DNA from: an uncultured Bacteroides sp.
GTDB lineage: Bacteria > Bacteroidota > Bacteroidia > Bacteroidales > Bacteroidaceae
Direction: 5' to 3'
Assembly (NCBI GenBank): GCA_949296575.1
Contig: CASFPE010000020.1
Coordinates: forward strand, 1 to 64,000
DNA length: 64,000 nt
Position numbers and translations under genes: made by a program. The notes below the pieces were generated by a model. The model did not search any database and was not told the DNA's origin. It saw only the letters and a list, made by a program, of their open reading frames with translations. This document shows, one piece after another, positions 1-64,000 of the stretch (its first letter is position 1; the number at the start of each line of letters is the position of its first letter).

Positions 1-501
1 CTCCAGAGCGAAGAATGGCAAGCCCCGGACGAAGCGGCGGAAGCCCCCAGCCCCGGCTACGTGCAAGCCGCCGCAGCAAGAAACCTCATGGCCGCCACCA
101 AGGCAGGCATACAGTCGCTGGAGATGGCCGACAGCGAAGCGCTGGAATTGAAAGACATGTACCCCGCATGGGAAGAACTCTGGGGGCAAGCCCTCCCCGC
201 AGGCTTCCGCCTGCAATACGGGGAAGACCTGTACAAGGTCGTCCAAGCCCACACCGCCCAAGAAGGCTGGCTTCCCCCGGAACTGCCCGCCCTCTACGGG
301 CTGGTAACGGACAGCCACGCAGGCACCCTGCAAGACCCCATCCCCTACGAGCGCATGATGCTCCTCGAACAAGGGAAATACTACACGCAAGGCGGCAAGA
401 CCTACCTCTGCACCACCGGCTCCATTGTGGGCTACGATGCTGACCTCACGGACTTGCTGGCATTGCTTCAAGAAGTGCAAACCGGGGAGGGCCGGCCATG
501 A
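1..501 (+). CDS. Phage tail-associated protein, C-terminal part
   Basis: Reading frame 1 is open from the first base, so the gene starts left of the window; the GTG at 61 is probably internal. The visible 166 residues end in a segment rich in aromatic residues (YKVVQAH then WLPPELPALY) that resembles the small chitin-binding (CBM5/12-like) modules on phage tail and receptor-binding proteins. A second tyrosine-rich stretch, YYTQGGKTYLC, follows. It lies directly upstream of the holin-like and endolysin genes, as expected for the last gene of a tail module. The stop overlaps the next start in ATGA. The role in host-surface binding is inferred from the module and position; the family of the missing N-terminal part is unknown. 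Confidence 0.7.
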   Translation, partial: LQSEEWQAPDEAAEAPSPGYVQAAAARNLMAATKAGIQSLEMADSEALELKDMYPAWEELWGQALPAGFRLQYGEDLYKVVQAHTAQEGWLPPELPALYGLVTDSHAGTLQDPIPYERMMLLEQGKYYTQGGKTYLCTTGSIVGYDADLTDLLALLQEVQTGEGRP

Positions 502-869
502 AAGAACTCGCCGACATCCTCACGATGGCAGGCGGCGCCGTCTCAAGCGTCGCCCTGCCCCTCATCAGCGCCCTCCTGTTCTTCGGCGCCCGCAAGCGCA
601 AGGCCGAAGCCGAAGCCCGCGCCGCCGAGCAGGCCAACATCGAGGCCACCGCCCAGGAGTGGAAAGCCCTCTACGAGCAACGCGACCGCCGCGTGGGCGA
701 ACTCAACGCCAAAATCGACCAGCTGTACGCCGAGAAGGAAGCCGACCGCCAGCGCATCCGCGAACTCCAGGAGCGCAACACCGCCCAAGCCCTCGACCTC
801 CAGGTGCTGAAAATCAAAGAATGCCAAGTGCGCGGATGCCCCAGCCGCAAGCCCCCCTCCGACTACTGA
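498..869 (+). CDS. Small membrane protein with coiled coil, holin-like
   Basis: 123 residues. A short N-terminus leads into one hydrophobic segment (about residues 10-29), then a basic RKRK stop and a long charged coiled coil (about 35-105) ending in a Cys- and Pro-containing tail. The start codon overlaps the preceding stop (ATGA), suggesting translational coupling. Its place immediately before an amidase endolysin fits a holin or other lysis-accessory membrane protein, but a single membrane span plus coiled coil is not diagnostic. A tail-associated membrane anchor is the alternative. Confidence 0.6.
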   Translation: MKELADILTMAGGAVSSVALPLISALLFFGARKRKAEAEARAAEQANIEATAQEWKALYEQRDRRVGELNAKIDQLYAEKEADRQRIRELQERNTAQALDLQVLKIKECQVRGCPSRKPPSDY

Positions 870-954
870 GCCACAAGCTGCGGGCAATTCTTGACTCCTT
901 GACTTCTTGACTTCTAAATTCTGAAATCTGAAATCATAAATCTGAACTCTGAAC

Positions 955-1362
955 ATGCGGAAAATTGACAAAATCATCATCCATTGCAGCGCGACCCCGG
1001 AAGGGCGCGGCTGCACCGTGGCCGACATCGGCCGCTGGCACCGCGAGCGCGGGTTCAGCGGGATAGGCTACCACTACGTCGTCTACCTCGACGGAAGCAT
1101 ACACGCCGGGCGCCCCGTCGCCAAGGCCGGTGCGCACTGCAAGGGGCAGAACGCCCGCAGCATCGGCGTGTGCTACGTCGGCGGCATGGATGCCGCAGGC
1201 AAGCATCCCAAGGACACCCGCACCCCGGCGCAGAAAGCCGCCCTGCGGGGGCTGGTGGCGAAGCTCAAAGCCGAATACCCCGGCGCGACCGTACACGGCC
1301 ACAACGAGTTCGCCGCCAAGGCATGCCCCTGCTTCGATGCGAAGGCCGAATACGGCCCGTGA
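955..1362 (+). CDS. N-acetylmuramoyl-L-alanine amidase (endolysin)
   Basis: 135 residues, the full length of a T7-lysozyme-type single-domain amidase. It cleaves the MurNAc-L-Ala bond of peptidoglycan to release progeny phage. Predicted zinc ligands are H10 (IIIHCSAT), H116 (HGHNEF) and C124 (KACPCFD). Y39 (GYHY) and K122 sit at the spacing of the T7 catalytic Tyr and Lys. No signal peptide is visible, so export should depend on a holin; the upstream small membrane protein is the candidate. Start is the ATG after a roughly 85-bp AT-rich spacer. Confidence 0.93.
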   Translation: MRKIDKIIIHCSATPEGRGCTVADIGRWHRERGFSGIGYHYVVYLDGSIHAGRPVAKAGAHCKGQNARSIGVCYVGGMDAAGKHPKDTRTPAQKAALRGLVAKLKAEYPGATVHGHNEFAAKACPCFDAKAEYGP

Positions 1363-1519
1363 CGCAGGCGGCAGCCCCCGCAGGGGCAGGGAAGCGTTCT
1401 ATGGCTTGGTGGAAACGCGCCGCGACTGTTAAACAATCCAAACGCGCAAGTTAAACAAGGGGCAGCAAGTGCCTCCGCAAAGATAAAATGGCTTTATTTG
1501 CAAGGAAAATCAAGTCAAC

Positions 1520-1744
1520 ATGGCTGAATCGTTGAAGAAAATACTGTCATCCATGCGGGGGGCGTTCCTCCCTTACCAAGGGGAAAGCCGGGCAATACCC
1601 GGAGGAAAGGTTCGCACAGACGACTTGTCCTATTGCGGCATCCATGAAGGCAAGAAGCGAATGAGGCGTGATTTCTCCCGTTTCGCGGGCGATTTCAGGA
1701 AATCGGCGGACGAAGCGAAAGTGAAATTCCAAACGGCTGAATGA
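1520..1744 (+). CDS. Small hypothetical phage protein
   Basis: 74 residues, basic, with no recognised domain. It ends 3 bp before the next ATG, which suggests the two genes are co-translated. It could be a real small gene coupled to the DUF2335-like membrane gene, or part of its leader. No function can be assigned. Confidence 0.45.
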   Translation: MAESLKKILSSMRGAFLPYQGESRAIPGGKVRTDDLSYCGIHEGKKRMRRDFSRFAGDFRKSADEAKVKFQTAE

Positions 1745-1747
1745 CAA

Positions 1748-2155
1748 ATGGCGAAGAAAGCGGAACAAAACACTTTGAGCAACAACCGCCAAGGGCTTAC
1801 TTTCGAGCAGAAGACCATCGTGGACGACAGCCTGCTGCCTTCGGCGGACGAGCTTGCCAAGCTGGATGAAGTGTCCAAAGACATCATACCATGGATTATG
1901 GCAAGGACGGAAAAGGAGCAGGATGCAAGGATTAAGTTCAACGAGGACAGGATGCGCCTTTCAGAAAAAGACCTTGATTTTTCCCATAAATACAATACGG
2001 CGGCTTTGATAATGGCCTTCTTGATTGTGCTTCTGTTTTTGGCCTCCTCATTTTACCTTATCATATCAGGGAAAGAAGTCATCGGCACGATATTTGCCGG
2101 TGGCACTATCGTGGGAATCATGTCTTATTTCCTGAACAGCAGGAAGAAGCAATAA
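1748..2155 (+). CDS. DUF2335-like two-span membrane protein
   Basis: 135 residues. The N-terminal 80 residues are soluble and contain the charged stretch ARTEKEQDARIKF, which in DUF2335 proteins precedes the membrane region. Two hydrophobic segments (about 86-108 and 112-128) follow, then a basic tail SRKKQ. DUF2335 proteins are small inner-membrane proteins of unknown function that are common in prophages. Its place just after the endolysin could mean a lysis accessory or an exclusion role; neither is shown. Confidence 0.7.
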   Translation: MAKKAEQNTLSNNRQGLTFEQKTIVDDSLLPSADELAKLDEVSKDIIPWIMARTEKEQDARIKFNEDRMRLSEKDLDFSHKYNTAALIMAFLIVLLFLASSFYLIISGKEVIGTIFAGGTIVGIMSYFLNSRKKQ

Positions 2156-2325
2156 CAACAAACTACGGCTTTTATCGGCGGCGCGCCAACACCAAGGCAT
2201 GCCGCCTTTTTTGCGCCCTTGCTGCGGCAATGGACGCGTTGTTTTATTTTCCCGCCTCAAACTAAAACAAGGAGGGAACTTATTTAAATTAAGAATGAAA
2301 AATTAAAAACAGGAGGAAACGAACC

Positions 2326-2919
2326 ATGAAGGAAGAAGAAGACAAGAAAGGGATTTGGACGGAAGGCTGGGACACGTTCAAGGACATCCTGCGCCACGGG
2401 GCGGTTCCCGGCTGCCTGCTGATGGCCGTGGGGTTGCCCGTGGCCGTATTGATAGTGGCCGCCCTGTTCGGCCTGCTCACGCTGCTGGCCGGGTGCCGCT
2501 CGGTGCAGCACGTCCCCGTGGAGACGGCGCGGGCGGTAAGGGATTCGGTGGCGGTGAGGGACAGCGTGGTGTACCGCTCGGAAGTGCGATGGGCGGATTC
2601 CGTGCGCGTCAAGGACAGCACCGTCATCGTGCTGGACGACGAGGGGCGCACCGTCCGCGAGAAGTACTACCGCACGGAGGAACGCTACTCCCTGCTCCGC
2701 GCCGAATACGAGAAGCTGGCGCAAGCCTACGAACGCCTGAAGGCGCAACGGGCGGACAGCGTGGCCGTCCCCGTCCCCGTGGAGAAACCCATCACCAGCT
2801 GGCAGCAAGTGAAGATGAAGGCGGGCGGCGCGGCCATCTTCGCGGTGGCCGTGGCAATCCTGATAGTGTTCGGGCGGATGGTTTACAAATTGAAGAAAGG
2901 AGGCGGCATCATGAAGTAG
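2326..2919 (+). CDS. Membrane-anchored coiled-coil protein (spanin-like candidate)
   Basis: 197 residues, preceded by a strong AGGAGG ribosome-binding site. A cytosolic N-terminus (1-27) is followed by a hydrophobic segment (about 28-55) ending in LLAGC, which resembles a lipobox but lies far from the N-terminus. A charged coiled coil (about 60-150) with repeated DSV motifs and a second membrane segment (about 163-185) with a basic tail follow. Two membrane anchors bridged by a coiled coil in a lysis region resemble a unimolecular-spanin layout. That is inference only; homologues in Bacteroidales prophages are usually annotated hypothetical. Confidence 0.6.
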   Translation: MKEEEDKKGIWTEGWDTFKDILRHGAVPGCLLMAVGLPVAVLIVAALFGLLTLLAGCRSVQHVPVETARAVRDSVAVRDSVVYRSEVRWADSVRVKDSTVIVLDDEGRTVREKYYRTEERYSLLRAEYEKLAQAYERLKAQRADSVAVPVPVEKPITSWQQVKMKAGGAAIFAVAVAILIVFGRMVYKLKKGGGIMK

Positions 2920-3077
2920 TATTTTCAAGGAACAGCCCGGCTTGGAACGTAGAAGTCGCGGGCCGGAGCGGCATTTGACGGATGTACTCTTTTCCGGGGG
3001 CTTCAGAGGGAAAAGAAAAGCCCCCGCGCATGGATTCAAGCGCCAACAAGAACCATTCGCACGCAAAGCATGACAGG

Positions 3078-3126
3078 GCATGCGCAGGGGCTTCAATGCC
3101 TTTATGCGCCCTGTGCATGCTTTTTT
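3078..3126 (+). terminator. Rho-independent terminator
   Basis: A 12-bp stem (3078-3089 with 3109-3120, one G-T wobble) is followed directly by six T residues. It closes the lysis/membrane-protein unit. Another GC-rich inverted repeat (GGGGGCTT with AAGCCCCC, about 3000-3024) lies just upstream. Confidence 0.85.
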
Positions 3127-3185
3127 GTTGTGCGAAAAACTTGTTGGCGGCGCAAATGTAATCAATTAATTTGAATTTGTGCGGA

Positions 3186-3398
3186 ATGGGAAAGAATAAC
3201 AGGAGGATTTCATCTATATTGAGGGACAACATGGTGCATGGGATGTACCGGGAAGAAATGTCCAAGCTCGGCGAGGCGGGCATGTACGTGTCAAAGGAAT
3301 ACCTGTACCGCAAGGTGGGCGAGCGGGCCGGCCTGAGCGTGAGGAGCGTTTCCTACATCCTGAACCACACGGTGGAGGAAGAAATCCGGGACAGGTAG
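3186..3398 (+). CDS. Small basic protein, possible helix-turn-helix
   Basis: 70 residues from the ATG at 3186; a TTG 15 bp upstream is in frame. The C-terminal part (YLYRKVGERAGLSVRSVSYI) has the spacing of a helix-turn-helix with GLS at the turn. It stands alone between the terminator at 3126 and the promoter of the structural unit, so it may be a late regulator. No family is recognised with confidence. Confidence 0.55.
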   Translation: MGKNNRRISSILRDNMVHGMYREEMSKLGEAGMYVSKEYLYRKVGERAGLSVRSVSYILNHTVEEEIRDR

Positions 3399-3572
3399 GG
3401 GCTTCCGCCCATCCGCCCCGGATGCCGGCGCTTGAATCAAGCGCAAATGTATAACAAAATTTTCCATGCACAAGCAAACAAGCGGTAAAGTTTCGGAAAG
3501 TTGGCAAAAATTCCCGCAAATTCCTGCACGCGAAGCGGAAAACAACGCGCGACGCATTCCGGCGCTTTGGGG

Positions 3573-3603
3573 TAGTTTTGCAGTGCAGCCGATATTGGCT
3601 GCA
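3573..3603 (+). promoter_or_regulatory. Bacteroidota promoter with 5' hairpin
   Basis: TAGTTTTG at 3573-3580 matches the Bacteroidota -7 box TAnnTTTG. A perfect 7-bp hairpin follows (TGCAGCC 3584-3590 with GGCTGCA 3597-3603), near the start of the predicted transcript. The hairpin could protect the 5' end of the mRNA. It would drive the 3628-6792 gene run. Confidence 0.7.
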
Positions 3604-3627
3604 TGACCTAAACTTTAACTATTCATT

Positions 3628-4581
3628 ATGGACAGGACTTATGTTTTCAACAGTGACGGCAACGCGGGAGGCGGCAGCCGCATTGACATCAATTCCCTGC
3701 TCCCGGGGATGATGAGCCGTGGCATCGACCCCGGCATGTTGGCGTTGATGAACAACAATGGCTTCGGCGGCGAAAACGGCATTTGGGGCGTGATTTACCT
3801 TGCCATCATTTGCAGCATCTTCGGGTGGAACGGCAATGGAGGTTTCGGGATCGGAGGACGCGGGAACGGAATCCCGGCTGAACTGGCGGGCAACGAAGGA
3901 CGCGAACTGCTGATGAGCGCCATCCAAGGTAACGGCAATGCCATCAACCAAATTGCAAGCTCGTTGAACTGCAACGCCCAACAAGTGCAGGCTGCGTTGA
4001 ACAACATCCAGAACAGCGTGGGCTTGACAGGGACGCAAATCATCAATGCGATTCAGAGCGGGAACAACAGTATCATCACGCAGATTGCCGATTGTTGCTG
4101 CAAGACGCAGAATGCCATTACGCAGATGGGCTACGAGAACCAACTGGCCGTATGCAACCAGACCAATACGCTGGTGAACACTGCCAACAACAACACGCTT
4201 GCTCTCCGTGACGGCGCGACGGCGAACACGAACGCCATACTTTCCAAGTTGGGAGAGATGCAGAACCAAGCGCAACAGGACAAGATTGCAAGCCTTACCG
4301 CACAACTCACCGCAGCGAATAGCGAGATTTCGCAACGGAACCAGAACGCAACCATCCTGAACGCGGTGGGACAGCAGATTGCACCGCTGGCGGCAGGATT
4401 GCAAGCCCTGCAAAGCGATGTGGAAAAAGTAAAATGTAGCTTACCTCCTACAATTTCAGTACCTTATCCAACTGTTACTGCCGTAAATACGGATTTGTAT
4501 AAAGCAGCCGCTTACGGTGCGGCAGCCGGTAACTACGCTGGAGGGTATTGCGCATACGGCAACGCCGGTTTCTGGGGCTAA
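3628..4581 (+). CDS. Abundant phage structural-type protein, Gly/Asn/Gln-rich
   Basis: 317 residues. The N-terminal ~90 residues are Gly/Asn-rich with one hydrophobic segment (WGVIYLAIICSIFGW). The centre is a Gln/Asn-rich helical region with regular INQ, QNA and TNT patterns and a CCCKTQNA cysteine cluster (about residues 152-160). A Gly/Ala/Tyr-rich tail ends in NAGFWG. Low-charge repetitive composition, its own promoter and first place in the unit suggest an abundant virion or membrane-associated component. Similar proteins occur in other Bacteroidales and Firmicutes phages without an assigned function. Confidence 0.65.
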   Translation: MDRTYVFNSDGNAGGGSRIDINSLLPGMMSRGIDPGMLALMNNNGFGGENGIWGVIYLAIICSIFGWNGNGGFGIGGRGNGIPAELAGNEGRELLMSAIQGNGNAINQIASSLNCNAQQVQAALNNIQNSVGLTGTQIINAIQSGNNSIITQIADCCCKTQNAITQMGYENQLAVCNQTNTLVNTANNNTLALRDGATANTNAILSKLGEMQNQAQQDKIASLTAQLTAANSEISQRNQNATILNAVGQQIAPLAAGLQALQSDVEKVKCSLPPTISVPYPTVTAVNTDLYKAAAYGAAAGNYAGGYCAYGNAGFWG

Positions 4582-4599
4582 ACGGGAAAGGAGGCGATT

Positions 4600-5025
4600 A
4601 TGTGGGACTTCTTTCATAACCTTCCTTTTCTCTACCCCAGCTTGGGGCGTAACAACCTGAACACATTGCCGAGCGTGAACGTGACGGTGGGGACGGAGAA
4701 CGTTACGATAGAGATACCGAACCATGCGTTTTTTAGACGCAACTATGTAGGCTCGTTCTTTCTCGACCTGCGCACGGCCATTCCGGCAGGCACGACGGCC
4801 ACGCTGCCCGTGCTGATAGGTACGAACGGGGACACGCGCCCGCTGATGGAGTACGAGGGTACACCGGCCACGGTGGCGAACTTCGCAGGTGCCGGCATTT
4901 ATGAGATTCATTACAACAGGTACACGAACGAGCTTTACCTGGTGAACGGAGGATACCGTCCGAGTACGGCAGCAGCGGCAGCGGCTTCCAGACAAGGAAC
5001 AGGCACCGCAGAATTTAAACTTTAA
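4600..5025 (+). CDS. Hypothetical phage protein, beta-rich
   Basis: 141 residues, beginning 18 bp after the previous stop with a GGAGG-type ribosome-binding site. The sequence alternates hydrophobic and polar residues (VNVTVGTENVTIEIPN) as in a beta-sandwich and ends in a low-complexity Ala-rich linker. The neighbours suggest a virion decoration or accessory protein. No family is recognised. Confidence 0.65.
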   Translation: MWDFFHNLPFLYPSLGRNNLNTLPSVNVTVGTENVTIEIPNHAFFRRNYVGSFFLDLRTAIPAGTTATLPVLIGTNGDTRPLMEYEGTPATVANFAGAGIYEIHYNRYTNELYLVNGGYRPSTAAAAAASRQGTGTAEFKL

Positions 5026-5080
5026 CCGAACGGGGATTGGCGCAAGCCTTTCCCCTCCAACTTAAACCAAATTATCAACC

Positions 5081-5614
5081 ATGTTTCAGAATTTGAGAAC
5101 CAATTCGCAAGTGTTCATATTGCACAAAGAATCCACGCCTTACGTTGAATGCGGTTCCGTGGTGAGCGTTTCCGCTCCAAGGGCAAAGTACCCCACTTCC
5201 CCGCCAATAGGGCAGTTCCCGCAAATGGAGATGGTAGTGGACGTGACGGTGAGCGTGAACGGGCAGCAGAGCAATCTACAAGGGCTTCCGGCAGGGGCGG
5301 ACATTGCAGATTTCGGGCGGAACGGGAACATCGTTGTGTCTTGCAGCCGTGACGCGATGAACAACGAGATAGGCATGATGAAGCAAAAGAGCGCGGACAT
5401 CTTGGCCAGCGTGGACTACCACCGGGGCGTGATGGAATCGTGCGACAAAATGCTGAACGCGCTGAACCCGGAGTTCGCGGCCAAACAGCAGCAGGAAGCG
5501 GATATTGCCGGGCTGAAATCGCAGATGGGCGAGATTAAAAAGGAGTTTGTGGAATTAATGTCCATGTTGAGGGAGCAGTTGGGAATCAGTGCTGAAACAG
5601 CCAAAAAAAAATAA
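5081..5614 (+). CDS. Hypothetical phage protein with C-terminal coiled coil
   Basis: 177 residues. The first ~90 look beta-rich (MVVDVTVSVNGQ). The rest is helical, with a coiled coil from about residue 120 (QQQEADIAGLKSQMGEIKK) to the lysine-rich end. It sits in the same unit as the two upstream genes, five bases before the next start. Function unknown; a structural or scaffold role is possible. Confidence 0.65.
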   Translation: MFQNLRTNSQVFILHKESTPYVECGSVVSVSAPRAKYPTSPPIGQFPQMEMVVDVTVSVNGQQSNLQGLPAGADIADFGRNGNIVVSCSRDAMNNEIGMMKQKSADILASVDYHRGVMESCDKMLNALNPEFAAKQQQEADIAGLKSQMGEIKKEFVELMSMLREQLGISAETAKKK

Positions 5615-5618
5615 TGTT

Positions 5619-5894
5619 ATGAGCTACTGGGAAATAATGGAAGAATCGGGCGACTATGGTCGTGGCGGATTCGGAATGAGAGACGATGAATTGGAACGCG
5701 CCTACCGCGAAGGTTGCAAGAAAGGCTACGAGAAAGCCCGCCAAGAGATGTCGGGCGAACGCGGCGGTTACGGGTATGGCGAGCGGAGAATGCCGCCTTA
5801 CTATCCGGAGTACCCGATGGGGATGCGCGGCGGCGACTATGGCGAGGACATGGGCGAACGCAGGCGCAGACGCTCCAACGGGCAATGGTATTGA
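5619..5894 (+). CDS. Gly/Arg/Tyr-rich small protein
   Basis: 91 residues from the ATG at 5619; a GTG 30 bp upstream would overlap the previous gene. An acidic N-terminus and a helical YREGCKKGYEKARQEM segment are followed by a low-complexity tail of Gly, Tyr, Pro and Arg. The composition suggests a disordered nucleic-acid- or protein-binding tail. No family recognised. Confidence 0.6.
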   Translation: MSYWEIMEESGDYGRGGFGMRDDELERAYREGCKKGYEKARQEMSGERGGYGYGERRMPPYYPEYPMGMRGGDYGEDMGERRRRRSNGQWY

Positions 5895-5947
5895 CTTGAC
5901 AGGGGAGAGGGGGCTTCCCTCCTTTCCCCTTTTACTTGATTACGACT

Positions 5948-6361
5948 ATGAGCAGACTGGATACATACAGCAAGATGCCTTCGGGCATGAAAGAATACTT
6001 GGAGGCATACGGGTGGCACTTCTCGAAGAAGATGTGCGAATGGGCCGTTAGCCGCATGAAAGCCAAGGACGAGAACGGCAAGGCGAAAAAACTGGAGCCG
6101 ATGAAGAAGGAGGACGTGGACGAGCTTTTGAAGAAGTTCAACGTCAAGTTGGAGGACAGCAAGGGGTACGATTGCGTGTACGTCGCAAACATGTGCAAGA
6201 ATGACTACTTCAAAAGCTCCATCGTGGACGACGCGCACCTGGCTTTGTTTGTCAAGGACTACATGGGCGACATCGACGCTTACGAAGGGATGCCGTTCAC
6301 CCGTTTCCTCGCGGACTGCATCGGGAGCGGAACTCCTATTCTGTGGGAAGAAATGATGTGA
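5948..6361 (+). CDS. Hypothetical phage protein
   Basis: 137 residues from the ATG at 5948; a TTG 12 bp upstream is in frame. Mostly helical and charged, with a basic centre (KKLEPMKKEDVDELLKKF). Proteins of this type, with MKEYLEAYGWHFSKKMCEWA near the N-terminus, recur in Bacteroidales prophage structural regions. No function is known to me. It ends two bases before the next gene's start. Confidence 0.65.
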   Translation: MSRLDTYSKMPSGMKEYLEAYGWHFSKKMCEWAVSRMKAKDENGKAKKLEPMKKEDVDELLKKFNVKLEDSKGYDCVYVANMCKNDYFKSSIVDDAHLALFVKDYMGDIDAYEGMPFTRFLADCIGSGTPILWEEMM

Positions 6362-6363
6362 CC

Positions 6364-6792
6364 ATGATTGTGCAGGACTTTTGGCTGAAAAGGTACAAGT
6401 GGCACGTTCGGGTGTACTATTCCGTCCACCGCTACCGAACGGAGGACATTGTGCGCGACCTTCGGGACGCGGGATGTTCGGGCGGCCAGTTGCGTAGGGC
6501 TTGGGATAGCCTGCGGGAAGGGGACTTGAACACGGGAATCACTTATTCCAATTTTGCGAGGCGGGATACGGTGATGGTGATTTCGCTGGCTTCCACTGAA
6601 GCGGAGTTCCTGAACTCTTGGACGCACGAGATGCAGCACCTGTGCCGACACGTGGCTACGGCTTTCGGAATTGACCCATACGGGGAGGAGTCGGCCTACC
6701 TTGCCGGGGATGTTGCGCAGGAGATGTTCACGGCGGCGCGGAAGTTCCTTTGCAGGCATTGCAGGGAAGAATTGGAACGAGATGCTGCATAG
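6364..6792 (+). CDS. Phage zincin-like protein with HExxH motif
   Basis: 142 residues from the ATG at 6364 (a GTG 21 bp upstream is in frame but overlaps the previous gene). It contains THEMQHLCRH, an HExxH zinc-binding motif, at about residues 85-94, followed ~18 residues later by GEESAYLAGDVAQ, which offers a third acidic ligand. This H-E-x-x-H...E layout is that of small phage/ImmA-like zincins. It is the last plus-strand gene before the convergent early region. Peptidase activity and substrate are inference. Confidence 0.65.
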   Translation: MIVQDFWLKRYKWHVRVYYSVHRYRTEDIVRDLRDAGCSGGQLRRAWDSLREGDLNTGITYSNFARRDTVMVISLASTEAEFLNSWTHEMQHLCRHVATAFGIDPYGEESAYLAGDVAQEMFTAARKFLCRHCREELERDAA

Positions 6793-6809
6793 GCATGCAG
6801 TTGGGACTT

Positions 6810-7241
6810 TCATGGATTGCAGGTGCGCAGCAGTCCGAATTTGGATGCAATTTGCCCGTAAACTTTTTCTGCTTCTTCCCGGAAAAGCCTGTCATGCCTG
6901 TACCTGACGGACACTTCTTTGATGTTGTTGGAGACGACGCATGGGGAAATCCCCGGAAAGGCTTTCATGATTTCTTTCCTCATCCCGTTGGGCATTTTCC
7001 CTCCGAGCAGCACTTTGGGGCAGAAGATGGCGAAGATTGCGAAAAGCAGTTTTTTCCTGTTTTCTTTTCCGCAAGACACGCTTTCCTTGCATTCCGATTC
7101 CATGAAGCCACGGCATATCCGGGGAATGAGCGATGTGTCGTTTGACAAGGGCGCAAGCAATCTTTTTTCTTTTTCCGACAAGGCAAGCAGTAGCTTCCTC
7201 GTTTCCATGATTTCGGGGAAGTTGAATAAATATTTGTCCAT
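6810..7241 (-). CDS. Hypothetical protein at the module junction
   Basis: 143 residues from the ATG at 7241. Helical, Lys/Arg-rich, with PGISPCVVSNNIKEVSVRY resembling the turn and recognition helix of a DNA-binding fold. It is the last gene of the leftward early region and converges on the zincin gene with an 18-bp gap. It could be a regulator, but no family is recognised. Confidence 0.55.
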   Translation of the reverse strand: MDKYLFNFPEIMETRKLLLALSEKEKRLLAPLSNDTSLIPRICRGFMESECKESVSCGKENRKKLLFAIFAIFCPKVLLGGKMPNGMRKEIMKAFPGISPCVVSNNIKEVSVRYRHDRLFREEAEKVYGQIASKFGLLRTCNP

Positions 7242-7331
7242 TAGGCGCAATTTTTCGTGGTGAATGTTTATATTTGCATCTTGATCGTGCGTATTCGGGG
7301 GATTGGCCTGCTTGCCGGGTCGTCCCCTTTG

Positions 7332-7475
7332 TCATTTCGCGTTTTCGCCCCACCGTGCGGCGGCAATGAGGGCTGCGGCATATCGTTCGCGCTCCTCCTC
7401 CGTGAGGAAATCCGCCTTTTTGGCCTCACGGAAAGCCCAGCGGAGCAATTCTTCTTCCTTGTTTTCCTTTCCCAT
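7332..7475 (-). CDS. 47-residue helical protein
   Basis: A short frame starting ATGGGAAAGG and ending TGA at 7332, encoding MGKENKEEELLRWAFREA and then a Glu/Arg/Ala-rich helix. Codon choice matches the neighbours and it fills the gap between two genes. Small proteins of this type are common in phage early regions. Function unknown. Confidence 0.45.
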   Translation of the reverse strand: MGKENKEEELLRWAFREAKKADFLTEEERERYAAALIAAARWGENAK

Positions 7476-7502
7476 GTCTGTTCTTGTTTTTAGGGTAATG
7501 CA

Positions 7503-7540
7503 TAAAAAAATCCCGCCCTTTGCGGGGGCGGGTTTCTTTT
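7503..7540 (-). terminator. Terminator, possibly bidirectional
   Basis: CCCGCC pairs with GGCGGG around a short loop (about 7512-7532), with a T-run on the minus strand and a weaker one on the plus strand. It follows the broken P63C gene. Confidence 0.75.
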
Positions 7541-7955
7541 AGAATATTTTCTTCATGAATGTTGCCGTTTCCAGAAATATTCCAAGCGGCATTGTTGCCG
7601 GTTCACTCGAACTCGTCCTTTGCCCTTTTCCCTTTTCCCTTTTCTTTTCCTTGTCATAGCCTGTCGCTTCGTCCACCAAAGCGATGATGCCGACTTTTGC
7701 GACCGACCTGACAATGATTGCGGCGTTCTTGACGTATTCCCCGTCAACCTCGAAACGCCGGTCCTCGCCAGCGTCTATTATGGCGTTGCACAAGTCAACA
7801 AGCAAGGTTGCTTCATACCCGTATGTTATTGACTGCGAGCCTCCTGCGTTGTTCCTCCTGAAAGGCATGGGTCTGTTCAGCCTGTCAAATGTGCCGGTCT
7901 GCAAATACATTTGTATCGGCATGCCGTTTGTTGAACCTGAACTTCCCAATGTCAC
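7539..7955 (-). pseudogene. P63C-domain protein remnant
   Basis: From GTG 7955 the frame encodes the P63C core: TYGYEATLLVDLCNAII followed by SVAKVGIIALVDEATGY, a signature of P63C-domain proteins of Bacteroidales phages. Family members usually carry ~60 more N-terminal residues and, after VDEATGY, ~80 C-terminal residues. Here the upstream part is missing and the end runs into a Lys/Glu stretch encoded by GGGAAAA-type microsatellite (about 7620-7650) and stops. It may still be translated as a 138-residue fragment, but a decayed gene is more likely. The function of the intact family is unknown. Confidence 0.7.
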
Positions 7956-7986
7956 GTGCCGCCCAACTTGGCGGAGCCGTACTTGC

Positions 7987-8544
7987 TCAGTACTTCTTCC
8001 CTCCGTTCTTGTAAGGGCGGAGGCGGTTGTACTCCATTTTCTTCCTGATGAACCATTCGATGTCGATGCCGTTCCCCAAGGCGTATGCCATGACGGACAG
8101 GATGACGCTTCGGAGGCGTTCTTGAAGGGAATATTCGTCGTGTGCCAGCACGGCGCACGTCCAGAACATGTCTTCCGCGAAAGGGATTCTTTCGTATTCT
8201 TCCGGCTCGCAGTTGCATTCAAGCGTGATGCCGCGCAATCCCATGAGGTCGAGGCAGCGTATCACGATGTCGGCCAGTTCGGATTCAACGGAGTTTTTGA
8301 TGTATTCTTCGAAATCCTCCTTGAATCTTCTTTCCCGGGTTTCTTCAAGCAATGAGAAGTCTTTTTTCTGCCATTCTTTGAACTTGGCAACATCGGCGTG
8401 CTTTCCATTCCTGTCGGCCTGCACGGCCTCGGCTATTTCGGTGATGATGAGCATGAGGTAATGCTCGTCGCAGTGTTCCTCGTCGTGCCAGCCATGTTCG
8501 CAGGCGGTGGCGTAGGCTTCTTCAGCTAATTTGTTCAAGTCCAT
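7987..8544 (-). CDS. MazG-like NTP pyrophosphohydrolase
   Basis: 185 residues from the ATG at 8544, behind a strong AAGGAGG ribosome-binding site. The pattern ITEIAEAVQADR and then ESELADIVIRCLDLMG is the paired E-x-x-E / E-x-x-D metal-binding arrangement of the all-alpha NTP-PPase (MazG-like) fold. Such phage enzymes hydrolyse dNTPs, house-clean nucleotides or lower (p)ppGpp during infection; which of these applies cannot be told here. It sits among small early accessory genes, 2 bp after the next gene upstream. Confidence 0.8.
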   Translation of the reverse strand: MDLNKLAEEAYATACEHGWHDEEHCDEHYLMLIITEIAEAVQADRNGKHADVAKFKEWQKKDFSLLEETRERRFKEDFEEYIKNSVESELADIVIRCLDLMGLRGITLECNCEPEEYERIPFAEDMFWTCAVLAHDEYSLQERLRSVILSVMAYALGNGIDIEWFIRKKMEYNRLRPYKNGGKKY

Positions 8545-8546
8545 TG

Positions 8547-9005
8547 TTAATCCTCCTTTCCTTTTAATTTGTAACTTTTTGTTTCTTCGTGCCACTCCAC
8601 GCAGTTTATGCAGTACAGTTTCCCGTCCACTTCCTCAAAAGGAATAATTTCGGGATTAGCGGGCATCATGTATTCGAGGCCGCACCTGTCACAGTGTATT
8701 ATACCTCTCGTGGCAAGTGATTTTACGTCATTGGTTTTTGGCGCAAATTCGCGCCTGTTTATCTCGTCAATCCTTTCTTTGAGCTTGCCCGGCGCGATGA
8801 CTATCGCCTGCCCTGCCCAAAACAGGGCCATTCTGTTAAACCAATGATTCAACGCCTTTTCTTCGTCGCCCTCGTCTTTTGCTTTCATATAGCGTAAGCC
8901 TTCTTCAAACTCCAGCCCGCTTATTTTCTTGCTCATACGCCTCATGGCCTCGAACAGGCGTTCGGCGTATTCGTCTTGCGGGATTGTGTTAATTGCTCTT
9001 TTCAT
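8547..9005 (-). CDS. Hypothetical protein with zinc-ribbon-like cysteines
   Basis: 152 residues with an AGGAGG ribosome-binding site. The N-terminal ~100 residues are helical and charged. Towards the end CDRC and CINC, spaced ~26 residues apart, form a plausible four-cysteine zinc site. It overlaps the YopX gene start region by 4 bp. No named family recognised. Confidence 0.65.
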   Translation of the reverse strand: MKRAINTIPQDEYAERLFEAMRRMSKKISGLEFEEGLRYMKAKDEGDEEKALNHWFNRMALFWAGQAIVIAPGKLKERIDEINRREFAPKTNDVKSLATRGIIHCDRCGLEYMMPANPEIIPFEEVDGKLYCINCVEWHEETKSYKLKGKED

Positions 9006-9349
9006 TGTCGGCCTCCTTCCAGCAGTCCGGGGTTGTCGTGGACGTTGCCAATGACATTAAAATTTTCTGGATGGTTGAGGAAGCGGTATCCGTGTGCATT
9101 GACTTTGAAGCAGAACTCCGGGGCATCATACACGACTTGGACAATATTGCCTGACCCGGCCTCGCGCAAGATGTCGCCCTCGTAGATTTCTTTCCCTTTG
9201 GCATCGCGCAGCCCGGTGAACTGGCCTACGGTTTCGGGGTCAACTGATGCTCCTTGAATAAAAACTTCTCCATTTTGCTTAAACCGAATACTCCTGCCAT
9301 AGTTCCAAGAACCATCAGGACGTTTGCCTCTAAACTTAATATCACGCAT
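9002..9349 (-). CDS. YopX family protein
   Basis: 115 residues with the family hallmarks: MRDIKFRGKRPDG at the N-terminus and QFTGLRDAKGKEIYEGDI in the middle, followed by a beta-rich end. YopX proteins are small all-beta proteins, very common in phages of Bacteroidota and Firmicutes, of unknown biochemical role. It is part of the closely packed leftward accessory operon. Confidence 0.9.
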   Translation of the reverse strand: MRDIKFRGKRPDGSWNYGRSIRFKQNGEVFIQGASVDPETVGQFTGLRDAKGKEIYEGDILREAGSGNIVQVVYDAPEFCFKVNAHGYRFLNHPENFNVIGNVHDNPGLLEGGRQ

Positions 9350-9404
9350 CTTTGTCTCCTTTCTTCAACTCAGCGGTTACATCAAATTGTGCTACAAATT
9401 TCAT
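9342..9404 (-). CDS. Possible 20-residue coupling ORF
   Basis: ATG at 9404 opens a frame (MKFVAQFDVTAELKKGDKDA) whose stop overlaps the YopX start codon and whose start overlaps the end of the upstream gene. Its last codons contain the AAAGGAG ribosome-binding site of the YopX gene. It could be a translational-coupling mini-gene or chance. Confidence 0.3.
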   Translation of the reverse strand: MKFVAQFDVTAELKKGDKDA

Positions 9405-9607
9405 AAGTCTTCCTTTTCATTGATTACTAACTCTATCGGCTCATCATTCCACGTAAGCTGTGGGAACCAACCTGCGTGTAGTTCCCACATGCCGTATGGT
9501 TCTTTTACCGACTTGTCCCATTCAGCCCTTTCGTTATTTCTTATTGGCTTACTGCGGAATCCCATAAGGTTGCCCTCCAAGTCTCTCGCTATCCAAATGC
9601 TGTTCAT
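9401..9607 (-). CDS. Hypothetical small phage protein
   Basis: 68 residues, tryptophan-rich (WIARDLEGNLMGF, GMWELHAGWFPQLTW). Short beta-rich proteins of this style occur in phage accessory operons. No function known. Confidence 0.55.
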   Translation of the reverse strand: MNSIWIARDLEGNLMGFRSKPIRNNERAEWDKSVKEPYGMWELHAGWFPQLTWNDEPIELVINEKEDL

Positions 9608-9653
9608 TGTTTCTTCTCTTTAGGTTTGTAACTATCCGTTTCTTCGTCCCACT

Positions 9654-9794
9654 TCACACTTTCCTCCTTTTTAGTTTCCCGCATTTCTTACACTTCAACA
9701 GGAGCGCAAAGCAGTCTATGTACTCTGTCCTGCTGATTATTTCCCAGTCATGGCAGCAGAACCATTTTTTAATTATTGCATCTATTAATGACAT
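9654..9794 (-). CDS. 46-residue zinc-ribbon-like protein
   Basis: ATG at 9794 encodes MSLIDAIIKKWFCCHDWE and ends with CKKCGKLKRRKV. The CCH and CxxC groups make a small zinc-knuckle likely. The start overlaps the end of the upstream gene by 10 bp. Function unknown; small zinc proteins of this type are frequent in phage early operons. Confidence 0.55.
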   Translation of the reverse strand: MSLIDAIIKKWFCCHDWEIISRTEYIDCFALLLKCKKCGKLKRRKV

Positions 9795-9958
9795 TCATCC
9801 AACTCAAAATCTGTGACTTCATAACTGTATTCACTTATGAACGGGTTGCTGTTCTCGCAGCATCCGTTGTACCCGAACTCAAACATGAAGTATTCTTCAA
9901 TTTCCTCGTCCGTTGCCTTGTCCGGCACTTCGATTTCCAGCCGTATTGCCTTTTTCAT
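9785..9958 (-). CDS. 57-residue acidic protein
   Basis: ATG at 9958 encodes MKKAIRLEIEVPDKATDEE and an acidic C-terminus with a CC pair, ending FELDECH. Overlaps with both neighbours by a few bases indicate operon packing. The N-terminal beta strand plus DEEIEE helix resembles small phage proteins of unknown function. Confidence 0.55.
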   Translation of the reverse strand: MKKAIRLEIEVPDKATDEEIEEYFMFEFGYNGCCENSNPFISEYSYEVTDFELDECH

Positions 9959-10134
9959 TGTCCTTTTGTTTTATGGTTTAAAAACTCTTTCAGTTCCTTG
10001 CTTTCGAGAAGCAGGGTGAAGCCGCACGGGATGCAGTCGTACCACGTGCCGCACCACCGTTGCTCCGGGGTCTGCCTGCTGTCCGGGCGCAGGGCGAGGG
10101 GATGGCCGCAATGGGGGCAGCTGGGCAGGGGCAT
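9955..10134 (-). CDS. Small zinc-ribbon protein
   Basis: 59 residues if started at the ATG at 10134; an upstream extension to 10206 would be encoded by the tandem repeat array and is less likely. CPHCGH and CIPCGF form a CxxC/CxxC zinc ribbon. Probably nucleic-acid or protein binding; target unknown. Confidence 0.55.
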   Translation of the reverse strand: MPLPSCPHCGHPLALRPDSRQTPEQRWCGTWYDCIPCGFTLLLESKELKEFLNHKTKGQ

Positions 10135-10160
10135 GGGGAGGCTGCTTGGGCTTGCCGCCC

Positions 10161-10248
10161 GACCTTGTGAAGTTGAACGCCCGACCTTGTGAAGTTGAAC
10201 GCTCAACTTGCGCGGGTTGAACGCCCGACTTGCGCGGGCTTCATTCCC
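10161..10248. repeat. 22-bp tandem repeat array, about 4 units
   Basis: Units start at 10161, 10183, 10205 and 10227. The first two (GACCTTGTGAAGTTGAACGC core) are almost identical; the last two carry CTTGCGCGGG in place of CTTGTGAAG. GTTGAACGCTCAAC across units 2-3 has dyad symmetry. The array lies between two genes and overlaps the end of the downstream-numbered gene by a few bases. Confidence 0.8.
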
Positions 10249-10549
10249 CGCCTCCTTCCTTGGCTTCCCCGGCTTCCGGCAGGAGGTCGCCGATGTATGC
10301 CCAGCGTTTCATGGGCTTCGTCGCGCCCTTGCCGTCATTTTCCCATTCCAACGGGAGATAGGCTGCCCTGCCGAGGATTTCGGCCTCCAGCAGGACCCAT
10401 TCGCCTTCCTTTTCCGGGAGTTCCTTTTGGCAGTCGTGCCACACGGAGTTGATGCGCCATTCGGCCCCTGCCTCGAAGCATTCCGTGTAGGATGCCGAAC
10501 GGGACATTACAAATTCCCCGGCGGCATCTTGGATGGTTTCTTTTTTCAT
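10241..10549 (-). CDS. Hypothetical phage protein, DUF551-like end
   Basis: 102 residues. The C-terminal half (DCQKELPEKEGEWVLL, then WAYIGDLLPE) resembles the short DUF551-type phage domain that begins W-x-x-x-x-x-x-L-P. The N-terminal half contains SYTECFEAGAEW, as in other phage proteins fused to that domain. Function unknown. Confidence 0.6.
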   Translation of the reverse strand: MKKETIQDAAGEFVMSRSASYTECFEAGAEWRINSVWHDCQKELPEKEGEWVLLEAEILGRAAYLPLEWENDGKGATKPMKRWAYIGDLLPEAGEAKEGGGE

Positions 10550-11061
10550 ATCTTTTCCTCCTTCATTTGTTTGATTTTTAATTTCATTCTTTCTTCTGCC
10601 GCTTGTACGGCGAGCATTTTCGACAAGAGTTTCTCACGGGCTTTCCGCAAATCCGTATCGGCACTCTCATCGAAGAACAGATTATGCGCCCGGTTGTAGG
10701 CCACATATTCGTCAATCTTGCGCCGAACCTTTGTAACCTGTGCCTTTGCCGATATGAGCCGACGCAAATCCTCGTTCAGCCGGGCATCCATTCCAAAACG
10801 CTTGTCGTAATAGCTCGTGTAGCATCTGACGTTTCCTTTCGGGTATTTGCATACGAACCTTGACTTTCTCCACTCGATTACCCACCGCCTGCGCTCGTAC
10901 ACCTCACGGGGCAAATCGTAACTGAACAGGCGTTCGTAATTGCATCTCCCGTCCGTGCGCTCAATGCTGATGAACACCCAATGCTGTACCTCCAGCTCTT
11001 TTTCAGCTTTGGCGTAGTCCTTAGCCAGCTGTATGAAGTCATCTATGCGTTCCTGTGCCAT
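10546..11061 (-). CDS. Hypothetical coiled-coil phage protein
   Basis: 171 residues, rich in Arg, Lys, Glu and Tyr. Helical at both ends, with a probable C-terminal coiled coil (REKLLSKMLAVQAAEERMK). The first ATG is preceded by the end of the next small gene (19-bp overlap). No family recognised. Confidence 0.6.
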   Translation of the reverse strand: MAQERIDDFIQLAKDYAKAEKELEVQHWVFISIERTDGRCNYERLFSYDLPREVYERRRWVIEWRKSRFVCKYPKGNVRCYTSYYDKRFGMDARLNEDLRRLISAKAQVTKVRRKIDEYVAYNRAHNLFFDESADTDLRKAREKLLSKMLAVQAAEERMKLKIKQMKEEKI

Positions 11062-11234
11062 AATCCCGTATTTTGCCGTTTGTAAATGATATTATCCACC
11101 CTCGCAATCTCGTCGTCAATGATTTTTTCAAGCCTCTTGCTTTCTGTCAGGGCTGAAATTGATTTTGTCCTGAAGAACTCTTTCTGTTTGCTTCTCATTC
11201 GGGCAACAGCGTCAAAAAATTCTTTTGGTTTCAT
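11043..11234 (-). CDS. Small helical protein
   Basis: 63 residues, charged and helical (FFDAVARMRSKQKEFFRT). It resembles other small phage helical proteins and overlaps its downstream neighbour. No function can be assigned. Confidence 0.55.
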   Translation of the reverse strand: MKPKEFFDAVARMRSKQKEFFRTKSISALTESKRLEKIIDDEIARVDNIIYKRQNTGLWHRNA

Positions 11235-11333
11235 GTTTGACTTCCTTTGTTATGAAAATAAAAACTTGCTGTCGTTCAACGCTTTGCGCCCGTCGCGGAT
11301 TTCCCGCGCAAAAAAAGGATGCTATTTGCGTTC

Positions 11334-11969
11334 TTAGTCATCCGCTTCCACCAGTTTTCCGTTGTCAAGCCTGTACCAAGTATCTTCCTTAATGTTAACG
11401 CCGTCCACGATTCCACAAGCCCAGTCGGTTACTTCATAAAGATTGTTGTCATTGCTCCATTCAATGTTACGGGCAACAAGAACACACCCATAACCGCCTT
11501 TTACTCGTCCGTTATTTAAGACTATTGCCGCACCGCAGTAGCCCGCGTTGGCAGCACCGCAGTCGCCCGCATTGGCAGCACCACGGTAGCCCGCATTATT
11601 TGTTTCGGCAGACTCTATCTTTTTCTTAAATCCGAAGTTTTCGAAGAAGGCCGATACGACTATCTTGCATATCTCAAACACGGATATTTCCGCTTTTATG
11701 CGGATGCGCTTCGACACCCGTTTGGAGTCGTCTTTTCTCTCATCCGACACATCGGACGCTTCCACGATGGCGAACCGGTTGCCTTCTCCTGCTGAGTAAT
11801 AACTCAGCACGTCATGCGGGTTTTCACAAAAATGGAAGCCCTTTTCACAGAGTTTCACTTCGTCTGTCTCGTATTCTTTTCCGACTTCATATTGAAAGTC
11901 GCGGCATTTTAGGTCTTTGTCGAATCCTTTGTAGCCGATGATTGTAATTGGTTTTGTTTCTTGGGTCAT
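11334..11969 (-). CDS. DUF7666-type phage protein with internal repeats
   Basis: 211 residues. The N-terminus (GYKGFDKDLKCRDFQYEVG, then CEKGFHFCENPHDVLSYY) is characteristic of a family widespread in gut phages and usually annotated as DUF7666-like; I recognise the sequence pattern but not a function. In the middle, a 7-residue repeat (AGYRGAA, AGDCGAA, AGYCGAA) is encoded by 21-bp direct repeats around 11530-11600. That is a potential site of length variation. Confidence 0.7.
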   Translation of the reverse strand: MTQETKPITIIGYKGFDKDLKCRDFQYEVGKEYETDEVKLCEKGFHFCENPHDVLSYYSAGEGNRFAIVEASDVSDERKDDSKRVSKRIRIKAEISVFEICKIVVSAFFENFGFKKKIESAETNNAGYRGAANAGDCGAANAGYCGAAIVLNNGRVKGGYGCVLVARNIEWSNDNNLYEVTDWACGIVDGVNIKEDTWYRLDNGKLVEADD

Positions 11970-11982
11970 GATTAATTGTTTT

Positions 11983-12045
11983 TTAGTTTATTTCTTCATC
12001 TTCTGCTATTTGTATTGCTCGGAATATCTCGTAGGCCACTTGTGG
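11983..12045 (-). pseudogene. Displaced C-terminal tail of the DNA methyltransferase
   Basis: Immediately after the HNH stop codon, and in the same frame, 20 codons read PQVAYEIFRAIQIAEDEEIN and then stop. This matches the present methyltransferase end PQVMYEIFRAIEEDERKY. It is the original 3' end of the methyltransferase gene, cut off by the insertion of the endonuclease gene. Confidence 0.85.
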
Positions 12046-12588
12046 CTATTTGTATAACCAAATAAAGCCTCCGGCTGTCGGGCGTATTCCCTTGCATACG
12101 TGACATATATGTCCGGCACTTATACCAGTCTTTCTTCCAGCTTCGTTTATAGATGAATATTCAGCTACAAATTTGCCATCTGACGTATATTGAAATACTT
12201 TTATGCTCTCTTTTTCAACGCTCTTTTTTATTCGTGACCCATAAGTATTGTTGTATAAACAATCACACCATTCCAAATTTTCAGCGGAATTATTATCTTT
12301 TACTTCATCTTTATGGTTGACACAATGCAATTTTTGGGGGTTTGGAATAAATGATTCAGCCACAAGTCTGTGAACTAAATGTTCACGCCTTTTCCCATTA
12401 AAAGAAAGGATAACTCTTTTATATCCTTTACTTGTATACGATTGGCTTAATATATGACCTTTTCTTGTTGTGGCAGTCCCGTTGTTTAGAACAACCCTAT
12501 TGATACTTCTTATCCTTCCTTTGCTTGATGCTTGATAAAATCCTTTGTATATTGGAATATCCTTCCAAATTTCAATATTTTCTTTCAT
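12046..12588 (-). CDS. HNH homing endonuclease (NUMOD4-HNH-NUMOD1)
   Basis: 180 residues. NUMOD4 (EIWKDIPIYKGFYQASSKG) leads, followed by an HNH core with VHRLVAESFIPNP, VNHKDEVKDNN and LEWC, and a C-terminal NUMOD1-like DNA-binding segment (INEAGRKTGISAGHICHVCKG). These free-standing nucleases cut a conserved site in a phage gene and spread by repair of the break. The gene is clearly more AT-rich than its surroundings. It starts 17 bp inside the end of the methyltransferase and abuts the displaced copy of that gene's tail, so the methyltransferase C-terminus is its probable target. Confidence 0.92.
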   Translation of the reverse strand: MKENIEIWKDIPIYKGFYQASSKGRIRSINRVVLNNGTATTRKGHILSQSYTSKGYKRVILSFNGKRREHLVHRLVAESFIPNPQKLHCVNHKDEVKDNNSAENLEWCDCLYNNTYGSRIKKSVEKESIKVFQYTSDGKFVAEYSSINEAGRKTGISAGHICHVCKGIRPTAGGFIWLYK

Positions 12589-13663
12589 CTTCTTCTATTG
12601 CTCTAAAAATTTCATACATAACTTGAGGTACGATTGCGTTTCCTAACGCTTTTATGGATTCTGCTCTCCACTTAGGAAAGGTGATACCAGCCAGTCGGCA
12701 GGGAATCCCATCATCTCCTGCACGAATAACGGGTTGAGTTGTGGGGAATCCTGACCATCGGAGTGCTGGCAGTTCCTCCCAATCACTCCGGGGAGTTGCT
12801 GGCGTTTCGTTTGGCTCTTGGGAATGGTGGAGTTCTTCCCGTCCTGTGCGGCGGGTGTTGGGAGCAGTCCCTTCTTGGCTGCAAGCGCAATAGTCGGACG
12901 TTCTTTGGCGTTCGGTGACGGGTGCTTGTTGATTCGCCCGCTCCCGCTGTCTATTGAGGTCGGGGTGGGAAGCAGGTCCTGACGGTACGCCGCCATGCTT
13001 GACAGGTTGGGCATACACCCGCTCTTGCGGTCGCCCGTCCTGCGTACAAAGTTGTCCGGGTCTTCCACTATTTCCGTGGCCCGTGGTGTTGGGAGCAACA
13101 CGCCTTGCGATGAACCAGACGCGGTCCCTGCGGTGGGGCGCTCCGACGGCACAAGCCGGAATAACAAACGGCTGGACGGAATAACCTTCTCGTTCAAGGT
13201 CGCGGCAGATGGTTTCGACGGTGAACTGTTGCCGGAGGAGTACTCTTTTTCTGTAATCTTCTCCGAACAGAGAGGCACCGCCTCCCACTTCAACCTCCGT
13301 GCCGGGCTGAACCATCGTGAGGATTCCAGCAACATTCTCGCCAACGACCCAAGAGGGCCTGATTTCACGTATTGCCCGCAGCATTTGCGGCCACAAGTAG
13401 CGGTCATCGTCCGCTCCTTTCCGGCTTCCGGCCAGGGAAAAGGGCTGGCATGGGAATCCTCCCGTAAGCACGTCGATTCGTCCGCGCCAAGGTGCAAAGT
13501 CTGTTTGGGTGATGTCTTCATACGATGTCGAGTTTGGGTACCAGTATTCGAGGACGCGGCGACAGAAGGGGTTTATCTCGCAGTGGAACAGATTGCTCCA
13601 GCCCATTTGTGTGGCGGCGATTTCCGCGCCGCCTATGCCGCTGAAAAGGGATGCGTGGGTCAT
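12572..13663 (-). CDS. DNA (cytosine-5) methyltransferase
   Basis: 363 residues from the ATG at 13663. Motif I is SLFSGIGGAE (5-14), motif IV GGFPCQPFS with catalytic Cys72, motif VI ENVAG (109-113), motif VIII RRDRVWFIA, and motifs IX/X RAESIKALGNAIVPQV near the end. It transfers methyl from SAM to cytosine C5, probably protecting phage DNA from host restriction; no partner nuclease is adjacent. The last ~25 codons are AT-rich compared with the body and appear to have arrived with the HNH gene. The variable target-recognition region overlaps a second open frame. Confidence 0.95.
   Translation of the reverse strand: MTHASLFSGIGGAEIAATQMGWSNLFHCEINPFCRRVLEYWYPNSTSYEDITQTDFAPWRGRIDVLTGGFPCQPFSLAGSRKGADDDRYLWPQMLRAIREIRPSWVVGENVAGILTMVQPGTEVEVGGGASLFGEDYRKRVLLRQQFTVETICRDLEREGYSVQPFVIPACAVGAPHRRDRVWFIARRVAPNTTGHGNSGRPGQLCTQDGRPQERVYAQPVKHGGVPSGPASHPDLNRQRERANQQAPVTERQRTSDYCACSQEGTAPNTRRTGREELHHSQEPNETPATPRSDWEELPALRWSGFPTTQPVIRAGDDGIPCRLAGITFPKWRAESIKALGNAIVPQVMYEIFRAIEEDERKY
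12652..13521 (-). CDS. Overlapping LLPTP-repeat protein inside the methyltransferase gene
   Basis: A 289-codon frame on the same strand as the methyltransferase, shifted in phase. It has features of a real family: GSLARMLLESS, a SRLLFRLVPSERPT segment, three LLPTP repeats (LLPTPRATEI, LLPTPTSIDS, LLPTPAAQDG) and the ending QLNPLFVQEMMGFPADW. I recall phage proteins of this pattern near or overlapping C5 methyltransferases; their function is unknown. The true start may be the internal ATG at about 13407. The alternative is that only the methyltransferase frame is translated and the repeats mirror its own APNT repeats. Confidence 0.5.
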   Translation of the reverse strand: MKTSPKQTLHLGADESTCLREDSHASPFPWPEAGKERTMTATCGRKCCGQYVKSGPLGSLARMLLESSRWFSPARRLKWEAVPLCSEKITEKEYSSGNSSPSKPSAATLNEKVIPSSRLLFRLVPSERPTAGTASGSSQGVLLPTPRATEIVEDPDNFVRRTGDRKSGCMPNLSSMAAYRQDLLPTPTSIDSGSGRINKHPSPNAKERPTIALAAKKGLLPTPAAQDGKNSTIPKSQTKRQQLPGVIGRNCQHSDGQDSPQLNPLFVQEMMGFPADWLVSPFLSGEQNP

Positions 13664-14022
13664 GGCACGGCCTCCCTTATCGCGGCGAGCATCTTTTGCT
13701 TGCTTTCCTCGTCGTCGCCGCAACGGGTGGCGATGAGGGTGACGCACTCCTTTATGAAGTCGCTGTTGTCGCAGGCGATGCCAGATTCTTCCAGCCCGTA
13801 GATGGGGGAGGAGAGTTTCTTCGTCATTTCCCGCAGCTGCCGCGCCACGTTGGATACGGACTTGAACCGTTTTAGCTCTCCGTACTTCACGGATTTCCCA
13901 ATCTGCCCCAACGCGCTGGCGGCTTCCAGCACGTAGCTGTCGGCCACGTCGGCCATGAGGTAGGCCGCGTTGGTGCAGAACACGGCCTGCCGGATTAATT
14001 TTTCTTTTTCTTGCTGTTCCAT
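13660..14022 (-). CDS. Hypothetical helical phage protein
   Basis: 120 residues, mostly alpha-helical, ending 4 bp inside the methyltransferase start. No motif is recognisable; a central EESGIACDNSDFIKEC segment separates two helical halves. It is transcribed just ahead of the methyltransferase and could be a small accessory of it or of the upstream replication genes. Confidence 0.6.
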   Translation of the reverse strand: MEQQEKEKLIRQAVFCTNAAYLMADVADSYVLEAASALGQIGKSVKYGELKRFKSVSNVARQLREMTKKLSSPIYGLEESGIACDNSDFIKECVTLIATRCGDDEESKQKMLAAIREAVP

Positions 14023-14103
14023 TTCGGGATTTCAGATTTATGATTTTAGAATTTAGAATTTAGAAGCCAAAGAAGCCAAGAACCGCCTCTGCGGGGGAGG
14101 CGG

Positions 14104-14191
14104 GAAAACAGCGCGGTGTTTCGGTCAAACCACTGCGGTGTTTTCATCAAACCACTGTGGTGTTTTCACCAAACCACTGCGGTGATTCCGC
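14104..14191. repeat. 22-bp tandem palindromic repeat array, 3-4 units
   Basis: Three near-identical units (14126, 14148, 14170) of CAAACCACTGCGGTGTTTTC type and one degenerate unit from 14104. Each unit is an imperfect palindrome: on the minus strand AAAACAC and GTGGTTT flank four bases. It lies between two genes. Confidence 0.85.
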
Positions 14192-14199
14192 GCAGGCTG

Positions 14200-14409
14200 T
14201 CACGCCTCCCACACGGGGCAAAGCCCCGCCTTGCCGATGAACCGTGCGCATGCCGGGCTGTCCGGCTTCACGGGCTTGTAGCCGCCTTCCGGCCCTTTGA
14301 CATGCCAGCACGTGCAGAAGTGCAAGCTGCTTTTGGAATCTGGACGGCCAAAGAATGCGCATTCCGCGCACACGGGGATGCCGTCCGGGTCTGCTTTCGC
14401 TTTCTTCAT
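14200..14409 (-). CDS. Small cysteine-rich protein
   Basis: 69 residues with six cysteines (CAECAFF, CTCWHV, CARF, CPVW), suggesting a zinc-stabilised mini-domain. The frame can extend downstream into the repeat array only in other phases. Small Cys-rich phage proteins of this kind have no known function. Confidence 0.55.
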   Translation of the reverse strand: MKKAKADPDGIPVCAECAFFGRPDSKSSLHFCTCWHVKGPEGGYKPVKPDSPACARFIGKAGLCPVWEA

Positions 14410-14609
14410 GGCTGCTTCCTTTTTGGCTTGTTCCTGATTTCAATGTAGCCCCTTCGGGCGGTTTCTTCGAGCAAGGGGATGTCCACGTCCCGGATGACGG
14501 AGCGGGTCTCCCCGTTGACGGTCATGCCGGGCGGGATGCCGAACCGTTCGCGGATGCGGCGGCGGGCTTCCGGGTCTTTCGCCCGCCAGAAGATTACGAG
14601 TTCCTTCAT
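14406..14609 (-). CDS. Small basic hypothetical protein
   Basis: 67 residues, Arg-rich (EARRRIRERFGIPPGM), overlapping both neighbours by four bases. It sits between the helicase-loader gene and the Cys-rich gene. No family recognised. Confidence 0.6.
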   Translation of the reverse strand: MKELVIFWRAKDPEARRRIRERFGIPPGMTVNGETRSVIRDVDIPLLEETARRGYIEIRNKPKRKQP

Positions 14610-15190
14610 TTCCGCAGGCTCTCCCCCCTGAACTGCACCCTTTTCGTGACAGCCACGAGCCTGTCCATCGTGCGTTCCCCGTATTTCACGGATATTTCAT
14701 TGAGCGACAGGTTGGTGGTCAGCAGCAGGAGATGCCCCTTCTTTTCGGCTTCGTCTGCTATTTCGCAGAATGCCATGCGGCGTTCGCCGTATTTCACGAG
14801 TTCCTGCTCGGTTCCGATGTCGTCGATGCAGAGCAGATGCTCCTTTTTCAGCGCGTCCACTTCCTTGTTCATCTGCTGCGCGTCTTTCACGGCTGTTATC
14901 TTCCTGCAAAAGAAATTGATGGCTATGGGGATTATTTTCCCGCACAGGAGGGTCTTCCCGCGCCCGCAGTTTCCGTAGCACAGCAACCCGCGCCCTTGGT
15001 TGCCAGCCATCCATGCGGCCACCTCGTCGTATTCTGGCAGCCATCTGGCGTTGCCGCCCGTGAAGTACTGTATGCCTCGCCATAGCACGTCCTTTGCGTT
15101 CGGCACGCGGATTTCCACTTTGTCAGGAACGGGGCAGAACCCTGTGTCCCGCAATTTCTCGATTGTGTCTTTGAAGTTCACCTTTTCCAT
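14606..15190 (-). CDS. DnaC-like helicase loader ATPase
   Basis: 194 residues. Walker A GNCGRGKT (73-80), Walker B LLCIDDIG (119-126), a sensor-1-type LLLTTNLS and an arginine-finger-type YGERTMDRL identify a DnaC/IstB-like AAA+ protein. Such proteins load the replicative helicase at the phage origin. No DnaB-type helicase is in the window, so it may recruit the host DnaB. It overlaps the DUF6291-type replication gene by 13 bp, which supports a replication role. Confidence 0.88.
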   Translation of the reverse strand: MEKVNFKDTIEKLRDTGFCPVPDKVEIRVPNAKDVLWRGIQYFTGGNARWLPEYDEVAAWMAGNQGRGLLCYGNCGRGKTLLCGKIIPIAINFFCRKITAVKDAQQMNKEVDALKKEHLLCIDDIGTEQELVKYGERRMAFCEIADEAEKKGHLLLLTTNLSLNEISVKYGERTMDRLVAVTKRVQFRGESLRK

Positions 15191-16005
15191 TTTTCGTCAT
15201 CGTTGTCGTATTTCCCGGTTGAATTGTCAGCCAGCACCACGCCGGTCCGCGTGCCGCTGTTCCCATAGCTTGGTATTTTGAGTTCAAACAGCCCCGCCCA
15301 GTTGTTGGCCATCGACTGCTCGACGATGGCGGATGCTTTCGCGGGGTCGTTGCCGCTTAGCTGGAGCAGTTTTGAGTAGGCGGCTTTCAGCGATTTCCCG
15401 CTTTTGTAGCTTTCGCGGCGCTCCCGCTTGTATTCCAGCCAAGCCGTGAAAGTTTCCGCATACTCAGGGCTTACAAAGCCGGTGTCCGGCAGTTCGGAAT
15501 GTTTTTTTGCCTTTAAGGCCGCTTCCAATTTTAGCAATTCCTGTTCTTTGGCGCACAATCCGGCTTCTTTGGCTTCCAGTTCTTTTTGCTTTCTCGCAAA
15601 TTCTTCCAAGTCCGCGCCTCCCCCTGAGGGGGGATTAGAGGGGAGAGCAATGTAACATAACCCATTTTCATTATTACATAACCCATTTTCATTATTACAT
15701 AACTCATTATAGGTTTCGGCTTGGTTATCGTTTGGTTTCGGTTTGGTTTTTCCTTGGCTGTCTCCCAAGTTCGGCCTTCCCCCTTTCCTGCCGTTCTCAA
15801 ACTTTTGGTTGTTCGCGTCAATCTGCGGCTTCACAAGTGCCAGCAAGGCTTTCGCAATCGGCTTTAGTTGTCCAGTTGTTTCTCCTGATAAGCCATACTC
15901 GATTATGGCTGTGAGTACGTCTCCCTGCACATCTCTCGGCAGATTCTTGATTGCCTCCCACCAGCTTCCGTAGAACACGAATGACTTTTTCCCTTGGTTC
16001 TGCAT
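15178..16005 (-). CDS. DUF6291-type phage replication protein
   Basis: 275 residues. The N-terminus (SFVFYGSWWEAIKNLP, then PQIDANNQKFENGRKGG) is the DUF6291 signature found in phage replication-initiation proteins. A low-complexity linker repeats NENGLC (18-bp DNA repeats at about 15655-15700). A coiled coil (ARKQKELEAKEAGLCAKEQ) and a C-terminal domain with SGNDPAKASAIVEQSMANNW resemble the DnaD-like helicase-interaction tail. Coupled to the downstream DnaC-like loader, it is the likely origin-binding initiator. Confidence 0.78.
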   Translation of the reverse strand: MQNQGKKSFVFYGSWWEAIKNLPRDVQGDVLTAIIEYGLSGETTGQLKPIAKALLALVKPQIDANNQKFENGRKGGRPNLGDSQGKTKPKPNDNQAETYNELCNNENGLCNNENGLCYIALPSNPPSGGGADLEEFARKQKELEAKEAGLCAKEQELLKLEAALKAKKHSELPDTGFVSPEYAETFTAWLEYKRERRESYKSGKSLKAAYSKLLQLSGNDPAKASAIVEQSMANNWAGLFELKIPSYGNSGTRTGVVLADNSTGKYDNDDEKWKR

Positions 16006-16017
16006 GATGGTATTTTG

Positions 16018-17193
16018 TTAAAAGTACACGTTCGTGAGTTGCCTGCCCCGCGACCACACGGCCCACTTGCCGTTGCCTCCGTCCACGAGCTTCAAATCTT
16101 CCACTTTCCCGAACTTGCCTATGTTGCCACAGAGGTCGATGAACCACGCGGACTGCTTGGAGGGGTGCGGGCGGATGCAGCGGCCCACTATCTGGTAATA
16201 GAGGGCGAGGCTCATCGTTGGCCGCGCCATGACGATGGTGTCCAGTTCCGGGAAGTCGAACCCGGTCGTAAGCACGCCGACGTTGGCCACTACGGGGATT
16301 TTCCCGGCCTTGAAAGATTCGAGAATCCTTTCCCGCTCTTTCTTTGGCGTGTTGCCGCTGACGATGGCCGTTCCGGGGATGGAATAGGAAAGCCGTTCGG
16401 CTTCTTCAATGAAGCGGGTGAACACCAGTATGCCTTTGCGCTTTATCCCGGTCTTGGTGTTGTGCAACAAGCGGGCTACGATATGGGCAAGCCAGTCGTG
16501 CAAGTCCGCCCGCTTGTATTCCTCCCTCACGGACTGTTCCGTGTAGTCCGCCCCGGTTGTGTTGATGCGAAGCCTGGCCGTGTCCCATCCTGGCGGCGGG
16601 ATGCTGTAATATTCCACTTTGGCAAGATATCCCATGTCGAGCAAGGTGGACACTTGCACTTGGTAGAGGACTTCGGTGAACACCCTCGGCCTCGTGCGGG
16701 TGATGAACTTCAACATCGCGCCGAAGTCGCGGCTACTGGAGAGGCGGTAGGGCGTGGCACTAAGACCTATTATTTTACATTTCAGCGAAGATAAGAAAGT
16801 CTTATACATTCCCTCTTTAGGATTAACAAGATGACATTCATCTATCAATACATATCGGAAATGACTAAATTCTTCCATGTGATTGATAGCAGAGCCTATA
16901 GTTGCGAACGTAATCTTGGCTATTTGCTTTTGCCCGACAGACGCGGAATATACCGCGCAGTTAAACGGGCATATTTTCTGCATCTTCTCATAGTTCTGCA
17001 CAAGTATTTCCTTGCTCGGGCAGAATATAAGCACGTTGTCATTCAGCCTGTTTGCTATGTCTGCAATGCACCATGATTTCCCTCCGCCCGTCGGGATGAC
17101 TATCAGCCCGTTATGTTTTACATTCGGGTTTAGGAAGAATGCCACGGCCTTGTCGGAAGCTGATTTCTGGTAATCTCTAAGTTGGATTTCCAT
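16018..17193 (-). CDS. SF2 DEAD/DEAH-box helicase
   Basis: 391 residues, complete. Motif Q/N-terminus RDYQKSA, motif I PTGGGKS, motif II DECH, motif III SAT, motif V VLTTGFDFPELD and motif VI QIVGRCIRP define a RadD/UvrB-like superfamily 2 helicase. In phages these unwind DNA during replication or recombination. It begins inside the end of the small coiled-coil gene upstream and lies 12 bp before the DUF6291-type gene, in one replication operon. Confidence 0.93.
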   Translation of the reverse strand: MEIQLRDYQKSASDKAVAFFLNPNVKHNGLIVIPTGGGKSWCIADIANRLNDNVLIFCPSKEILVQNYEKMQKICPFNCAVYSASVGQKQIAKITFATIGSAINHMEEFSHFRYVLIDECHLVNPKEGMYKTFLSSLKCKIIGLSATPYRLSSSRDFGAMLKFITRTRPRVFTEVLYQVQVSTLLDMGYLAKVEYYSIPPPGWDTARLRINTTGADYTEQSVREEYKRADLHDWLAHIVARLLHNTKTGIKRKGILVFTRFIEEAERLSYSIPGTAIVSGNTPKKERERILESFKAGKIPVVANVGVLTTGFDFPELDTIVMARPTMSLALYYQIVGRCIRPHPSKQSAWFIDLCGNIGKFGKVEDLKLVDGGNGKWAVWSRGRQLTNVYF

Positions 17194-17419
17194 GATTTGA
17201 TTGCGAATTAAGTTCCAACGACTTATTGATGACCCTGTATGCGTCCGTGATGTTCTTATGTCGGTTGTTTTCCTGCTTCAACAGATTGTTGTATGCATTC
17301 AATTTTTCATTTTCAATTTCCCCTTTTTCGACTTTTTCTATCAAGTTGGCGATAAAGTCCTCCATGCTGACACCGGATATCCGTTGGCAGATCACCTTTT
17401 GCTTCAATTCATGTTCCAT
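17177..17419 (-). CDS. Small coiled-coil protein next to the Cas12f-like gene
   Basis: 80 residues from the ATG at 17419, five bases after the stop of the Cas12f-like gene, so almost certainly co-translated with it. A helical, coiled-coil-prone centre (FIANLIEKVEKGEIENEKLNA) is followed by an Asn/Lys-rich region. It overlaps the helicase start by 17 bp. A partner of the Cas12f-like protein is possible from position alone. Confidence 0.6.
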   Translation of the reverse strand: MEHELKQKVICQRISGVSMEDFIANLIEKVEKGEIENEKLNAYNNLLKQENNRHKNITDAYRVINKSLELNSQSNHGNPT

Positions 17420-17424
17420 ATGCC

Positions 17425-18558
17425 TTATTGTTTTTCTGTTACGATTATTCCATTGAGTTTCGCTTTGTATTGTATTTTGCTTTTCAGGCCTGAATAAGAC
17501 CAGTTCCTGATGATGAAATTGTCTCCTTTCATGTTTTCTTCCTTGGCTTTTTCTTCCCTGTGGGATTGGTTGAGCAGAACGATTTCCCCGCATCCGTTCT
17601 TTGCCGCATAGTCAATGAGCATCTTGCTGTATGCATGCAGCTTTGTGTCGACGTAGCGGCATTCCTTTTCGTGGAACCGACCAATGGCTGCGGTTTTTCG
17701 TTTCCGCCCTTTCCCTCCGTTCGAGTATTTGCATTCTTTTTGGCATCTCCTCGCGGCTTCCTGAATCTGCCTCCTGCGGTAGTTGAACTCCTCTTTCGTT
17801 CCAATTTCCATGGTTTTCACCTTTCCGGCATCGTAGTCGTCCGTTTCGGAACAAAAGCAAAGAATGGGGTTCAGGACTCCAAGGAACGCGAATAGTTTCT
17901 TTCCTTTTTCAGTAGTGTTTTCACGCTTTGGTATGTCCACGCAAATCAGGAGGAATGTCTTTCCGTCTTTTATTTGTATGGAAGACGTTGCCATCTTGCA
18001 TTCCCCTTTTATCACTCTTTCCACGATTGACTTGTTGTTGCTCCTGTCCCTTCCGAATCGCATTTGGAAGGGTATTCCCATCAAGGTGAAGAAACATCCC
18101 TTCTTTTTCGTCCCGCCTGCGGAAGTGTATTCCTCGAAGCGGAGGTTTTCAAAACGGTCTGGCTTGAAAGGGATTGGCATGTCCCCCTTATAACTTCTTA
18201 AAGACTTGCTCCACATTCCTCCGTTTTTGCGGTCTTCCTGGTAGTTCTTCCTCACGTTCTGTATGACGCATGACAGCATCCCCATGTCAGCTTTCCCTTT
18301 GAAGGCCATGCTTGCCGCCACATACGGCGCGTTTTGCCTCGTGGCTGTTTTTCCTGTCGTTCCAAGGAATGTTACTTTTTCCTTGTCCGCGTCGGAAAGG
18401 TACGGCATCGTGTTGTCAAGCGCAAAAAGGTGTGACGCGCACATGTTCGCCGTCTTTACGGCTGCGTTCCTGTTGTCGTATAGTTTCGTTGTATATCGAC
18501 CTTTCAAATCCTTGTCGCTCTCGCATACGAAGATTTCTATTTTCCTTGTAATTATCAT
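17425..18558 (-). CDS. Nuclease-dead Cas12f/TnpB-like protein
   Basis: 377 residues. The order matches Cas12f/TnpB: an N-terminal region, a conserved SLRSYKGDMPIPF segment (119-131), a WED-type strand pair ending FLLICVDIP, then RuvC-like FLGVLNP (225-231), a long RRRQIQEAARRCQKE helix with GGKGRKRK, and NWSYSGLKSKIQYKAKLNG (352-370), which in active enzymes precedes the zinc finger. The RuvC-I Asp is Phe225, the RuvC-II Glu is Leu329, and the protein stops at 377 with no zinc finger or RuvC-III Asp. It should therefore bind but not cut. Two CRISPR-like repeats lie directly upstream. Nuclease-dead TnpB/Cas12f relatives are known transcriptional regulators; a similar role is inferred. Confidence 0.85.
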   Translation of the reverse strand: MIITRKIEIFVCESDKDLKGRYTTKLYDNRNAAVKTANMCASHLFALDNTMPYLSDADKEKVTFLGTTGKTATRQNAPYVAASMAFKGKADMGMLSCVIQNVRKNYQEDRKNGGMWSKSLRSYKGDMPIPFKPDRFENLRFEEYTSAGGTKKKGCFFTLMGIPFQMRFGRDRSNNKSIVERVIKGECKMATSSIQIKDGKTFLLICVDIPKRENTTEKGKKLFAFLGVLNPILCFCSETDDYDAGKVKTMEIGTKEEFNYRRRQIQEAARRCQKECKYSNGGKGRKRKTAAIGRFHEKECRYVDTKLHAYSKMLIDYAAKNGCGEIVLLNQSHREEKAKEENMKGDNFIIRNWSYSGLKSKIQYKAKLNGIIVTEKQ

Positions 18559-18573
18559 AGGCGGTTGTATTTA

Positions 18574-18675
18574 GCTGTATCTACCATCCAAATGTATGGC
18601 ACATACATCCTTTGTCCGACAAATTGCCCATGCTTTCCTGCTGTATCTACCATCCAAATGTATGGCACATACATC
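18574..18675. CRISPR. Mini CRISPR-like array: two 36-bp repeats, one 30-bp spacer
   Basis: The same 36 bases occur at 18574-18609 and 18640-18675 with no mismatch, separated by 30 unique bases. In plus orientation the repeat ends in a hairpin (ATGTATG, loop GCA, CATACAT) one base before the spacer, like type V direct repeats. The array starts 15 bp upstream of the Cas12f-like start codon. On the minus strand each repeat contains TACATTTG, which fits a Bacteroidota -7 box, so a duplicated promoter/operator is a serious alternative. A partial repeat-like TACCATC lies at about 18687-18693. Confidence 0.6.
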
Positions 18676-18773
18676 TTGATGGCAGTTACCATCTCAAAAT
18701 CATTTAAATAGGTAGTTCATGAGTGATTAAAATCCTCACGCTAAGGCTGTACAGCCAGCCCGAAAATTGTTTT

Positions 18774-19139
18774 TTATATTTCTGTCAGTTCAAATTCGAT
18801 GCGAGGATTTGACTTGTCCACGAACTTCTCCGCCTCTATGCGGACGCAGTTGCGGTCGTTGCGGACGGCCTTGCATTGCTGGAGGCAGTCCAGCACGATT
18901 TTCAGGCAGTTGTCCAAGTCGGGACGCTGGTTCTCATAAAACACGTTGATTCGGATTGAGAAAAGCCCTTTGATGTCCGCGCCTCGGTATTTGTCGCATT
19001 GGAGGTAGAAGGACTTCTCATAGTCCTTCAACGCTTTCTGCTTGGCCAAAGAGCCGTGGCCGTTAAGCGTCACCACCTTGTAGCAGTTGCTTTTGCTCGG
19101 GCATTTGCCCCTTATGGTTTGTACCTTTCTTTCTTCCAT
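18774..19139 (-). CDS. rusA: RusA-family Holliday junction resolvase
   Basis: 121 residues from the ATG at 19139. D74 and D76 (QRPDLDN) and D95 (RNDRNC) have the same spacing (2 and 19) as the three catalytic Asp of E. coli RusA. The ending PRIEFELTEI is also typical. It is a dimeric metal-dependent nuclease that resolves four-way junctions during phage recombination and packaging. It overlaps the upstream small gene and precedes the CRISPR-like region. Confidence 0.9.
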   Translation of the reverse strand: MEERKVQTIRGKCPSKSNCYKVVTLNGHGSLAKQKALKDYEKSFYLQCDKYRGADIKGLFSIRINVFYENQRPDLDNCLKIVLDCLQQCKAVRNDRNCVRIEAEKFVDKSNPRIEFELTEI

Positions 19140-19287
19140 TCTCAATCTGCCTTAAAAGTTTCTTCCTGATTACCCTTACCGCCCCGATTTGCCTTTCCGT
19201 CGCGCCTTGCGCGGCAAGTTCATCCTCTCGGTCGGAAAGGAGTTTCAGCACCACGGCCATGTGCGGCTTTGTTATCGTTATCTTCAT
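19063..19287 (-). CDS. Small basic hypothetical protein
   Basis: 74 residues, helical and Lys/Arg-rich (AVRVIRKKLLRQIENGRKK). Its 3' end overlaps rusA by 77 bp, a long overlap, so the start of rusA or the extent of this gene may need revision. It sits 17 bp downstream of the tRNA-like element. Confidence 0.5.
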   Translation of the reverse strand: MKITITKPHMAVVLKLLSDREDELAAQGATERQIGAVRVIRKKLLRQIENGRKKGTNHKGQMPEQKQLLQGGDA

Positions 19288-19304
19288 GTCTTTTGCTTTT
19301 TCGT

Positions 19305-19368
19305 CCGGGCGGCGGGAATCGAACCCGCATCAAGTCCAACCATTCCCTATTTACGGAACACAGCCCGG
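19305..19368 (-). tRNA. tRNA-like element, apparently lacking the D-arm
   Basis: On the minus strand a 64-nt segment has CCGGGC at the 5' end pairing with GCCCGG at the 3' end. A perfect T-arm (GCGGG, loop TTCGATT, CCCGC) is followed by the acceptor strand. Between them a 5-bp stem (GTTCC with GGAAT) carries an 8-nt loop GTAAATAG. There is no room for both a D-arm and an anticodon arm, and no encoded CCA. It may be a degenerate phage tRNA, a tRNA mimic, or part of a longer RNA. The anticodon cannot be assigned safely; GTA (Tyr) lies in the loop. Confidence 0.4.
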
Positions 19369-19443
19369 TTTTCCCCGCAGTCCCATACCGTGCCGTTGGC
19401 GTAACCCGGATTCGGCTTGCGGGGGTGGTTTATCACCTGATTG

Positions 19444-20256
19444 CTATTTCGTCATTTTCAAAAATTCGGGGGCAATTCCGTAGAGTGGGGTTCTCCCGTC
19501 CCACTTGTCGATGAACTGCTTGTATAGTATTTCCTTGGTCAGCCCTTGGGATTGTATCAATGCCTGCTCCGTTTTCAGGCGTTCCAGTTCGTTGCGCTTC
19601 TTCTGCTCCTCAATCTGCTGGTCGAGGACAGAGATGTTGGTGTTGACTTCGTTCCGGCTGTCAATCTTCTCACGAACCTTGTCGCTGAACTCCAGTTGGG
19701 CGGAGAATGATTCCAGTTCGAGGCCGCGCCTTTGGAACTCTTGGCGCACGGTTTCTTCCAGCCTTTTCTCGAAGGCGAGCGATCCGCCGTCGGCCATCAG
19801 GGTGTCGGTCTTGTATTTGCGGCTTTCTTCCTTGACGAGGTCGTAGATTCGCGGTTCCAGTATGTTGTCCTCCAATGACTGCATGAAGCCGTCTTTCCCG
19901 TTCTCCGTGTCCGCCTTTTCGATGTGCTTGTTGTCAAAAACCACGTCAATGGCACGATTCTTCATTACCTTGTAGGAATAGGTTGGGCGTGCCGTGAACT
20001 CGGTGTTGTCGGCTGCTTTCAGCGTTACGGGTTCGGAGAACTCCCCGCGCTGGTCGAACAGGGGGACTTGGAAAAGTTCTGTCCCCGGCGCGGCGGTTGA
20101 CACTTTGCCGGTGACGATGGTGAAGTCGTTTTTCCCGTCCCTGCCGTAGTTTTCCATCAGCACGCCCGCGTAATTCGGGGCGACACGTTGGCATCCTGCC
20201 AGCGCAATCATTGCCGCGCAAGCTGCAAGCATGGTGTTAGTCAATGTTTTTTTCAT
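19444..20256 (-). CDS. SPFH/prohibitin-like lipoprotein
   Basis: 270 residues. The signal peptide ends in a lipobox (ALAGC, Cys22), so the mature protein should be lipid-anchored. The body has the SPFH/band-7 pattern: PTYSYKVMKNRAIDVVF, a basic/acidic helical middle with ETVRQEFQRRGLELESF and a C-terminal coiled coil (DQQIEEQKKRNELERLK). SPFH proteins form membrane-associated oligomeric rings or cages. A prophage copy could act in superinfection exclusion or protect against host proteases; no evidence here chooses. It overlaps a two-span membrane-protein gene by ~20 bp. Confidence 0.82.
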   Translation of the reverse strand: MKKTLTNTMLAACAAMIALAGCQRVAPNYAGVLMENYGRDGKNDFTIVTGKVSTAAPGTELFQVPLFDQRGEFSEPVTLKAADNTEFTARPTYSYKVMKNRAIDVVFDNKHIEKADTENGKDGFMQSLEDNILEPRIYDLVKEESRKYKTDTLMADGGSLAFEKRLEETVRQEFQRRGLELESFSAQLEFSDKVREKIDSRNEVNTNISVLDQQIEEQKKRNELERLKTEQALIQSQGLTKEILYKQFIDKWDGRTPLYGIAPEFLKMTK

Positions 20257-20407
20257 TTTTGATGAGCTTTATTAATCGGTTAATAAAATAAATGATAGCT
20301 GCCATGATTACGGCTATGCCCAACCACGCATGAATGTGGTTGAACAGTTGGTTCCCGATGAATATTCCGACAAGTAGGAATATAATCAGATAGATGTACT
20401 TTTTCAT
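20237..20407 (-). CDS. Small two-span membrane protein
   Basis: 56 residues from the ATG at 20407. Two hydrophobic segments (YIYLIIFLLVGIFIG and LGIAVIMAAIIYFI) and a basic tail. The coding overlap with the SPFH lipoprotein gene suggests the two products work together at the membrane. Confidence 0.6.
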   Translation of the reverse strand: MKKYIYLIIFLLVGIFIGNQLFNHIHAWLGIAVIMAAIIYFINRLIKLIKNEKNID

Positions 20408-21006
20408 TCTGCCTTGCTGTTTTTGAAGATTTCCCGGATTTGTTCGGCCACGCGCCCGGCGGCTTCTTCGGTTTTGAAGTAGTTGCACGCATTGTAGCGG
20501 GCATCGTCCGACCCGTCAAAGACTTCTGTTTCATTGCTTACTTCCAGATGGGAAGTGATAAAGAAATAATGCTTATTAGCATCGGCACGCCACCTCGGCA
20601 AGTCCTCAATGCGCTTCTGTTGGGCATTCCACCGTTTGCCTTTTTGGGCGAGCGCGTCAAAGAGTCTTTGCTTTTCTTCTTCGGTGGCGGGTCTGATTTC
20701 GTAGTAATGCCCAAAGCCAAACCCTTTTTGCGGGATATTGATTACTAATTTACCACCAGCATTAATCCCGCAATAAAAAGGAACCAGGCCGTCGAAGTTA
20801 GGCTTGTATTTCCCGTTGTAGATGGCGGTTGAACATACCACGTTTCCATTGTCTATGGAGTAGAAGTATCCGTCCTTTGGTCGCCATTCTTCCTTGTTAT
20901 CCACGCATTTCGTGTCGTAAATGACGGTGGTGGTTTCCCCGTTTACTTGCACGGAGAACTCTGTTATGCCTTCAGGCACTCTCACTTTGATTTCTTTCAT
21001 TGTCAT
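20404..21006 (-). CDS. Hypothetical phage protein, conserved C-terminal domain
   Basis: 200 residues (start ATG 21006 or 21000). The C-terminal ~70 residues (WRADANKHYFFI, EVFDGSDDARYNACNYF, EEAAGRVAEQIREIF) form a small domain found at the end of many unrelated gut-phage proteins. The N-terminal half is beta-rich. Function unknown. It overlaps both neighbours in the operon. Confidence 0.7.
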   Translation of the reverse strand: MTMKEIKVRVPEGITEFSVQVNGETTTVIYDTKCVDNKEEWRPKDGYFYSIDNGNVVCSTAIYNGKYKPNFDGLVPFYCGINAGGKLVINIPQKGFGFGHYYEIRPATEEEKQRLFDALAQKGKRWNAQQKRIEDLPRWRADANKHYFFITSHLEVSNETEVFDGSDDARYNACNYFKTEEAAGRVAEQIREIFKNSKAE

Positions 21007-21641
21007 TTTTCGATTAGTTTTTTAATGGTTTCCCAACCATATGCGTTCTCAGTCAGGCTGATGAACTCGTGTATGGTGAAGGTGTCTTTATCGATGTCGA
21101 TGCCTTTGTCGCGGCAGAAGGATTCGCGGCCTGCCTTGCAGCTTCCCGTGAGTACGTGGTGCCAAGTGAACAGTTCTCGCGCTGGGTACTTCTTGGAGAA
21201 GTCGGGGAAATGCTCGCAGAACTTTTGCAGGCGTTCATCCTCGGTGCTGTCTTCGTACAACTTCTCTTGCAAGGCTTCAAACGCTTCGTGCAATGTTCTT
21301 CCATGCGCAAACTTGCCATTCTCCTTGGCCACATAGCACGGGGTGAGCGTCATGTCATTTTGCAAGATATATCCTCTGGCGATATTCCCACGGACTGATT
21401 TGACGATGGTCTGCATACCGTCTATTACATGGACTTTTTTGCCGCAGAAAGTCTTTATGCCATCGCCATAGCCAGAGCCATCGCCATAGCCAGAGCCAGA
21501 GCCATCGCCATAGCCAGAGCCATAACCAGAGCCATCGCCATAGCCATTGCCATAGCCATAGCCATTGCCATAGCCAGAGCCATCGCCATAGCCAGAGCCA
21601 GAGTTAACTTTCAAAAATTCTTCTATTTTGCCCATACGCAT
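21003..21641 (-). CDS. Conserved phage protein with Gly-Tyr-Gly repeat N-terminus
   Basis: 212 residues. Residues ~15-62 are a run of GYGDGS, GYGNGY and similar units encoded by hexanucleotide repeats. From residue 64 a globular family domain follows (TFCGKKVHVIDGMQT, NDMTLTPCYVAKENGKFAHG, ELFTWHHVLTGSCKAGRE, ENAYGWETI) that I recognise from many Bacteroides phage and chromosomal proteins, often with pentapeptide-like repeats in front. Its biochemical role is unknown. The repeat length is likely to vary between strains. Confidence 0.75.
   Translation of the reverse strand: MRMGKIEEFLKVNSGSGYGDGSGYGNGYGYGNGYGDGSGYGSGYGDGSGSGYGDGSGYGDGIKTFCGKKVHVIDGMQTIVKSVRGNIARGYILQNDMTLTPCYVAKENGKFAHGRTLHEAFEALQEKLYEDSTEDERLQKFCEHFPDFSKKYPARELFTWHHVLTGSCKAGRESFCRDKGIDIDKDTFTIHEFISLTENAYGWETIKKLIEK
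21459..21604. repeat. Hexanucleotide-based coding microsatellite
   Basis: About 145 bp made of GCCATA, GCCAGA and GCCATC units on the plus strand, encoding Gly-Tyr-Gly-Ser/Asp/Asn on the minus strand. Every unit is a multiple of three, so slippage changes length without breaking the frame. Confidence 0.85.
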
Positions 21642-21919
21642 ACATTCTCAATGGATTCAATGGCTTTGTCTGTGCAAGGGATGATTTCGATAGCGTCCAA
21701 TATCTCTATTTCGTCCACCGTGACGGTAAACTTGCAATTTCTCGGATTCAAAGTGCCGTCCACGGCAAGCTGGGATATGCTGGCCGCGCCGGACCAGTAC
21801 CACAAGCGGCGGCACTTTTCAAGTTTCACTTCTTGCCCGTCCTTTTCTGCTAATGTCCCGAAGAATACGCCGCTTCTGTCGCCGCGCACAATCACTTTCT
21901 TTCTTTTAAAATTGTTCAT
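21623..21919 (-). CDS. DUF6948-like phage protein
   Basis: 98 residues. VIVRGDRSGVFFGTL, CRRLWYWSGAASISQLA and AIEIIPCTDKAIESI follow the pattern of a small conserved phage family (DUF6948-like). Beta-rich, function unknown. It starts 18 bp inside the repeat-bearing gene's upstream region and is in the same operon. Confidence 0.7.
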   Translation of the reverse strand: MNNFKRKKVIVRGDRSGVFFGTLAEKDGQEVKLEKCRRLWYWSGAASISQLAVDGTLNPRNCKFTVTVDEIEILDAIEIIPCTDKAIESIENVCVWAK

Positions 21920-22005
21920 GGTTATAAGTGTTTAATTATTATTGGTAAATTGTTATATTTTAATCCCGACCGGATGCCAGTCGGGGATATAGTCGGTGTT
22001 GTTGT

Positions 22006-22584
22006 TCATTGCTGTTCTCCTTTGGTTTTGTCTTTCAGTTCAGTGGCTTCCTTTTTGAAGTCACTGAATGTCTTTCGTTGTGATTCGGTGTCCCCGAACG
22101 GTATAACGTCGAGAATCTTCGTTTCGTCCACGTTGCCAATCTCGTAGTCGGACATGCAGCCTTTCAGATGTTCCACGGTGAGGTCGTGGGCGGCGTTGAC
22201 GCTGCAAGCGTTGACCAGCAGGTTCATTGATGTACGTTTCTCGCGCCCGCTCCTTTCGTCCATGGTGATGAGGGACACCTTGACGCGATACCATCGGTCG
22301 GGGTCGGTGGATGCGTTGCGGTTCTGTCCGAGCAGTTTCTGGGCTTCGCCGTCCACTTGGCTGACGATGCCGAACTTGTCGTACACTATTTCAGTGTACG
22401 GGGCGACGCGGTAGGATATGACTTCAAAGTCGCCCGTGGCGAAAGGTTGGATATATTCCACGACACGGGCTTCGGATTCCGAAAGCCCCAAACAATCAGC
22501 CACGATGTATTGTTCGGTGACTTTCTTGGTCATTCCGTTCTCCATCGTGCGGTCAAGAATGATTTTCACTTCGTAATTTTTCAT
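22006..22584 (-). CDS. DUF4494-like protein
   Basis: 192 residues: MKNYEVKIILDRTMENGMTKKV at the start, a conserved RWYRVKVSLITMDERSGRE in the centre and ETKILDVIPF near the end. This is the layout of the Bacteroidota DUF4494 family, which is frequent in phages and of unknown role. It is the first gene of a leftward unit and diverges from the single rightward gene at 22716. Confidence 0.75.
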   Translation of the reverse strand: MKNYEVKIILDRTMENGMTKKVTEQYIVADCLGLSESEARVVEYIQPFATGDFEVISYRVAPYTEIVYDKFGIVSQVDGEAQKLLGQNRNASTDPDRWYRVKVSLITMDERSGREKRTSMNLLVNACSVNAAHDLTVEHLKGCMSDYEIGNVDETKILDVIPFGDTESQRKTFSDFKKEATELKDKTKGEQQ

Positions 22585-22630
22585 AATCTGTAATTTTAAA
22601 ATTGGTGCGCCGCCTGTTCGGGATTCAAAT

Positions 22631-22711
22631 TGTCACATTAAAAATCTTGGATATGCAGGCAGGCGCACCCGGATTATTGTTAACTTTGCGATGTCACATT
22701 AAAAATATTGG
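22631..22711 (+). promoter_or_regulatory. Promoter flanked by 20-bp direct repeats
   Basis: TAACTTTG at 22681-22688 matches the TAnnTTTG -7 box. The 20-bp sequences at 22631-22650 and 22692-22711 (TGTCACATTAAAAAT core, 19 of 20 identical) flank it; the second ends four bases before the start codon at 22716. They look like binding sites for a repressor that could block both this promoter and the divergent one. Confidence 0.65.
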
Positions 22712-22715
22712 TATT

Positions 22716-22925
22716 ATGGCTAAATTCATCGAAATTCCCAATGAGAAAAACGAAAAGGTGTTATTGAACGTGGATTACATCTTTGAGGTTTCAAAGGATA
22801 CAAGCGGGCATACCGTAATCAAAATTGCGGTAAGCGGTTTTAACAATTCCGCTTATTATTACGTAACCACGAAAATGGATTATTGGGAAGTGCGGAAAAT
22901 GATGGACGAATCTATTCAGATTTAA
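22716..22925 (+). CDS. 69-residue protein, lone rightward gene
   Basis: MAKFIEIPNEKNEKVLLN start, then beta strands (YIFEVSKDTSGHTVIKI, SAYYYVTTKMDY). Its size and layout recall small FlbD-like beta proteins, but similarity is not firm. It is the only plus-strand gene in the 6.8-28 kb early region and has its own promoter with flanking direct repeats, so it is probably expressed under different conditions from its neighbours. It overlaps the convergent gene by ~14 bp. Confidence 0.65.
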   Translation: MAKFIEIPNEKNEKVLLNVDYIFEVSKDTSGHTVIKIAVSGFNNSAYYYVTTKMDYWEVRKMMDESIQI

Positions 22926-23106
22926 TCCATTCATACAACTCTTCATGCCTTTCCCCTCTTTGGTGCAGGACGCACCATAACCTTGTCCTCCACCTTCGTG
23001 AAGATGCGGAAACCACCCAACGGTACGCCGCATCCGCTTCCGTTATGCTTGTCCCGAAGGACTTCCATATCTTTTTCTTGATGATTCTTTTTATTAAGCT
23101 TCTCAT
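22912..23106 (-). CDS. Small basic hypothetical protein
   Basis: 64 residues from the ATG at 23106, behind GAAAAGAGG. Very basic N-terminus (RSLIKRIIKKKIWKSFG), and ADAAYRWVVSASSRRWRT in the middle. Possibly nucleic-acid binding. No family recognised. Confidence 0.5.
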   Translation of the reverse strand: MRSLIKRIIKKKIWKSFGTSITEADAAYRWVVSASSRRWRTRLWCVLHQRGERHEELYEWIKSE

Positions 23107-23167
23107 GTTGATTCCTCTTTTCTTGTTTATAACCCGCCCGCGTGGGGGCAATGCTGCACTTGCCGGG

Positions 23168-23233
23168 AAACCACCCGTGTGTTTTGGCAGAACCACCCGT
23201 GTGTTTTGACGGGAACACCCGTGTGTTTCCTAC
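23168..23233. repeat. 22-bp tandem repeat array, 3 units
   Basis: Units at 23168, 23190 and 23212 of the form GAACCACCCGTGTGTTTTG. On the minus strand each has AAAACAC followed by GTGGTT, as in the array at 14104-14191. It lies between two genes. Confidence 0.85.
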
Positions 23234-23279
23234 TGCCTGCTGGCAGCTTGTTTTTCATTGTCAGGGCTTGCCCGTTTGC

Positions 23280-23717
23280 TTACAGGTATTGCCTGGCGCG
23301 TTCCGCCTCCATCTCCATGAGGGAGATCATGCGGCTTTCCTCCGGGCTGGGGATGTAGATGCCCGCCTCGCGGGCGGCCCAGTCGCGGAAGCGTTCGATG
23401 CAGAGCGACATTTCTTCTGTTGTCAGGTCGGCGGAGGAGCGGAGGTGCTTGGTCCTTCCTAAAAACTTGTCGTCCCGTTCACGGATGAACGTGCCGGGGT
23501 TCACGAGCTTCTTGAAGTATTCCTCTTTCACCCATGAGGCCGTTTCGCCGTACTGGCTGGCGAAGTAGGCGAGGGCGGCGTGGAGGTAGTCGTTCTGCCG
23601 GAGCGTGCGCTGCGGCTTCTTCTCGGTGAGGTCGAACATTTTCCTTTCGCGTATCAGCTTCTCCAGCCTTGCCCTCGCCTGCGCGGCGTGGAGTTCGTTG
23701 CTGCCGTCGTACCTCAT
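23280..23717 (-). CDS. NinB-like recombination protein
   Basis: 145 residues from the ATG at 23717. RTLRQNDYLHAALAYF, LRSSADLTTEEMSLCIERF and IYIPSPEE follow the pattern of lambda NinB (Orf) relatives: R-S-x-x-Q-N-x-x-L near the middle, S-T-x-x-L-s/t later and I-P-x-P near the end. NinB helps phage recombination in place of RecFOR and binds single-stranded DNA. Its place next to the ssDNA-binding, exonuclease and annealing genes fits. Confidence 0.75.
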   Translation of the reverse strand: MRYDGSNELHAAQARARLEKLIRERKMFDLTEKKPQRTLRQNDYLHAALAYFASQYGETASWVKEEYFKKLVNPGTFIRERDDKFLGRTKHLRSSADLTTEEMSLCIERFRDWAAREAGIYIPSPEESRMISLMEMEAERARQYL

Positions 23718-23722
23718 GGCGG

Positions 23723-24199
23723 TCAGAAGGGCAGAGGCCCGTTGATGCCCGGCTGTGGCTGCGGGGCGGGTTCGTATTGGGGCGGCCACGCGGCTGGCTG
23801 CCTGTTGGCTTGCGCCGCGTCCAACGGGGCGGCCTGCGGTTGCGGCGCGGGCTGCGGGGATGCTGCTGCAAGCTGCTTCCCGTGTGGCGTTATCTTGTAG
23901 CAGCGCACGGAGAGCATGCGCCTCATCTGCCCGTCGCGGCCCGTCCACTCGCGGCCTTGGAGGGCGAAGGACACGTCCACGGTTTCCCCGGGGCGGAAGC
24001 GGTCCAAGTCCGCGCACCGCTCGCCGGTGAACTCCAGCGGCAGGATGTTCTCATGCTCGCTGCGTTCGCCCGTGTAGGGGTTGAAGGTGGTCGCGTCGAG
24101 CAGCATTTCCCGTTTCACGAATGGTTGCCCGCCGCTTTTGGAGGGCAGTTGCTGTACAGGGCTTATTCCCAGTATCTTTCCTGTGATGATGTTTGCCAT
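23723..24199 (-). CDS. ssDNA-binding-like protein (DUF3127 type)
   Basis: 158 residues. The N-terminal ~110 residues read as an OB-fold: ITGKILGISPVQQLPSKSGG, LPLEFTGERCADLDRF, ETVDVSFALQGREW. The C-terminus is Pro/Gln/Ala-rich and disordered, ending GINGPLPF, a layout like the protein-interaction tail of SSB. It would coat single-stranded DNA for the neighbouring exonuclease and annealing proteins. Confidence 0.8.
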   Translation of the reverse strand: MANIITGKILGISPVQQLPSKSGGQPFVKREMLLDATTFNPYTGERSEHENILPLEFTGERCADLDRFRPGETVDVSFALQGREWTGRDGQMRRMLSVRCYKITPHGKQLAAASPQPAPQPQAAPLDAAQANRQPAAWPPQYEPAPQPQPGINGPLPF

Positions 24200-24212
24200 A
24201 TCTTCTATGTTT

Positions 24213-25112
24213 TTATTTTATCTTCAATGTGACGCTTCCCGCCACGGGAGTTTCCGACATGTATTCCACGTAAAGTTCCGGGTGGTCTTGCTGGAAACGC
24301 TTCTGGTCGAAAGAGCGGCGGATGCTGTCTTTCTTGCGGTTGAGTTTCACGCTTTCCCCTTCCCATTCGTAAGCCCCGGCCTTGACCATTTCCCGCATGA
24401 TGCCGTCCATGAGTTCCTTGCGCTTTGCCGTCCATTCCTTGGCCATCCGCTCGGTCTCGATGATGGCCTGCTCCATCTGCCGGTACTTTTCCGGCAGGGT
24501 GAGGGGGCAGGACGGTGGCGTGAATTGCCTGCCTTCGGCTTCCGCCTCCAAGAGGGCGGCAATGGTGCCGCCGGGTATCCGCTCCACTTCCTCGAAGGCG
24601 GACTGCCCGCCCCTGAGCCATATCGCGGCGATCCTTGCCACGGTCGCGCCGGGGTTCTGCAACTCGAACAGGAAGGCGTAAACGGAGAGTTGCCACCGCA
24701 CGTATTCCCGGTCGAGCCTGAAGGTCGTCTTGATGTCGGCGAGGGTGAACGCCGTGTCCGATTCGCGGTACACCTTGTCGATGCACGAGGCGAAACGCCT
24801 GCCGTCGGTGACAAGGTATTCGCTGGCCTCGTGGCAGAGGGCGTGCGCCTCCTTTATCTTCCCGTAGCTGGCGGCTTCGGGGCTTCCGGGCGTGATGCCC
24901 AGATCGTCCATCAGTTCGCATTCTTCGTGGACGAACGAGCCTCTTTCCGCCGCCCGGCGCAAGGTTTCTTCGTCCACGCCCTTGTACTTGTCCGGGAAAA
25001 GCTGCCGTTGCAGCATCCCGGTGATGCCTTGCAGGGGTGTGCCGTCGGGCAGGGCATACGTGTGCGCCACGGGGTCGAACGTGGCCTGCGCCTTGTTCAA
25101 TGTAATTTTCAT
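24213..25112 (-). CDS. PD-(D/E)XK exonuclease (RecB/Cas4-like)
   Basis: 299 residues from the ATG at 25112. ERGSFVHEECE supplies the early His/Glu, ASCIDKVY the Asp, LADIKTT the D-x-K and QLSVYAFLFE the Q-x-x-x-Y motif IV. This is the RecB-like PD-(D/E)XK core used by phage recombination exonucleases. It probably resects double-strand ends for the annealing protein encoded just upstream (starts overlap by 4 bp), equivalent to the lambda Exo/Beta pair. Confidence 0.88.
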   Translation of the reverse strand: MKITLNKAQATFDPVAHTYALPDGTPLQGITGMLQRQLFPDKYKGVDEETLRRAAERGSFVHEECELMDDLGITPGSPEAASYGKIKEAHALCHEASEYLVTDGRRFASCIDKVYRESDTAFTLADIKTTFRLDREYVRWQLSVYAFLFELQNPGATVARIAAIWLRGGQSAFEEVERIPGGTIAALLEAEAEGRQFTPPSCPLTLPEKYRQMEQAIIETERMAKEWTAKRKELMDGIMREMVKAGAYEWEGESVKLNRKKDSIRRSFDQKRFQQDHPELYVEYMSETPVAGSVTLKIK

Positions 25113-25738
25113 GGGATGAATTGTTTTTTCTTGTTCGACAATGCCGACATGAAGCGCGGGTCGGCTTGCAGCATCGGGTAGTTGTTGTAAATCCCGGCCA
25201 GCGTCTGCACGGCCTGCGCGGCGTTGATTTCCTGCAAGGCCAGTTGCAGCGTCTCGTCCTCCTGCGGCGGGAAAGGCGGCTGCGGGGCTGGCTGCTCCTG
25301 CGGCGGCTGGTCGTACTTGGTGCGGTCTTTTGCATAGTACACGTCCGCCGCCATGCCGAGCGACTTGCTGGCCACGCTTATTGCGTCCGTGTAGGCCATC
25401 TTGAAGGCTTCGTCGCTCGTGTAGGGCCCTTGCCGCTCCACGGAGACGAAGGAAGCCCCCCCGATGCCCGGTATCGCTTCCGACCATTCCCCGCCGCGCT
25501 TCACGCGGAGGCTGATTTGCACGAAGGCGGCCACCGCGCCGCCCGCGCCCGGTTCGAGCCACATCCTTTCTATTGTGGTGGACCAGCCGAAGCCGCAAGG
25601 GCCGAACTCCTCCGTGAGCTTCTTGATGCGCCACATGGGGTTGATGTCCGTGAACCCCTTGAGCCTCCCCGCGCCGATTTGCTTCAACGCCTCCTGCGGG
25701 GCTTCTCGGAAGCGGTTGTATATCTCCATGTTCTCCAT
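25109..25738 (-). CDS. Rad52-type single-strand annealing protein (DUF1071/Sak-like)
   Basis: 209 residues with a GGAGG ribosome-binding site. GFTDINPMWRIKKLTEEFG, GFGWSTTIERMW and YTDAISVASKSLGMAADVYY are hallmarks of the DUF1071/Sak group of phage annealing proteins. The last ~70 residues are a Pro/Gln linker and a small helical tail. It anneals complementary strands in phage recombination together with the downstream exonuclease and ssDNA-binding protein. Confidence 0.87.
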   Translation of the reverse strand: MENMEIYNRFREAPQEALKQIGAGRLKGFTDINPMWRIKKLTEEFGPCGFGWSTTIERMWLEPGAGGAVAAFVQISLRVKRGGEWSEAIPGIGGASFVSVERQGPYTSDEAFKMAYTDAISVASKSLGMAADVYYAKDRTKYDQPPQEQPAPQPPFPPQEDETLQLALQEINAAQAVQTLAGIYNNYPMLQADPRFMSALSNKKKQFIP

Positions 25739-25750
25739 GACGTTCCTCCA

Positions 25751-25960
25751 TTAATAATAATATTCCTCGTCGTCTTCGCATGGGAACTCCGTGTAGCTCA
25801 GGTTCACGGAAGCCCCCTCATGCTCTTTCTTTATCCTGCCCCTTTCGGCCTCTATGTCGCCGCAGATGACGGGCTGCGACAGCTTCACCGTGTCTCGCCT
25901 GCCGTCCGGCCATACCAGTTGGTAGCCGTTGATTTGGCATTTCCTTTCTTTCATTCTCAT
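25751..25960 (-). CDS. Small hypothetical protein
   Basis: 69 residues from the ATG at 25960, which overlaps the upstream stop in ATGA. It contains CQINGYQLVWPDGRRDTV and an acidic Tyr-rich end (EDDEEYYY). Possibly a regulator or inhibitor of the recombination genes that follow; no family recognised. Confidence 0.55.
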   Translation of the reverse strand: MRMKERKCQINGYQLVWPDGRRDTVKLSQPVICGDIEAERGRIKKEHEGASVNLSYTEFPCEDDEEYYY

Positions 25961-26151
25961 TCGATTAAGTTTGCCACGGCCTGCACCGCCGCCTTGTACT
26001 TCTTGTAGTCCTCTTTCGCTTTCTCGCACTCCTTGTACCAGTAATCGGATGATTCCTGTTTCTTGCCGAGTTCTTCCTGCAATTCCTGCACGAGGCGCAC
26101 GAGGTCCTCCTGCGCCATCCCTTTCAGTTCTTCAATTCCTTTTGTTCCCAT
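25957..26151 (-). CDS. Small coiled-coil protein
   Basis: 64 residues, almost wholly a charged coiled coil (LVRLVQELQEELGKKQE, CEKAKEDYKKYKAAV). Translationally coupled to the next gene. Function unknown. Confidence 0.55.
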   Translation of the reverse strand: MGTKGIEELKGMAQEDLVRLVQELQEELGKKQESSDYWYKECEKAKEDYKKYKAAVQAVANLIE

Positions 26152-26175
26152 ATACGTATGAATTTAGTTTATGAA

Positions 26176-26400
26176 TCAATCTTCCATGTTCTTTATTTCC
26201 CTTTGCAGCCGTTCGTTGTGCTGCTCGATGTATATGCCCATGAAGCAGAACGCGGCGAACGACAGGCCGAATGCCGCGTTTCCTGCTGCTGATTCCCCTA
26301 TGAACGCCACAGTGGAAACTGCGGCGGCCATTGACAGGACGAACAGCGTGACGGTGGTTTTCACGCCCATGTTGATTTTCTTGATGAAGTTTGTTTTCAT
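26176..26400 (-). CDS. Small two-span membrane protein
   Basis: 74 residues, basic N-terminus, hydrophobic segments at about 14-34 and 40-56, then a charged helix (QHNERLQREIKNMED). No family recognised. It and the next gene upstream form a pair of small membrane proteins at the start of the recombination operon. Confidence 0.6.
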   Translation of the reverse strand: MKTNFIKKINMGVKTTVTLFVLSMAAAVSTVAFIGESAAGNAAFGLSFAAFCFMGIYIEQHNERLQREIKNMED

Positions 26401-26457
26401 GATGGTTGTTGTTTGAAATTAGATTGCATTGTTTGTGGAATTGTCATCCAAAATGGC

Positions 26458-26703
26458 TTATTCCTCGCAATTCGCCCCTCCGTTCTTTATGAGGAAGCGT
26501 TCTATTGTGGAAATCCGTCTTGATATGTCTTTCAGGGCATTTTCTATATTTGTTAGCCGTTTCCCGGAATCCTTGTGCCGTTGGTCGTTCTTGTACTCCA
26601 AACGGATGGCCATCCGTGCGGTTTTGGCCACGCCGATGCAAAGGATGGCAATCACGGACAGTTCCGGCCATTTGTCTTTCACCAAATCAATAAGGAAATC
26701 CAT
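26458..26703 (-). CDS. Small membrane-anchored coiled-coil protein
   Basis: 81 residues: one N-terminal hydrophobic span (LSVIAILCIGVAKTA) and a long charged coiled coil (RLTNIENALKDISRRIS). Function unknown. Confidence 0.55.
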   Translation of the reverse strand: MDFLIDLVKDKWPELSVIAILCIGVAKTARMAIRLEYKNDQRHKDSGKRLTNIENALKDISRRISTIERFLIKNGGANCEE

Positions 26704-27143
26704 CGCAATTAGAAGTTATTTATGATTTGTTTTGATTTGTTCCCCGCCTCCCGTCAAAGGGCAGGCTCTGTGGCCGGGCGGGGATATAGGTAACATGCTA
26801 TCGTGTCAGGTGCCTAACCCTGTCATACTTACGCCTAAAGACAAATCAGGCTAATTGGCATGTTTTTCAGTCCTTTTTCATGCTCCGTTCCCAGCGATAG
26901 GCACGCCCAACGCCCATACTCGCTGCCGTTCGGACGGTTTTCGGCGCAGGGAACGTTCTTCTGATGCGCCCTCCCCGGCAGTCTCCGCGTTCCCGCTGTG
27001 CCGTATATGCGCATTTCCCGTCTTGTTCACGAAACACGGCTTATGAATTACACCGTGTACGCTTTACCATCATGCCATTGAACTCTTTTCCTTGTTCCTG
27101 CCCGGCTCTCGCTGCCGGATGCCGCCCGTGCGGTGCAGGCTCT
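26704..27143. other. 440-bp gap without a convincing gene
   Basis: Open frames here are short and lack good starts. One minus-strand frame (about 26880-27060) encodes a basic peptide containing TVRTAASMGVGRAYRWE but has no clear start or ribosome-binding site. The stretch 26750-26850 has several GC-rich complementary segments. A small RNA or a leader of the downstream operon is possible. Confidence 0.4.
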
Positions 27144-27443
27144 CTATGAAAACACCATTCCCATGAATGCCTTTTCTATCTTCGCCGTGTCGATGGCCGG
27201 GGCTTCTTTCTCGTTTCCTTCTTCATCGTATGCCCATGCGTCAAGGCTTTCAACCGCCAAGTCCGCGAAGGTTGCGACCCATGCGCCCGTGGTGGCCTCG
27301 CGGCATCCCCGGACTTCGTGCCAGCCCGACGCTTCAACCGTCGCCCCGCTTGATTCGACCGACACGGCGAACCGCCCGTTGCCGTTCTCAATCCAGTCAT
27401 CGGCGATGGCCTCTGCTATTTGATATTCCAAATCTCCAATCAT
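27144..27443 (-). CDS. Hypothetical phage protein
   Basis: 99 residues, acidic. MIGDLEYQIAEAIADDW and EVRGCREATTGAW are the visible conserved-looking parts. It overlaps the excisionase-like gene by 4 bp. The beta-rich middle (GRFAVSVESSGATVEASG) suggests a small beta domain. No function known. Confidence 0.6.
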   Translation of the reverse strand: MIGDLEYQIAEAIADDWIENGNGRFAVSVESSGATVEASGWHEVRGCREATTGAWVATFADLAVESLDAWAYDEEGNEKEAPAIDTAKIEKAFMGMVFS

Positions 27444-27664
27444 AACACTTGTATGCCTTCAATATGCTTTTTAAAGAACCTTTCTATGCTTTCAAGCTCG
27501 TACCAATACATCTTGCTTCCGTATCGGGCGAATGTCACTTTCGCCTCGTTGCGCAATGTTTGCAGGAAGTCGTCTGAACATCCGAGGTATTTCTTGGCTT
27601 CTTCCTTGCTGAGCCATTTCTTCTGTATCGGCTCTATTTGCACTGCTTTTCTAACTCTCGGCAT
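27440..27664 (-). CDS. Excisionase-like winged-helix DNA-binding protein
   Basis: 74 residues. KKWLSKEEAKKYLGCSDDFLQ followed by VTFARYGSKMYWYELESIERFF is the helix-turn-helix-17 (MerR/excisionase) layout: a WLSKEEA helix, recognition helix and beta-hairpin wing ending in a Tyr/Trp pair. Likely an excisionase or early regulator. It is close to the lysogeny region, as in other temperate phages. Confidence 0.75.
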   Translation of the reverse strand: MPRVRKAVQIEPIQKKWLSKEEAKKYLGCSDDFLQTLRNEAKVTFARYGSKMYWYELESIERFFKKHIEGIQVL

Positions 27665-27692
27665 AATTCTGTTGTTATTTTATGAAGTTTTT

Positions 27693-27866
27693 CTATTTTG
27701 CGTAGTACACCAGACTTTTCGCCGAGTGGCAACCTTGGTTGGTGTCACATACGAAGGCTTTCGATGAACCCTTCCTGATGATTAAATCTATGGTATTCAG
27801 TTTTGAACACAATTCTTTTAAATTTCCATTTAAATCTTTGGAGCTTATTTTTATTGTATAATCCAT
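27693..27866 (-). CDS. 57-residue hypothetical protein
   Basis: ATG at 27866 behind an AAGGAGG ribosome-binding site. MDYTIKISSKDLNGNLKE start and a Cys-containing end (FVCDTNQGCHSAKS). AT-rich like the lysogeny genes. Function unknown. Confidence 0.5.
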   Translation of the reverse strand: MDYTIKISSKDLNGNLKELCSKLNTIDLIIRKGSSKAFVCDTNQGCHSAKSLVYYAK

Positions 27867-27906
27867 ACTGTCCTCCTTCAATTATATGTGGTATATTTAA
27901 ATACAC

Positions 27907-28107
27907 TCACTTCCTTGTTATTGAAACCCCATCATCTATTGATGAAATGATGAACAAACCTCTTCTTTGTTTGGAAAGCCTTGATGCAATTGTGCGCACG
28001 ACTTCGGATTTTATCACTTTATTAGGGCAATAAACGGTTTTTCCTAACGGGATTGCTAACAAGGTTGCTGTCACGTCATTTGTTTTAATCAATTTAATTT
28101 GTTCCAT
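27907..28107 (-). CDS. Small hypothetical protein, paralogue of its neighbour
   Basis: 66 residues. IPLGKTVYCPNKVIKSEVV aligns in pattern with the next gene's MEIGESYTYPCSRMNTVKS (conserved G-Y-C/P followed by a helix), suggesting an ancient tandem duplication. Probably an early regulator, in the first leftward operon from the operator region. Confidence 0.5.
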   Translation of the reverse strand: MEQIKLIKTNDVTATLLAIPLGKTVYCPNKVIKSEVVRTIASRLSKQRRGLFIISSIDDGVSITRK

Positions 28108-28117
28108 AAATAATAAT

Positions 28118-28315
28118 TCATTCTATTCTTGTCACCTTCAAGAATGGTCTTTCCAATTTGGTTTTGAATTTCATTTCGGTAGTAACCTGCACTTGTGATA
28201 CTATACTCTTTACCGTATTCATCCTTGAACAGGGATAGGTGTATGATTCACCGATTTCCATCTTTTTGAGTATCGGCATTATCGGATCAGCACTTTCTTT
28301 ATTAACTTTCTCCAT
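28118..28315 (-). CDS. Small hypothetical protein, first gene of the early operon
   Basis: 65 residues, starting just downstream of the operator-covered leftward promoter. Position equals that of cro-like or early anti-immunity genes in other temperate phages, but no helix-turn-helix is obvious. See the paralogous neighbour at 27907-28107. Confidence 0.5.
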   Translation of the reverse strand: MEKVNKESADPIMPILKKMEIGESYTYPCSRMNTVKSIVSQVQVTTEMKFKTKLERPFLKVTRIE

Positions 28316-28475
28316 ATTTCATTGCGTATTACTGTCTTTCTTTTTAATTTCATGGTGCAAATGTAATCAATTATATTACATGTAATACTTTTGAATTACA
28401 TATTTATTATTTATTAACATTCTAAGTATTACATACAACTTTCTGTTAATGAAATCATCTTAATAACTTTATAAT
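28316..28475. promoter_or_regulatory. Lysogeny control region with repeated operator
   Basis: ATTACAT/ATGTAAT half-sites recur at about 28361, 28375, 28395 and 28428; 28375-28386 is the perfect palindrome ATTACATGTAAT. On the minus strand TACATTTG (about 28358-28365) is a -7 box overlapped by one site, so repressor binding there would silence the leftward early operon. The rightward repressor gene has TAACTTTA about 15 bp before its start. This is the genetic switch of the prophage. Confidence 0.75.
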
Positions 28476-28823
28476 ATGAAAATCAATAGATTAGACATTG
28501 GACAAGAAGTCCGGAGAAAGGTGGAAGAAAGCTGTATTTCGAAGGCTAAATTCGCTGAGTTATTGGGTATTGCCAGACAGAATGTAGAAAAAACCGTTTT
28601 CCAAAAGCATAGTATTGACACAGATTTGCTTTGCAAGATAAGCGAAGTACTTAATTGTAATTTCTTCGATTACTACAAATCGGACTCCGTATGTAATAAA
28701 ATAGATTACAAAGAGAAGAATGAAGTAAAAGCAACTTTAACCATAGAAATGGGAACTGAGAAAAAAGAGCAAGTATTTCGATTTGTATTTGGGGATAATA
28801 ATATAGAGATTTTGAACAAGTAG
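28476..28823 (+). CDS. XRE-type prophage repressor
   Basis: 115 residues. An N-terminal helix-turn-helix (KAKFAELLGIARQNVEKT, about 23-40) is followed by a CKISEVLNCNFFDYY segment and a C-terminal beta-rich tail (ATLTIEMGTEKKEQVF). It lacks a LexA-like Ser/Lys protease domain, so induction would not be by self-cleavage; the BRO/KilAC antirepressor downstream is a candidate inducer. It faces the early operon across the operator array. Confidence 0.82.
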   Translation: MKINRLDIGQEVRRKVEESCISKAKFAELLGIARQNVEKTVFQKHSIDTDLLCKISEVLNCNFFDYYKSDSVCNKIDYKEKNEVKATLTIEMGTEKKEQVFRFVFGDNNIEILNK

Positions 28824-28893
28824 AAAGTATGTTTAGGGCTAAAGTGTATGACATATAAGATTATTCAAATATTAAATAAGTAATTATATAACT

Positions 28894-29331
28894 ATGGAAA
28901 AGATTTTTAATTTGAGCCTTATTGATAATAAGGCAAATACGCAATATATAGACATGAAAGGTATTGCGTCTATTGATGGACATCAATATTCATGTCTGGT
29001 TGATATGTGTAGGGAGCATGGAATTGATATGGATAATTATTTCTTGCTTGGGCTTGAATTTTCAGGAGTAGATTTAATAGGTAAAAGAGATGAAGAATAC
29101 GGCATGGAAACTTACATTTATGCAATTCTTATAAAGAAAGAAGATTATGCATTCTCTACATATGAAGAACTTCGTGAACAGATTCACAGTTTGCCATCTG
29201 TTAATGCTAAGCGAAAAGGATTTTCTATAAAATATAACGATATATCAAACTACATAAAACGGTTTAAATGTATAGTGTTGTCCGATATGAGTTCTAATAT
29301 ACAGTCCTTGAATATAGAAGATATTGTTTAA
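28894..29331 (+). CDS. AT-rich gene of unknown function
   Basis: 145 residues, co-oriented with the repressor and clearly lower in GC than the phage body. No motif recognised; CLVDMCREHGIDMDNYFLLG and an FKCIVLSDMSS stretch are visible. As a gene expressed from the lysogenic side it may be a moron such as a superinfection-immunity or defence gene. Confidence 0.6.
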   Translation: MEKIFNLSLIDNKANTQYIDMKGIASIDGHQYSCLVDMCREHGIDMDNYFLLGLEFSGVDLIGKRDEEYGMETYIYAILIKKEDYAFSTYEELREQIHSLPSVNAKRKGFSIKYNDISNYIKRFKCIVLSDMSSNIQSLNIEDIV

Positions 29332-29347
29332 TGGGATTGAGTAGGTC

Positions 29348-29638
29348 ATGGACAGAAATACTACGAGAAAAGCATTAATGAATAATATATCCGATGATTT
29401 AATTAAATTAGAAGATTATATTAGAAATCATCAGGAGAACACGAATGTGAGTTCTTTAAAGGATATTTTATCTTCAGCGATTGAAAACTCAAGAAATATT
29501 CGGTACAATATTAATTATGCTTCGGAAAAGTATTTATCCGAAATTTCTTCTTGGATAAGAGAATGGGATAATGGGAATAAAAATTCAAAAGATTTATTGA
29601 TTGTCTGTAATAAATTAAAAAAAAATACGCATTTATGA
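29348..29638 (+). CDS. AT-rich helical protein of unknown function
   Basis: 96 residues, helical, Asn/Lys/Ile-rich (LEDYIRNHQENTNVSSLKD). It follows the preceding gene by 16 bp and forms a pair with it. Its last ~130 bp are antisense to the aberrant 3' end of the antirepressor, which marks a recombination junction at about 29640. Confidence 0.55.
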   Translation: MDRNTTRKALMNNISDDLIKLEDYIRNHQENTNVSSLKDILSSAIENSRNIRYNINYASEKYLSEISSWIREWDNGNKNSKDLLIVCNKLKKNTHL

Positions 29639-30293
29639 ATATCAACTCGAACAGACCTAATTCCATCGACTTTTGCGTGGGCTGGTTGTAGTACTGGCCT
29701 TTGGAGCATAGGTATCCGTTTTCGCGCAACCAGGCAAACAGGCGGTTCTGCCCGATGCCGACACCGTTCTGCTGTAATATCTTTGCCAATTCTGCTACAA
29801 GGCATGAGCGTTTTGCAGTCTCAACTGCCTTTGAGAAAAGCACCCGTGGAGCGTCCTCGGCAATTTGTTCATCCCGTTTCTTCACTTCGAGTTGCAGGCG
29901 TTCTTTTTCCTCCTCGGCTGCCACAAGGGACTTCAATGCTTCAAGGTAGGTCTGGGGTGTCTTTGGCTGGACGGAGTATGCCCCGGTCTTTCGGATGGAT
30001 GGAAGGACTTCGCCGCACACCCAGTCTTGGAATGGTTCGGCTTGCGGCTTGTCAGAACGCATTATGACTTTGTAGAGGTTCTTCTCGCTGATGAATACAA
30101 GCTGCTGGATTCCCCCGTTCGTAGGGGTATCGGTCAAAACTATACCCTTTTGGTCAAGCCTTGACTTGCAGTCGCTTACGTTCTTTATTTCGAGGACGCG
30201 ACAAATATCCGCCAAGCAGAACAAGGGTTCTTCGCTTGTCCCGGTGATGCGAACAGAACCGAAAAATTCATTTTCAAACAATTTAATTTCCAT
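29511..30293 (-). CDS. BRO-N/KilAC antirepressor with replaced C-terminus
   Basis: 260 residues from the ATG at 30293. The N-terminal BRO domain (FGSVRI, LFCLADICRVLEI, WVCGEVLPSIRKTGAY) and the KilAC/ANT domain (LVAELAKILQQNGVGIGQ, LFAWLRENGYLC, YYNQPTQKSMELGLFE) are intact up to about residue 217. Normally ~40 residues with lysine/threonine motifs follow. Here the frame instead runs into AT-rich DNA antisense to the gene at 29348 and adds a hydrophobic, unrelated tail. The antirepressor may be damaged. Such proteins relieve repression by the prophage repressor. Confidence 0.85.
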   Translation of the reverse strand: MEIKLFENEFFGSVRITGTSEEPLFCLADICRVLEIKNVSDCKSRLDQKGIVLTDTPTNGGIQQLVFISEKNLYKVIMRSDKPQAEPFQDWVCGEVLPSIRKTGAYSVQPKTPQTYLEALKSLVAAEEEKERLQLEVKKRDEQIAEDAPRVLFSKAVETAKRSCLVAELAKILQQNGVGIGQNRLFAWLRENGYLCSKGQYYNQPTQKSMELGLFELIFINAYFFLIYYRQSINLLNFYSHYPILLSKKKFRINTFPKHN

Positions 30294-30581
30294 ATCCTTC
30301 AATGAATTTTAGTTTAACACATACCCAGCCCTTCTCCCAACAACCTATTTATAAAGAGGTATTTGGACTGAATCCGCTGGGGATTTGGTTGGCGTTTGTT
30401 GATTCCGCGTCTCCCGCGCGAGTATGCCGTCATGCGTTACTATGTCGTTGGTCTCCTGTTGTCGGCTGGTGGGACAGAGCAGGAATTTGCATACTACAAC
30501 AACCACCGAAGGGCCATTTTGTCTCTCCGCTGTCTGAGGGGGTCGGAACGGTTGGCACTGATGGAACCGATTGCTTGCAAA

Positions 30582-30694
30582 GAAGCCCCGCAACAGGGAG
30601 AATGTCGCAGGGCTTCGATATATTAAACCTCCTTGTGAGGAATGTTTAACCAAATTTGTCTCGTAACATCTCCCTTGTTACGGCAGCAAAGTTA
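30582..30694 (-). promoter_or_regulatory. Promoter and structured leader of the antirepressor gene
   Basis: TAACTTTG (minus strand, 30694-30687) is a consensus -7 box. The leader contains a 14-bp hairpin (30582-30595 with 30603-30616). As minus-strand RNA it pairs fully with two G-U wobbles; read as plus-strand RNA the same positions give two A-C mismatches. That points to a minus-strand RNA structure. About 290 bp of leader separate it from the coding start, which would suit attenuation or small-RNA control. Confidence 0.6.
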
Positions 30695-31302
30695 CAGGCA
30701 TATATCCATTAGGGAATGGAATGTTAAACACGGTATGTCATCAGTGTTATTACAGGTTATTCTTTGTTATTATGCGCCATTAATAATATTTTAATTAATT
30801 AATTTTACGCATAGCCCGAATAATTTAGCATATTTAGCATAATGCTGCTGATTTCGGAATATATTTATATTCTATTTGGTTAAAATAACGCTATCATTAA
30901 ATGAACACATATTGGCGATTGATTGGATGCGGTAAAATACTTAGCATGCATTGATGGAAATAACATAATTTTGCATTTATGCATAAATGTGGTGCAAATG
31001 TAAGTATTAATTTAATGTGATTGGGTCTTTTTAACATAAAAATACATTGCAAGTCTGCAAATGTGGAGTTATCGTAATTTTTTGAATACCAACTATTTAA
31101 ACATGCGACATTCAGCCTGTTTTGCAATTTGTTTTGCTGATTTATGATTACAAATCATTGCGTCACAGCATTTTGCAGAACTTGCGGCATTAAGCCCTGC
31201 ATCGGAAATGGTTTCAACTTCTGTTTTTGCAAATTTTCGTTGTCGTGAAACGGAATTAACACAATAACTAACTGATTTACAGCGATTTAAGCGATTTTCT
31301 AT
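30695..31302. other. AT-rich 600-bp gap at the prophage end
   Basis: No convincing gene on either strand. A short frame near 31163-31268 (AELAALSPASEMVS...) lacks a start. The integrase expected next to an attachment site is not here, so it should be at the other end of the prophage. Confidence 0.5.
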
Positions 31303-31352
31303 TCAGCTTCCCAAGCTGAGGGTCGCGAGTTCGAGCCTCGTTTGCCGCTCCA
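31303..31352 (+). tRNA. 3' part of tRNA-Gly(CCC), prophage attachment site (attR)
   Basis: Starts with a perfect anticodon arm (TCAGC, loop TTCCCAA, GCTGA; anticodon CCC), then variable loop GGGTC, T-arm (GCGAG, TTCGAGC, CTCGT), acceptor strand TTGCCGC, discriminator T and CCA. The acceptor 5' strand and D-arm are absent upstream. A tRNA truncated at the anticodon arm next to a prophage is the classical footprint of a tyrosine integrase. The intact tRNA should be at the left end. Confidence 0.85.
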
Positions 31353-31358
31353 TCAGTG

Positions 31359-31392
31359 AAAGGGAGTTTCAGCAATGAATGCTCCTTTTTTT
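31359..31392 (+). terminator. tRNA terminator
   Basis: AAAGGGAG pairs with CTCCTTT (one bulge) and is followed by a T-run. It is the native terminator of the tRNA gene and shows that host DNA starts here. Confidence 0.65.
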
Positions 31393-31473
31393 CGTTTGTT
31401 TTCCGCAATAACCTTTGCATATTAAAGTTCATAAAAAAGGATGGGCAACAACGGTTGTCTACCTATTTTTTTA

Positions 31474-31481
31474 TACATTTG
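31474..31481 (+). promoter_or_regulatory. ileS promoter -7 box
   Basis: TACATTTG matches TAnnTTTG, 36 bp before the ileS start; a TTG at 31455-31457 could be the upstream element, with rather short spacing. Confidence 0.6.
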
Positions 31482-31516
31482 CGCTTTGTTTTTCAAGAAC
31501 TAAGAAAGCAACTGGT

Positions 31517-34500
31517 ATGGATAAGAAATTTAGCGAATATTCCCGGTTCGACCTCTCGCAAATCAATAAGGAGGTGCTGGAACAATGGGATGAGAATGAT
31601 ATCTTTGCAAGAAGCATCAAAGAACGTGAGGGCTGTCCTTCGTTTGTCTTCTACGAAGGGCCTCCTTCGGCAAACGGCATGCCAGGCATCCATCATGTGA
31701 TGGCGCGCACCATCAAAGACACATTCTGCCGCTACAAAACCATGAAGGGCTATTTAGTGAAACGGAAGGCAGGATGGGACACGCACGGACTTCCGGTTGA
31801 ATTAGGGGTAGAAAAAACTTTAGGCATCACAAAAGAGGACATCGGGAAAACCATATCTGTAGCAGAATATAACCGCCATTGCCGTACAGATGTGATGAAG
31901 TTTACCAAGGAATGGACTGACCTGACTCACAAAATGGGTTATTGGGTGGACTTGGACAACCCGTACATCACTTACGACAATCGATATATCGAAACCTTGT
32001 GGTGGCTTTTGCAACAACTTTATAAGAAAGGACTGTTGTATAAAGGATATACCATACAACCTTATTCACCGGCAGCAGGCACAGGACTTAGTTCGCATGA
32101 ATTGAACCAACCGGGATGCTACCGGGATGTGAAGGACTTGACCGTTGTAGGGCAGTTCAAAATGAGGAATCCGAAGCCTGAAATGGCGGAGTGGGGTACA
32201 CCTTATTTCTTGGCATGGACCACGACTCCGTGGACGTTGCCTTCGAATACCGCGCTCTGCGTAGGCCCGAAGATCGATTATGTAGCTGTGCAGACCTACA
32301 ATCCTTATACTTCTGAAAAGATAACGGTAGTCTTGGCAAAGGCTTTGCTTTACACGCACTTCAACAAGAAGGCGGAAGGCATGGCATTGGAAGATTACAA
32401 GCCTGGCGACAAACTGGTCCCGTTCAAGATAGTAGGCGAATACAAAGGACCGGACTTGGTAGGCATGGAATACGAACAACTCTTCCCGTGGGTGAAACCT
32501 GTAGAATTGGACGAGGACGGAAACTGGCGCGACGCTTCTGCCAAAGCCTTCCGGGTTATCCCCGGTGATTATGTCACGGTGGATGATGGCACGGGCATTG
32601 TGCATATCGCTCCTACCTTCGGTGCGGACGATGCTTTCGTGGCAAAAGCTGCAGGCATCCCCTCTCTTTTCATGATCAACAAGAAGGGCGAAACGCGCCC
32701 GATGGTTGACCTGACCGGGAAATTCTACCTGTTGGACGAGTTGGACGAAAAGTTTGTAGCTGAATGCGTGAACGCAGACATATATAAGGACTACCAAGGC
32801 CGTTGGGTGAAAAACGCTTATGACCAGCAATTTACTATCAACGGGAAATACGACGAGAAAGCGGCACAAGCAGCTGAATCGCTCGATGTATACATCTGCA
32901 TGAAGATGAAACAGGCTAATCAGGCTTTCAAGATGGAGAAGCATGTCCATAACTATCCGCACTGCTGGCGCACGGACAAACCGGTGCTTTATTATCCGCT
33001 TGATAGTTGGTTCATCCGATCCACAGCCTGCAAGGAACGGATGATGGAACTGAACAAGGCCATCAACTGGAAGCCGGAATCCACCGGCACGGGACGTTTC
33101 GGGAAATGGTTGGAGAACCTGAACGATTGGAACTTGAGCCGTTCGCGCTATTGGGGGACGCCGCTCCCGATTTGGCGTGATGAGGACGGGGCGGAAATCT
33201 GCATCGGTTCAGTAAAAGAATTGTATCATGAAATAGAGAAATCAGTGGCTGCCGGCTTCATGCAAGAGAACCCTTACAAGAAACTGGGTTTTGTGCCGGA
33301 TGAATACACGAAAGAGAATTATGACAAGATTGACCTGCACCGTCCTTACGTGGACGACATCATCTTGGTTTCGCCTGCTGGCAAACCGATGAAGCGTGAA
33401 GCGGACTTGATTGACGTGTGGTTCGATTCAGGCTCGATGCCCTACGCACAGCTGCATTATCCGTTTGAAAACAAGGAATTGGTGGATAGCCGTTCGTATT
33501 ACCCTGCCGATTTCATTGCAGAAGGCGTGGACCAGACACGCGGATGGTTTTTCACATTACATGCTATTGCCACGATGGTGTTCGACAGCGTGGCTTACAA
33601 GAACGTAATATCCAATGGATTGGTGTTGGACAAGAACGGGAACAAGATGTCCAAGCGTTTGGGCAATGCGGTAGACCCGTTCAGCACTATTGAGAAATTT
33701 GGTTCCGACCCCTTGCGCTGGTACATGATTACCAATTCAGCACCTTGGGACAATTTGAAGTTTGACACGGAAGGGGTAGATGAAGTGCGCCGCAAGTTTT
33801 TCGGCACTTTATATAATACCTATTCATTCTTCGCATTGTATGCCAATGTCGATGGATTCACATATGCTGAGAAAGACGTGCCTGTAGCAGAACGTCCAGA
33901 AATCGACCGTTGGATTCTGTCGTTACTTAATTCCTTGATAAAGGAGGTGGATGCTTGCTTTGCAGATTATGAGCCAACAAAGGCAGGACGTTTGATTACG
34001 GACTTTGTGAACGACAATCTGAGCAACTGGTATGTTCGCTTGAACCGCAAACGTTTCTGGGGCAGCGCGATGTCGCAAGACAAATTATCGGCTTACCAGA
34101 CATTGTACATTTGTTTGGAAACGGTAGCGAAACTGATGGCGCCGATTGCGCCATTCTATGCCGACCGCTTGTATCTGGACCTGGTTCACACAACAGGGCG
34201 CAGCCATGTGGCATCGGTGCATTTGGCAAATTTCCCCTCAGCAGATGAAAGCCTGATTGAGAAAGAACTGGAAGCCCGTATGCGGATGGCGCAAGATGTT
34301 ACGTCAATGGTACTGGCGTTGCGCCGTAAAGTGAACATCAAAGTGCGCCAGCCGCTGCAATGCATCATGGTGCCCGTAGTGGATGAAGAACAGAAACGCC
34401 ACATAGATGCCGTGAAAGACCTTATCATGAACGAAGTGAACGTGAAGGAAATCAAGTTCGTGGAAGGCAATTCAGGCGTATTGGTGAAACGCGTGAAGTG

Positions 34501-35005
34501 TGACTTCAAGAAGTTAGGCCCCAAGTTTGGCAAACAGATGAAAGCGGTAGCTGCAGCTGTGGCTGGAATGTCGCAGGAAGCCATTGCGGAATTAGAGAAG
34601 AACGGCAACTATGCTTTTGATTTGGACGGCACAAAGGCAGTGGTGGAAGCCGCTGATGTGGAAATATTCAGTGAGGACATTCCGGGCTGGTTGGTTGCAA
34701 ATGAAGGCAAGTTGACTGTGGCACTTGAAGTGACCATTACCGAAGATTTGCGCCACGAAGGCATTGCCCGTGAATTGGTGAACCGTATCCAAAATATCCG
34801 AAAATCAAGCGGCTTTGAGATAACAGACAAAATAAAGATAACTTTATCCAAAAATCCGCACACGGATGATGCAGTCAACGAATATAAAGACTATATTTGC
34901 AAGCAAGTCCTGGCTAATTCTCTGGAATTGGCAGAACAGGTGGAGAACGCCATCGTATTGGACTTGGACGATATGACTTTGCAAGTGAATGTAACAAAAG
35001 AGTAA
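31517..35005 (+). CDS. ileS: Isoleucyl-tRNA synthetase
   Basis: 1162 residues from the ATG at 31517. Class I motifs: ANGMPGIHH (HIGH-type, about residue 55) and KMSKR (about 710). An editing domain contains the GWDTHGLPVE-flanked CP1 region, and an anticodon-binding domain follows. Its length and the motif style place it with the long, eukaryote-like type 2 IleRS, a group commonly less sensitive to mupirocin. It attaches Ile to tRNA-Ile and clears mischarged Val. It is the first host gene after the prophage. Confidence 0.97.
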   Translation: MDKKFSEYSRFDLSQINKEVLEQWDENDIFARSIKEREGCPSFVFYEGPPSANGMPGIHHVMARTIKDTFCRYKTMKGYLVKRKAGWDTHGLPVELGVEKTLGITKEDIGKTISVAEYNRHCRTDVMKFTKEWTDLTHKMGYWVDLDNPYITYDNRYIETLWWLLQQLYKKGLLYKGYTIQPYSPAAGTGLSSHELNQPGCYRDVKDLTVVGQFKMRNPKPEMAEWGTPYFLAWTTTPWTLPSNTALCVGPKIDYVAVQTYNPYTSEKITVVLAKALLYTHFNKKAEGMALEDYKPGDKLVPFKIVGEYKGPDLVGMEYEQLFPWVKPVELDEDGNWRDASAKAFRVIPGDYVTVDDGTGIVHIAPTFGADDAFVAKAAGIPSLFMINKKGETRPMVDLTGKFYLLDELDEKFVAECVNADIYKDYQGRWVKNAYDQQFTINGKYDEKAAQAAESLDVYICMKMKQANQAFKMEKHVHNYPHCWRTDKPVLYYPLDSWFIRSTACKERMMELNKAINWKPESTGTGRFGKWLENLNDWNLSRSRYWGTPLPIWRDEDGAEICIGSVKELYHEIEKSVAAGFMQENPYKKLGFVPDEYTKENYDKIDLHRPYVDDIILVSPAGKPMKREADLIDVWFDSGSMPYAQLHYPFENKELVDSRSYYPADFIAEGVDQTRGWFFTLHAIATMVFDSVAYKNVISNGLVLDKNGNKMSKRLGNAVDPFSTIEKFGSDPLRWYMITNSAPWDNLKFDTEGVDEVRRKFFGTLYNTYSFFALYANVDGFTYAEKDVPVAERPEIDRWILSLLNSLIKEVDACFADYEPTKAGRLITDFVNDNLSNWYVRLNRKRFWGSAMSQDKLSAYQTLYICLETVAKLMAPIAPFYADRLYLDLVHTTGRSHVASVHLANFPSADESLIEKELEARMRMAQDVTSMVLALRRKVNIKVRQPLQCIMVPVVDEEQKRHIDAVKDLIMNEVNVKEIKFVEGNSGVLVKRVKCDFKKLGPKFGKQMKAVAAAVAGMSQEAIAELEKNGNYAFDLDGTKAVVEAADVEIFSEDIPGWLVANEGKLTVALEVTITEDLRHEGIARELVNRIQNIRKSSGFEITDKIKITLSKNPHTDDAVNEYKDYICKQVLANSLELAEQVENAIVLDLDDMTLQVNVTKE

Positions 35006-35027
35006 TAAACAATTAATTTTAGCATTT

Positions 35028-35408
35028 ATGGCAGAAAAGACAAGATATTCAGACGCAGAACTTGAGGAGTTCCGGGCAATTATCATGGAGAAGCTCGAAA
35101 AAGCACAGCGGGATTATGACCAACTGAAAGCCAGTATCATGAACTTGGATGGCAATGACACAGACGACACTTCTCCCACTTATAAAGTGCTGGAGGAAGG
35201 TGCCAATACCTTGTCAAAAGAAGAAACCATGCGATTGGCGCAACGCCAGTTGAAATTTATCCAAAACCTTCAGGCAGCTTTGGTGCGCATCGAAAACAAG
35301 ACTTACGGCATTTGCCGTGAAACCGGGAAACTGATTCCGGCAGAACGTTTGCGTGCCGTTCCGCATGCCACACTGAGCATTGAAGCCAAGGAAAGCGGCA
35401 AGCATTAA
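35028..35408 (+). CDS. DksA/TraR-like protein without zinc cysteines
   Basis: 126 residues. A coiled-coil hairpin (RYSDAELEEFRAIIMEKLE, then LAQRQLKFIQNLQAALVRI) is followed by YGICRETGKLIPAERLRAVPHA, the DksA zinc-finger position. Only one of four cysteines remains, as in other Bacteroidota homologues. It may act in the secondary channel of RNA polymerase like DksA, but the Asp pair at the coiled-coil tip is not certain here. Twenty-two bp after ileS, probably in the same operon. Confidence 0.82.
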   Translation: MAEKTRYSDAELEEFRAIIMEKLEKAQRDYDQLKASIMNLDGNDTDDTSPTYKVLEEGANTLSKEETMRLAQRQLKFIQNLQAALVRIENKTYGICRETGKLIPAERLRAVPHATLSIEAKESGKH

Positions 35409-35483
35409 TGGACACAGGAAGGGATAAGCATCAAAAGAGGCAACTGTGCTTCGATGCTTATCCCTTGTATATTGCGAATACAC

Positions 35484-36125
35484 ATGAAGCAACTTCTTTC
35501 TAAAGGGCGGATGTCCGTCCTGATTGTCGCTTTGGTGCTGATTATAGACCAAGCCATCAAGATATGGGTCAAGACAAACATGTATTGGCACGAAAGCATA
35601 CACATCACCGACTGGTTCTATATCTTCTTTACGGAAAACAGGGGAATGGCATTCGGTATGGAAATCTTCGGCAAACTGTTCCTGACCATATTCCGTATTG
35701 TAGCCGTAGGCGTTATCATTTACTATCTGCGGAGAATTATCCGGCAAAAGTACAAGACAGGATACATCGTGTGCATCTCCCTGATTCTGGCCGGTGCCAT
35801 GGGCAACATCATCGACAGCTTGTTCTACGGGGTCATCTTTAATGAAAGCACCAATGCGGCAGTAGCTTCTTTCGTGCCATATGGTGAGGGATATTCCACT
35901 TGGTTCTATGGCAAGGTGGTCGATATGTTCTATTTCCCCATCATCGACACCTATTGGCCGGATTGGATGCCGTGGGTAGGAGGGGAACGCTTCATCTTTT
36001 TCAGTCCTATCTTCAACTTCGCCGATGCTGCCATCACCTGCGGCATCATTGCCGTACTTTTATTTTACAGCAAGAGCCTGAACAACAGTTTGCAACATGC
36101 CAACAAGCCTCATGCGCAAAAATGA
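35484..36125 (+). CDS. lspA: Lipoprotein signal peptidase (signal peptidase II)
   Basis: 213 residues from the ATG at 35484. Four membrane spans; catalytic Asp in GNIIDSLFYG and in FNFADAAI; the first-span DQAIKIWVK and TENRGMAFG are family motifs. It cleaves prolipoproteins before the lipidated Cys. As in other Bacteroidetes it has an extra loop between the catalytic Asp residues. The following gene encodes a lipoprotein and overlaps its end. Confidence 0.95.
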   Translation: MKQLLSKGRMSVLIVALVLIIDQAIKIWVKTNMYWHESIHITDWFYIFFTENRGMAFGMEIFGKLFLTIFRIVAVGVIIYYLRRIIRQKYKTGYIVCISLILAGAMGNIIDSLFYGVIFNESTNAAVASFVPYGEGYSTWFYGKVVDMFYFPIIDTYWPDWMPWVGGERFIFFSPIFNFADAAITCGIIAVLLFYSKSLNNSLQHANKPHAQK

Positions 36126-36918
36126 CAACCTTGGGCATTGGATGCTTCTTGCCATTTGCCTATGCCTGATGGCGGGATGCAAAAAGGGGATGCCGGACGA
36201 CGTGATACGGCCTGAACAGATGGAGGAGATACTTCATGACTTCCATGTTGCAAAGGCCATGTCTGACGAGTTGCCATACACCGAAAAGTACAAGCAAACG
36301 CTTTATCTCGATTACGTGTTAGAGAAGCACCGCATTGGACGTGCAGACTTCGATTCATCGATGGTGTGGTACAGCCGCCATGCCGGCGACTTGGCCAAGA
36401 TATACGAGAAAGTGTCCAAGCGGTTGGAGACGGAATACAACGGGGTGACCCGGCTGATTGCCTTGCGCGACAACAAGCCGCAGGAGACCTTGGCAGGCGA
36501 CACGGTGGACATCTGGTACGGAAACCGCCTTTACCTGTTGTCTCGTTCGCCCATGAACAACAGGGTTACTTTTCACATCCCAGCAGACGACAACTTCCGC
36601 CCCGGCGATGATTTCACGTGGTACATCGCCCATGCTGCTTTCCCGAAGGCGGAAAGCGACACGGCGGTGGCGGCTTTTTTTGCACATTACAAGAACGATT
36701 CCATCCTGTCATGCATCCGGCGGCTGGCAGGAACGGCGTTTGACTCGCTTACCATCCGCTGCGACTCGGCATACGAACTGGAGGAGTTGCGCGGATTCAT
36801 TTACTTTCCTGGCAAAGAAGGCCGCCTGATGCTGATAGACAGCCTGAGCCTGATGCGTTACCATCCTGAAAATGCGCCGCAGGCCAAGGGTGCACGCCCC
36901 GTCCCTGTGAAACGTTGA
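36112..36918 (+). CDS. DUF4296 lipoprotein
   Basis: 268 residues. Signal peptide with lipobox LMAGC (Cys23). MEEILHDFHVAKAM followed by YLDYVLEKHRIGRADFDSSM is the DUF4296 signature: a helical domain of ~90 residues, with a beta-rich C-terminal part after it. Found next to lspA in Bacteroides; envelope function unknown. The start overlaps lspA by 14 bp. Confidence 0.85.
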   Translation: MRKNDNLGHWMLLAICLCLMAGCKKGMPDDVIRPEQMEEILHDFHVAKAMSDELPYTEKYKQTLYLDYVLEKHRIGRADFDSSMVWYSRHAGDLAKIYEKVSKRLETEYNGVTRLIALRDNKPQETLAGDTVDIWYGNRLYLLSRSPMNNRVTFHIPADDNFRPGDDFTWYIAHAAFPKAESDTAVAAFFAHYKNDSILSCIRRLAGTAFDSLTIRCDSAYELEELRGFIYFPGKEGRLMLIDSLSLMRYHPENAPQAKGARPVPVKR

Positions 36919-36924
36919 CCGGCC

Positions 36925-37248
36925 ATGAAGCGAAGGTATGCCGCCCACTTTGTTTATGCCGCGCCCGGCGTGCGCCACAAGCTGCATGTTGTGGAGGTGG
37001 AGGAGGGGACGGTGAGCGGCTTGTTCCCGTTGCAAGGAGAGGAGGAATCCACGGAATGGCTGGGGGGCATCATCATCCTGTCGCCTTTGGAACACGCCCC
37101 GGCGCAGCCCGTAGGCAGTTTTCATGGCTTGTTGGAGACGCTTTGCGGGGATGTGCCGCCCGGTGTGCCGTTGCATGCTTACCATTTGCAGGGGGTGGAC
37201 CTCTCCACTCTTTCCCTGCTGCCGCACGCCACGCTGAGGAGGTTATGA
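36925..37248 (+). CDS. Conserved hypothetical protein
   Basis: 107 residues. FVYAAPGVRHKLHVVEVE and GLFPLQGEEESTEWLGGI suggest a small beta-barrel-like protein. It starts six bases after the DUF4296 gene and converges on the methyltransferase gene with a few bases of overlap. Known only as a neighbour in Bacteroidales; no function. Confidence 0.65.
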   Translation: MKRRYAAHFVYAAPGVRHKLHVVEVEEGTVSGLFPLQGEEESTEWLGGIIILSPLEHAPAQPVGSFHGLLETLCGDVPPGVPLHAYHLQGVDLSTLSLLPHATLRRL

Positions 37249-37995
37249 CATCCGGCGGCGGAATTCCGCGCACACCACGGCGGTGGCCACGGCCACGTTG
37301 AGCGATTCCGAAGTGTCCCTGCCCGGCGGGTAGTTCGGCACGAACAGGCGGCGGCTGACCTTTTCCGCCACTTCCTGGCTGATGCCCTTGCCTTCGTTGC
37401 CCATCACAATAAGGCCGTTCCCGGACAATTCTTCATGGTAGATGTTGCGCCCGTCGAGGAAGGTGCCATACACGGGGACATCGCGCAGCCTGTCGAGCAA
37501 CGCGCCGAGGGGGGCATAATGCACTTGCACGCGGGCGATGGCGCCCATCGTGGCCTGCACGGCCTTGGGGTTGAACACGTCGGCCGTGTCGGGCGAGGCA
37601 TACACATGCTCGATGCCAAACCAGTCGGCCAGCCGCACGATGGTGCCGAGGTTGCCGGGGTCCTGCACGCCGTCCAGAGCGAGGCAAAGGCTGCGGCGCG
37701 GGGCATCTTCGTCCAAGGGCAAGTCCGGGATGTCGAACACGGCCAGCACTTCCTGCGGCGTGCATAGCAGGCTGGCTTTCAGCAACTCGTCGGGTGTCAC
37801 TTGCAGGCACTCGTCGGCCTCCGGCGCGGGAGTGCGGGCGAAGAACTCCGGCGTGGCGGCCAGCAGGCGGCAGTGGAAGCGCCCCAGGAGTTCGCGTACC
37901 GTCTTGCCGCCCTCGGCCATGAAGGCATGCTCCTCCCTTCGCCGTTTCTTCAGTTCCAGCGAACGGATGAATTTCATTTTGCTCTTGCTCAACAT
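37243..37995 (-). CDS. SpoU/TrmH-family RNA 2'-O-methyltransferase
   Basis: 250 residues from the ATG at 37995. DGVQDPGNLGTIVRLADWFG (motif 1), VMGNEGKGIS (motif 2) and SLNVAVATAVV (motif 3) form the SPOUT trefoil-knot SAM site. An N-terminal helical/substrate-binding region is present (KFIRSLELKKRRREEHAF). It methylates ribose in rRNA or tRNA; the exact target cannot be read from sequence. Confidence 0.92.
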   Translation of the reverse strand: MLSKSKMKFIRSLELKKRRREEHAFMAEGGKTVRELLGRFHCRLLAATPEFFARTPAPEADECLQVTPDELLKASLLCTPQEVLAVFDIPDLPLDEDAPRRSLCLALDGVQDPGNLGTIVRLADWFGIEHVYASPDTADVFNPKAVQATMGAIARVQVHYAPLGALLDRLRDVPVYGTFLDGRNIYHEELSGNGLIVMGNEGKGISQEVAEKVSRRLFVPNYPPGRDTSESLNVAVATAVVCAEFRRRMS

Positions 37996-38109
37996 GTCGG
38001 TCAACGTATTGCGTGGTTTGCCTGCAAAGGTAGGCATATCTTTCCACGTGGCAAAACGCACGAGGGGCGCAGCTTGCGCCGCGCCCCTTGGTCAGGATGG
38101 AAAGCGAGG

Positions 38110-39684
38110 TCAGCGGACGGCTTTCAGCGTTTGCCGCTGCCCGCCTTGCTTTACACATATTATATATAGGCCGCGTGGCAAGCTTTCCAACGAAAGCGAG
38201 GCAACGCCTTCGGCATGCAGCGCCTTTGCCCCCGTCTGCGCATACACAGTGATGGCGGCGGGGCCTTCGGTGGTGACCACGGCATCATCGTAGCGGGCGA
38301 TGGATGCGCCGGATGCCGCCACGGTGGAGATGGCATCGGCCTGCCCGTCGGTGATTTGGCGGAAGTTCTTCCATCCTTCGGCAGATTGGTAGTCCGTCAC
38401 TGTCCCGGCAGGCACGTGGAGGACGGCATTTTGGTAAGCCGCATCATCAAACGCATCGTAGGGCATGGCGGGCGGCGTGGCGGCCAGGCAGTCCACGTCC
38501 TTCAGCGGGCACTCAAAGAACGCCCCTTCGCCCAACGTCTCCAAGGTGGAAGGCAAGGTAACGCTTTCCAAAGCGGTACAGGCTTCGAAGGCGAAGTCGC
38601 TGATGCTCTCCACCCCTTCCGGCACCGCATAGGAAGTGAACGACATGCATTCGGCGAAAAGGCTCATGGGGATGGAGGTGATGCCGGTGGGAAGTTCAAG
38701 GGATGGCAACGACCAGCAGCCCGCAAAGGCTTGTTCGCCCAACGTTTCCAAAGTGGATGGCAGGGTGATGTTTTTCAAGGCTATGCAACTTTCGAAAGCG
38801 TTCACATCAATGAGCGTGACTCCTTCGGGCACGGTTACGGCGGTCAGTTCATCGCAGAGCGAGAAGGCGGCATGTCCGATGGAGGTCACGGAATATGCTG
38901 TGCCTTCATGCTCCACCACGGCGGGGACAGCCAATTCGCCGGAAGCCGCCGACGCGTCAAACAGGGAGGCGGTTTGCGTGTCCGCGTTCAGCACGTAGGC
39001 GAAACTGCCCACTTGGGTCTTCTCGAAAAAGTACATCCACCCGCGAGCCGCATGGTAGGCCGCTTCCGCTCCTTCCGGCACGGTCAGGGCGGCATCCACG
39101 TAGGCGTTCTTCGTGAATGCCAACATTTCCAGTACGGGCGGCGTGGCGGCGCGGCAGTCCACTGCTTTCACCGGGCAAAATGAGAACGCCCCTTGGTCGA
39201 TGACTTCCAAGGTGGAGGGCAGGGTGATGCTTTCCAATGCCTCGCATAGGCAAAAGGCCACTTTCGAAATGGCCTTTACCCCCTCCGGGATGTCAATGCC
39301 GGTGAGGTTGCACTCCATGAATGCAGCCGTGCCGATATATGCAAGCCCGGTGGGTAGTTCTACATTCGACAATGCAAAACAAGCATCGAATGCCAACTCG
39401 CCAATTGAAACCACACCCTCCGGCAGCGTCACGCTTTCCAGCGACTGGCATTCCATGAATGCCCCGTCGCCGATGGCGGTGACGGGGTAGTCCGTGCCGT
39501 CGATGTTCACCGTGGCGGGGATAGCGATGTCCACGGGGCTGCCCGTGTAGCCGCACACGGCGGCGGTGCCCGCTTCCGTGTCGATGGTGTACTCGATGCC
39601 GTCCAATGTGGCATCTTGCGCCAGCATGCGTCCCGGCGGCAAGAGGAGCGCCGCGCAGGACAGTGTAAGTAGCAAATGTTTCAT
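38110..39684 (-). CDS. BspA-like leucine-rich-repeat surface protein
   Basis: 524 residues: signal peptide (to about MLAQ), then at least ten LRR_5 repeats of the form AFxxCxxLxSVTLPxxV, in two blocks separated by a RATPPVLEM insert. A C-terminal ~70-residue domain ends YIICVKQGGQRQTLKAV, resembling the type IX secretion sorting domain. BspA-type repeats bind host or microbial proteins at the surface. Repeats within the gene are similar at DNA level. Confidence 0.88.
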   Translation of the reverse strand: MKHLLLTLSCAALLLPPGRMLAQDATLDGIEYTIDTEAGTAAVCGYTGSPVDIAIPATVNIDGTDYPVTAIGDGAFMECQSLESVTLPEGVVSIGELAFDACFALSNVELPTGLAYIGTAAFMECNLTGIDIPEGVKAISKVAFCLCEALESITLPSTLEVIDQGAFSFCPVKAVDCRAATPPVLEMLAFTKNAYVDAALTVPEGAEAAYHAARGWMYFFEKTQVGSFAYVLNADTQTASLFDASAASGELAVPAVVEHEGTAYSVTSIGHAAFSLCDELTAVTVPEGVTLIDVNAFESCIALKNITLPSTLETLGEQAFAGCWSLPSLELPTGITSIPMSLFAECMSFTSYAVPEGVESISDFAFEACTALESVTLPSTLETLGEGAFFECPLKDVDCLAATPPAMPYDAFDDAAYQNAVLHVPAGTVTDYQSAEGWKNFRQITDGQADAISTVAASGASIARYDDAVVTTEGPAAITVYAQTGAKALHAEGVASLSLESLPRGLYIICVKQGGQRQTLKAVR

Positions 39685-39861
39685 AATCGTCCCGTTTTAA
39701 GGTTAATCTGCCGCTAAAGGTAAGGATATGCTTTCAGAAAAGCAAGCCTTGCGCGGAAAATATTTTCATCCCTTTGCGGCAGCGCAGCGGATGCCGCGAT
39801 TATGGCGTGCAGCCCGCCTTTCGCTGTCTGAACTATTTACCATGCGGGAGGGGAGGAGGAC

Positions 39862-40022
39862 ACCACGCGCAAGGGGAGGTGCATGCCATGCGCACGGCGG
39901 GGCGGATACCACGCGCATGGTGGGGTGCATACCACGCGCATGGTGTGGGGGATACCATGCGCATGGTGTAGGGGGTACCTTGCGCGTGGTGTCGGGGTGA
40001 CCTTGCACATGGTCTTTTTGCC
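39862..40022. repeat. 23-bp palindromic tandem repeat array, 7 units
   Basis: Seven consecutive 23-bp units start at 39862, 39885, 39908, 39931, 39954, 39977 and 40000. Each begins with a short palindrome; the fifth is the perfect ACCATGCGCATGGT. The rest of each unit is G-rich (GGGGTG-type). The array lies in the 594-bp gap between the surface protein and tamL and contains no gene; open frames through it are repeat translations. Confidence 0.9.
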
Positions 40023-40278
40023 CCCTCCACAATGGCCTGTGAGACCGATTTTTTGAGGCACGGAAAGGAACAAGGCGAGGAACCGGCCAGCGGGAAAATC
40101 AATGGGAAGGCCGTCTTCCGGGCTTCCCGTCGGGATGCCATTGCCGGATGCATTGTCATAATCCATTACTTTCAATGCCGTCTGTGGCAACGCGGAAGGA
40201 AACAATGCCGCCGTTTTCCTTGCCAGTCCACGCAAAGATGGCTATCTTTGCTGCCTGTATCTCCATAATGCGGCAAGA

Positions 40279-42594
40279 ATGAAAACCCTTTCCTCCCTGC
40301 ATGCCCTCGTGGCCGTCCTGATGATGGCGGCGCTGGCCTCCTGCTCCGTGTCGAAGCACATCCCGGAGGGTCATTACCTGCTGGACGAGGTGAAGATAGA
40401 GACGGACAACGACGCGGTACGCCCCTCCGACATGCGCGGCTATGTCCGCCAGAACGCCAACGCCAAATGGTTCAGCCTTGTGAAGGTGCCGCTCTACACC
40501 TATTGCCTTTCCGGCCCCGACTCCACCCGGTGGTACAACAAGTTCCTGCGGAGGATAGGGGACGCGCCTGTCATCTACGACGAAGCGCTCACCCAGCGCT
40601 CGCAGGAGGAAATCACCAAAGCGTTGCACAACATGGGCTACCTTGGCGGCACCGTGGGCGTAGCGACGGAAACGTCGAAGAAGAAGCTGCGGCTGACGTA
40701 CCGGCTGCATCCAGGGCAGCCTTATGTGGTAGACAGCATCCGCTACGACATTCCCGACCCGCGCATTGCCCGATACCTGCGCGAAGACTCTGCCCACTGC
40801 CGGCTGAACCCGGGCATGCTCCTCGACATCAACCAACTGGAGGCCGAGCGGGCGCGCATCACCGAATGCCTGCTGCGCAATGGGTACTACCGCTTCAACA
40901 AGGATTTCATCACCTACACCGCCGACACCGTGCGCGGCACGCGCCGCGTGGGGCTCACTCTCCACCTATTGCCCTACAAGGCCACGCCGGAGGACACGCC
41001 CCGGCCGCACTACCAGTACCGCGTGCGCAACGTAAGCTTCATCGCCGACTACGACGCCCTGCGCTCCTCGGCGTTGACGGACATCGAGGTGAACGACTCG
41101 GTGCATTACGGCGGTTGCCCCATCTACTTCAAGGACAAGCTTTTCATACGCCCCAAAGTGCTGGCCGGCAACCTGCATGTGCGCAAGGGGGAATTGTACG
41201 ACGATGAGGACGTGCAGCGCACGTATGCCTACTTCGGCCGCCTCCGCGCCCTGAAATACACCAATCTGCGTTTCCTTGAGGTGCAAGACAACGACAGCAC
41301 AAAGTTGGACTGCTACGTCATGCTCAGCCGCAGCAAGGAAAAGTCTTTCTCAGCCGAGATAGAAGGCACCAACTCGGCAGGCGACCTCGGCGCGGCGGCT
41401 TCCGTGTCGTTCCAGCACCGCAACCTGTTCCGGGGTTCGGAACTGTTCACCTTGAAAGTGCGCGGCGCGTACGAAGCCATCACAGGCCTGCAAGGCTACA
41501 ATTACAACAATTACACGGAATATGGAGCCGAGGCCAGCCTGAACTTCCCCAGCTTCATGTTCCCTTTCCTGAAACCGGAATTCAAGCGCAATGTGCGCGC
41601 CACCTCAGAAGTGAGCATCCAGTACAATTCGCAGATAAGGCCCGAGTTTGCCCGCACCGTGGCTTCCGCTACTTGGAGCTACCGATGGGCCTACCAGCAC
41701 GACCAGCACAGTGTGGACCTTGTGGACATCAACTATGTGTACATGCCCCGCATCGACCCGCGCTTCAAGGAAGAATACCTTGACGGCCAGAAGAACTCCA
41801 TCCTGAAGTACAATTACGAGAACCTGCTCATCATCCGCAGCGGCTACAGTTACCACTACAATAGCCGGGGCGGCAATGTCTTGAACAGTGCCATTGCCCG
41901 CAATTCCTTTGCCGTGCGCCTGAATTTGGAATCGGCAGGCAACATCCTGTACGGCCTTTCCAATCTGGTTCGTCAGCGCAAGGTGGACGGGCAGTACGCC
42001 TTTTGGAACATCGCTTACGCCCAGTACGTGAAGGGCGACATCGACTTTTCAAAGAACTTCATGATAGACGAGCGCAACTCCTTTGCCATCCATGCCGCCT
42101 TGGGCGTGGCCTATCCTTACGGCAACTCCACCATGCTGCCTTTCGAGAAACGCTACTTCTCCGGCGGTGCCAACAGCGTGCGGGGGTGGGGCGTTCGCAC
42201 TTTGGGTCCCGGCAGCTTCCGGGGCGAGGACAAGAACATCGATTTCATGAACCAGTCGGGCGACATCAAGCTCGACTTGAGCGTGGAGTATCGCACTCAC
42301 CTGTTCTGGAAGCTTCATGGCGCGGCTTTTATTGACGCAGGCAATATCTGGACCATCCGCAACTATCCTGAACAGCCCGGCGGGCAATTTCGCTTTGACA
42401 GCTTTTATAAGCAGATAGCCGTGGCTTACGGGTTAGGCATTCGTTTCGACTTCGATTTTGTAGTGCTGCGTTTCGACGGGGGCATGAAAGCAATCAATCC
42501 GGTCTACAATAATCCAAAAGAACACTACCCTGTCATCCATCCCAACTTCAGGCGTGACTTCGCTTTCCACTTTGCCGTGGGCTACCCGTTCTGA
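40279..42594 (+). CDS. tamL: TamA/BamA-type outer-membrane lipoprotein (TamL)
   Basis: 771 residues. Lipobox LASC (Cys22) instead of a plain signal peptide marks the Bacteroidota TamL subtype. POTRA domains (about 50-330; YVRQNANAKWF, NMGYLGGTV, LRNGYYRFNKDF) precede a 16-strand Omp85 barrel. In the C-terminal half, RYFSGGANSVRGWGVRTLGPG is the conserved loop-6 VRGW motif. It assembles or transports outer-membrane and surface proteins with a TamB partner that is not in this window. Confidence 0.9.
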   Translation: MKTLSSLHALVAVLMMAALASCSVSKHIPEGHYLLDEVKIETDNDAVRPSDMRGYVRQNANAKWFSLVKVPLYTYCLSGPDSTRWYNKFLRRIGDAPVIYDEALTQRSQEEITKALHNMGYLGGTVGVATETSKKKLRLTYRLHPGQPYVVDSIRYDIPDPRIARYLREDSAHCRLNPGMLLDINQLEAERARITECLLRNGYYRFNKDFITYTADTVRGTRRVGLTLHLLPYKATPEDTPRPHYQYRVRNVSFIADYDALRSSALTDIEVNDSVHYGGCPIYFKDKLFIRPKVLAGNLHVRKGELYDDEDVQRTYAYFGRLRALKYTNLRFLEVQDNDSTKLDCYVMLSRSKEKSFSAEIEGTNSAGDLGAAASVSFQHRNLFRGSELFTLKVRGAYEAITGLQGYNYNNYTEYGAEASLNFPSFMFPFLKPEFKRNVRATSEVSIQYNSQIRPEFARTVASATWSYRWAYQHDQHSVDLVDINYVYMPRIDPRFKEEYLDGQKNSILKYNYENLLIIRSGYSYHYNSRGGNVLNSAIARNSFAVRLNLESAGNILYGLSNLVRQRKVDGQYAFWNIAYAQYVKGDIDFSKNFMIDERNSFAIHAALGVAYPYGNSTMLPFEKRYFSGGANSVRGWGVRTLGPGSFRGEDKNIDFMNQSGDIKLDLSVEYRTHLFWKLHGAAFIDAGNIWTIRNYPEQPGGQFRFDSFYKQIAVAYGLGIRFDFDFVVLRFDGGMKAINPVYNNPKEHYPVIHPNFRRDFAFHFAVGYPF

Positions 42595-42605
42595 TGCACT
42601 GTGTG

Positions 42606-43511
42606 TCAGTCCTTGGCCTGATGCACCGTCAATTGCGGGAACGGGAAGTTGATGCCCTCCTTGTTGAACACATTGTATATCTGCTTGTTGACATCAAAAT
42701 ATACTCCCCAATAATCCTCGCTTTTCACCCATACCCGTATTATCACGTTCACGCTGCTGCTATCCAATGCGTTTAGGGCAATAAACGGGGCAGGATCGTC
42801 AAGGATACGCTTGTCGGCATCCAATATGCCTTTGGCCACTCTCTCCACTTTAGCATAGTCTTCACCATAATCCACGCCGACAATCCATTCCACCCTGCGC
42901 GTCTGTTGTTTGCTGTAATTGGTGATGACATTGCTGCTTAGCGTGCCGTTGGGGATAAAAATCTCTTTATTGTCGAAAGTCTTCATCACGGTATGCATGA
43001 TCTGTATTTCCGATACCGTGCCTGACACACCTTGGCTTTCGATGACGTCACCCACTTTGTACGGTTTGAACAGCAGGATGATGAGTCCCCCTGCAAAATT
43101 CTGCAGGTTGCCTGACAATGCCATGCCGATGGCAACGCCGGCTGATGCCAGCAATGCGGCAATGGATGTCGTGTTGATGCCCAACGCTCCAATGACGGCC
43201 ACAATCAATAAGATGGTCAACAAGATGTTGGTCAGGCTTTTCAGGAATGTTTTGACACTGGGGTCTACCTTCCGCCTTTCCAATATTCTTGCTACTAATC
43301 TGTTTAAAGCGTTCACCACCAGTTTCCCGACAACGAAAATGATGATGGCTGTAAGGACATGTTTTCCTGCTGACACGGCAAATTCAGCCAGCTTGTCAAT
43401 GACGAACGACAGTTTGCTCATTCCATCCGGGAGCTGTGATAAGGCGGCCTTTTCTGCTGCCTCCAGTGAATCTACTACTATTTTCAATGAATCTGCTACT
43501 TGTGATGCCAT
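42606..43511 (-). CDS. mscS: Small-conductance mechanosensitive channel (MscS)
   Basis: 301 residues. Three N-terminal membrane spans, the pore helix AGVAIGMALSGNLQNFAGG (about 132-150), the beta domain KPYKVGDVIE followed by IMHTVMKTFDNKEIFIPN, and the alpha/beta cap with VIIRVWVKSEDYW. It opens under membrane tension to release solutes in osmotic downshock. It converges on tamL. Confidence 0.93.
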   Translation of the reverse strand: MASQVADSLKIVVDSLEAAEKAALSQLPDGMSKLSFVIDKLAEFAVSAGKHVLTAIIIFVVGKLVVNALNRLVARILERRKVDPSVKTFLKSLTNILLTILLIVAVIGALGINTTSIAALLASAGVAIGMALSGNLQNFAGGLIILLFKPYKVGDVIESQGVSGTVSEIQIMHTVMKTFDNKEIFIPNGTLSSNVITNYSKQQTRRVEWIVGVDYGEDYAKVERVAKGILDADKRILDDPAPFIALNALDSSSVNVIIRVWVKSEDYWGVYFDVNKQIYNVFNKEGINFPFPQLTVHQAKD

Positions 43512-43762
43512 ATTCTTTCTATGTTATATATATTGTGTATTCATTATAATGTGACGCAAATATAATGAAATATGTTCTTTTGGCGCATGCGCTGACAATT
43601 TTTTCATGCGAATCATGACAAAAAGTCGTAATGCAGACTAAAATGGCATCTTTTCCTTGATGTACGTCAAGAAATGGGCAATGGGAGGCGAAAAATGGGG
43701 AAAATAGCTTGATGCGAATAAAAATGGCCGTATTTTTGTGTTGTAAAACATGTTTTCAGGAC

Positions 43763-44069
43763 TATATTTGTATTAGAATGGTAAAAAGATTGTTAGAAAG
43801 ATTATCAAAATCAGATGCCAGAATCTGGGGTTATGTGATGCTTCCACGCACTGCATAATTTTCCCAGATGGCATCAAAAAAAAGCAAATTTAAGGAGCGT
43901 TATGCTTGTGAGAGAAAGGAAGGCATCCATTGCCGGCCTTTTGATTGAAGATGTTAAACTTCTAAATTTTACGAACATGAAAAAGAGTAGCACAATTAAA
44001 AGCTTCCTCAAGAAATGCATTGCGGAAGCGGGAAAAACAGAAATGCAAAAGTGGGGCTATAAGCTTTAA
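43763..44069 (+). CDS. Possible 30-residue ORF with own promoter
   Basis: TATATTTG at 43763-43770 is a consensus -7 box. About 200 bp downstream, ATG at 43977 opens MKKSSTIKSFLKKCIAEA and ends at 44069 (30 residues). The terminator at 44122-44192 would end a transcript of about 400 nt. The unit could be a small-protein mRNA or a regulatory RNA; the peptide is amphipathic and basic. Confidence 0.4.
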
Positions 44070-44121
44070 CCTTTACTTTCGGTTTTTCTTCTTCACCTAA
44101 ACCGAATAACTAAACATTGCA

Positions 44122-44192
44122 AACGACCGCATCGCCGGGGCGGAGGAAGCCAGAATTGGCCAATTCCGCGACTGCGATCCGGTCGTTTTTTT
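44122..44192 (+). terminator. Long-stem terminator upstream of proS
   Basis: 44122-44135 pairs with 44174-44187 (13 of 14) and a T-run follows. The loop contains another perfect palindrome, GAATTGGCCAATTC. Confidence 0.8.
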
Positions 44193-44255
44193 GCATGCTT
44201 CAAGCAAAGGCTTCGATAATCTGCCGCTTTTGAAGGTTTTTCCATGGAATTTGAA

Positions 44256-44263
44256 TATCTTTG
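44256..44263 (+). promoter_or_regulatory. proS promoter -7 box
   Basis: TATCTTTG, 38 bp before the proS start; a TTTG at 44229-44232 may be the upstream element. Confidence 0.7.
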
Positions 44264-44301
44264 CCCGCAATTTTGAATACATACTTTTAACCGCAAGAAT
44301 A

Positions 44302-45792
44302 ATGGCTAAGGAATTGAAAGAACTTACCAAACGAAGCGAGAATTACTCGCAATGGTATAATGATTTGGTGGTAAAAGCCGATTTGGCCGAACAGTCACCG
44401 GTGCGCGGATGCATGGTCATCAAGCCCTACGGCTACGCGATATGGGAAAAGATGCAACGACAGTTGGACGACATGTTCAAAGCAACAGGACACGTGAATG
44501 CTTATTTCCCTTTGCTGATTCCAAAATCCTACCTCAGCCGTGAGGCAGAACATGTGGAAGGATTCGCCAAGGAATGCGCCGTTGTAACCCACTACCGCTT
44601 GAAGAATGCCGAAGACGGATCAGGTGTCGTGGTGGATCCGGCTGCAAAATTGGAAGAAGAACTGATTATCCGCCCCACATCGGAAACCATTATTTGGAGT
44701 ACTTACAAGAATTGGATTAATTCATACCGTGACCTGCCCATCTTGTGCAACCAATGGGCCAACGTCATGCGTTGGGAAATGCGCACCCGCTTGTTCCTCC
44801 GCACGGCGGAATTTCTTTGGCAGGAAGGGCATACGGCGCATGCTACCCGCGAAGAAGCAGAAGCAGAAGCGCAGAAGATGCTGCATGTCTATGGCGAGTT
44901 TGCCGAAAAGTACATGGCTGTTCCTGTCATCAAAGGCGTGAAATCGGCCAATGAACGTTTTGCCGGCGCACTTGACACTTACACCATCGAAGGGTTGATG
45001 CAAGACGGGAAAGCCTTGCAATGCGGCACGTCCCACTTCCTCGGGCAGAACTTCGCCAAGGCGTTCAACGTGCAGTTCGTGGACAAGAACAACAAGTTGG
45101 ATTACGTGTGGGCCACTTCATGGGGCGTATCTACCCGCTTGATGGGTGCGTTGATCATGACGCACTCCGACGACAACGGCTTGGTGCTGCCGCCACGCTT
45201 GGCACCCATCCAAGTGGTCATCATACCTATTTATAAAAACGATGAGCAACTGAAGCAGATAGATGCGAAAGTGTCGGGCATCGTGGATCGCTTGCGCGGC
45301 ATGGGCATCTCCGTGAAATACGACAATGCCGACAACAAACGCCCGGGATTCAAGTTTGCCGATTATGAATTGCGCGGAGTCCCCGTGCGCTTGGTGATGG
45401 GGGCACGCGACTTGGCGGACAACACGATGGAAATCATGCGCCGCGACACGCTGGAAAAGGAAACGCGCACTTGCGACGGCATCGAGGAATATGTGAAAAA
45501 CCTTTTGGAGGAGATACAGGCCAACATCTACCAGAAAGCCTTGAAGTTCCGCAACGACCACATCGTGAAGGTGGACACCTACGACCAGTTCAAGGAACAA
45601 ATCGAGAAAGGCGGCTTCATCCTTGCCCATTGGGACGGTACCACCGAAACGGAAGAACGCATCAAGGAAGAAACAAAAGCCACGATACGCTGCATCCCCT
45701 TTGAGGCTGATGAAGAAAGCCTCACGCCCGGCGTTGACATGCTGACGGGCAAGCCTTCGGCGCATCGTGTGCTGTTTGCAAGGGCATATTAA
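44302..45792 (+). CDS. proS: Prolyl-tRNA synthetase
   Basis: 496 residues from the ATG at 44302. Class II motifs: motif 2 ([23 protein letters not shown] region), motif 3 near [23 protein letters not shown]. The anticodon-binding domain and a C-terminal zinc-domain-like end ([13 protein letters not shown]) mark the archaeal/eukaryal-like ProRS without the bacterial editing insertion, usual in Bacteroidota. It charges tRNA-Pro. Confidence 0.96.
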
Positions 45793-45874
45793 CCCTATGA
45801 AAGGAGGGCGGGTGCTTGGGAAACCTTTCCCGCGCACCCGGATTCTCCTTTTGTCCATCTCCAAAGAAACCTCC

Positions 45875-46405
45875 ATGCCTTTCGCCGCACACATTGTTTT
45901 GGAAACCCCAAGGCTTCAACTCCGCGAGATGAACCTTGGCGACATGCAGGCTTTGTCCTCCATCTTGCAGGACGAAACAGTGATGTATGCCTACAACGGG
46001 GCTTTCAGCGATGAGGAAACATCCGCATGGATGCAAAAACAACTGCAACGCTACAAGGAATTTGGCTTCGGCCTTTGGGCTGTCTTGCTGAAAAGCACAG
46101 GCGGGATGATAGGACAATGCGGCATCACCATGCAGGACTACAAAGGCATGCAAGTGCCGGAAATCGGCTATTTGTTTGCCTGCAAGCATTGGCACAACGG
46201 CTATGCCACGGAAGCGGCAACGGCATGCAGGGAATACGGGTTCGGATCATTGCACTTCAAGGCATTGTATTCCATCATCCGCGACACGAATGTTGCGTCG
46301 CAGAAAGTGGCATTGCGCAACGGCATGCGAAAGGTCGATGCCGTCATGAAGCATTATCGCGGCGTGGACATGCCGCATTGGGTCTATCGGGTGGAAAGGA
46401 AATAG
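45875..46405 (+). CDS. GNAT-family N-acetyltransferase (RimJ/RimL type)
   Basis: 176 residues from the ATG at 45875; an upstream ATG at 45797 would add 26 poorly conserved residues. VLETPRLQLREMNLGD start, GIGQCG-type IGQCGITMQDYKGMQV strand, and EIGYLFACKHWHNGYATEA, the acetyl-CoA-binding core. RALRNGM-type VALRNGMRKVDAVMKHYRG end. Substrate unknown; members acetylate protein N-termini or small molecules. Confidence 0.88.
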   Translation: MPFAAHIVLETPRLQLREMNLGDMQALSSILQDETVMYAYNGAFSDEETSAWMQKQLQRYKEFGFGLWAVLLKSTGGMIGQCGITMQDYKGMQVPEIGYLFACKHWHNGYATEAATACREYGFGSLHFKALYSIIRDTNVASQKVALRNGMRKVDAVMKHYRGVDMPHWVYRVERK

Positions 46406-46527
46406 CGCACCGGCATCCCCTGCAAACCTTTTCCGTCCCTTTACTTCCTAAATAACTATAAAAAAGCAAAGAACGGGCATCGCCATCTGCATTTTATGCC
46501 TATTTTTGCTATGATTTTTCGCGTGAC

Positions 46528-47622
46528 ATGAAAATTAAGGAGATTGTAGACGCCCTTGAAATGTTCGCGCCTCTGCCTTTGCAAGACGGATTCGACAATG
46601 CCGGCCTGCAAATCGGATTGACAGATGCGGAAGTTACAGGGGCTTTGTTGTGTTTAGACGTGACCGAGGCCGTCATCGACGAGGCCGTGGCCTTGAGGTG
46701 CAACCTCATTGTGGCCCACCATCCCTTGCTGTTCAAGGGATGCAAGTCGCTCACAGGCCGCAACTACGTGGAACGTTGCGTCATGAAAGCCGTCAAGCAC
46801 GACATCGCCATTTATGCCGCCCATACCAATTTGGACAATCTGGCAGAAGGTGTCAACCATAAAATTGCTGAAAAGATAGGTTTGAGGCACTTGCGCATCT
46901 TGTCGCCCAAAGAGAAGTCCTTGTTGAAATTGGTCACTTTCGTCCCTATGGCACAGGCCGGGGAAGTGAGGGAAGCCCTGTTCAAAGCGGGTTGCGGATG
47001 CATCGGACGCTATGATGCATGCAGCTACAACGTGGAAGGAGAGGGGACTTTCCGTGCCGGAGCAGGCACCCGTCCTTTTTGCGGGCAGGAAGGAGAACTG
47101 CACCGCGAGCCGGAAACAAGGATTGAAACCGTGCTTCCTTCCCATTTGCAGGGAAAAGCGTTGCGGGCGCTTTTGGCCGCACATCCTTATGAAGAACCGG
47201 CATTCGACTTTTACCCGCTGGAAAATGCCTGGCAGCAGGCGGGTTCCGGCATGATAGGCGAGTTGGAAGAACCGGAAGAACCCGTCCATTTCCTCCGCCG
47301 CGTCAAGGGCATCTTCCAAACCGGCTGCGTGAAGCACAACGAACCTCCATGCAGGCTTATCCGGAAAGTGGCCCTTTGCGGAGGAGCAGGAGCTTTCCTC
47401 CTTCCCAACGCCGTCGCCGCGCAAGCCGACGCGTTCATCACGGGCGAGATTCGCTACCACGACTATTTCGGGCATGAAGGCGAAATCCTTTTGGCCGAAA
47501 TAGGGCATCATGAAAGCGAACAATACACCAAAGAAATATTCCGGGACCGGTTGCAGGCTGCATTCCCGGAACTGGAGCTGCGAACAAGCAGCATCAATAC
47601 GAATCCTATAAAATACTTATAA
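46528..47622 (+). CDS. NIF3-family dinuclear metal protein
   Basis: 364 residues. N-terminal half MKIKEIVDALEMFAPLPLQ, then NAGLQIG and VAHHPLLF with metal-binding His. The long central insert (YqfO-type) holds the CutA-like domain seen in the ~370-residue subgroup. The C-terminal half has GGAGAFLL, DAFITGEIRYHDYF and EIGHHESEQ. Often annotated GTP cyclohydrolase 1 type 2 homologue; real activity uncertain. It is four bases before the zinc-ribbon gene, as is common in Bacteroidota. Confidence 0.92.
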   Translation: MKIKEIVDALEMFAPLPLQDGFDNAGLQIGLTDAEVTGALLCLDVTEAVIDEAVALRCNLIVAHHPLLFKGCKSLTGRNYVERCVMKAVKHDIAIYAAHTNLDNLAEGVNHKIAEKIGLRHLRILSPKEKSLLKLVTFVPMAQAGEVREALFKAGCGCIGRYDACSYNVEGEGTFRAGAGTRPFCGQEGELHREPETRIETVLPSHLQGKALRALLAAHPYEEPAFDFYPLENAWQQAGSGMIGELEEPEEPVHFLRRVKGIFQTGCVKHNEPPCRLIRKVALCGGAGAFLLPNAVAAQADAFITGEIRYHDYFGHEGEILLAEIGHHESEQYTKEIFRDRLQAAFPELELRTSSINTNPIKYL

Positions 47623-47626
47623 AGAT

Positions 47627-48427
47627 ATGGCAAAAGAAACAAAGAAAGATCCGAGCGAACTGACCGTGGAAGAAAAGTTGAAGGCACTGTACCAATTGCA
47701 GACCATGCTTTCGGAAATCGACAAAATCAAGACGCTGAGGGGGGAATTGCCCTTGGAAGTCCAAGACCTTGAAGACGAAATAGCCGGGCTCAGCACCCGT
47801 ATCGAAAAGATAAGGAGCGAAATCAGCGAGTTGAAATCTGCCATCACCAACAAGAAAATCGAGATAGAAACCGCCAAAGTCTCTGTGGAGAAATACAAGA
47901 ACCAGCAGGAACATGTGCGCAACAACCGCGAATATGACTTCCTGAACAAGGAAATCGAATTCCAGACACTGGAGATAGAACTTTGCGAAAAGAAAATCAG
48001 GGAGTTCACGCAAGAAGTGGAAAGCAAGACTGAAGAAATGGCCAAGAGCAGCAACGACTTGGATGAACGCGAGAAAGACTTGGAACAAAAGAAAGGCGAA
48101 CTGGATGAAATCGTGGCTGAAACCAAGCAAGAAGAAGAAAAGCTGCGGGAGAAGGCCAAGAACTTGGAGACAACCATCGAGCCCCGCCTGCTGCAAGCCT
48201 TCAAGCGCATCCGCAAAAACTCGCGCAACGGCTTGGGCATCGTCTACGTGCAACGCGATGCCTGCGGCGGATGTTTCAACAAGATACCGCCACAACGCCA
48301 GCTTGACATCCGCATGCGCAAGAAAATCATCGTGTGCGAATACTGCGGCCGCATCATGATCGACCCGGAACTGGCAGGAGTGGAACCAGAGCGTCGCAAC
48401 GACGCCAAGGAAGGCAAGAACAAATAA
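47627..48427 (+). CDS. Coiled-coil zinc-ribbon protein (C4-type)
   Basis: 266 residues. Two long coiled-coil helices (residues ~15-190) are followed by a C-terminal zinc ribbon with CGGC (CGGCFNKIPPQ) and CEYC (CEYCGRIM). This is the DUF164/C4-type family, usually next to NIF3. It probably binds nucleic acid or the ribosome; no proven function in Bacteroidota. Confidence 0.9.
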   Translation: MAKETKKDPSELTVEEKLKALYQLQTMLSEIDKIKTLRGELPLEVQDLEDEIAGLSTRIEKIRSEISELKSAITNKKIEIETAKVSVEKYKNQQEHVRNNREYDFLNKEIEFQTLEIELCEKKIREFTQEVESKTEEMAKSSNDLDEREKDLEQKKGELDEIVAETKQEEEKLREKAKNLETTIEPRLLQAFKRIRKNSRNGLGIVYVQRDACGGCFNKIPPQRQLDIRMRKKIIVCEYCGRIMIDPELAGVEPERRNDAKEGKNK

Positions 48428-48463
48428 GCCGGAGGGATAGGGGGCTTCTCTCAGAAGCCCCCA

Positions 48464-48931
48464 TCACAAACAAGGGTACGCAGGGATGGCAGGCAGGAAA
48501 GAATACGTGCCGCCCTCGTAATCCATCTTGCAGCAATAGTGCCTTAGCCCGTTGCTCACCACCAAATGACCCACCTTCAGCACCATGTTGTAACGGGCAA
48601 TCTGGTCGAAAACCTTTTGCGTCACCTGCACATGCGGCGCTTTGTATTCCACAATCATCCGGGCCGACAAGTCGGGGGCGTACAACACCGTGTCGCAACG
48701 CCTTGCCATGTTGTTCAGGCTGAGCGTCACCTCATTCGCCAACAACGACGCAGGATACCCCTTGCATTCCACCAGGAAATGCACGAAGTGCTGGCGCACC
48801 CATTCTTCGGGCGTCAGAGCCACATACCGTTTGCGGATGAAATCGAAAATAACATTTTTTCCATCGCGGACGATAATTTTAGCTCCATATGCAGGCAAGT
48901 TTAATGATAACATTTCGTAAATTTGCATCAA
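48464..48931 (-). CDS. Stand-alone HsdR N-terminal-like domain protein
   Basis: 155 residues. IFDFIRKRYVALTPEEWVRQHFVHFL, then DTVLYAPDLSARMIVEYKAP with the D...E-x-K pattern of a PD-(D/E)XK fold, corresponding to the N-terminal domain of type I restriction HsdR. No helicase, HsdM or HsdS is nearby. Similar stand-alone proteins are widespread in Bacteroides chromosomes and may be a housekeeping nuclease-like protein rather than a restriction remnant. Confidence 0.78.
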   Translation of the reverse strand: MMQIYEMLSLNLPAYGAKIIVRDGKNVIFDFIRKRYVALTPEEWVRQHFVHFLVECKGYPASLLANEVTLSLNNMARRCDTVLYAPDLSARMIVEYKAPHVQVTQKVFDQIARYNMVLKVGHLVVSNGLRHYCCKMDYEGGTYSFLPAIPAYPCL

Positions 48932-48975
48932 GGGCAGGCAATGGCGCCCATTGCCCGCAAAGTTAACAGAAAAAA

Positions 48976-49752
48976 ATGAAAACCAAAGACGAAATCGTGG
49001 CCAATTGGCTGCCGCGCTATACGAAAAGGCATTTGGATGAATTCACGGAATACATCCTGCTGACCAACTTCAACAAATACGTGGAACTGTTCGCCGGAAA
49101 GTTCAACGTTCCCGTCTTGGGGCGCGATGCCAACATGACATCCGCTTCAGCCGAAGGCATCACCATCATCAATTTCGGGATGGGAAGCCCCAACGCAGCC
49201 ATCATCATGGACCTGCTCAGCGCAGTGCATCCCAAAGCCTGCCTGTTCCTGGGCAAATGCGGAGGCATCGGGCGGAAAACACAGTTGGGAGACCTGATAC
49301 TGCCCATCGCAGCCATCCGGGGAGAAGGCACGTCGAACGACTACTTCCCGCCCGAAGTTCCTGCGCTCCCTGCCTTCATGTTGCAGCGGGCTGTATCGTC
49401 GGCCATCCGCGACCATGCCCATGACTACTGGACAGGCACCGTTTACACCACCAACCGCCGCATTTGGGAACACGACGAGGCTTTCAAGGATTACCTGCGC
49501 ACCACGCGTGCCATGGCGGTCGACATGGAAACAGCCACGCTCTTTTCCACAGGGTTTGCCAACCATATCCCCACCGGCGCGCTCCTTTTAGTATCGGACC
49601 AACCCATGATTCCCGAAGGAATCAAGACAGAACAAAGCGACAACATGGTGACGCAGAAGTATGTGCAAAACCACGTGGAGATAGGAATCGACTCGCTGCG
49701 CATGATTATCGACGAAAAGAAAACCGTGAAACATCTGAAATTCGACTGGTAA
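48976..49752 (+). CDS. amn: AMP nucleosidase
   Basis: 258 residues. INFGMGSPNAAIIMDLL and FLGKCGGIGRKTQLGDLILP form the phosphorylase-fold nucleotide site. AVDMETATLFSTG and LLLVSDQPMIPEGIKT finish the active site, with Asp in DQP. The length matches the catalytic-domain-only Bacteroidota form. It hydrolyses AMP to adenine and ribose 5-phosphate. It overlaps holA by one base. Confidence 0.93.
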   Translation: MKTKDEIVANWLPRYTKRHLDEFTEYILLTNFNKYVELFAGKFNVPVLGRDANMTSASAEGITIINFGMGSPNAAIIMDLLSAVHPKACLFLGKCGGIGRKTQLGDLILPIAAIRGEGTSNDYFPPEVPALPAFMLQRAVSSAIRDHAHDYWTGTVYTTNRRIWEHDEAFKDYLRTTRAMAVDMETATLFSTGFANHIPTGALLLVSDQPMIPEGIKTEQSDNMVTQKYVQNHVEIGIDSLRMIIDEKKTVKHLKFDW

Positions 49753-50771
49753 TGGCAAAACAGGAACTGACCTACGCCGAGGTGCTGAACGGCATTAAGA
49801 ACAAACAATACAAGCCCGTCTACTATCTGATGGGGGAAGAAGCGTACTACATCGACCTTATCGCCAATTATATTGCGGAAAACGTACTCAGCGAAGCAGA
49901 AAAAGAGTTCAACCAAACCATCGTTTACGGGGCAGACACGGACATGGACCGCATCATCACGGCTGCACGGCGTTACCCCATGATGGCCGAACACCAGGTG
50001 ATTATCGTGAAGGAAGCGCAAGCCCTGAAAAACATCGATGAACTTTCCGTCTACCTGAAAAAGCCATTGCTGTCCACCATCCTCGTCTTCTGCCATAAGC
50101 ACGGGACGCTGGACAAAAGAAAAAAAGTGACGCTCGACATCGAGAAAAACGGCATCCTGTTTGACTCCAAGAAGCTGAAAGAATCACAAATTCCCCCATT
50201 CATACACGCATATCTCAGCAAAAAAGGCGTGAGCGCCGACGCGAAATCCATCGCCATGCTGGCCGATTTTGTCGGGACAGATTTGAACAAGCTGGTAGGG
50301 GAAATGGAAAAATTAATTATCACGCTTCCAGCAGGGCAAAAGTCCGTCACGCCCGAGCAAATCGAAAAGAACATCGGCATCAGCAAAGACTACAACAACT
50401 ACGAACTGCTCAACGCGCTCATCAACAAAGACGTGTTCAAAGCCAACCAAATAGTCGCATATCTCAACAAAAGCAACAAAGCAAACGCCCTTCCCGGCAT
50501 CCTGGCCTTGTTATTCAATTTTTACTCCAACCTTATGCTGGCCTATTATGCATCGGAAAAGTCAGAAAGCGGCATTGCCGCCCAATTGGACTTGAGGTCC
50601 TCATGGCAATCACGCGACTACATCCGGGCCATGCAGAAATATACAGCTGTAAAGGTGATGCACATCATTGAAGACATCCGTTATTGCGATGCCAAAGCAA
50701 AAGGGGTGGACAACCCATCCGTCGGCCCCGGAGAACTGCTGAGGGAACTCCTGTTCAGGATACTACATTAA
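49752..50771 (+). CDS. holA: DNA polymerase III delta subunit
   Basis: 339 residues. KPVYYLMGEEAYYIDLI (N-terminal AAA-like domain), HQVIIVKEAQAL, LVFCHKHGTLDKRKK, and a C-terminal helical collar with YNNYELLNALINKD. It is the wrench of the clamp loader that opens the beta clamp. It ends before an 800-bp non-coding stretch. Confidence 0.93.
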   Translation: MAKQELTYAEVLNGIKNKQYKPVYYLMGEEAYYIDLIANYIAENVLSEAEKEFNQTIVYGADTDMDRIITAARRYPMMAEHQVIIVKEAQALKNIDELSVYLKKPLLSTILVFCHKHGTLDKRKKVTLDIEKNGILFDSKKLKESQIPPFIHAYLSKKGVSADAKSIAMLADFVGTDLNKLVGEMEKLIITLPAGQKSVTPEQIEKNIGISKDYNNYELLNALINKDVFKANQIVAYLNKSNKANALPGILALLFNFYSNLMLAYYASEKSESGIAAQLDLRSSWQSRDYIRAMQKYTAVKVMHIIEDIRYCDAKAKGVDNPSVGPGELLRELLFRILH

Positions 50772-51585
50772 GATATTGCACAATCAGCTGACGTTCAATC
50801 TATCTTGAATGAATGGCCGTATACTGTAATATTTAGAATTTTGCAGGAAAAATTTTGCACGCTTCACAGAAGGATTTCCGGCATGATTAATAATCGTGCA
50901 AGAAAATGTTCATAGAAGATTTCAGAAATCATTGAAAGGATTTTGCAAAACCTTCCAATGTTTCATGCAATTCCTTAGAAGGTTTTCATCCAAACCTTTG
51001 CTGCGTTTGGATGAATGAACAGCAACATCTGCATTCTTTACAGCTTAGCCACCGGCATTCACATTTGCGAATGCGCAATAAGCACGCATGCAAATTTCAA
51101 ATGTATAAATCATTTGCAAATACGTCTAAAATAGATAGGGTAATACATATATGTGCAATGCAACCGGGCATTTTACAAAACAACATGCTTGTTTGCAAAC
51201 ATGCCGGAAACGCGCTGGTGCATAAATATGCGCATGTGCAGGATAGTCAAAATACGGTTATTTACAGATACTTAAATAGTATTTATTGAAGTCTTGAATG
51301 AATTAATTCGGCATGAATGGCGGCCGCAGATGGCGAATCCATGTTCAACAATCCATTAATCATTAATTAACATGGTGCTAACCAATTTATTATGCAATTT
51401 TATTAAAGTAACACATGCAATATGCTTGAAACATCCGTCTCTATTTTCACAAGAATGAATGCACATGTGCAATTCGCATTTACAAATACGGATAAAACGA
51501 CTTCATAGCCATAAATATATCTGCAAATTTTGCTGATTCGCAAAATTAGATTATATTTGCATGCATAGATTCCAATTTTACAAAG
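50772..51585. promoter_or_regulatory. 814-bp AT-rich regulatory region
   Basis: No convincing gene; a 92-codon frame at 51011 has unlikely composition. The stretch repeats TTTGCAAA- and GCATGC-like palindromes, for example GTTTGCAAAC near 51190 and TGCATGCA at 51558-51565. The last overlaps the -7 box TATATTTG (51552-51559) of the XRE gene and may be its operator. A segment at about 50924-50949 resembles one upstream of clpC. Confidence 0.5.
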
Positions 51586-52035
51586 ATGAAAGATAGGATT
51601 TTAGAAATTATCAAACACGAACATCTGACCAATGCAGAGTTTGCCAACAGGTTGAACGTGAGCCCTTCCACCATTTCGTCGGTACTTACCGGAAGAAACA
51701 AGGCCAGCCTTGATGTAATCAGCAAAATCCATCAGGTGTTCCACATCAACTTGGAATGGCTGCTCTATGGGACAGGCGACATGAAGCCGGGCGCTGAAAC
51801 CAAGACTGCCGGGTATAATATGCCGGATTTGTTCACGGAGAATCCCGTAAATGCGGCCAATGAGCCAAATGCTTCCAAATATCGCAAGGAAATCGTGCCA
51901 AAAACCGCCGAAAACGCCCCTAATATTGCTATACAACAAGCAGTTATACCTCCTTTGCCTCCTGCAAGGAAAATCACCGAAATAAGAATATTTTTCGACG
52001 ACAACACATATGAGACGTTCAAACCAGGAAAATGA
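51586..52035 (+). CDS. XRE-family transcriptional regulator
   Basis: 149 residues. N-terminal helix-turn-helix (NAEFANRLNVSPSTISSVLTGRNKASLDV) followed by INLEWLLYGTGDM, as in LA2681/Bacteroides-type XRE regulators. The Pro-rich C-terminus ends EIRIFFDDNTYETFKPGK, a short beta segment common in Bacteroidota XRE proteins. Probably autoregulated through the TGCATGCA palindrome at its promoter. Confidence 0.85.
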   Translation: MKDRILEIIKHEHLTNAEFANRLNVSPSTISSVLTGRNKASLDVISKIHQVFHINLEWLLYGTGDMKPGAETKTAGYNMPDLFTENPVNAANEPNASKYRKEIVPKTAENAPNIAIQQAVIPPLPPARKITEIRIFFDDNTYETFKPGK

Positions 52036-52165
52036 TTCGGCCATCGCCGCCATTCCATCGCAGGAACGGCTGGATGCGCCTGTCGGCAAAAAACTCGCCT
52101 TGGCATGGCGTTTTTGCGTTCCACTTTCCCTATCTTTGTGCCGTTAATTGATATTCCATAGATTC

Positions 52166-52942
52166 ATGAAAAAGTTTATATTGGATTTGACGGTCGAAAG
52201 CAACGCCCTGATTCATGAGAATTACGCATTGCTGAAACTGACCCATCGTGACCCTTTGCCCGAGATGTTGCCCGGGCAATTTGCGGAAATCAGGATCGAC
52301 GATTCGCCAGCCACCTTCCTTCGCCGCCCGATTTCCATCCATAACGTGGACAGAGAGAGGAATGAGGCATGGTTCTTGGTGCAGATTGTAGGCGAAGGGA
52401 CAAAGCGCCTCGCGCAAAAAAAAGAGGGAGAGACGCTGAATGCAGTGCTTCCGTTGGGCAACACTTTCACAATGCCTTCTTCGCCTTCCGGGCAAGTGCT
52501 GCTGGTGGGCGGCGGCGTGGGCGTGGCTCCCATGCTGTATTTAGGGCGGCATTTAAAAGAGAATGGCTTTGCCCCTGCCTTCCTGTTGGGAGCGCGCAGC
52601 AAGAAAGATTTGCTGCAATTGCCCGAATTTGAACAATATGGCAAGGTATATGCCACCACCGAGGATGGAAGCTTTGGCGAGAAGGGCTATGTCACCCAGC
52701 ATTCTATATTGGGAAAAGCCTCTTTCGGCCGCATTTACGCATGCGGCCCCAAGCCCATGATGGTGAGCGTGGCACGGCATGCACGGCAACACGGCATCGA
52801 ATGCGAAGTCTCATTGGAGAACAAAATGGCTTGCGGCATTGGCGCATGTTTGTGCTGCGTAGAGAATACAACAGAGGGGCATTTGTGTGTCTGCAAGGAC
52901 GGCCCCATATTTAACATAAAGGAATTGTTATGGCAGATTTGA
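52166..52942 (+). CDS. pyrK: Dihydroorotate dehydrogenase electron-transfer subunit
   Basis: 258 residues from the ATG at 52166. [10 protein letters not shown] is the FAD-binding motif, [12 protein letters not shown] the NAD-binding loop, and CGIGACLCC with a later VCKDGP supplies the four Cys of the [2Fe-2S] cluster. It passes electrons from PyrD FMN to NAD+ in pyrimidine synthesis. It overlaps pyrD by 13 bp. Confidence 0.95.
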
Positions 52943-53841
52943 ACGTGAACATAGGCAGCCTGAAGCTAAAGACCCCCGTAATGACGGCTTCAGGAACCTT
53001 TGGCTACGGGGAAGAATTCAGCGACTTTGTGGACCTGTCCCGGCTGGGAGGTTTCATTGTCAAAGGGACAACGCTGCACAAACGTGAAGGGAATCCCTAT
53101 CCGCGCATGGCCGAAACACCGTCGGGCATGCTGAATGCCGTGGGGCTTCAGAACAAAGGGGTGGATTATTTCATCCATGAAATTTATCCGCGCATCAAGG
53201 ACATCGACACAAATATCATTGTGAATGTTTCCGGATCCTCCATAGAAGACTACGTCCAAGCGGCCGGGCTCATCAATGAACTGGATAAAATTCCCGCCAT
53301 CGAACTGAACATTTCGTGCCCCAACGTGAAGCAAGGCGGAATGGCCTTCGGAGTTTCGGCCAAAGGTGCGTCAGAAGTGGTGAAAGCTGTCCGTGCCGTT
53401 TACAAAAAAACGCTCATCGTGAAGCTTTCGCCCAACGTCACCGACATCGTTGAAATCGCGCAAGCCGTGGAAGATGCCGGAGCCGACAGCGTTTCGCTCA
53501 TCAACACTTTGTTGGGCATGGCCATTGATGCGGAAACACGCAGGCCATTGTTGTCCACCGTCACCGGGGGATTGAGCGGTGCAGCTGTGAAACCTGTGGC
53601 GCTGCGCATGGTGTGGCAAGTGGCCAACAAAATAAAAATTCCGGTCATTGGATTAGGCGGAATCATGAATTGGAAAGATGCAGTCGAGTTTATCTTGGCG
53701 GGTGCCACGGCGGTGCAGATAGGCACGGCCAATTTCATAGACCCTGCCGTCACCATGAAAGTGACAGATGGCATCAATGAATATTTAGACAGGCATCAAT
53801 TCAGTTCCGTATCTGATATCAGGGGAGCTTTGATTATATAA
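52930..53841 (+). CDS. pyrD: Dihydroorotate dehydrogenase B, catalytic subunit
   Basis: 303 residues. [11 protein letters not shown] start, [29 protein letters not shown] with the catalytic-loop Cys, [11 protein letters not shown], and [19 protein letters not shown] phosphate site. FMN enzyme oxidising dihydroorotate to orotate, partner of the PyrK subunit encoded just upstream. Confidence 0.96.
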
Positions 53842-53892
53842 AGTCCCCATTCGCATGCATTTTTGTTTGTAAATACTTTCTTTTTGTGAACT

Positions 53893-53950
53893 GCCGGAAA
53901 TTTACATTCCTGAATGAAGGAATTATCTCCGGCGGTTTGTTTTTCTGCTT
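53893..53950 (+). terminator. pyrKD terminator
   Basis: GCCGGA (53893) pairs with TCCGGC (53938) with additional AAATT/AATTA pairing inside, followed by GGTTTGTTTTT. Confidence 0.65.
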
Positions 53951-54125
53951 TTCCCCCTGCCCGTTACTTTCCATAAGCTTTACAGGCAACACCCTCTACA
54001 GGCTGCCGGCATATTCATCCATGAAATGAACATATTTTACATCTATATAGGAGTTTCGTCGGAAAATGCGGGAAAACATCTCCATTTTCCCGCCATTTCC
54101 AAGCCTTAGCAGCACTGAGGCATGC

Positions 54126-54836
54126 TCATTTGCTATTTTGTAAAATATTATCACCTTTTGAACCGGCTAATAAATCCGGACGCAATCGTTGCGTTCGTTC
54201 CAAAGATTGCTGAAGTTCCCAATCGCGGATTTTCGCCTCATGTCCCGACAGCAAAATATCTGGTACTTTCCATCCATTGTAGTCGGCGGGGCGAGTATAA
54301 ACAGGAGGAGCCAGTAAATTGTCTTGAAAAGAATCTGACAAAGCGGACTGTTCATCGGAAATGACCCCGGGTATAATGCGAATGATGGCATCCGATATTA
54401 CCGCTGCCGCCAATTCGCCCCCTGTCAGCACATAATCGCCTATACTTATTTCCTTTGTAATCAAGTGTTCACGTATCCTGTAATCAATTCCTTTGAAATG
54501 GCCGCACAAAATAATCAAATTGTTGCACAAAGAGAGGGCATTGGCAGTTTTTTGCGTGAATTGCTCCCCATCCGGCGTCGTGAAAATCACTTCATCATAA
54601 TTCCTTTCAGCTTTCAAGGCCGAGATGCAACGGTCTATAGGCTCTATCTTCATGACCATTCCGGCACACCCGCCAAAAGGATAGTCATCTACCTTCCTGT
54701 AACGGTCGGTGGTATAGTCCCTCAAGTTGTGTATGCATATTTCAGCAAGCCCTTTGTTTTGCGCCCGCTTCAGTATCGAGCAATTGAAAAAGCCTTCAAT
54801 CATTTCAGGCAAAACGGTGATGATGTCTAAACGCAT
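54126..54836 (-). CDS. trmD: tRNA (guanine-37-N1)-methyltransferase
   Basis: 236 residues from the ATG at 54836. [12 protein letters not shown] start, [27 protein letters not shown] and [17 protein letters not shown] form the trefoil knot and SAM site; [16 protein letters not shown] follows. It methylates G37 of tRNAs and prevents frameshifting. Confidence 0.96.
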
Positions 54837-54854
54837 GTGCCATTCTATTTTCTG

Positions 54855-54913
54855 CAAAAGTACAAATATTATATTTCCCTTGGCTGTTGTTCAACAGAAA
54901 ATCCCTATTTTTG
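54855..54913. promoter_or_regulatory. Divergent trmD and ligA promoters
   Basis: Minus strand TACTTTTG (54862-54855) in front of trmD and plus strand TATTTTTG (54906-54913) in front of ligA, both fitting TAnnTTTG. Confidence 0.65.
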
Positions 54914-54918
54914 CCTGA

Positions 54919-56928
<2,010 letters not shown>

Positions 56929-57000
56929 CGTTTTATCAGAAAAATATCTAAATAAGGTAATAAAAGTTACAAAACAAGGAATTATTTTATACTTTTGGGG

Positions 57001-57008
57001 TATCTTTG
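57001..57008 (+). promoter_or_regulatory. dapA promoter -7 box
   Basis: TATCTTTG, 19 bp before the dapA start; an upstream TTTTG at about 56993 and TTG further up could serve as the -33 element. Confidence 0.65.
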
Positions 57009-57027
57009 CGGCAAGAACAATTAATGT

Positions 57028-57921
57028 ATGATACGAACGAGGTTAAAAGGGATGGGAGTGGCGTTAATCACCCCGTTTAAAGAGGATGAAAGTGTGGATT
57101 ATGAAGCACTTATGCGCCTGATTGATTTCCAACTCCAAAATGGAACCGATTTCCTTTGTGTGCTTGGCACTACTGCTGAGACGCCGACTCTTACCAACGA
57201 AGAAAGAAGGAAAATCAAGGAATTGGCCGTGCAGCGGGTGAATGGCAGAATCCCCATCCTTTTAGGCATCAGCAGCAATTGCACGCAAACTGTCGTGAAT
57301 ACATTAAAGGATGAAGACCTTACGGGAGTGGATGCCGTGCTTGTTGCCGTGCCTTATTACAACAAGCCTTCGCAAGAAGGCATTTACCAGCATTACAAGG
57401 CCATAGCCAATGCAACAAAACTTCCCGTCGTGTTGTACAATGTTCCGGGAAGAACCGGTGTGAACATGACCGCAGAAACCACGCTCCGTATCGCACGCGA
57501 CTTTGAAAATGTGATTGCCATTAAAGAAGCTTCCGGAAACATCACGCAAATGGACGACATCATCAAAAACAAGCCAGAAAGATTTGACGTGATTTCCGGC
57601 GATGATGGGATTACGTTCCCGCTGATTACATTAGGTGCTGTGGGAGTCATTTCTGTCATTGGCAACGCATTTCCACGTGAGTTCAGCCGGATGACACGCT
57701 TGGCATTGGCCGGCGATTACGCCAATGCCTTAGCCATCCATCATCGTTTCACAGAATTGTTCAAGCTGTTGTTCGTGGATGGAAATCCTGCCGGTGTCAA
57801 AGCCATGCTGAGTGCCATGGGATTCATCAAAAACAAATTGCGGTTGCCGCTTGTCCCAACACGCATCACTACGTTTGAAAAAATTCGCCAAATTTTAGAA
57901 GAACTCAATATCAAGTGCTGA
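57028..57921 (+). CDS. dapA: 4-hydroxy-tetrahydrodipicolinate synthase
   Basis: 297 residues. GTTAETPTLTNEE phosphate-type loop, YNVPGRTGVNM with the catalytic Tyr (about 136), and AIKEASGN with Schiff-base Lys (about 165). It condenses pyruvate and aspartate semialdehyde in lysine and diaminopimelate synthesis. Confidence 0.96.
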   Translation: MIRTRLKGMGVALITPFKEDESVDYEALMRLIDFQLQNGTDFLCVLGTTAETPTLTNEERRKIKELAVQRVNGRIPILLGISSNCTQTVVNTLKDEDLTGVDAVLVAVPYYNKPSQEGIYQHYKAIANATKLPVVLYNVPGRTGVNMTAETTLRIARDFENVIAIKEASGNITQMDDIIKNKPERFDVISGDDGITFPLITLGAVGVISVIGNAFPREFSRMTRLALAGDYANALAIHHRFTELFKLLFVDGNPAGVKAMLSAMGFIKNKLRLPLVPTRITTFEKIRQILEELNIKC

Positions 57922-58047
57922 AGAAGCTTGGTTTCCATGGATGGATGTTTGCGTTGAATGCCTCTTTTATTCTATAATGGGCATTATGTTTAATAGAATA
58001 TTCAAGCTACTTCCCCCAAGGCTTTCTGATACACTAATAAGCAAAAA

Positions 58048-58088
58048 GAGGCCGTCATGCAATTATAAAGATGACGGCCTCTTTTTTT
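58048..58088. terminator. Terminator between dapA and the TPR gene
   Basis: Perfect 11-bp stem (GAGGCCGTCAT with ATGACGGCCTC), T-run on the plus strand and A-run upstream, so it can serve both convergent genes. Confidence 0.9.
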
Positions 58089-58105
58089 AACTGAAATAAA
58101 ACGAA

Positions 58106-59323
58106 TCAATATCCTAATGCGCTTTCAATTTCTTCCAGTTCCGGACCCATGTTCAATGCATAATAAATTGTGTACAGATTCTGCCACAATGATTTGTCAT
58201 CGGGTCCCAACTCGCGTGCTTTTTTATAGAACGGCATTGCCTCGTTATACAAAGTCTTGATTTTCTCTTGTTGCTCTAAGTATTTCGGGTCGCCAATTTC
58301 GATGCTTTCGCTTGCTTTGATGACATCTTGTGCTTCGTAAAAGTAAGTATGTCCCATCCATGAATAATAGTTGGCATTAGCCGGATCCAACTCTATTGCC
58401 TTTTTCAGGCTGGCTTGTGCATTCTCATACTTTTTGAGCAATGTATAGATGTATCCTTGGATGTACAATGCTTGCGGATCGCCAGGTTTCTGTGCAACAA
58501 ATTCATTTGCAATCTTTTCTGCTTCATCCAATTGATCCAACGTGGTGTAATGGTCTACCAAGCTGACTACAAAATACATGTGTTCCGGATACTTTTGAAT
58601 GGCTTCTTTGATGGATACCAACCAATTGGCTGTATCTTTCAATGCTTTGTAAGTTTCAGAACACAATTCATAACCGTCTTTCCCAAATTCTTTGTCATCC
58701 AGCACATATTTGACATACTTGGTCACGTTGTCATAATCCTTATTCTGGTAAGCAGCCAAGGCTGTATAGTAAGCAAATGTAGAAAACAAAGTGTCCGTCT
58801 GTGCCAAGTTTTCTTCAACCAGCATGGGGGCATTGGCCACATCGACGTACATGGACATCAGGTTGAAGGCATTCTTTGTGTCACGTGTATTGAAGAAATA
58901 CCCTCCTCCTTCCGACAACATCGGACGGCTTGCCAACATGGTGGCTGCATTGGTTTTCCGGAATTTGTTTTTTACCTTTCCTTTTTCATTAGGCACTTGT
59001 GCCAATTCGTCGCATTTCAAAAAGTAATTGAACATCTTATAGACACTATTGTAATATGCCACAGTGTCAAAAGGTTGCCGCAGGTAAATCTTCTTGCTTT
59101 CTTCTTCGTTAATTCTTTTTTGGATAAGTCCGGCCACATTCCATGTATTGGCATCGTCTTTTGTTTCCGGATTCACCAATGCTTCATCAATCAGTTGCTG
59201 AGCTTTTGCAAAATCTGGCGTGCTGCTTTCCGCTAAGCTTTTAGCTTCCCTTACATTGTCTTTTTGTGCAAAGGAAACGCTTGCAACCAATAAAAGTGCC
59301 ATCGAAAATACTAACTTTTTCAT
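58106..59323 (-). CDS. Secreted tetratricopeptide-repeat protein
   Basis: 405 residues. Signal peptide (MKKLVFSMALLLVASVSFA) and at least five TPR units, clearest in the C-terminal half (DPQALYIQGYIYTLLKKYE, PANANYYSWMGHTYFYEA). Periplasmic or outer-membrane scaffold; partner unknown. Common beside gyrA in Bacteroidetes. Confidence 0.88.
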   Translation of the reverse strand: MKKLVFSMALLLVASVSFAQKDNVREAKSLAESSTPDFAKAQQLIDEALVNPETKDDANTWNVAGLIQKRINEEESKKIYLRQPFDTVAYYNSVYKMFNYFLKCDELAQVPNEKGKVKNKFRKTNAATMLASRPMLSEGGGYFFNTRDTKNAFNLMSMYVDVANAPMLVEENLAQTDTLFSTFAYYTALAAYQNKDYDNVTKYVKYVLDDKEFGKDGYELCSETYKALKDTANWLVSIKEAIQKYPEHMYFVVSLVDHYTTLDQLDEAEKIANEFVAQKPGDPQALYIQGYIYTLLKKYENAQASLKKAIELDPANANYYSWMGHTYFYEAQDVIKASESIEIGDPKYLEQQEKIKTLYNEAMPFYKKARELGPDDKSLWQNLYTIYYALNMGPELEEIESALGY

Positions 59324-59369
59324 GTGCGTTTTTTTAATTTAAATATTAAACTTCTGTTTATTTGTTCTC

Positions 59370-61886
59370 TTATTCTTCGGCATTCCCATTCTCCATTGTG
59401 TCCGTTTCTTCTTGTTCCGAAGAATTGACTTTGCAAACGGAGCCTATCTGGTCATTGCGCTTTTCCAAATTAATAAGGCGCACACCTTGTGTGGCACGCC
59501 CCATGACACGTACATCAGAGACTTTCAGGCGGATAGTGATGCCGGACTTGTTGATAATCATCAAGTCATTGTCGTCTGTCACCGATTTGATGGCTACCAG
59601 TTTCCCGGTCTTGTCTGTGACATTCAATGTTTTCACGCCTTTTCCGCCACGGTTCGTGATTCGGTAGTCTTCTATTTCTGAACGTTTCCCATAGCCTTGT
59701 TCCGAAACGACCATGACAGTCTCTGCATTCAAGTCTTTGATGCATACCATGCCTACCACTTCATCATTGCCTCCGTCAAGGTGCATGCCTCTCACTCCTG
59801 TGGCTGTCCGTCCCATTTCCCGCACTGCGCTTTCATGGAAACGGATGGCTCGCCCGTTTCGGTTGGCAATGATGATTTCATTGTTGCCATTTGTCATCCG
59901 GACTTCTATCACCCTGTCGTCTTCACGAAGAAGGATGGCATTCACGCCTTTTTGGCGCGGGCGTGAATATTGTTCCAACAAAGTTTTTTTAATGACTCCG
60001 TTCTTCGTGCAGAACAGCAAGTAATGGCTATTGATGAATTCTTGATCCGTAAGGTTTTTCACACGAACATAAGCCGTAACGGCATCATCTGGTTCGATGT
60101 TCAGCAAGTTCTGTATTGCACGTCCTTTGGAATTTTTCGCGCCTTCCGGTATTTCATATACTTTCAGCCAATAACATTTCCCTTTCTGTGTGAAGAACAT
60201 CAAGGTATTGTGCATTGTGGCCGGGTAAATATGTTCCACAAAGTCCTCATCGCGTGTTTCGCTTCCTTTCGACCCCACTCCCCCACGGTTTTGCGTATGG
60301 AAGTCGGCCAAAGGCGTGCGCTTGATGTATCCTAAATGAGAAATGGTGATAATCATCTCATCGTCTGCATAGAAATCTTCAGGATTGAATTCTTCGGATG
60401 CGTATACGATTTCCGTGCGACGTTCATCGCCGTATTTTTCCTTTATCTCAAGAAGTTCGTCTTTTATGATTTTCAAGCACAAAGCATCGTTAGACAATAC
60501 TTCTTCATAATAGGAAATCTGTTTCATTACTTCATCATATTCTCCATGAAGCTGGTCTTGCTGGAGCTTGGTCAACTGGCGGAGGCGCATTTCCACGATG
60601 GCGCGTGCCTGGATGTCGTCCAACCCGAAACGCGACATCAAGTTCGACATGGCTTCATTGGGCGAATCCGAGGCACGAATGATGCGTATCACTTCGTCAA
60701 TATTGTTGGAAGCGACAATCAAGCCTTCCAAAATATGGGCGCGTTCTTTCGCTTTCCGCAAATCAAACTTCGTGCGCCGTATCACGACCTCATGGCGGTG
60801 ATCCACGAAATATTTAATCAGTTCTTTCAGTGTCAACGTTTTAGGACGCAGGCTGTGCGATTCGCCTACGGGAACCAGTGCGATATTGTTCACGCTGAAA
60901 GAAGATTGCAACGCTGTCATCTTGAACAGTTTGTTCAGGATGACGCTTGCGTTGGCATCCCTTTTCACGTCAATCACAATGCGCATGCCATCGCGGTCGG
61001 TTTCATCATTCACGTTCGATATGCCGTCTATTTTCTTTTCAGTGACCAATTCAGCTATCGATTTTATCAAATCCGCCTTGATGACGTTATAAGGTATTTC
61101 GGTAATGACAATTTTATCATGAGATCCTTCTGTCTCTATTTCTGCTTTTGCCCGCATCACAATCCGTCCTTTCCCGGTAGCGTATGCTTCGCGCACGCCG
61201 TTCATCCCGTAAATGTATCCTCCGGTCGGGAAATCAGGGGCTTTGATGTATTGCATCAAGCCGTCCACATCAATGTCATTATTGTCGATGTAGGCAATGC
61301 ATGCGTCGATGGTTTCCGACAAATTGTGCGTTGGCATGTTGGTAGCCATGCCCACTGCGATGCCTGACGCACCGTTCACCAGCAAATTCGGGATGCGGGT
61401 CGGCATAACCGTAGGTTCTTGCAAACTGTCGTCGAAATTGTTCTGGAAGTCCACAGTTTCTTTGTAAAGATCCTGCATCATCTCCTCTCCTATTTTTTCC
61501 AGACGCGCTTCTGTGTAACGCATGGCTGCCGCACCGTCGCCGTCTATCGACCCGAAGTTTCCTTGGCCGTCCACCAAAGGATAGCGCATGGCCCAATCTT
61601 GAGCCATCCTCACCAATGCGCCATACACGGATGAGTCGCCATGAGGGTGGAATTTTCCCAGCACCTCGCCCACGATTCTTGCCGATTTCTTGTAAGGCTT
61701 TTCGGAAGTATTGCCTAACTCCATCATTCCATACAGGATTCTTCTATGGACAGGTTTGAAACCATCCCTTACATCAGGGAGCGCACGTGCCACAATGACA
61801 GACATCGAATAATCGATATACGATGTCCGCATTTCATCCTCGATATTGATTTTTATAATTCTATCTTGGCTATCTAAGTCTGACAT
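59370..61886 (-). CDS. gyrA: DNA gyrase subunit A
   Basis: 838 residues. [26 protein letters not shown] region, quinolone-resistance region [17 protein letters not shown] with Ser at the position of E. coli Ser83 and Gly at position 87, catalytic Tyr in [11 protein letters not shown]. Six C-terminal beta-propeller repeats include [11 protein letters not shown] (GyrA-box-like). With GyrB it introduces negative supercoils. The Gly at 87 is usual in Bacteroidota. Confidence 0.97.
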
Positions 61887-62238
61887 TTAAAACTTAACGA
61901 TTTAATGATTGGTATATTCAAAAAACGAGGCTAAAGTACCACATTTTTACGATATACGAAAAAAAAACAATAAATAACTTCCCTTCTTTGCATTCTTTTG
62001 CAAACTTCGAATCGGCGTGGAAACAGTTGGCAAGTTGCATCAGGCGGGCTTAAAACAATTCTGCTCAAAATGGTTACGAAGGTTTGCGAAATCATTGAAA
62101 TGATTTGGAAAAATCGCTGGAAGGCATTTTCCATGCGGAGGAACAAAGTTGGCACAAATTTTGTGCAAAATAAGCGAAAACATGCATTGGTTCATGCAAA
62201 AAGCATTATATTTGTAAATACAATCAAGCGAGCATTCT
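61887..62238 (+). promoter_or_regulatory. gyrA-clpC intergenic region
   Basis: Contains the inverted repeat AAATCATT-GA-AATGATTT (62089-62106) and the -7 box TATATTTG (62207-62214), 25 bp before clpC. On the minus strand TACTTTAG (about 61938-61931) is a near-match for gyrA. No gene is seen. Confidence 0.6.
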
Positions 62239-64000
62239 ATGAACAACCCATTTTCGCAAAAAATATCAGAAATCATCATCTATAGCAAAGAAGAAGCTAT
62301 ACGGTTGAACAACAACTATATTGGCCCTGAACATCTGCTTTTGGGATTGATACGCGACGGGGAAGGGAGAGGCATTGAGATATTAAATGGACTGCATGCC
62401 GACCTGCAAGGCATCAAGAAAGACATTGAATGCAACATTGTCCGCCCGGAGATGCCTTATTCAAATTTGGATGAAGAAATCGCGCTGAATGAAAAAGCAT
62501 CCAAAGTATTGAAATTGAGCATTCTGGAATCACGTCTCTTGAAAAGCGGCGAAGCAGGGACTGAACATCTCATCTTGGCGATACTGAAGGAAAGAGACAA
62601 TCTGGCTGCTTCAGTCCTAAAAGAACACAATATAGAATATAATAAGGTGTATGAACTGCTGACATTGCAGCCGGATGTGAATTCTGGACCAGGTTTTACG
62701 GAAGACGAAGATGACGATGACGATTATCCCAGCCCGAGTTCCAATGAGATGAAAGGGAAAAGCACGAAAAGCGCTGCGGCTTCCCGCACCCATTCAGCCA
62801 ACGACACGCCTGTATTAGATAATTTCGGCACCGACATAACCCAAGCTGCTGAAGAAGGCAAGCTGGATCCTATCGTTGGCAGGGAACGTGAAATAGAACG
62901 TTTGGCGCAAATCCTGAGCCGCCGGAAGAAAAACAATCCGATTCTTATCGGAGAGCCGGGAGTCGGGAAATCAGCCATAGTGGAAGGGTTAGCATTGCGA
63001 ATCACACAAAAAAAAGTTTCACGCATCTTGTTCAACAAACGCGTCATTGCTTTGGACATGACCTCAGTGGTGGCAGGCACCAAATACCGTGGGCAATTCG
63101 AGGAACGCATACGCTCCATCCTGAATGAATTGAAGCGGAATCCCAATATCATCCTGTTCATTGATGAAATCCATACAATCGTAGGCGCAGGTTCTGCGGC
63201 CGGATCGATGGATGCAGCCAATATGTTGAAACCCGCGCTGGCACGCGGGGAAATACAGTGCATCGGCGCCACGACATTGGATGAATACCGGAAGAACATA
63301 GAAAAGGACGGCGCATTGGAACGTCGTTTCCAAAAAGTAATCGTGGAAGCCACTTCTGAAGAAGAAACATTGCAAATCCTCAAAAACATAAAAGAAAAAT
63401 ACGAGGAACACCACAATGTCGTTTACACGGAAGGAGCATTGAAAGCATGCGTCAAACTGACCGGGCGTTACATTACCGACCGTTATTTCCCGGACAAAGC
63501 CATTGACGCCATTGACGAAGCCGGTTCGCGTACCCATATCATGAACATCAATGCGCCCAAATGCATTGAAGAACAAGAAAAGCGCATTGAAGAAACCCGG
63601 AGGCAGAAAAATGATGCTGTGAAGCTCCAGAATTACGAGTTGGCTGCCAGCTACCGGGACAAGGAAAAGCAACTGGAAGAAGAACTCGAACTGCAAAAGC
63701 AGCAATGGGAAGAACAATTGAAGTCCCAACCTCAATACGTGGATGAAGACCAAATTGCAGAAGTCGTATCCATGATGTCGGGAGTGCCTGTGCAAAGAAT
63801 GGGGCAAGCAGAAGGCATCAAGCTCCAAAAGATGAAAGAAGTGCTGACTTCTAAAGTCATTGCACAAGACAATGCCATCGGGAAATTAGTGAAAGCCATC
63901 CAGCGCAGCCGTGTAGGATTGAAAGACCCTAACCGCCCCATCGGGACATTCATGTTCTTAGGCCCGACAGGTGTAGGGAAAACGCACTTGGCCAAGGAAC
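62239..64000 (+). CDS. clpC: ClpC-type ATP-dependent unfoldase, N-terminal part
   Basis: The frame runs from the ATG at 62239 through the window edge (587 codons visible). Clp N domain (NNNYIGPEHLLLGLIRDGEG and GEAGTEHLILAILKE), acidic linker, first AAA module with Walker A GEPGVGKS, Walker B ILFIDEIHT and GATTLDEYRKN. A UVR-type middle segment (YELAASYRDKEKQLEEE) marks ClpC rather than ClpA/B. The second Walker A, GPTGVGKTH, begins at the right edge. It unfolds proteins for ClpP. Confidence 0.95.
   Translation, partial: MNNPFSQKISEIIIYSKEEAIRLNNNYIGPEHLLLGLIRDGEGRGIEILNGLHADLQGIKKDIECNIVRPEMPYSNLDEEIALNEKASKVLKLSILESRLLKSGEAGTEHLILAILKERDNLAASVLKEHNIEYNKVYELLTLQPDVNSGPGFTEDEDDDDDYPSPSSNEMKGKSTKSAAASRTHSANDTPVLDNFGTDITQAAEEGKLDPIVGREREIERLAQILSRRKKNNPILIGEPGVGKSAIVEGLALRITQKKVSRILFNKRVIALDMTSVVAGTKYRGQFEERIRSILNELKRNPNIILFIDEIHTIVGAGSAAGSMDAANMLKPALARGEIQCIGATTLDEYRKNIEKDGALERRFQKVIVEATSEEETLQILKNIKEKYEEHHNVVYTEGALKACVKLTGRYITDRYFPDKAIDAIDEAGSRTHIMNINAPKCIEEQEKRIEETRRQKNDAVKLQNYELAASYRDKEKQLEEELELQKQQWEEQLKSQPQYVDEDQIAEVVSMMSGVPVQRMGQAEGIKLQKMKEVLTSKVIAQDNAIGKLVKAIQRSRVGLKDPNRPIGTFMFLGPTGVGKTHLAKE

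Follow-up and report, generated by a model that had tools for sequence, protein, structure and literature searches.

Several described systems are close to the locus presented here. In dCas12f-sigmaE systems, an ECF sigma factor is genetically linked to the effector. TldR proteins work with a single omegaRNA-like guide and no CRISPR array, and phage ICP1 carries a type I-F CRISPR system that is multi-subunit, cuts, and is aimed at the PLE satellite. In the sections concerned of the articles cited here, V-U3 Cas12f systems are described as lacking adaptation proteins and cleaving DNA (PMC7229846), Al3Cas12f as an active relative from Alistipes (PMC13186708), and plasmid-borne Cas12m (type V-M) as inhibiting the transcription of rival plasmids' genes without cutting (PMC11656645). 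The same sections have it that the repeats of viral mini-arrays are those of host CRISPR systems (PMC11656645), and that a prophage TldR represses the flagellin gene of its host with a guide adjoining TldR (PMC13418256).

The window, that is, the whole stretch of DNA analyzed here, occupies the first 64 kb of a contig that is 93.9 kb long and belongs to a draft genome of 2.72 Mb. It holds a cassette (Table 1) that we interpret as a phage-borne, V-F-like system whose effector has lost its RuvC residues, and which probably uses its guide RNA to bind, presumably without cutting it, the early operon of a rival integrative element in the same cell, blocking transcription.

Table 1. Coordinates in the window of the cassette and of the phage genes discussed in the text
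Feature	Position	Strand	Remark
DnaC-like loader	14606..15190	-	66% aa identity to the target element's loader
Phage's own DUF6291 gene	15178..16005	-	homologue of the targeted gene
80-aa small protein, predicted partner	17177..17419	-	family near the effector in 14/17 loci
Nuclease-dead Cas12f-type effector, 377 aa	17425..18558	-	PADLOC, PDB, Foldseek; catalytic residues lost
CRISPR repeat 2	18574..18609	-	ends 15 bp before the effector gene
Spacer	18610..18639	-	guide sense AGGAAAGCATGGGCAATTTGTCGGACAAAG; 29/30 match at G000:C15:11618-11647
CRISPR repeat 1	18640..18675	-	perfect 36-bp repeat
34-nt linker, core to first repeat	18676..18709	-	3' end can pair with the repeat too
tracrRNA-like core: two hairpins and anti-repeat CTACC	18710..18762	-	precedes arrays; covariation

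A sequence-only reading that preceded this analysis had claimed a Cas12f/TnpB-like gene of 377 codons, and the open reading frame is indeed present. Its product matches exclusively the Cas12u3 and Cas12f models of PADLOC (1e-50 and 1.4e-50, spanning residues 1-374). That reading had made itself depend on a structural match to Cas12f, and one was found: the closest solved structure in a PDB sequence search is 9n9c, a "nuclease-deactivated Cas12f" (E 2e-51), followed by 9nzo (Al3Cas12f; 9e-38) and then other Cas12f. The top Foldseek matches are 9n9c and 9n9m, with Cas12m structures at ranks 26-27, the AlphaFold model used being of low confidence (mean pLDDT 57.8) and serving as supporting evidence only. 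The effector also matches a PHROG "transposase" family (1e-11), while Pfam OrfB_IS605 is reached below cut-off only and NCBIfam TnpB with 77.6 bits, below the cut-off of 100. The dCas12f of 9n9c/9n9m, whose complex with guide RNA has been solved according to the entry title, is thus an effector of the same type, similar in length (365 versus 377 aa) and aligned nearly end to end.

The catalytic residues are where this protein departs from a nuclease. The sequence-only reading had placed Phe225 at the position of the RuvC-I Asp and Leu329 at that of the RuvC-II Glu, and both residues are found as claimed. We aligned the query with the best 120 of 948 database matches (E<=0.001), these 120 being 64-99% identical. 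Position 225 is Phe in 92 and Tyr in 29 of the 121 sequences and Asp in none, and position 329 is Met in 78, Leu in 43 and Glu in none; matches beyond the best 120 may include active nucleases. The zinc finger and RuvC-III, also declared absent, are missing, and the effector stops where an intact Cas12f/TnpB-like relative (L018, 1009-2463), encoded in a different genome of the host's family, continues into both. With the motifs GIDLGINYP, HLEKL, CSCC...CPEC and NADYNAARN, this relative retains the D, the E, the zinc ribbon and RuvC-III, and was our reference for the losses; it is likely a living cousin of the nuclease from which the effector descends. As judged from sequence, the effector is a Cas12f-type (V-U3/V-F) protein that has neither the zinc ribbon nor any of the three RuvC residues, and because of F/Y at 225, L/M at 329 and the absence of RuvC-III, we do not class it as a Cas12f nuclease. 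It shares effector family, tracrRNA and array with Cas12f1/V-U3 (V-F) systems such as AsCas12f1 and the Al3Cas12f of Alistipes, but those nucleases cut DNA, whereas D and E are gone from the 121 aligned proteins and, in the query, RuvC-III and the zinc ribbon are missing as well.

Upstream of the gene, the two perfect 36-bp repeats reported at first reading, 30 bp apart and 15 bp from the effector, were recovered, with a start-to-start distance of 66 bp. We retrieved 16 relative loci, which amount to 15 distinct ones since the arrays of L007 and L013 are identical, and spacers lie between repeats of the same kind in 12 of these 15. Together with the window, this makes 13 loci with 51 spacers between recognised repeats, 46 of them 29-31 nt long. 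No such spacer was counted in L004, L006 or L016; the repeats of L004 are scattered and degenerate, and the effector gene of L016 is truncated by the contig end. A check of related prophages for spacer conservation, proposed with the original claim, favors an array: the effector genes of L011 and L014 are 99.6% identical and their spacer sets nevertheless differ (L011 has six spacers and L014 eight; four occur in both, one of these four with a mismatch), so spacers turn over. We rejected the repeats as an operator or promoter, as relatives carry up to six repeats per array with differing spacers, and the repeats are a CRISPR array. A 12-bp tandem repeat (CGACACACCTAC) was seen at about 8654-8840 of L009, upstream of the effector region.

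Arrays are preceded by a conserved tracrRNA-like core, which may be placed upstream of the effector gene, downstream of it, or on either side at once. On the gene's strand, the core reads CGGGC(T/G)GGCTGTAC..CCTTAACGTGAGG...CACTCATGAAnTACCT, and that of the window matches no family in Rfam. Two lines of covariation bear on it. Among 23 sequences, 11 of the 14 predicted pairs in the two hairpins have changed on both sides. Moreover, the anti-repeat at the core's 3' end co-varies with the repeat of the same module, as CTACC/GGTAG in the window and as GTACCT/AGGTAC, ATAGGT/ACCTAT, ATACAT/ATGTAT and GTTGCC/GGCAAC elsewhere. Cognate anti-repeat/repeat pairs reach 5.83 of 6, versus 4.79 for non-cognate pairs, and 0 of 20,000 permutations was as good (23 modules, which include related ones and hence are not independent). 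The covariation set consists of 27 core rows minus six, five of them dropped for having no clean repeat (L002u, L003u, L004 +1179, L006 and L008) and one as a copy of L011u (L014u), with the upstream modules of L009 and L017 added. We infer that tracrRNA and repeat pair in the cassette. The exact duplex in the window is ambiguous in the predicted folds, where the repeat has the 34-nt linker as an alternative pairing partner. Four modules have a core that is continuous with the repeat, which makes a natural single guide; the anti-repeat/repeat duplex is part of the minimum-energy structure of three of these one-piece modules, and in the fourth the repeat is folded on itself. The prophage of L007 has several guide modules, and an extra tracrRNA-like match was seen on the same contig about 24 kb from the effector (G458:C48:90641-90708), so that such modules may be dispersed over the genome of the phage.

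The order of core and array also settles the guide strand. A 7-bp hairpin in the repeat, read originally in plus orientation, is present, but the orientation did not hold: because the core comes before the array and the anti-repeat pairs with the repeat, the guides lie on the strand of the gene (minus), and a plus-strand crRNA was rejected on the same two grounds.

As for the genomic setting, the left 30 kb of the window carry phage early genes (HNH, methyltransferase, DnaC-like loader, DUF6291, helicase, RusA, NinB/Orf, RecE-like exonuclease and Ant antirepressor), and host genes, a class I tRNA synthetase and others, begin at 31.4 kb. From this region, 25 ORFs were searched against PHROGs and none matched a capsid family, and the prophage extends past the contig end, i.e., is incomplete on the contig. 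Since 12 of the 16 relatives come from IMG/VR virus contigs, residence of the cassette in a prophage is a well-founded inference that falls short of proof. Named relatives include Prevotella, which suggests a Bacteroidales host. The setting likens the effector to Cas12m of plasmids and some prophages, which is likewise an inactivated type V effector carried by a mobile element and blocks the transcription of rival plasmids (PMC11656645, PMC11013384); in contrast to that protein, which belongs to another Cas12 lineage, the present one comes with a tracrRNA-like element, phage contigs and matches in integrative elements. It is also a nuclease-dead TnpB relative in a prophage, as TldR is, but differs in having a tracrRNA-like element and CRISPR arrays with variable spacers.

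A small gene accompanies the effector. In the window its ORF starts 5 nt past the effector stop, and 14 of 17 loci (window included; 13 of 16 when only distinct ones are counted) encode a member of its family on the effector's strand, at a distance of no more than about 620 nt. None was found in L006, L008 (356 nt upstream examined) and L016. The family, which has 521 database matches at E<=0.001, shows the motif IERGKLxVxILKQMNNRSRLLLDAAKYELK, and a longer version of the window's ORF has no match in Pfam.

What the cassette may act on is best seen from the window's own spacer. Its match in the host genome, whose single difference is synonymous (GAA/GAG), has a chance expectation of 4e-10. At up to three mismatches, only one of 399 genomes of the family is matched, the phage's own host, and a reversed-pattern control gave 0. 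The spacer covers codons 12-22 of a DUF6291 gene, 34 nt after the ATG and in the sense of the gene, and this ATG overlaps the stop of an HTH_17/excisionase-like gene. The neighborhood has an integrase before the site, a DnaC-like loader after it and, on the right, a tRNA-Cys. Nine ORFs of this stretch were searched and none matched a capsid family; five of the nine have no Pfam family, and two of the long ones have no PHROG better than chance. We read the flanking ORFs, by eye, as core genes; att repeats were looked for and not found. The target thus belongs to an apparent integrative element co-resident with the phage. The early suggestion of an RNA-guided repressor or activator acting on host or rival-phage genes is supported and can be narrowed: a regulator directed against a rival fits, and the one clear target is an apparent integrative element in the same host, not a host housekeeping gene.

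Several observations concern this element and its relation to the phage. Beyond the matched site, the targeted DUF6291 gene is frameshifted into two ORFs (G000:C15:11584-12244, in L022), which match successive parts of phrog_15768, and the frameshift is either real decay or an error of the draft genome. The phage's own DUF6291 gene is not self-targeted, because the best fit of the spacer there has 15 mismatches. The DnaC-like genes of the prophage (14955-15154) and of the L022 element (12238-12831) are 88.5% identical in DNA along 200 nt, which suggests that phage and element exchanged sequence recently. A site at 55152 of the window, with three mismatches in 20, was set aside as chance, having nine mismatches in 30 over the full spacer; it lies in an ORF that we call DNA ligase-like from reading its translation.

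Two further targets come from relatives. A spacer of L015 matches G278:C61 in 27 of 30 positions, starting from its first base, and two of the three differences are synonymous (chance expectation 0.001, for five spacers and 399 genomes of 3 Mb). It is antisense to a 180-aa gene with no PHROG family and falls 84 nt past that gene's ATG; the gene comes after an integrase and an excisionase-like HTH gene and overlaps the latter; the gene that follows has a weak replication-protein match (phrog_702, 0.0014). For the third target, the 30-mer after the last recognised repeat of L010 matches, with one mismatch and one 1-nt gap, a conserved leader in G059 at a site that precedes a 150-aa gene by 28 nt, and G082 has an equivalent site; in G059 the 150-aa gene is followed by one of 788 aa, whose DUF3987 match is below cut-off. 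This match is suggestive only, and three of the five matches in the L010 array search were not spacers. The three targets have no flank in common (TTTCA, AGTTG and TCTCG). The non-coding leader, conserved in two genera (L058 and L059, about 1440-1600, minus strand; TTAATCTGAGACGAA...GGGAAGTCTCGCGAGTGAAAAGGATCCAATTTCAGCACTTG), has no match in Rfam and is possibly a structured RNA, an origin or a promoter. L065 (804-11030) is an apparent tandem of two small integrative elements, one of which carries the protospacer, with two integrases, two HTH genes and a primase-like gene.

Searches of four arrays against the 399 genomes each matched two of 18 spacers between recognised repeats (window and L015) and one of four terminal 30-mers (L010). 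The L010, L015 and L014 searches scored no more than two candidates in each genome, so their misses are soft, including those of the L014 upstream array, which matched none of the 399 genomes. For L004, L005 (upstream array) and L007, searches of their own genomes gave no convincing match. Exact 20- and 22-nt stretches of the window spacer gave 0 hits in IMG/VR, two other spacers recovered only their source arrays there, and the window spacer with its repeat edges had no match among plasmids. In a phage collection, a 28-nt array match in Paenibacillus phage SV21 (E 0.1) was discarded, since it spans a repeat-spacer boundary. Four pieces of the L010 array match a single 56-bp stretch of a human faecal phage (MT838044.1, 487-542), which is perhaps the same kind of repeat, and the remaining array searches returned no matches.

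In the mechanism that we propose, tracrRNA and crRNA would be produced and loaded onto the effector, and the guide-loaded dead Cas12f would form an R-loop at its target without cleavage and stall RNA polymerase. At the two good targets the roadblock would stand shortly past the start of the gene that follows the excisionase-like HTH gene, and would silence that gene and those behind it, keeping the element's replication genes (DUF6291 and the DnaC-like loader) off to the benefit of the phage. The 80-aa protein may act as a working partner.

Repression fits these targets better than activation does. Activation, in which the effector would recruit a host sigma factor in trans as in a dCas12f-sigmaE-like system, seems unlikely to us. 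It draws on the nearest solved relative, the dCas12f of 9n9c/9n9m/9n9o/9n9q, which (for 9n9c) we take to be part of a sigmaE-linked, RNA-guided transcription system, and on the seven Sigma70_r4_2 matches of the host genome, four of them over cut-off. However, the window's contig has no PF08281/Sigma70_r4_2 match, and only one of 11 viral records has a sigma match over cut-off (L015, about 68 kb from the effector), that of L008, about 4 kb away, being below it with 14.9 bits. Across the 13 genomes or records covered by the search, L004-L006 being outside it, no region-4 match over cut-off is close to the effector. Two targets, moreover, lie inside coding sequence, and activation fits worse because transcripts initiated past the R-loop would lack the start codon and because a linked sigma factor was not found. 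Unlike dCas12f-sigmaE, this cassette sits in phage contigs with no linked sigma factor found, and it has multi-spacer arrays, changing spacers, a conserved small gene and two targets that are the coding starts of mobile-element genes.

That the bound complex blocks replication or excision of the element's DNA, and not transcription, is improbable to about the same degree. The targets are in or before replication-like modules, in part recognized by weak matches, and the conserved non-coding leader of the third could be an origin, but the first two are coding starts of genes that overlap the preceding HTH gene, a classic site for a transcription block. Regulation of a host gene that alters host physiology, the way prophage TldRs act in the relevant part of PMC13418256, is less probable still, given that the only match in the own genome at up to three mismatches in 30, the spacer itself aside, is in the apparent integrative element, and that guides differ among close relatives. 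A decaying V-F remnant with no present function, which the two lone repeats of the window and the lost active site would suggest, is equally hard to credit, as the loss is common to all 121 aligned, full-length proteins (best 120 of 948 plus query; 64-99% identical), the small gene is conserved and the RNA co-varies.

Transcriptional silencing of a rival element would have a counterpart in ICP1, where a phage CRISPR system is likewise turned against a parasitic element in the host, although the present cassette is single-protein and apparently free of cutting. More broadly, the chances seem to us evenly balanced that a widespread family of Bacteroidales phages holds a natural CRISPRi arsenal, made up of a cutting-free Cas12f with its own tracrRNAs, several fast-changing guide modules per genome and a dedicated small partner protein, and specialised in locking the excision and replication operons of co-resident, satellite-like integrative elements; it would be the nuclease-free equivalent of ICP1 CRISPR versus PLE. 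Among the articles listed in searches of openly licensed literature, preprints and subscription journals being outside their scope, we found no description of this combination. The cassette connects three threads, namely TldR, dCas12f-sigmaE and Cas12m, and with guide, effector and target all within one genome, it offers a directly testable case. The compact effector and the one-piece guide modules, with the core fused to the repeat, may suit a small CRISPRi tool. Spacers differ between near-identical cassettes, though no adaptation gene was noticed among the annotated ORFs of the window, which raises the question of how the phage updates its guides. If our interpretation is true, the phage would wield an RNA-guided repressor with updatable spacers against other mobile elements, and would do so without cutting a chromosome that it shares.
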